DNA of 12,773 nt from Candidatus Schekmanbacteria bacterium. GTDB lineage: Bacteria; CSSED10-310; JACPHN01. Position numbers and translations under genes: made by a program. Under the pieces are notes generated by a model that did not search any database, had not been told where the DNA came from, and was given only the letters and a program-made list of their open reading frames with translations. Numbering within the stretch: position 1 is the stretch's first letter; each line of letters begins with the position of its first letter. This document shows, piece by piece, positions 1-12,773 of the stretch. The DNA is taken from NCBI GenBank assembly GCA_016188575.1, contig JACPHN010000053.1, forward strand, positions 1 to 12,773, in the 5' to 3' direction.

Positions 1-318
1 CGTCGCTCTTGATTGCCTGATGCTCCCGTGAAACCGCGACCCAGTTGAAATTTCGGATTCGCACCCTGGTCGACTTCTGGCCGGCACAGATGGCCTGATT
101 TTCGCCAGCGGCGAAGCATTGACAACATTCGATTTCACGGCCATCCTGACGCAGCCAAATCGATGCGCAGGCAGAGACCTTCTTGACATGCCAATCTGAG
201 GTCGAAAGCGGTGCTCGTCCGGAATACCGGACGTAGCTCCTGTGACACGTAGCGACGCGTGATGGCCTGGTAATGGGCTCCGCGACGCCTTTCCGTTTCG
301 TTTCCGCCCGTTTATCGC
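1..318. other. Intergenic left flank, no gene recognised
   Basis: I find no convincing coding frame, RNA gene or insertion-sequence end in this stretch. The frames on both strands are short and unlike any family I know. The one clear structure is a perfect 7-base inverted repeat at 216-222 and 227-233 (CGTCCGG, loop AATA, CCGGACG). It has no T-tract after it, so it is not a standard terminator. TTGACA occurs at 119-124 and again at 183-188, but neither has a good -10 box at the right spacing. The stretch may be decayed DNA left when the RHS fragment to its right was cut off from its parent gene. Confidence 0.4.
216..233. repeat. Perfect 7-bp inverted repeat
   Basis: CGTCCGG (216-222) and CCGGACG (227-233) pair perfectly around the loop AATA. 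There is no T-tract downstream and no adjacent recognisable gene. It could be an operator, a remnant of a mobile-element end, or chance in GC-rich DNA. Confidence 0.4.
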
Positions 319-1164
319 GTGTCCCACCTGGCACGCCCAAACGAACGACCCCGCAATTCCGGCGAGAACCGGTTGCATGTTGACCAGCCAGGGGCATTAT
401 CCCCGCCCTCGCCGCCCCAGAAGAACGTCGCTGACAACGCCGAATCCAGCGAAAACGCCACGCGCGGCGGCAGCACGTATCGGCTCATCAGCGATCACCT
501 CGGCAGCGTGCGCCTGGTGGTCGACGCGGCGACCGGGGCGGTGGCGCAGCGAATCGACTACGACGCCTCGGGGCGGGTGCTGCTGGACACGAATCCGGGC
601 TTTCAGCCGTTCGGGTTCGCGGGCGGGCTGTACGACCCGGACACCGGGCTCGTGCGCTTCGGAGCGAGAGATTACGACGCTGAGGTCGGGCGCTGGACGG
701 TTCGCGATCCGATCTTGTTCCGGGGCGGCCAGGCAAACCTGTTCGTGTACGTCCGAAACGACCCTGTCAATCTGACGGATCCGTGGGGACTCGAGGGCTT
801 GTCCGAGTGTCTGGTCAATTACCTGGAATTGGAATTCGACCGCTTTAGCGTAGAGGACGTGGACATCTACGAGGGTTTTCCAGCGTGGTCCAAGCCATTT
901 ATCGATGGGACCGAGCAAGCATTTACACTTGGAGACAACATCTATTTTGGAAAAGAGGAATACAAACCGTTAACCAGGAAGGGCCTGGAACTTATTGTGC
1001 ACGAGCTGCATCACGTTGAGCAGTATGCGATCCTTGGAAAGGTCGGTTTTCTACGTGAATACTTGAAGCAACGGTCAGACGCGAAGAAGCAGGGTAACAA
1101 TCCAGACGAAATACCGATTGGGAAGGAGGCAGACTCGAGGGCAGAAAAAATAAGAACGACATAA
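319..1164 (+). CDS. Orphan RHS core fragment with C-terminal HExxH metallopeptidase toxin domain
   Basis: This is the 3' end of an RHS-repeat gene. Residues about 52-157 (counted from GTG 319) match the end of the RHS core: [16 protein letters not shown], then [25 protein letters not shown], and the closing DPWG at 154-157, after which RHS C-termini diverge. The C-terminal domain, about 124 residues, has HELHH at 228-232 (an HExxH zinc site) and a candidate third ligand Glu270 in KEADSRAE, similar to short metallopeptidase toxins of polymorphic toxin systems. RHS proteins are normally far longer, with a signal or secretion N-terminus and many YD repeats. None of that is present, and residues 1-50 do not look like RHS sequence, so this is probably a displaced or truncated cassette. 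The 319 start has no clear ribosome site and is doubtful. The toxin role is inferred from family architecture. Confidence 0.75.
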
Positions 1165-1182
1165 ACAAAGAATTCAAGACAG

Positions 1183-1419
1183 ATGGACCGTGCGGCTGCA
1201 AATAAGGCATTTTGGGCGATCACGGTGCTATTTATAATGCTAATCACATCAAGCTGCACTCCTGTAGCTTTCTTAATCATTCACCGCGGGAAAAAGCCTG
1301 GAGAAAAATCAGAAATATACGTCGAGCTAAGAAAAATCCCGTCAGAAAAAAACAGAAATGTTCTTATCTATGGGGATAGAATTACAACTGGACATTTATC
1401 TATACGAATGCAAGTATAG
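1183..1419 (+). CDS. Small membrane or lipoprotein-like protein after the RHS toxin, candidate immunity protein
   Basis: The frame encodes 78 residues and starts 18 bases after the RHS stop. The N-terminus has a hydrophobic stretch (WAITVLFIMLITSSC, residues 11-25) ending in Cys25, which looks like a lipoprotein signal with a non-ideal lipobox. A second hydrophobic run, VAFLII, follows. The DNA is clearly AT-richer than the flanking genes, as is common for toxin/immunity cassettes acquired by transfer. A gene directly behind an RHS C-terminal toxin is usually its immunity gene, and an exported lipoprotein would suit protection against a periplasmic protease; both are inferences. I see no strong Shine-Dalgarno site. 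The frame ends early and another open frame overlaps its end, so it may be the first half of a frameshifted gene. Confidence 0.4.
   Translation: MDRAAANKAFWAITVLFIMLITSSCTPVAFLIIHRGKKPGEKSEIYVELRKIPSEKNRNVLIYGDRITTGHLSIRMQV
1346..1352 (+). other. A7 homopolymer, candidate frameshift site
   Basis: Seven consecutive A lie at the point where the 1183 frame (ending at 1419) and the +2 frame (open from 1331, running to 1801) are both open. A single-base length change or ribosomal slippage here would join them into one protein of roughly 200 residues. The sequence alone cannot separate mutation, programmed slippage and two independent genes. Confidence 0.3.
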
Positions 1420-1801
1420 GCATCCTGCATGCTTGTATAAATTGGATATAGCATCGCAAGGTCTAGTAATACTGGATTCCATTGTAGATAGGATTATGTG
1501 CACGGAAGACGAGTACACGATAGAGGACTTGCTGAAAATAATTTATATCCTTTCCTGGGACTTCCCGGAAATCGCGGACAGTCATGAAGTAGCGGATTTG
1601 ATACCCAAGGTTTGCGGCATGCCCGACGGATCGGCCAAGCTTGGCGGTGCAGAATACCTGCAACAGATTGTCACCGGAAAGCGCTGGGACGGTCTGCCGT
1701 GCTACCACGCCACGTACTCTGACTGTGCCAGCCACCCCGCGGTCTATCCTTGTCCAAGTCCCGCGAGCCGGCCTGGCCCGGCGGCGGGGGCGGGACCTTG
1801 A
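1358..1801 (+). CDS. Hypothetical protein, second frame of the putative immunity locus
   Basis: This +2 frame is open from 1331 and has its first ATG at 1358, overlapping the end of the preceding small frame. Residues up to about 95 look like a real protein, with amphipathic segments such as EDEYTIEDLLKIIYILSWDF. The last 40 or so residues are rich in Pro, Ala and Gly and coincide with a sharp rise in GC, so the true 3' end may have been lost at a junction near 1690-1740. A run of seven A at 1346-1352 lies where this frame and the 1183 frame are both open, so one ancestral gene split by a slippage frameshift is plausible. I do not recognise the family. Translation is uncertain because no ribosome site precedes 1358. 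Confidence 0.4.
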   Translation: MFLSMGIELQLDIYLYECKYRHPACLYKLDIASQGLVILDSIVDRIMCTEDEYTIEDLLKIIYILSWDFPEIADSHEVADLIPKVCGMPDGSAKLGGAEYLQQIVTGKRWDGLPCYHATYSDCASHPAVYPCPSPASRPGPAAGAGP

Positions 1802-1961
1802 GCGCGCCGCCGCGTCGCTACGGATTTCTTTTCCGTCGCTCCGCCGGATGGGTCCAGCCCCGATCGCAGGCTGGATGCCAGCGCCTGCCTCGCGCCAGGA
1901 CGGCGGGAGGCGCCGTCGCGTCGGCGTCGAACAGGCGGAGGATTCGGCACCCATCGCGGCG

Positions 1962-1990
1962 TTGACATGCTCCCGGCTCCGCAGTATCAA
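1962..1990 (+). promoter_or_regulatory. Sigma-70-like promoter candidate for the 2044 gene block
   Basis: A perfect -35 box TTGACA (1962-1967) is followed after exactly 17 bases by TATCAA (1985-1990), which matches the -10 consensus TATAAT at four of six positions. It lies about 50 bases upstream of the GTG start at 2044, in a stretch with no coding frame I trust. It is the best promoter candidate in the window. Confidence 0.45.
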
Positions 1991-2030
1991 TGGGCACAGG
2001 TTGAGCTTGGGGAGGAGAGGAAACAAGATA

Positions 2031-2036
2031 AGGAGG
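2031..2036 (+). promoter_or_regulatory. Shine-Dalgarno site fixing the GTG start at 2044
   Basis: AGGAGG sits 7 bases before the GTG at 2044. The match is perfect and the spacing close to ideal, so this decides the start in favour of GTG over the internal ATG at 2089. Confidence 0.7.
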
Positions 2037-2043
2037 CTGGACA

Positions 2044-2364
2044 GTGGCCGGGGGCCTGAAATCCGCGTGGGAAATCGCGCTCGAGAAGATGGGCGACAAC
2101 GCGCCGCAGGCGGGCGGGGACCTGGATGATGCCGTAAAGGAACGCATTGGCGAGATTCGGCGGCAGCACCAGGCGAAGATCGCCGAGCTCGAAATCATGC
2201 ACCAGAGCAAGGTCAAGGCGCTCATCGATCGCGTCCCTCCCGCGGAGCTTGCGGCCAAGCGCGACCAGCTCGACGGGGAGCTGCGTGCGCGGAAAGCCGA
2301 GGCGGCGAACGACATGGAACGTAAGATTCGCGAAGCGCGCGCCACGAACCGCGGCAGTCGCTGA
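2044..2364 (+). CDS. Small charged helical (coiled-coil) hypothetical protein
   Basis: The product has 106 residues and starts at GTG 2044, supported by a perfect AGGAGG 7 bases upstream. The N-terminus GGLKSAWEIALEKMG is a short amphipathic segment. Residues about 28-100 are almost entirely Lys, Arg, Glu and Ala helix with heptad-like spacing (for example EIRRQHQAKIAELEIMHQSK), broken once near VPP at 64-66. I see no signal peptide, membrane segment or catalytic motif, so it is probably a cytoplasmic coiled-coil or helical-hairpin protein. I have an impression of similar small proteins in deltaproteobacterial-type genomes but cannot name a family. It begins a run of genes: the amidohydrolase-like gene starts 11 bases after its stop. 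The function is unknown. Confidence 0.75.
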   Translation: MAGGLKSAWEIALEKMGDNAPQAGGDLDDAVKERIGEIRRQHQAKIAELEIMHQSKVKALIDRVPPAELAAKRDQLDGELRARKAEAANDMERKIREARATNRGSR

Positions 2365-2375
2365 TTGGTCGGCTC

Positions 2376-3257
2376 GTGCAGGCTCGTTACCCCGTAGTTG
2401 ATGCGTTTGCGCAAATTCATCCAGCGCTTCGCCTCTTTGGCCGTCCCGCCAGCGCCGACGTCTTGCTCGCGGAGATGGACCGCGCCAAGGTCGACCAGGC
2501 CGTCCTCGCCGCGCTCCCGGTGGCGCCGGAGGGAAAGGGAGAGGCCAGCGCCGGAAAAGGCTGGGAGCGGGGAGATTACCACAGGCGGTTCAACGACTAC
2601 ACCGCGGAGACCGTCAGCGGGAACCACCGGCGGTTCCTGGGGCTGGGCACGGTGCATCCGCGCATGCTCGGCGCCGCCGATGAAGTCGCCCGTATTGCGC
2701 GCGACCTCAAGCTTTGCGGCCTTTACGTCAACCACGTTATCCAGGGCCTGCCCGGCAGGGACGAGTCGGTCGCTGCGCTGTGCAAACAGGCGGGCCGTCT
2801 CGGACTATACGTGGCGGTGCACGGAGTGCCGGCGCTGGGCGCGGGAGCTCCCGACGACGTCATGTGGCTCGCTCTGCAGTGCCCCGAAACGCGCTTCGTG
2901 CTGTTGCAGATGGGCGGTCATCGGTTTCCCGACATTCTCCTGCCGGCGCGCGTCCAAAAACGCTATGCGGCTGCCGGCGTGCTCAGCAACTTGTACTACG
3001 ACCTCGGCCCGACGCCGGCGTTTTTTCGCGGCGGACCATACTGGGAACATCTCGTATGGATCATCCGCGAAGTGGGGCCCGATCGCTTCGTTTACAGCTC
3101 CTGTTTTCCGGACGGGGAGATGGGGGCGTGCCTGCGGGCACTGGACACGCTGAGCTTGACCGACTCGGAGCGCGGCCGCATTCTGGCTGGTAACATGCTC
3201 GACCTGGTATCGTCCAAGTGGAAGGGTGGCCCTCAAGGGAGGTTGGCGGCTCAATGA
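2376..3257 (+). CDS. Amidohydrolase-2 family protein with a degenerate metal site
   Basis: The product has 293 residues and the pattern of the amidohydrolase-2 (COG2159-like) TIM-barrel family: an N-terminal VVDAFAQIHP strand, YVAVHG (His149), a GGH turn (His182), the strand FVYSSCFP (238-245), and a closing GN (272-273) before the last helix. Active members normally have HxH on the first strand and an Asp in a GSDYP-like motif. Here these are Phe11-Ala-Gln13 and Ser-Cys243-Phe-Pro, so three usual ligands are missing. The fold is probably kept while normal hydrolase or decarboxylase chemistry is lost or changed. No strong ribosome site precedes GTG 2376. The gene overlaps the FHA gene by four bases (ATGA at 3254-3257), implying translational coupling. 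The substrate is unknown. Confidence 0.82.
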   Translation: MQARYPVVDAFAQIHPALRLFGRPASADVLLAEMDRAKVDQAVLAALPVAPEGKGEASAGKGWERGDYHRRFNDYTAETVSGNHRRFLGLGTVHPRMLGAADEVARIARDLKLCGLYVNHVIQGLPGRDESVAALCKQAGRLGLYVAVHGVPALGAGAPDDVMWLALQCPETRFVLLQMGGHRFPDILLPARVQKRYAAAGVLSNLYYDLGPTPAFFRGGPYWEHLVWIIREVGPDRFVYSSCFPDGEMGACLRALDTLSLTDSERGRILAGNMLDLVSSKWKGGPQGRLAAQ

Positions 3258-4645
3258 GACTGATCATCGATCTCAAGACAGTCCTGGAAGATCTCGAGCT
3301 CCCCGAATACCACTTCGAGTTCGATCGCGAGGAAATCGTTATCGGGCGGGGTGAGGCCTGCCAGGTGGTGCTGCCGTCCAAGTCCGTTTCCAGCAAGCAT
3401 ACGGTCATCCAACGCCGCTCGAACTACTTTTTCATCGTCGACCTGGAGAGCACGAACGGCACGTACGTCAACGGCGAGCGGCTCAAGCCGCACGAAAAGG
3501 TCCGGCTGAAGGACAATGATGTAATCAAGATCGCGGGCTACGTGGCGACCATTGGTATTGAGCTGTCCGCCGAGCCGGAGAACGCGTACGAAAAAACGAT
3601 GCTTGCTCCTGAGCTTCAGGAGATACAGGAGCAGTTGCGACAACAGTTCGGGGCGGCATTTGGCACGCCGGAGCCGGAACAGACCGCACCGGCGGGACCG
3701 CCCGAGACCGACAGCGCGCCACCTGCGGCGGAGACGGCGCCGGAGCCAGCCGGCCCCGTAGATCCCATGGCTCGGTATCTGACGCTGCGGGAAAGCTCCG
3801 CGGGTTCGGGCGTGGCCATCGCGGTCATCTTCGGCCTGCTGGCACTCGCAAGCCTTGTCATCGGCGGCACCACGGTGCTGATGACACTCGGAGTCGTGAC
3901 GGCTCCGGCCTTTCTTCAGCCGCTTCTGCTGTCCATGGGAGACGCGAAGAACATCGAAGGAATCACGAACGGAGCTGACGGCGGGCAATCCGGAACACCG
4001 AGAGCCGTGCCGCCGACGCCGGCGCCCTCGCCGACAACGGTGCCAACCGCGGTCGAGCGCACCGCGGCCGAGCTCGCCAGCTACTTCGAGCTTGGCGCTC
4101 GCCTCGGGGTCGCCAATGGGATGCTTGTCGCCGACGAACGCGCGACCGTGGAAGGTACGGCGGTGGCTTTCAGGCGCGATCGCGACCTTAATCGCGCCTG
4201 CGTCAAGGAGCTCACGGCGGCGCTGGCCGTGGCCACCGACATGGGACTCGACCGGGCGCTCCTGGCGGCGATCGCGGCCGTGCGCGATCGCTATCGCGGG
4301 GTGGCGACCACCGAGGCCCTGGATCGGTCGCTCCTGGACAAGGTCCTGGATGAGCTGCACGCGACGTTTGCCACCGAGCTTGGTCCCGAGATGGCGTGGC
4401 ACTTTGCGGCAGGGCGGCAAGCGGCGGTCTATTATCAGCTTACGACGTCGCCAGTCGAGCACGTAGAGCTCATAGGCTTCGCCGCACTCGCCGGGCAAGT
4501 GCCAAGGGACCTGCATGAGGAGGCGAAAACAGCAGTCGACAGACTGGCGTCCGTCGAGCATGTGCAGTTGAATGCCAGCCAGCGCCAGCAAGTTGCGCAG
4601 ACCGCCCAGGAGCTCCTGCGGGCTCTCGGCGGGGCGGGGACCTGA
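3254..4645 (+). CDS. FHA-domain membrane protein
   Basis: The product has 463 residues. Residues about 27-97 are a forkhead-associated domain, a phosphothreonine-binding module, with GRG (31-33), SSKH (46-49), STNGTYVNG (66-74) and KDNDVIKI (87-93). A Pro/Ala/Glu-rich linker (138-172) leads to one hydrophobic segment (about 184-216), then a second Pro-rich linker (249-266) and a helical C-terminal region (267-463) that I cannot assign. The likely layout is a cytoplasmic FHA domain with the C-terminus across the inner membrane. I chose ATG 3254 because it overlaps the upstream stop (ATGA) and follows GGAGG at 3238-3242; a GTG at 3218 would add 12 unlikely residues. It probably senses a Ser/Thr-kinase-phosphorylated partner, but no kinase or phosphatase gene lies in the window. 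Confidence 0.88.
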   Translation: MRLIIDLKTVLEDLELPEYHFEFDREEIVIGRGEACQVVLPSKSVSSKHTVIQRRSNYFFIVDLESTNGTYVNGERLKPHEKVRLKDNDVIKIAGYVATIGIELSAEPENAYEKTMLAPELQEIQEQLRQQFGAAFGTPEPEQTAPAGPPETDSAPPAAETAPEPAGPVDPMARYLTLRESSAGSGVAIAVIFGLLALASLVIGGTTVLMTLGVVTAPAFLQPLLLSMGDAKNIEGITNGADGGQSGTPRAVPPTPAPSPTTVPTAVERTAAELASYFELGARLGVANGMLVADERATVEGTAVAFRRDRDLNRACVKELTAALAVATDMGLDRALLAAIAAVRDRYRGVATTEALDRSLLDKVLDELHATFATELGPEMAWHFAAGRQAAVYYQLTTSPVEHVELIGFAALAGQVPRDLHEEAKTAVDRLASVEHVQLNASQRQQVAQTAQELLRALGGAGT

Positions 4646-4661
4646 ACCAGATGGGAACGCC

Positions 4662-5093
4662 ATGATCCTTCATGAGAATCCGAGCGACGCCGAGCTCCGG
4701 CGAATCCTGGCGAAGTCCATGACGATTGCGGTTGTGGGCTGCTCGGACCGCGAGGAGCGGGACAGCTATCGCATCGCGCGGTTCTTGCAGGAGCGCGGGC
4801 ATCGCATTGTGCCGATCAACCCCTCGTGCTCCTCGATACTTGGTGAGCCGTGCTATGCGCGCCTCGACCTCGTGCCTTCGGATCGCAGAATCGACATGAT
4901 AAACGTTTTTCGGAAACCGAAGTTTGTCTACCAGCATCTCGGTGAGGCCATCGCTCGCGGCGTCGCCGTGGCCTGGCTGCAACTCGATGTGATTGACCAC
5001 GACGCGGCGCAGATGGCCGTGGCCGCGGGGTGCACGGTGATCATGGACCGGTGCGTTGCAATCGAGTACCGCAGGCTGTTTCCCAGCTCATAG
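4662..5093 (+). CDS. CoA-binding domain (YccU-like) protein
   Basis: The product has 143 residues, the usual size of single-domain CoA-binding Rossmann proteins. Visible motifs are IAVVGCS (22-28), the nucleotide-binding loop after the first strand; RIVPINP (48-54); GEPCYARL (61-68); DMINVFRKP (78-86); AWLQLDV (104-110); and IMDRCVAIEYRRL (127-139) near the end, all in the order typical of the family. These proteins resemble the N-terminal CoA-binding domain of succinyl-CoA synthetase alpha. Their cellular role is poorly known and no catalysis should be assumed. ATG 4662 was preferred to the earlier in-frame ATG at 4572 because it avoids a long overlap with the FHA gene and fits the family N-terminus. 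The ribosome site is weak. The heptose gene follows 27 bases after the stop. Confidence 0.9.
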   Translation: MILHENPSDAELRRILAKSMTIAVVGCSDREERDSYRIARFLQERGHRIVPINPSCSSILGEPCYARLDLVPSDRRIDMINVFRKPKFVYQHLGEAIARGVAVAWLQLDVIDHDAAQMAVAAGCTVIMDRCVAIEYRRLFPSS

Positions 5094-5120
5094 CGAACGG
5101 AGCTTGGCGGGGAAAGCGCC

Positions 5121-5612
5121 ATGAGGATCTTGCCGCATTGTGACGACTTTGCCGTTGAGCGCGCGCGCCTAAGAAGGGCCGGGCGGCGGCTGGTATTTAC
5201 CAACGGCTGCTTTGACCTGCTGCACGTCGGGCATGTGCGCTACCTGCGGGAAGCGAGGGCCCTCGGCGATTGCCTGCTCGTTGCGGTGAACGCCGACGAA
5301 ACCGTGCGCGCGCTCAAAGGACCGGCGCGGCCGCTCAATCCCCTGGCTGCTCGCCTCGAAGTGCTCGCCGCGCTGAGCTGCGTCGATTACGTGATGCCGT
5401 TTTTCGAGGAAACGCCAACCAAGGTCATCGCGGCGATCGTCCCGGACGTCCTCGTCAAGGGCGGTGACTGGCCGGTGCACCTGATTGCCGGCAGGGAGAT
5501 CGTCGAAGCTGCGGGAGGTATCGTCATGAGCCTGAGCCTCTCACCCGGTGTCTCCACGACGGCGCTGATCAGCCGTGCCGTCGCTCCCAACCACTCAGGA
5601 CCTTGCAGCTAA
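5121..5612 (+). CDS. rfaE2: D-glycero-beta-D-manno-heptose 1-phosphate adenylyltransferase
   Basis: The product has 163 residues. It is the stand-alone form of the cytidylyltransferase-like domain that forms the C-terminal half of E. coli HldE, and makes ADP-heptose from heptose 1-phosphate and ATP for the lipopolysaccharide inner core. [13 protein letters not shown] (26-38) carries the HxGH nucleotidyltransferase motif (His35, His38). RLEVLAAL, then VLVKGGDW and VSTTALI are the other family landmarks; KGGDY is the more common form of the second. No sugar-kinase domain is attached, so the kinase half (rfaE1/hldA) must be encoded elsewhere. The gene starts at ATG 5121, and its stop lies about 50 bases before the preferred Mfd start. 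The Mfd frame itself is open across the overlap. Confidence 0.93.
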
Positions 5613-5662
5613 CGGGCGCCGCCTTGCCGAATCTCTCCCCCTGGGAACAAGGCAATCAACAA

Positions 5663-8600
5663 GTGACCTTGTTGCGGTCGAATCCGGCGCGCACCGTCGC
5701 GCGCCTGCTCGAGCTCTGCGCCCGCACTCCCGCATACTCCAGCGTCGTTGCTCAGCTCGAGGCCGGAGAGACTGACCTCTCTGTGCATGGCACGTGGGGG
5801 CTTTTTTCCGCGCTCGTCATCGACAGCTTGCGCCGGCGATCCACTGCGCCGATGCTGGTAGTATGCGCCACGGAAGCGGCGACGAGCCTCCTGCTCAGGA
5901 ACCTCTCGACGCTGGCTCAGCCCCAGAGCGCCCCGACCGACACGGAAGATGGCAATCCCCGCTACCGGCCCAACGAGCTCATCGACGAAGCGGGCGGCGC
6001 ACCCAAGATCTACGCCTCATTCCCCTCCACCGACGTGCTGCCCTATGACGAGTTGCCGCCCTCCATGGACCGCATCGGGCAGCGGCACAAGGTCTTGCAC
6101 GGGCTCGCGACCGGCCGTCAGCCGGCGGTTGTGGCCTCCGTCGACGCGCTGCTGAGCAGAGTGCTGCCCCGGGATCTGCTGGCGTCTTCCGTGATCGACC
6201 TCGAGCTCTTCCAGGAGATCGACCGCGACGACTTGCTCGGCCGTTTGCACCGCCTCGGGTATCGACGCACTGCCATGGTGCACGATCCCGGTGAGATGGC
6301 GCTTCGCGGCGGGATCGTCGATATCTTCCCCGCAGGCGCGCGCAATCCCCTGCGCCTGGAGCTTTTCGGGGATCAACTCGAGAGTCTTCGCGAGTTCGAC
6401 ATCGGCTCTCAGCGGTCGCTGGTTACCCTGATGCATGCGCGCGTATTCCCGACCCGCGACATCGTGTATGTGCCGGAGCTCAAGAAAGAGGCGCGCCGGA
6501 ACCTGTTGCGCCTGGCGCGCAACGAAGGGCGGGACCCCGCCGCCATCGAGCCGATCCAGGAGCGGTTCGATCGCATGGAGTATTTCCCCGGCATCGAGCG
6601 CTATTTCTCGGTGCTGTGCCCGGCGTCGGCGACGCTCTTCAATTATTTGGCCGACGAGTCAACCATCGTCGTTTGCGACTGGGATCGCGTGCGCAAGCGT
6701 CTTCAGGAGCAAGACGAGGTGGTCGCCCGCGAGTCGCAGGCGGTGCGATCAGAAGGTGCTTTGGTGCCTGGACCTGCGGAGCTCTTCATGGATGCAGCGG
6801 AGCTCGCGGCCCAGTTGGAGTCGCGAAGAACGATTCGCACCACCCTGTTCGACCTTGAACGCGACCGCCGCGCGCACCACGTCACCTGCGACTTGCGATC
6901 CGTTCCGGTCTACAAGGGGAAGCTCGATACCCTCCTGGCGCTCTTGCCAGAGAAGCTCGCTGCCGGACGCACCGTGTTTCTGCTCGCCAATGCCCAGGCA
7001 GAGCTCAATTTGCTGAGTGAGCGGTTGCGCGAGCCGGCGATGCGCGAGCTCTTGCCGGACGAGATGCTCGGAGATCGCCTCGTCATCGACCTTCTCGACC
7101 TCACTGAAGGCGTCGAAATCCCGGACGCGGACGCCGTCATCATCACCGAGCGGGAGCTTTTTGGCGAGCACGAACCGCAACGGCGGCGCCGCCGTCCGTC
7201 TCCGGAGGCGCTGCTCCAGCAGCTCAACGAGCTCCACCCCAACGATTACGCTGTGCACGTGGATCACGGAATCGGGCGGTATGAAGGACTGGTGGAGCTG
7301 TGTGTCGACGGCATTCGCGAGGACTACGTCCTGTTGCGTTACGCGGATAACCACAAGCTCTATGTTCCCGTCGACAAGCTGGAGCTGATCAAGCGCTACC
7401 GCTCCGCGGAGGCCGGCGCTGAAATCCAGTTGGACCGCCTCGGCGGCAAGAACTGGGGCAAGACCAAGAGCAAGGTGAGGAAGGAGCTGCGCGACCTGGC
7501 CGAGGAGCTGCTGCGCACTTCGGCTCGTCGCGCCGCGGCAACCGGCTTCGCCTTCGACGAGGACGATCACTTGCAACGGGAGCTCGAGGCAACGTTTCCA
7601 TATCGCGAGACCCGCGATCAGCTTGCCGCGATCGAGGACGTAAAGGCCGACCTCATGTCGCTCAAGCCGATGGACAGACTCGTCTGCGGCGATGCCGGCT
7701 TCGGCAAGACGGAGGTGGCGCTGCGAGCGGCGTTCAAGGTGGCGAGCCAGGGCAAGCAGGTCGCCTTTATCTGCCCCACGACGATTCTCGCGCAGCAGCA
7801 CTACGAAACGCTAACCGAGCGCTTTGCCTCGTTTCCGATGAGGATTGCGCTCCTGTCCCGATTTCAGAGCCCCGGAGAGCTCCGGAGCGCGGTTCGCGAC
7901 CTGGCTGCAGGCAATGTCGACATTGCTGTCGGCACCCATCGCCTGCTGCAGGCTGACGTTTCGTTTCGGTCGCTCGGCCTGGTCGTGATCGACGAAGAGC
8001 ACCGATTCGGGGTCGGCCACAAGGAGAAGCTGAAGCAACTGCGCGCGACTGTCGACGTCCTGGCCCTGACGGCAACGCCGATTCCGCGCACCTTGCACAT
8101 GTCACTCCTCGGACTGCGCGACATCAGCGTCATCCAGACGCCGCCCGCGGATCGCTTGCCGATTCACACGAGAATAGCGGAATTCTCGCCTGAGCTGGTG
8201 CGTGAGGCGACAATGGCAGAGCTTGATCGCGCCGGACAGGTCTTTTTCGTCCACAATCGCGTGCAATCGATCGATGCGGTGGCTGCGTACCTCGGACGAC
8301 TGATTCCAGAAGCAAAGATCGCGGTCGCCCACGGCCAGATGCGCTCGGCGGACCTGGAACGCGTCATGCTCGAGTTCTACCGGCGCCGGCACAACGTCCT
8401 GGTGTGCACGAGCATCATCGAGAGCGGCCTGGACGTGCCACTGGCGAACACGATCTTGATCAATCGCGCCGATCGCTTTGGGCTGGCACAGCTCTACCAG
8501 CTCCGCGGTCGCGTTGGACGCGAGAAACGCAAGGCCTATGCGTATCTGCTGGTGAGCGGCCACGACGCTCTGACGGAAGTTTCGCAAAAGCGCCTAAAGG

Positions 8601-9184
8601 CAATTCAAGAGCACACGGAAGCGGGAAGTGGCTTTCGCATCGCGTCACAGGACTTGGAGATTCGCGGCGGGGGAGCGCTGCTCGGTCACGAGCAGAGTGG
8701 TCACGTCGACGAAGTGGGCTACGAAATGTATCTGGAGCTCATTCAGGACGCGGTTCGCGAGGTGCGAGGCGAGGTTGCGGAGGAGCGGTTGGAGCCGACG
8801 GTGAAGCTGTCGGAGAGCGCATTTCTGCCGTCGACCTATATCCCGGAAATGTCCGCGCGGCTCAGCGCCTACCGGGAGCTCGGCGGGACGCGCACCGACG
8901 CGGAGCTGGCGGAGACGGTGGCCGCGCTCGAGGACCGCTACGGAAAGCTGCCGCCCGAGGCCTGTGCCTTGGTGGCGGTCGTGCGGCTGAAGAACCTGGC
9001 GCGGGAGCTCAAGATCTTGAAGGTCGAGCAGGCCGGCGGTACTATTGGCCTACAGTTTTCCGGAGCCGCCGCGCGCCTCTCGCTCACCCTGGCCGAAAAA
9101 GACCCGCGTCTCCCACTCGGGGAGCAGGTGTGGGAGCTCGTTGCTTCTGCCGCTGCCCGGGGGGACATCCCACCGCCGGGCTGA
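5663..9184 (+). CDS. mfd: Transcription-repair coupling factor Mfd
   Basis: Mfd is an ATP-driven translocase that removes stalled RNA polymerase and recruits UvrA. From GTG 5663 it has 1173 residues, close to E. coli Mfd (1148). In order: a UvrB-like N-terminal region (LPYDELPPSMDRIGQRH; RGGIVDIFPAG), an RNA-polymerase-interaction domain of CarD type (VHVDHGIGRYEGL to KLYVPVDKLELI), the WGKTKSKVRK linker, then the RecG-like motor with Walker A GDAGFGKT (676-683), DEEHRFGV (777-784), ATPIPRTLHMSLLGLRD and QLRGRVGR (946-953), and the C-terminal TRCF domain. All helicase motifs are intact. A TTG at 5603 would add 20 residues unlike the family and has its AGGA only 2 bases away; GTG 5663 has AAGG about 10 bases upstream. 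The choice of start is uncertain. Confidence 0.96.
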   Translation: MTLLRSNPARTVARLLELCARTPAYSSVVAQLEAGETDLSVHGTWGLFSALVIDSLRRRSTAPMLVVCATEAATSLLLRNLSTLAQPQSAPTDTEDGNPRYRPNELIDEAGGAPKIYASFPSTDVLPYDELPPSMDRIGQRHKVLHGLATGRQPAVVASVDALLSRVLPRDLLASSVIDLELFQEIDRDDLLGRLHRLGYRRTAMVHDPGEMALRGGIVDIFPAGARNPLRLELFGDQLESLREFDIGSQRSLVTLMHARVFPTRDIVYVPELKKEARRNLLRLARNEGRDPAAIEPIQERFDRMEYFPGIERYFSVLCPASATLFNYLADESTIVVCDWDRVRKRLQEQDEVVARESQAVRSEGALVPGPAELFMDAAELAAQLESRRTIRTTLFDLERDRRAHHVTCDLRSVPVYKGKLDTLLALLPEKLAAGRTVFLLANAQAELNLLSERLREPAMRELLPDEMLGDRLVIDLLDLTEGVEIPDADAVIITERELFGEHEPQRRRRRPSPEALLQQLNELHPNDYAVHVDHGIGRYEGLVELCVDGIREDYVLLRYADNHKLYVPVDKLELIKRYRSAEAGAEIQLDRLGGKNWGKTKSKVRKELRDLAEELLRTSARRAAATGFAFDEDDHLQRELEATFPYRETRDQLAAIEDVKADLMSLKPMDRLVCGDAGFGKTEVALRAAFKVASQGKQVAFICPTTILAQQHYETLTERFASFPMRIALLSRFQSPGELRSAVRDLAAGNVDIAVGTHRLLQADVSFRSLGLVVIDEEHRFGVGHKEKLKQLRATVDVLALTATPIPRTLHMSLLGLRDISVIQTPPADRLPIHTRIAEFSPELVREATMAELDRAGQVFFVHNRVQSIDAVAAYLGRLIPEAKIAVAHGQMRSADLERVMLEFYRRRHNVLVCTSIIESGLDVPLANTILINRADRFGLAQLYQLRGRVGREKRKAYAYLLVSGHDALTEVSQKRLKAIQEHTEAGSGFRIASQDLEIRGGGALLGHEQSGHVDEVGYEMYLELIQDAVREVRGEVAEERLEPTVKLSESAFLPSTYIPEMSARLSAYRELGGTRTDAELAETVAALEDRYGKLPPEACALVAVVRLKNLARELKILKVEQAGGTIGLQFSGAAARLSLTLAEKDPRLPLGEQVWELVASAAARGDIPPPG

Positions 9185-9230
9185 GGGCCGATGAGAGTAA
9201 CTCGCGGACTTAAATGAAGGCACAGCCCGC

Positions 9231-10247
9231 ATGGGCAGCACGTCACATCAGCCAGCTTCCGCGCCGGTCGCCGCCGTCTCGGCCGTGTGCGGAGCGCTGC
9301 TCTTGCTGGCCGCCACCGCGTGCGATGGAACCTTTTTTGCCGACGACGTCATCGTCGCCAAAGTCGGCGACGCGACGCTGACTCTCGCCGCATTCGAGGA
9401 GCTCTACGCGTCGTATGAAGCCATCGTGACCGCCGAGCTCGGGGCCCCAGGGAAGGCGGGCATCGATTCTCGCCGCCGATTCTTCCTGCAGGACTGGGCG
9501 TTACGACAGCTCTTCGAGGAAGAGGGGCGGCGTCTCGGCCTGGTGCCCTCCGACGCCGACGTTCGTCGCGCCGAACGCGGGATTCGCCGCATGTTCCTAC
9601 CCGGCGAGTACCAGCGCGTACTGGCAGAGCGGAATATCGACGGAGCCATTGCGGGACGGCGGCTCGCGGAGGATCTCGCCGCGATCAAGGTCATCGCCGC
9701 CCGCATTTCGGTGCCCCAGGTGGATGAATCCGAGATCGCCGCATACTACGAGGAAAACCGGCAGCAGTTCGAGCGGCCCGCTGAGGTCGATGTGCAGCAC
9801 ATGATCCTGACCTCGGAGGAAACCGCCAAGGATATCGCGCGGCGTCTTGCCAAAGGGGAGCCCTTTGCTCAGCTCGCGCTGGCTTATGGTCAACCCGGTT
9901 CCCTGTCGCTCGGGCTCGAGGGGGGCATCTACTCGCTCGCCGCGCGCGATCTCCCGGCACCGTTGCAGGCGGAAATAGCGCACTTGCGAGATGGCGAAGT
10001 GAGCGCCCCGGTGCCGCTGGATGAAGAGTTTCACGTGCTCCGGCTCGTCGCTCGCCGCCCCGCGGGTCTCTACGAGCTAGCTGAGGTGCGTACCGTGATT
10101 GCCACGAGCCTCGGCAGAAAACGGCTCGCGCAAGCGTACGCGACGCTTGTCGTCGAGCTGCGGCAGCGCGCCAACCCTTATGAGCTCTACTACGACCGTA
10201 TCCCTCTGCTCGAAGAGCGCGATCAGAAAGACCTGGAAGTGCCATGA
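9231..10247 (+). CDS. Exported parvulin-type peptidyl-prolyl isomerase, possible lipoprotein
   Basis: The product has 338 residues. The N-terminus is a signal sequence with a hydrophobic core (VCGALLLLAATAC, 19-31). Cys31 could be lipidated, though Ala at -3 is not the ideal lipobox residue. A SurA_N-like helical region follows (VIVAKVGDATLTLAAFEELY onward). A parvulin rotamase domain starts at VDVQHMIL, about residue 184, and continues through GEPFAQLALAYG, GLEGGIYSL and FHVLRLV. It probably assists folding of secreted or outer-membrane proteins in the periplasm. The gene starts 46 bases after mfd, with only a weak AAGG upstream, and overlaps the next PPIase gene by four bases (ATGA, 10244-10247). 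Two adjacent PPIase genes after mfd suggest paired chaperones. The family assignment is firm; the lipidation is not. Confidence 0.88.
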   Translation: MGSTSHQPASAPVAAVSAVCGALLLLAATACDGTFFADDVIVAKVGDATLTLAAFEELYASYEAIVTAELGAPGKAGIDSRRRFFLQDWALRQLFEEEGRRLGLVPSDADVRRAERGIRRMFLPGEYQRVLAERNIDGAIAGRRLAEDLAAIKVIAARISVPQVDESEIAAYYEENRQQFERPAEVDVQHMILTSEETAKDIARRLAKGEPFAQLALAYGQPGSLSLGLEGGIYSLAARDLPAPLQAEIAHLRDGEVSAPVPLDEEFHVLRLVARRPAGLYELAEVRTVIATSLGRKRLAQAYATLVVELRQRANPYELYYDRIPLLEERDQKDLEVP

Positions 10248-11383
10248 CCATACCGCCAGCCGCATCGGCTCGACCGCAGCGTCCCTCGCTCCTTCGCCCG
10301 CTCCTTGTGTGCACTGCCACCGTCATGCTCCTCGGCGGCGGCTCCGCGGTCGCCCGCGTCCTGGACCGGATCATCGCGCAGGTGAACGACAGAATTATCA
10401 CGCTAAGTGAGCTTCACGAGCGACTTGCGCCCGCCGTATATGAGCTGAGGAGGCAGTACGAGGGGGAGAAGTTCCAGGCGGAGCTGCAAAAGGTCCGCGC
10501 CGGGTTGCTGAATACCATGGTCGACGAGATCCTGCTGCTGCAGCACGCGGACGAAATGGGCATCGCGATCGAGGAGCAAGCGCTTGCCGCCGCTATTGCG
10601 GAGGTCAAGGATCGCGCCGGAATTGCCACCGACGAGGAGCTGTCGCAGGCGCTCACCGCGGAGGGGATGAACCTTGCGACATACCGGGCACACCTTCGCG
10701 ATCAGCTCAAGGTGATGCGCGTCATTGGCGTCGAGGTGCGCTCGAAGATCGATATCCTGGATTCTGAGATCACCGCGCGCTACGAAGAAACCAAGGAGAC
10801 CGAGTTTGTCGTCCCGGAGCGCGTTTCCGTCTGGCAGATTCTGCGCAAGCTTCCACCCGAGGCCACGCCGGAGCAGATTGACGAGGCTCGCAAAGCGTCG
10901 ACCGAGGTCCTTGCGAAGCTCAAAGACGCTCTGAGCGGTGTCACCGACTTTGCATCGCGCGCGCAAGCTTTTGCCGCCCTTGCCAAAAGCTATTCAGAGG
11001 AACCCGCGGGGCAGGAAGGCGGCGATATTGGCTCGTTCGCGCGCGGGCAGATGGTCGCGGAGCTGGAGAAGGTCGCCTTTGCTCTGGAGGTTGGCGGCTA
11101 CTCGGAGCCCGTGCAGACCGAGTTCGGTTTTCACATCGTCTTTGTCGCTGCGCACTCCGCGACGAGCTACCGGCCTCTGGACGAGGTGCGGGACGCGATT
11201 TCCGATGCTTTGTTCAAGGAGAGGTTTGACGCGGCCCGGCGAGATTACATCGCCCGCCTCAGAGATCGCGCGTACGTCAGCGTTCTTGGGACCGCGGGTG
11301 AAGCCACTGAGAGCTCTGTTGATGCGAACGCCGGTGCGGGAAAGAGCGCTGGCGCGGCAGAGTCGGCGCAAGAGGAGAAGTGA
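10244..11383 (+). CDS. surA: SurA-like periplasmic chaperone and peptidyl-prolyl isomerase
   Basis: The product has 379 residues. A signal peptide (about 1-37; core LLVCTATVMLLGG, cleavage probably after AVA) precedes the SurA N-terminal chaperone domain, whose start VLDRIIAQVNDRIIT (39-53) is highly characteristic. One parvulin domain follows, from VSVWQIL through FAALAKSYSEEPAGQEGGDIGSF and FGFHIVFV. E. coli SurA has two parvulin domains; this one has a single domain, a common arrangement outside the Gammaproteobacteria. The C-terminal 30 or so residues are low-complexity Ala, Gly, Ser and Glu. SurA-type proteins escort outer-membrane proteins across the periplasm. The start overlaps the preceding PPIase stop by four bases. 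The gene symbol is by analogy; one-domain members also resemble the wider SurA/PrsA/PpiC families. Confidence 0.9.
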   Translation: MTIPPAASARPQRPSLLRPLLVCTATVMLLGGGSAVARVLDRIIAQVNDRIITLSELHERLAPAVYELRRQYEGEKFQAELQKVRAGLLNTMVDEILLLQHADEMGIAIEEQALAAAIAEVKDRAGIATDEELSQALTAEGMNLATYRAHLRDQLKVMRVIGVEVRSKIDILDSEITARYEETKETEFVVPERVSVWQILRKLPPEATPEQIDEARKASTEVLAKLKDALSGVTDFASRAQAFAALAKSYSEEPAGQEGGDIGSFARGQMVAELEKVAFALEVGGYSEPVQTEFGFHIVFVAAHSATSYRPLDEVRDAISDALFKERFDAARRDYIARLRDRAYVSVLGTAGEATESSVDANAGAGKSAGAAESAQEEK

Positions 11384-11384
11384 A

Positions 11385-11849
11385 GTGGAGCTACTGGACC
11401 TGGGCAAATTGGAGCGCATGCTGCGCAGCGTGTTGGGCACCGTACAGGAAATTCTCGAAGGGCTCGTGGAAAAGGGCAAACAAGCTCAGGCCGGGGCGTC
11501 TCCGTCACCAGAGCAGGTCGTCGCGCAGCCCGGAACGTCGGGCGCGGCCCGCGAGGCGGACGCGTTCGCGGGGCCACCAGCCCCGGCCGAGGAGGCCTCG
11601 CCGGCCGCTGATGTCGGCAGCGCTGCAGGTCCGCATACTGCGGACCTCGAAACGACCTTCGCCCCTGCCGCCTCTGACGATCTCGCGGCGCGCCTGACTG
11701 CTGCGATCGCCGCTCAGCCTGGCTTCACCTTGCCGCAGCTCGGTGCGGTGCTCGATCTCAAGTGGCAGTCACTGACTTCTCTTGCCCGGGAGCTCCTGGA
11801 CGCGGGTCGGATTCGGAAGGACGGGAACCGGTACTTTCCGGTGGCCTGA
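11385..11849 (+). CDS. Small protein with possible winged-helix C-terminal domain
   Basis: The product has 154 residues and starts at GTG 11385, just after the SurA-like stop. AGGAG at 11373-11377, 7 bases upstream, supports this start; the same frame is open far upstream but only as a shadow of the SurA-like gene. Residues 1-32 (LLDLGKLERMLRSVLGTVQEI) form a predicted amphipathic helix. Residues about 33-96 are a Pro/Ala/Gly-rich linker. Residues 97-154 contain helix-turn-helix-like spacing (FTLPQLGAVLDLKWQSLTSL, then ARELLDAGRIRKDGNRYFPV), which resembles a winged-helix domain ending in its wing hairpin. It could bind DNA or be a protein-interaction domain. The position at the end of the mfd-PPIase-surA run suggests co-transcription but does not reveal the role. 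I do not know the family. Confidence 0.75.
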   Translation: MELLDLGKLERMLRSVLGTVQEILEGLVEKGKQAQAGASPSPEQVVAQPGTSGAAREADAFAGPPAPAEEASPAADVGSAAGPHTADLETTFAPAASDDLAARLTAAIAAQPGFTLPQLGAVLDLKWQSLTSLARELLDAGRIRKDGNRYFPVA

Positions 11850-11920
11850 GCCGCTCGTTCTGGCGCCCTGCCGGCATCGCGAAGACCCCACCTCACCTCC
11901 CCCCGCAAGTATCTGTTCAC

Positions 11921-11947
11921 CCCTCCCCCCGCTTCGCGGGTGGAGGG
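11921..11947. repeat. Strong GC hairpin after the last operon gene
   Basis: CCCTCC (11921-11926) pairs with GGAGGG (11942-11947), and CCCGC (11928-11932) with GCGGG (11936-11940). One C/T mismatch separates the two stems and the loop is TTC. It lies about 70 bases after the stop at 11849. There is no T-tract, so it is not a textbook intrinsic terminator. It resembles the pyrimidine-strand/purine-strand palindromes often repeated between genes in GC-rich genomes, and may still act as a 3' stabiliser or weak terminator. Confidence 0.5.
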
Positions 11948-12070
11948 CGGGATGGGGGGGCCGCATGCTACGCGCTTTGCGCTCGCCAGGGTGTAAGGAC
12001 CCGTAACGAAATAGCTGTGTCAAGCACCGAGGCCGAGCGAGAGGGCCGCTGGCGAGGAACGACGACGAAG

Positions 12071-12090
12071 CGTATCAATGGAGCGATACG
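12071..12090. repeat. Inverted repeat CGTATC/GATACG
   Basis: A perfect 6-base inverted repeat (12071-12076 and 12085-12090) with an 8-base loop, in non-coding DNA. It is the first of several closely spaced stems reaching to about 12174. Confidence 0.4.
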
Positions 12091-12108
12091 GTGAGGAGGA
12101 GAGACGAA

Positions 12109-12130
12109 GCCGGCGGCCTTCGCAGCCGGC
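12109..12130. repeat. GCCGGC hairpin
   Basis: GCCGGC at 12109-12114 pairs with GCCGGC at 12125-12130. After one mismatch, an inner GC/GC extension closes on the loop CTTC. There is no T-tract, and it sits among the other short stems of this intergenic stretch. Confidence 0.4.
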
Positions 12131-12399
12131 CGAATGCAACAGTTGTTTCGTTGCGGGTCCGAAGGCACATTCGGCCGACGCCCGCAAGCGGGGGCAGGCA
12201 GGGAGGCGCTGTCGCATCGACGTCTCGCGGCGGTGGATTCAGGTGGACCGCGTCGCTCGCAAATCGCGGCCAATCTCGCTATCCTAATCCTGTTGTCCGA
12301 ATTTGCGTATTCCGAAGCCAATCGCGGCTTCCTGGACCCCAATGCTTTCCGCCGGCTTGCCTGCCACAAGTCGCAGAGGTGCAGGGACGGTCAACTACC

Positions 12400-12427
12400 C
12401 CGGCCTGAAGGCCGGAGCTTGCTCCGG
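12400..12427. repeat. Two mutually exclusive hairpins at the likely left element end
   Basis: CCGGCC-TGAA-GGCCGG (12400-12415) and CCGGAG-CTTG-CTCCGG (12412-12427) share CCGG at 12412-12415, so only one can form at a time. The preceding TCAACTACCCC resembles the hairpin-bearing ends of IS200/IS605-family elements bound by TnpA transposases. It may mark the left end of the iscB element, be the first omega-RNA stem, or both. Confidence 0.5.
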
Positions 12428-12704
12428 AGGAAGGTCGTAGGCCGCGAGGCTTGCATGTTGACCAGACCAAATTGTTGAGATTGGCAATCGTTGAAACAGA
12501 TGCGTTGGATAATCAGCAGAAGTAACACTCCGAGGTGCTTCCTCAGCCTCGGACCCTGTAAGTGCGCATTGCAGACAAACCGTAGGGTCGGGGCGAAACG
12601 GATGTGCACAGACGGCTGCTGTTCAACAGGGTCGAGGGGAGACCGTCGAGCAAGCCAGCTTGGCGGCGTCACAAGCCCTTTACGGGGACCTCTTCGGCGG
12701 TATT

Positions 12705-12709
12705 GGAGG
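12705..12709 (+). promoter_or_regulatory. Shine-Dalgarno site of iscB, inside an RNA stem
   Basis: GGAGG lies 5 bases before the ATG at 12715. Four of its bases are part of GAGGTC (12706-12711), which is perfectly complementary to GACCTC (12687-12692). Folding of the RNA 3' end would hide the site, so omega-RNA formation and translation of iscB may compete. Confidence 0.65.
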
Positions 12710-12714
12710 TCACG

Positions 12715-12773
12715 ATGGTTTTTGTGTTAGACAAGCGCAAACGACCGCTGACGCCGTGCGCCGAAGGGCGGGC
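12715..12773 (+). CDS. iscB: IscB-type RNA-guided nuclease, N-terminus only (cut by window edge)
   Basis: Nineteen complete codons are visible before the window ends: MVFVLDKRKRPLTPCAEGR. This is the hallmark start of the RRXRR/PLMP domain of IscB proteins, in which V(F/Y)VLDK is followed by a short basic stretch and a P-L-x-P motif (here PLTP, residues 11-14; PLMP is commoner). IscB is the OMEGA nuclease related to Cas9: a split RuvC domain interrupted by a bridge helix and an HNH domain, guided by an omega RNA to cut DNA. None of those domains can be seen here, so it is not known whether the protein is complete, catalytically intact or an HNH-less relative (IsrB). GGAGG 5 bases upstream supports the start, and the structured non-coding stretch before it supports the identity. 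Confidence 0.82.
   Translation, partial: MVFVLDKRKRPLTPCAEGR

What the first reader, a model, noticed from the sequence alone, without database searches (positions are those of the whole stretch)
12391..12773. An OMEGA (IscB plus omega RNA) locus cut by the right edge of the window
The last 59 bases encode a clear IscB N-terminus with a good ribosome site. The 320 bases before it hold no gene but many complementary segments, in exactly the place where omega RNAs are encoded. IscB systems are RNA-guided nucleases ancestral to Cas9; each natural locus has its own guide and scaffold, and this one has a PLTP variant of the usual PLMP motif. The window is centred on housekeeping genes, so the locus is easy to miss.
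Basis: partly seen in the sequence, partly recalled or inferred. Interest (0 to 1): 0.88.

Follow-up and report, generated by a model that had tools for sequence, protein, structure and literature searches.

The report
IscB–ωRNA mobile element, contig-truncated
The end of this contig holds the left half of a real IscB–omega-RNA mobile element (an RNA-guided DNA cutter from the ancestry of Cas9), one of about nine sister copies in this genome, and the better-assembled copies show that these elements sit exactly at the start codons of host genes.

Summary
Confirmed. Window 12390-12647 (+) matches the Rfam HEARO/omega-RNA model over its full length above the curated cut-off (84.8 vs 83 bits), and 12715-12773 encodes an IscB N-terminus. 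The window is a whole assembly contig, so this copy cannot be extended. Sister copies in the same genome can be: three encode open 446-481-aa IscB proteins (one scores 438.6 bits against the IscB equivalog, cut-off 175) with RuvC and HNH motifs in place, dN/dS 0.12-0.20. PLTP is shared by at least four copies, so it marks a sub-lineage.

Right edges abut ATGA (13 of 14; one GTGA), and 11 of 14 open an ORF of at least 100 aa at that ATG. In relatives 32 of 32 recognised right ends abut ATGA. In this genome IscB's stop TGA lies inside that ATGA, overlapping the host start codon.

New member of a known kind. I recall an ATGA preference for HEARO elements but could not check it; the stop/start overlap may be undescribed. 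This copy's host gene and most of its protein are not assembled.

The parts
12370..12389 (+). Predicted natural guide: left flank of the element, containing a Shine-Dalgarno-like GAGGTG at 12376-12381; predicted target is this sequence followed by ATGA
   Evidence: Copies agree from GTCAAC on and differ before it; anti-SD energy -9.5 kcal/mol, family mean -7.8 vs background -3.4. Guide length is from knowledge of HEARO/OMEGA systems, not measured.
12390..12647 (+). HEARO / omega-RNA scaffold; 12390 is the left end of the element
   Evidence: RF02033, 84.8 bits, cut-off 83, full model; covariation
12705..12709 (+). Ribosome-binding site GGAGG of iscB
   Evidence: read directly; conserved in most sister copies
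12715..12773 (+). First 19 codons of iscB (PLTP sub-lineage), cut by the contig end
   Evidence: translation; the matching C69 and C170 copies continue for at least 75 codons including the RuvC-I Asp motif

Best explanation
This is the left half of an IscB–omega-RNA (HEARO/ISC-type, OMEGA) mobile element belonging to a multicopy family in this genome. Shown by sequence: the omega-RNA scaffold and IscB start are present; the element begins at 12390; right ends of sister copies abut ATGA, usually the start codon of a host gene; in sister copies IscB has no stop codon of its own and ends on the TGA of that ATGA. Inferred: the omega RNA carries about 16-24 nt of the left flank (here a gene's ribosome-binding-site region) as guide; IscB uses ATGA as its target-adjacent motif; it cuts the empty site left after excision, so the element is copied back from a sister chromosome; a Y1 transposase acting in trans moves it. 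The stop/start overlap may let ribosomes finishing IscB re-initiate on the host gene and so soften the insertion.
For: HEARO model hit and covariation; nine family-A copies with unrelated left flanks; full-length sisters with IscB equivalog, RRXRR and HNH hits and dN/dS 0.12-0.20; 13 of 14 right ends in this genome at ATGA, 11 of 14 opening an ORF of at least 100 aa there; 32 of 32 recognised right ends in relatives at ATGA, 23 of 32 with such an ORF against 27% of control sites, p 1.8e-7; host proteins aligning with curated families from residues 1-8; SD-like left flanks in this genome, p about 5e-5.
Against: This copy's own right end, host gene and 95% of its IscB are not in the assembly. 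At least one sister (C5b) is internally deleted. C161 and C162 flanks lack a clear SD, and left flanks of distant relatives are not SD-like (p 0.24). No Y1 transposase lies in the element. No expression or cleavage data.
Confidence: 0.93

Rival explanations
1. A decayed copy: the omega-RNA scaffold and IscB start remain, but IscB beyond the contig edge is broken or internally deleted, leaving a non-autonomous element that might still supply a guide to IscB made by other copies.
For: C5b (95% identical to the window over this stretch) carries a stop and a large internal deletion of IscB; several right-end remnants exist.
Against: The PLTP copies C69 and C170 are open through the 75 codons that are assembled, and near-identical copies breaking the assembly suggest recent spread.
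Confidence: 0.3
2. The start-codon placement is only a by-product: the transposase or nuclease prefers ATGA, ATGA is common at starts, insertions inside genes are lost by selection, and the IscB-stop/host-start overlap has no role in expression.
For: Some insertions in relatives have no long ORF at the ATGA (9 of 32); Allochromatium-type elements have a non-coding tail and no overlap.
Against: In this genome the flanks are strongly SD-like and every inspected copy with an IscB C-terminus ends on the ATGA. Neither fact proves coupling.
Confidence: 0.5
3. No OMEGA locus: a chance hairpin-rich stretch followed by an unrelated ORF start.
For: None found; the Rfam margin over the cut-off is only 1.8 bits.
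Against: Full-model Rfam hit at E 2e-16, multiple copies, covariation and full-length IscB in sister copies.
Confidence: 0.01

Closest known systems
HEARO RNA (RF02033) with IscB (NF040563): OMEGA systems such as OgeuIscB and MG35-1
   Same: omega RNA directly upstream of iscB; PLMP-type N-terminus, RuvC, arginine-rich region and HNH in sister copies; variable 5' flank as guide
   Different: PLTP in this sub-lineage; IscB frame in this genome stops on the ATGA at the junction with the host gene
IscB elements of Allochromatium, Halochromatium and Burkholderiales (best 65% identity)
   Same: GTCAAC left end, right end abutting ATGA, host genes starting there
   Different: most have an earlier IscB stop and a non-coding tail; left flanks not SD-like. 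Cupriavidus and Caballeronia copies do share the stop/start overlap
IsrB (DtIsrB, PMC9581776)
   Same: PLMP domain, omega RNA, TGA-containing TAM (NTGA/TTGA)
   Different: IsrB lacks the HNH domain, which the sister proteins here have

Membership tests
HEARO / omega RNA (RF02033) | covariance-model match over the gathering score | tested here: met
   84.8 vs 83 bits, full model
IscB (OMEGA nuclease) | PLMP-type N-terminal domain behind the omega RNA | tested here: met
   19 codons in the window, PLTP variant; sisters aligned
IscB (OMEGA nuclease) | split RuvC, arginine-rich region and HNH | tested here: inconclusive
   met in sister copies; not in the assembly for this copy
IscB (OMEGA nuclease) | guide taken from the left flank and cleavage next to a TAM | not testable with these tools
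   flanks differ between copies and right ends abut ATGA, consistent but not an activity test
IS200/IS605-type autonomous transposon | Y1 tnpA within the element | tested here: not met
   no Y1 gene in the complete elements; eight Y1 matches elsewhere in the genome

The most novel reading that the evidence does not exclude
A lineage of RNA-guided IscB elements is built around start codons: its motif ATGA is the host start codon, its guides are ribosome-binding sites, its nuclease gene borrows its stop codon from the target, and the resulting ATGA overlap, with a GGAG near the element's right end, keeps the host gene translated by coupling. Insertion is thereby made tolerable and expression of host gene and nuclease is linked.
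Probability: 0.35. Interest if true: 0.6.

Novelty: new member of a known kind. Interest (0 to 1): 0.4.

Why it matters
It adds an IscB–omega-RNA family from a genome with no close relatives in the collection, with several open copies and a predicted guide and motif for each, useful for testing compact RNA-guided nucleases. The start-codon placement and the shared ATGA make a concrete, testable proposal for how a selfish RNA-guided element lowers its cost to the host.

Tried and rejected
Extending the contig: the window is the whole contig C172. Assigning one right-half contig (C88, C129, C150, C168, C152) as the continuation: sequence alone cannot decide. Finding an empty site by synteny: the nearest genomes held are only of the same phylum, and the best matches there to the neighbouring SurA-like protein are about 34% identical. 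A second target for the guide in the genome: only two sites, at 3 mismatches. An SD signal in left flanks of distant relatives: none (p 0.24). Matching the element's ends to Y1-transposase loci: only short hairpin resemblances. The primary HEARO, ISC and OMEGA papers looked up are not held, so an ATGA preference reported there is recollection only; searches of held papers returned no title or abstract describing start-codon placement or the stop/start overlap, and the passages read did not mention it. First-pass regular expressions for right ends mis-called several junctions and were replaced.

Full report
The observation. Window 12715-12773 reads MVFVLDKRKRPLTPCAEGR behind a GGAGG ribosome site. 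A scan of the whole window against Rfam gives one hit: HEARO, RF02033, 12390-12647 (+), full model, 84.8 bits against a cut-off of 83, E 2.3e-16 (alignment). The margin over the cut-off is small, so independent support was sought. A fold of 16 aligned sequences (five copies of this genome and eleven relatives) has 41 pairs, 26 with kept changes on both sides; 96% of cells pair, against 74% in shuffles and 30-46% when partners are slid by 1-3 columns.

The genome. The window is the complete contig C172 of a 9.2-Mb assembly in 275 contigs, so the right edge is an assembly break. The last 474 bases match eight other places over most of their length at 91-96%, and HEARO is found 15 times, the weakest a partial match, mostly in two families: A (GTCAACTACCCCGGCC...) and B (GTCACCTTCTCC...). 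Five family-A left halves run off contig ends (C172, C69, C170, C214, C161), and several right-half contigs carry 97-99% identical C-termini (C88, C129, C150, C168). The repeat itself is the likely cause of the break.

The protein. Sister copies in C90 and C5a (446 aa) and C162 (481 aa) are open. The C90 protein scores 438.6 bits against NCBIfam RNA-guided endonuclease IscB, cut-off 175, has Pfam RRXRR and HNH, and aligns with solved IscB chains at the RuvC-I, RuvC-II, HNH and RuvC-III motifs. Pairwise dN/dS among the three is 0.12-0.20, which fits selection on function. C5b carries a stop and a large deletion. The PLTP motif occurs in C172, C69, C170 and C214, and PLMP in C161, C162, C5a, C5b and C90: it marks a sub-lineage that has multiplied, not a private mutation. 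Whether this particular copy is intact is not known.

The insertion point. The left edge is sharp: copies agree from GTCAAC on and differ before it, which is where the guide of an omega RNA lies (for HEARO RNAs the 5' spacer is the reprogrammable part, PMC9755519). The nine family-A flanks bind anti-Shine-Dalgarno far better than background (mean -7.8 against -3.4 kcal/mol, bootstrap p about 5e-5), and only at offset 0 (shifts by 20-80 nt give -3.3 to -4.0); the window's flank GTCGCAGAGGTGCAGGGACG scores -9.5. C161 and C162 lack a clear SD. At the right edge, 14 family-A ends were recognised in this genome: 13 abut ATGA (one of them, C150, after three extra bases) and one GTGA; 11 of the 14 open an ORF of at least 100 aa at exactly that codon. 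Four of the 14 are remnants without detectable IscB. The host products include a glutamate-cysteine ligase family protein, a PAS histidine kinase, a rhomboid protein and an M50 protease.

Relatives. A scan of one genome per species (84,980 species) kept 80 loci, best 65% identical (Allochromatium, Halochromatium, Burkholderiales and others); most of the 20 loci scanned carry HEARO above the cut-off. Among 43 loci examined, 32 had a right-end motif recognised by one regular expression, and all 32 have ATGA within 10 nt of it; 23 of 32 open an ORF of at least 100 aa there, against 27% of control ATGA sites (p 1.8e-7). Related copies in the same species are not independent, so this p value is optimistic. 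Among those outside the regular expression, a few abut ATGG or GTGA instead (L110, L119, L126, L164). Several host proteins align with curated families from residues 1-8 (RmlD 1, MoeB 1, PgmG 4, YqgE 5, HisH 6, PgsA 8), so the ATG is very probably the native start. Some insertions sit where an upstream ORF would stop on the same ATGA (L098, L100, L112). Left flanks of these relatives are not SD-like, so the ribosome-site guide is shown for this genome only.

The overlap. In this genome the IscB frame stays open to the junction and stops on the TGA of ATGA in the copies with a C-terminus that were inspected, as in Cupriavidus L120/L121 and Caballeronia L104/L113. Allochromatium-type elements instead stop earlier and have a non-coding tail. 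In this genome the last bases also hold GGAG about five bases before the ATG in most copies. Overlap at ATGA is a common arrangement for translational coupling in bacteria (general knowledge), so coupling between IscB and the host gene is a reasonable but untested inference.

Mechanism. Most likely, as proposed for OMEGA systems in general (own knowledge; related discussion for TnpB in PMC8612924), IscB with its omega RNA recognises the flank sequence next to ATGA, which is rejoined only where the element has left, and cutting there promotes restoration of the element from another copy. A TGA-containing motif is known for the related IsrB (PMC9581776). A Y1 transposase in trans is the likely mover: none lies in the element, eight Y1 matches occur elsewhere, several as tnpA followed by a tnpB-like frame, with ends that resemble these only in hairpin style.

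Verdict. The finding is correct and the system is a known kind. What is worth following is the start-codon placement and the shared stop/start codon. An ATGA preference of HEARO elements was, as I recall, reported in early papers that are not held here, so novelty is claimed only for this family and, cautiously, for the overlap.

Noticed in passing
window 319-1164: ORF with a weak teneurin/RHS YD-shell match (just below cut-off) and an eCIS-core domain match, near the left contig end.
   Followed up: partly
window 5603-11383: Ordinary housekeeping block: transcription-repair coupling factor (Mfd) followed by two PPIC/SurA-type foldases.
   Followed up: partly
L096 300-539, 2708-2946, 5177-5416: Three HEARO RNAs in a row, about 2.4 kb apart, on one Allochromatium humboldtianum contig.
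   Followed up: no
L037 (C162 IscB): The 481-aa IscB of C162 carries an in-frame insertion of about 35 aa rich in Ser/Leu that the sister proteins lack.
   Followed up: no
L183, L187, L188, L191: Right-end remnants without detectable IscB, three at ATGA and one at GTGA.
   Followed up: partly
L088, L090, L093, L094: A separate family of Y1 tnpA genes, followed by a tnpB-like frame where the contig allows, with a conserved upstream hairpin GCCCCGGGCTTTAGCCCTGGGG in most copies.
   Followed up: partly
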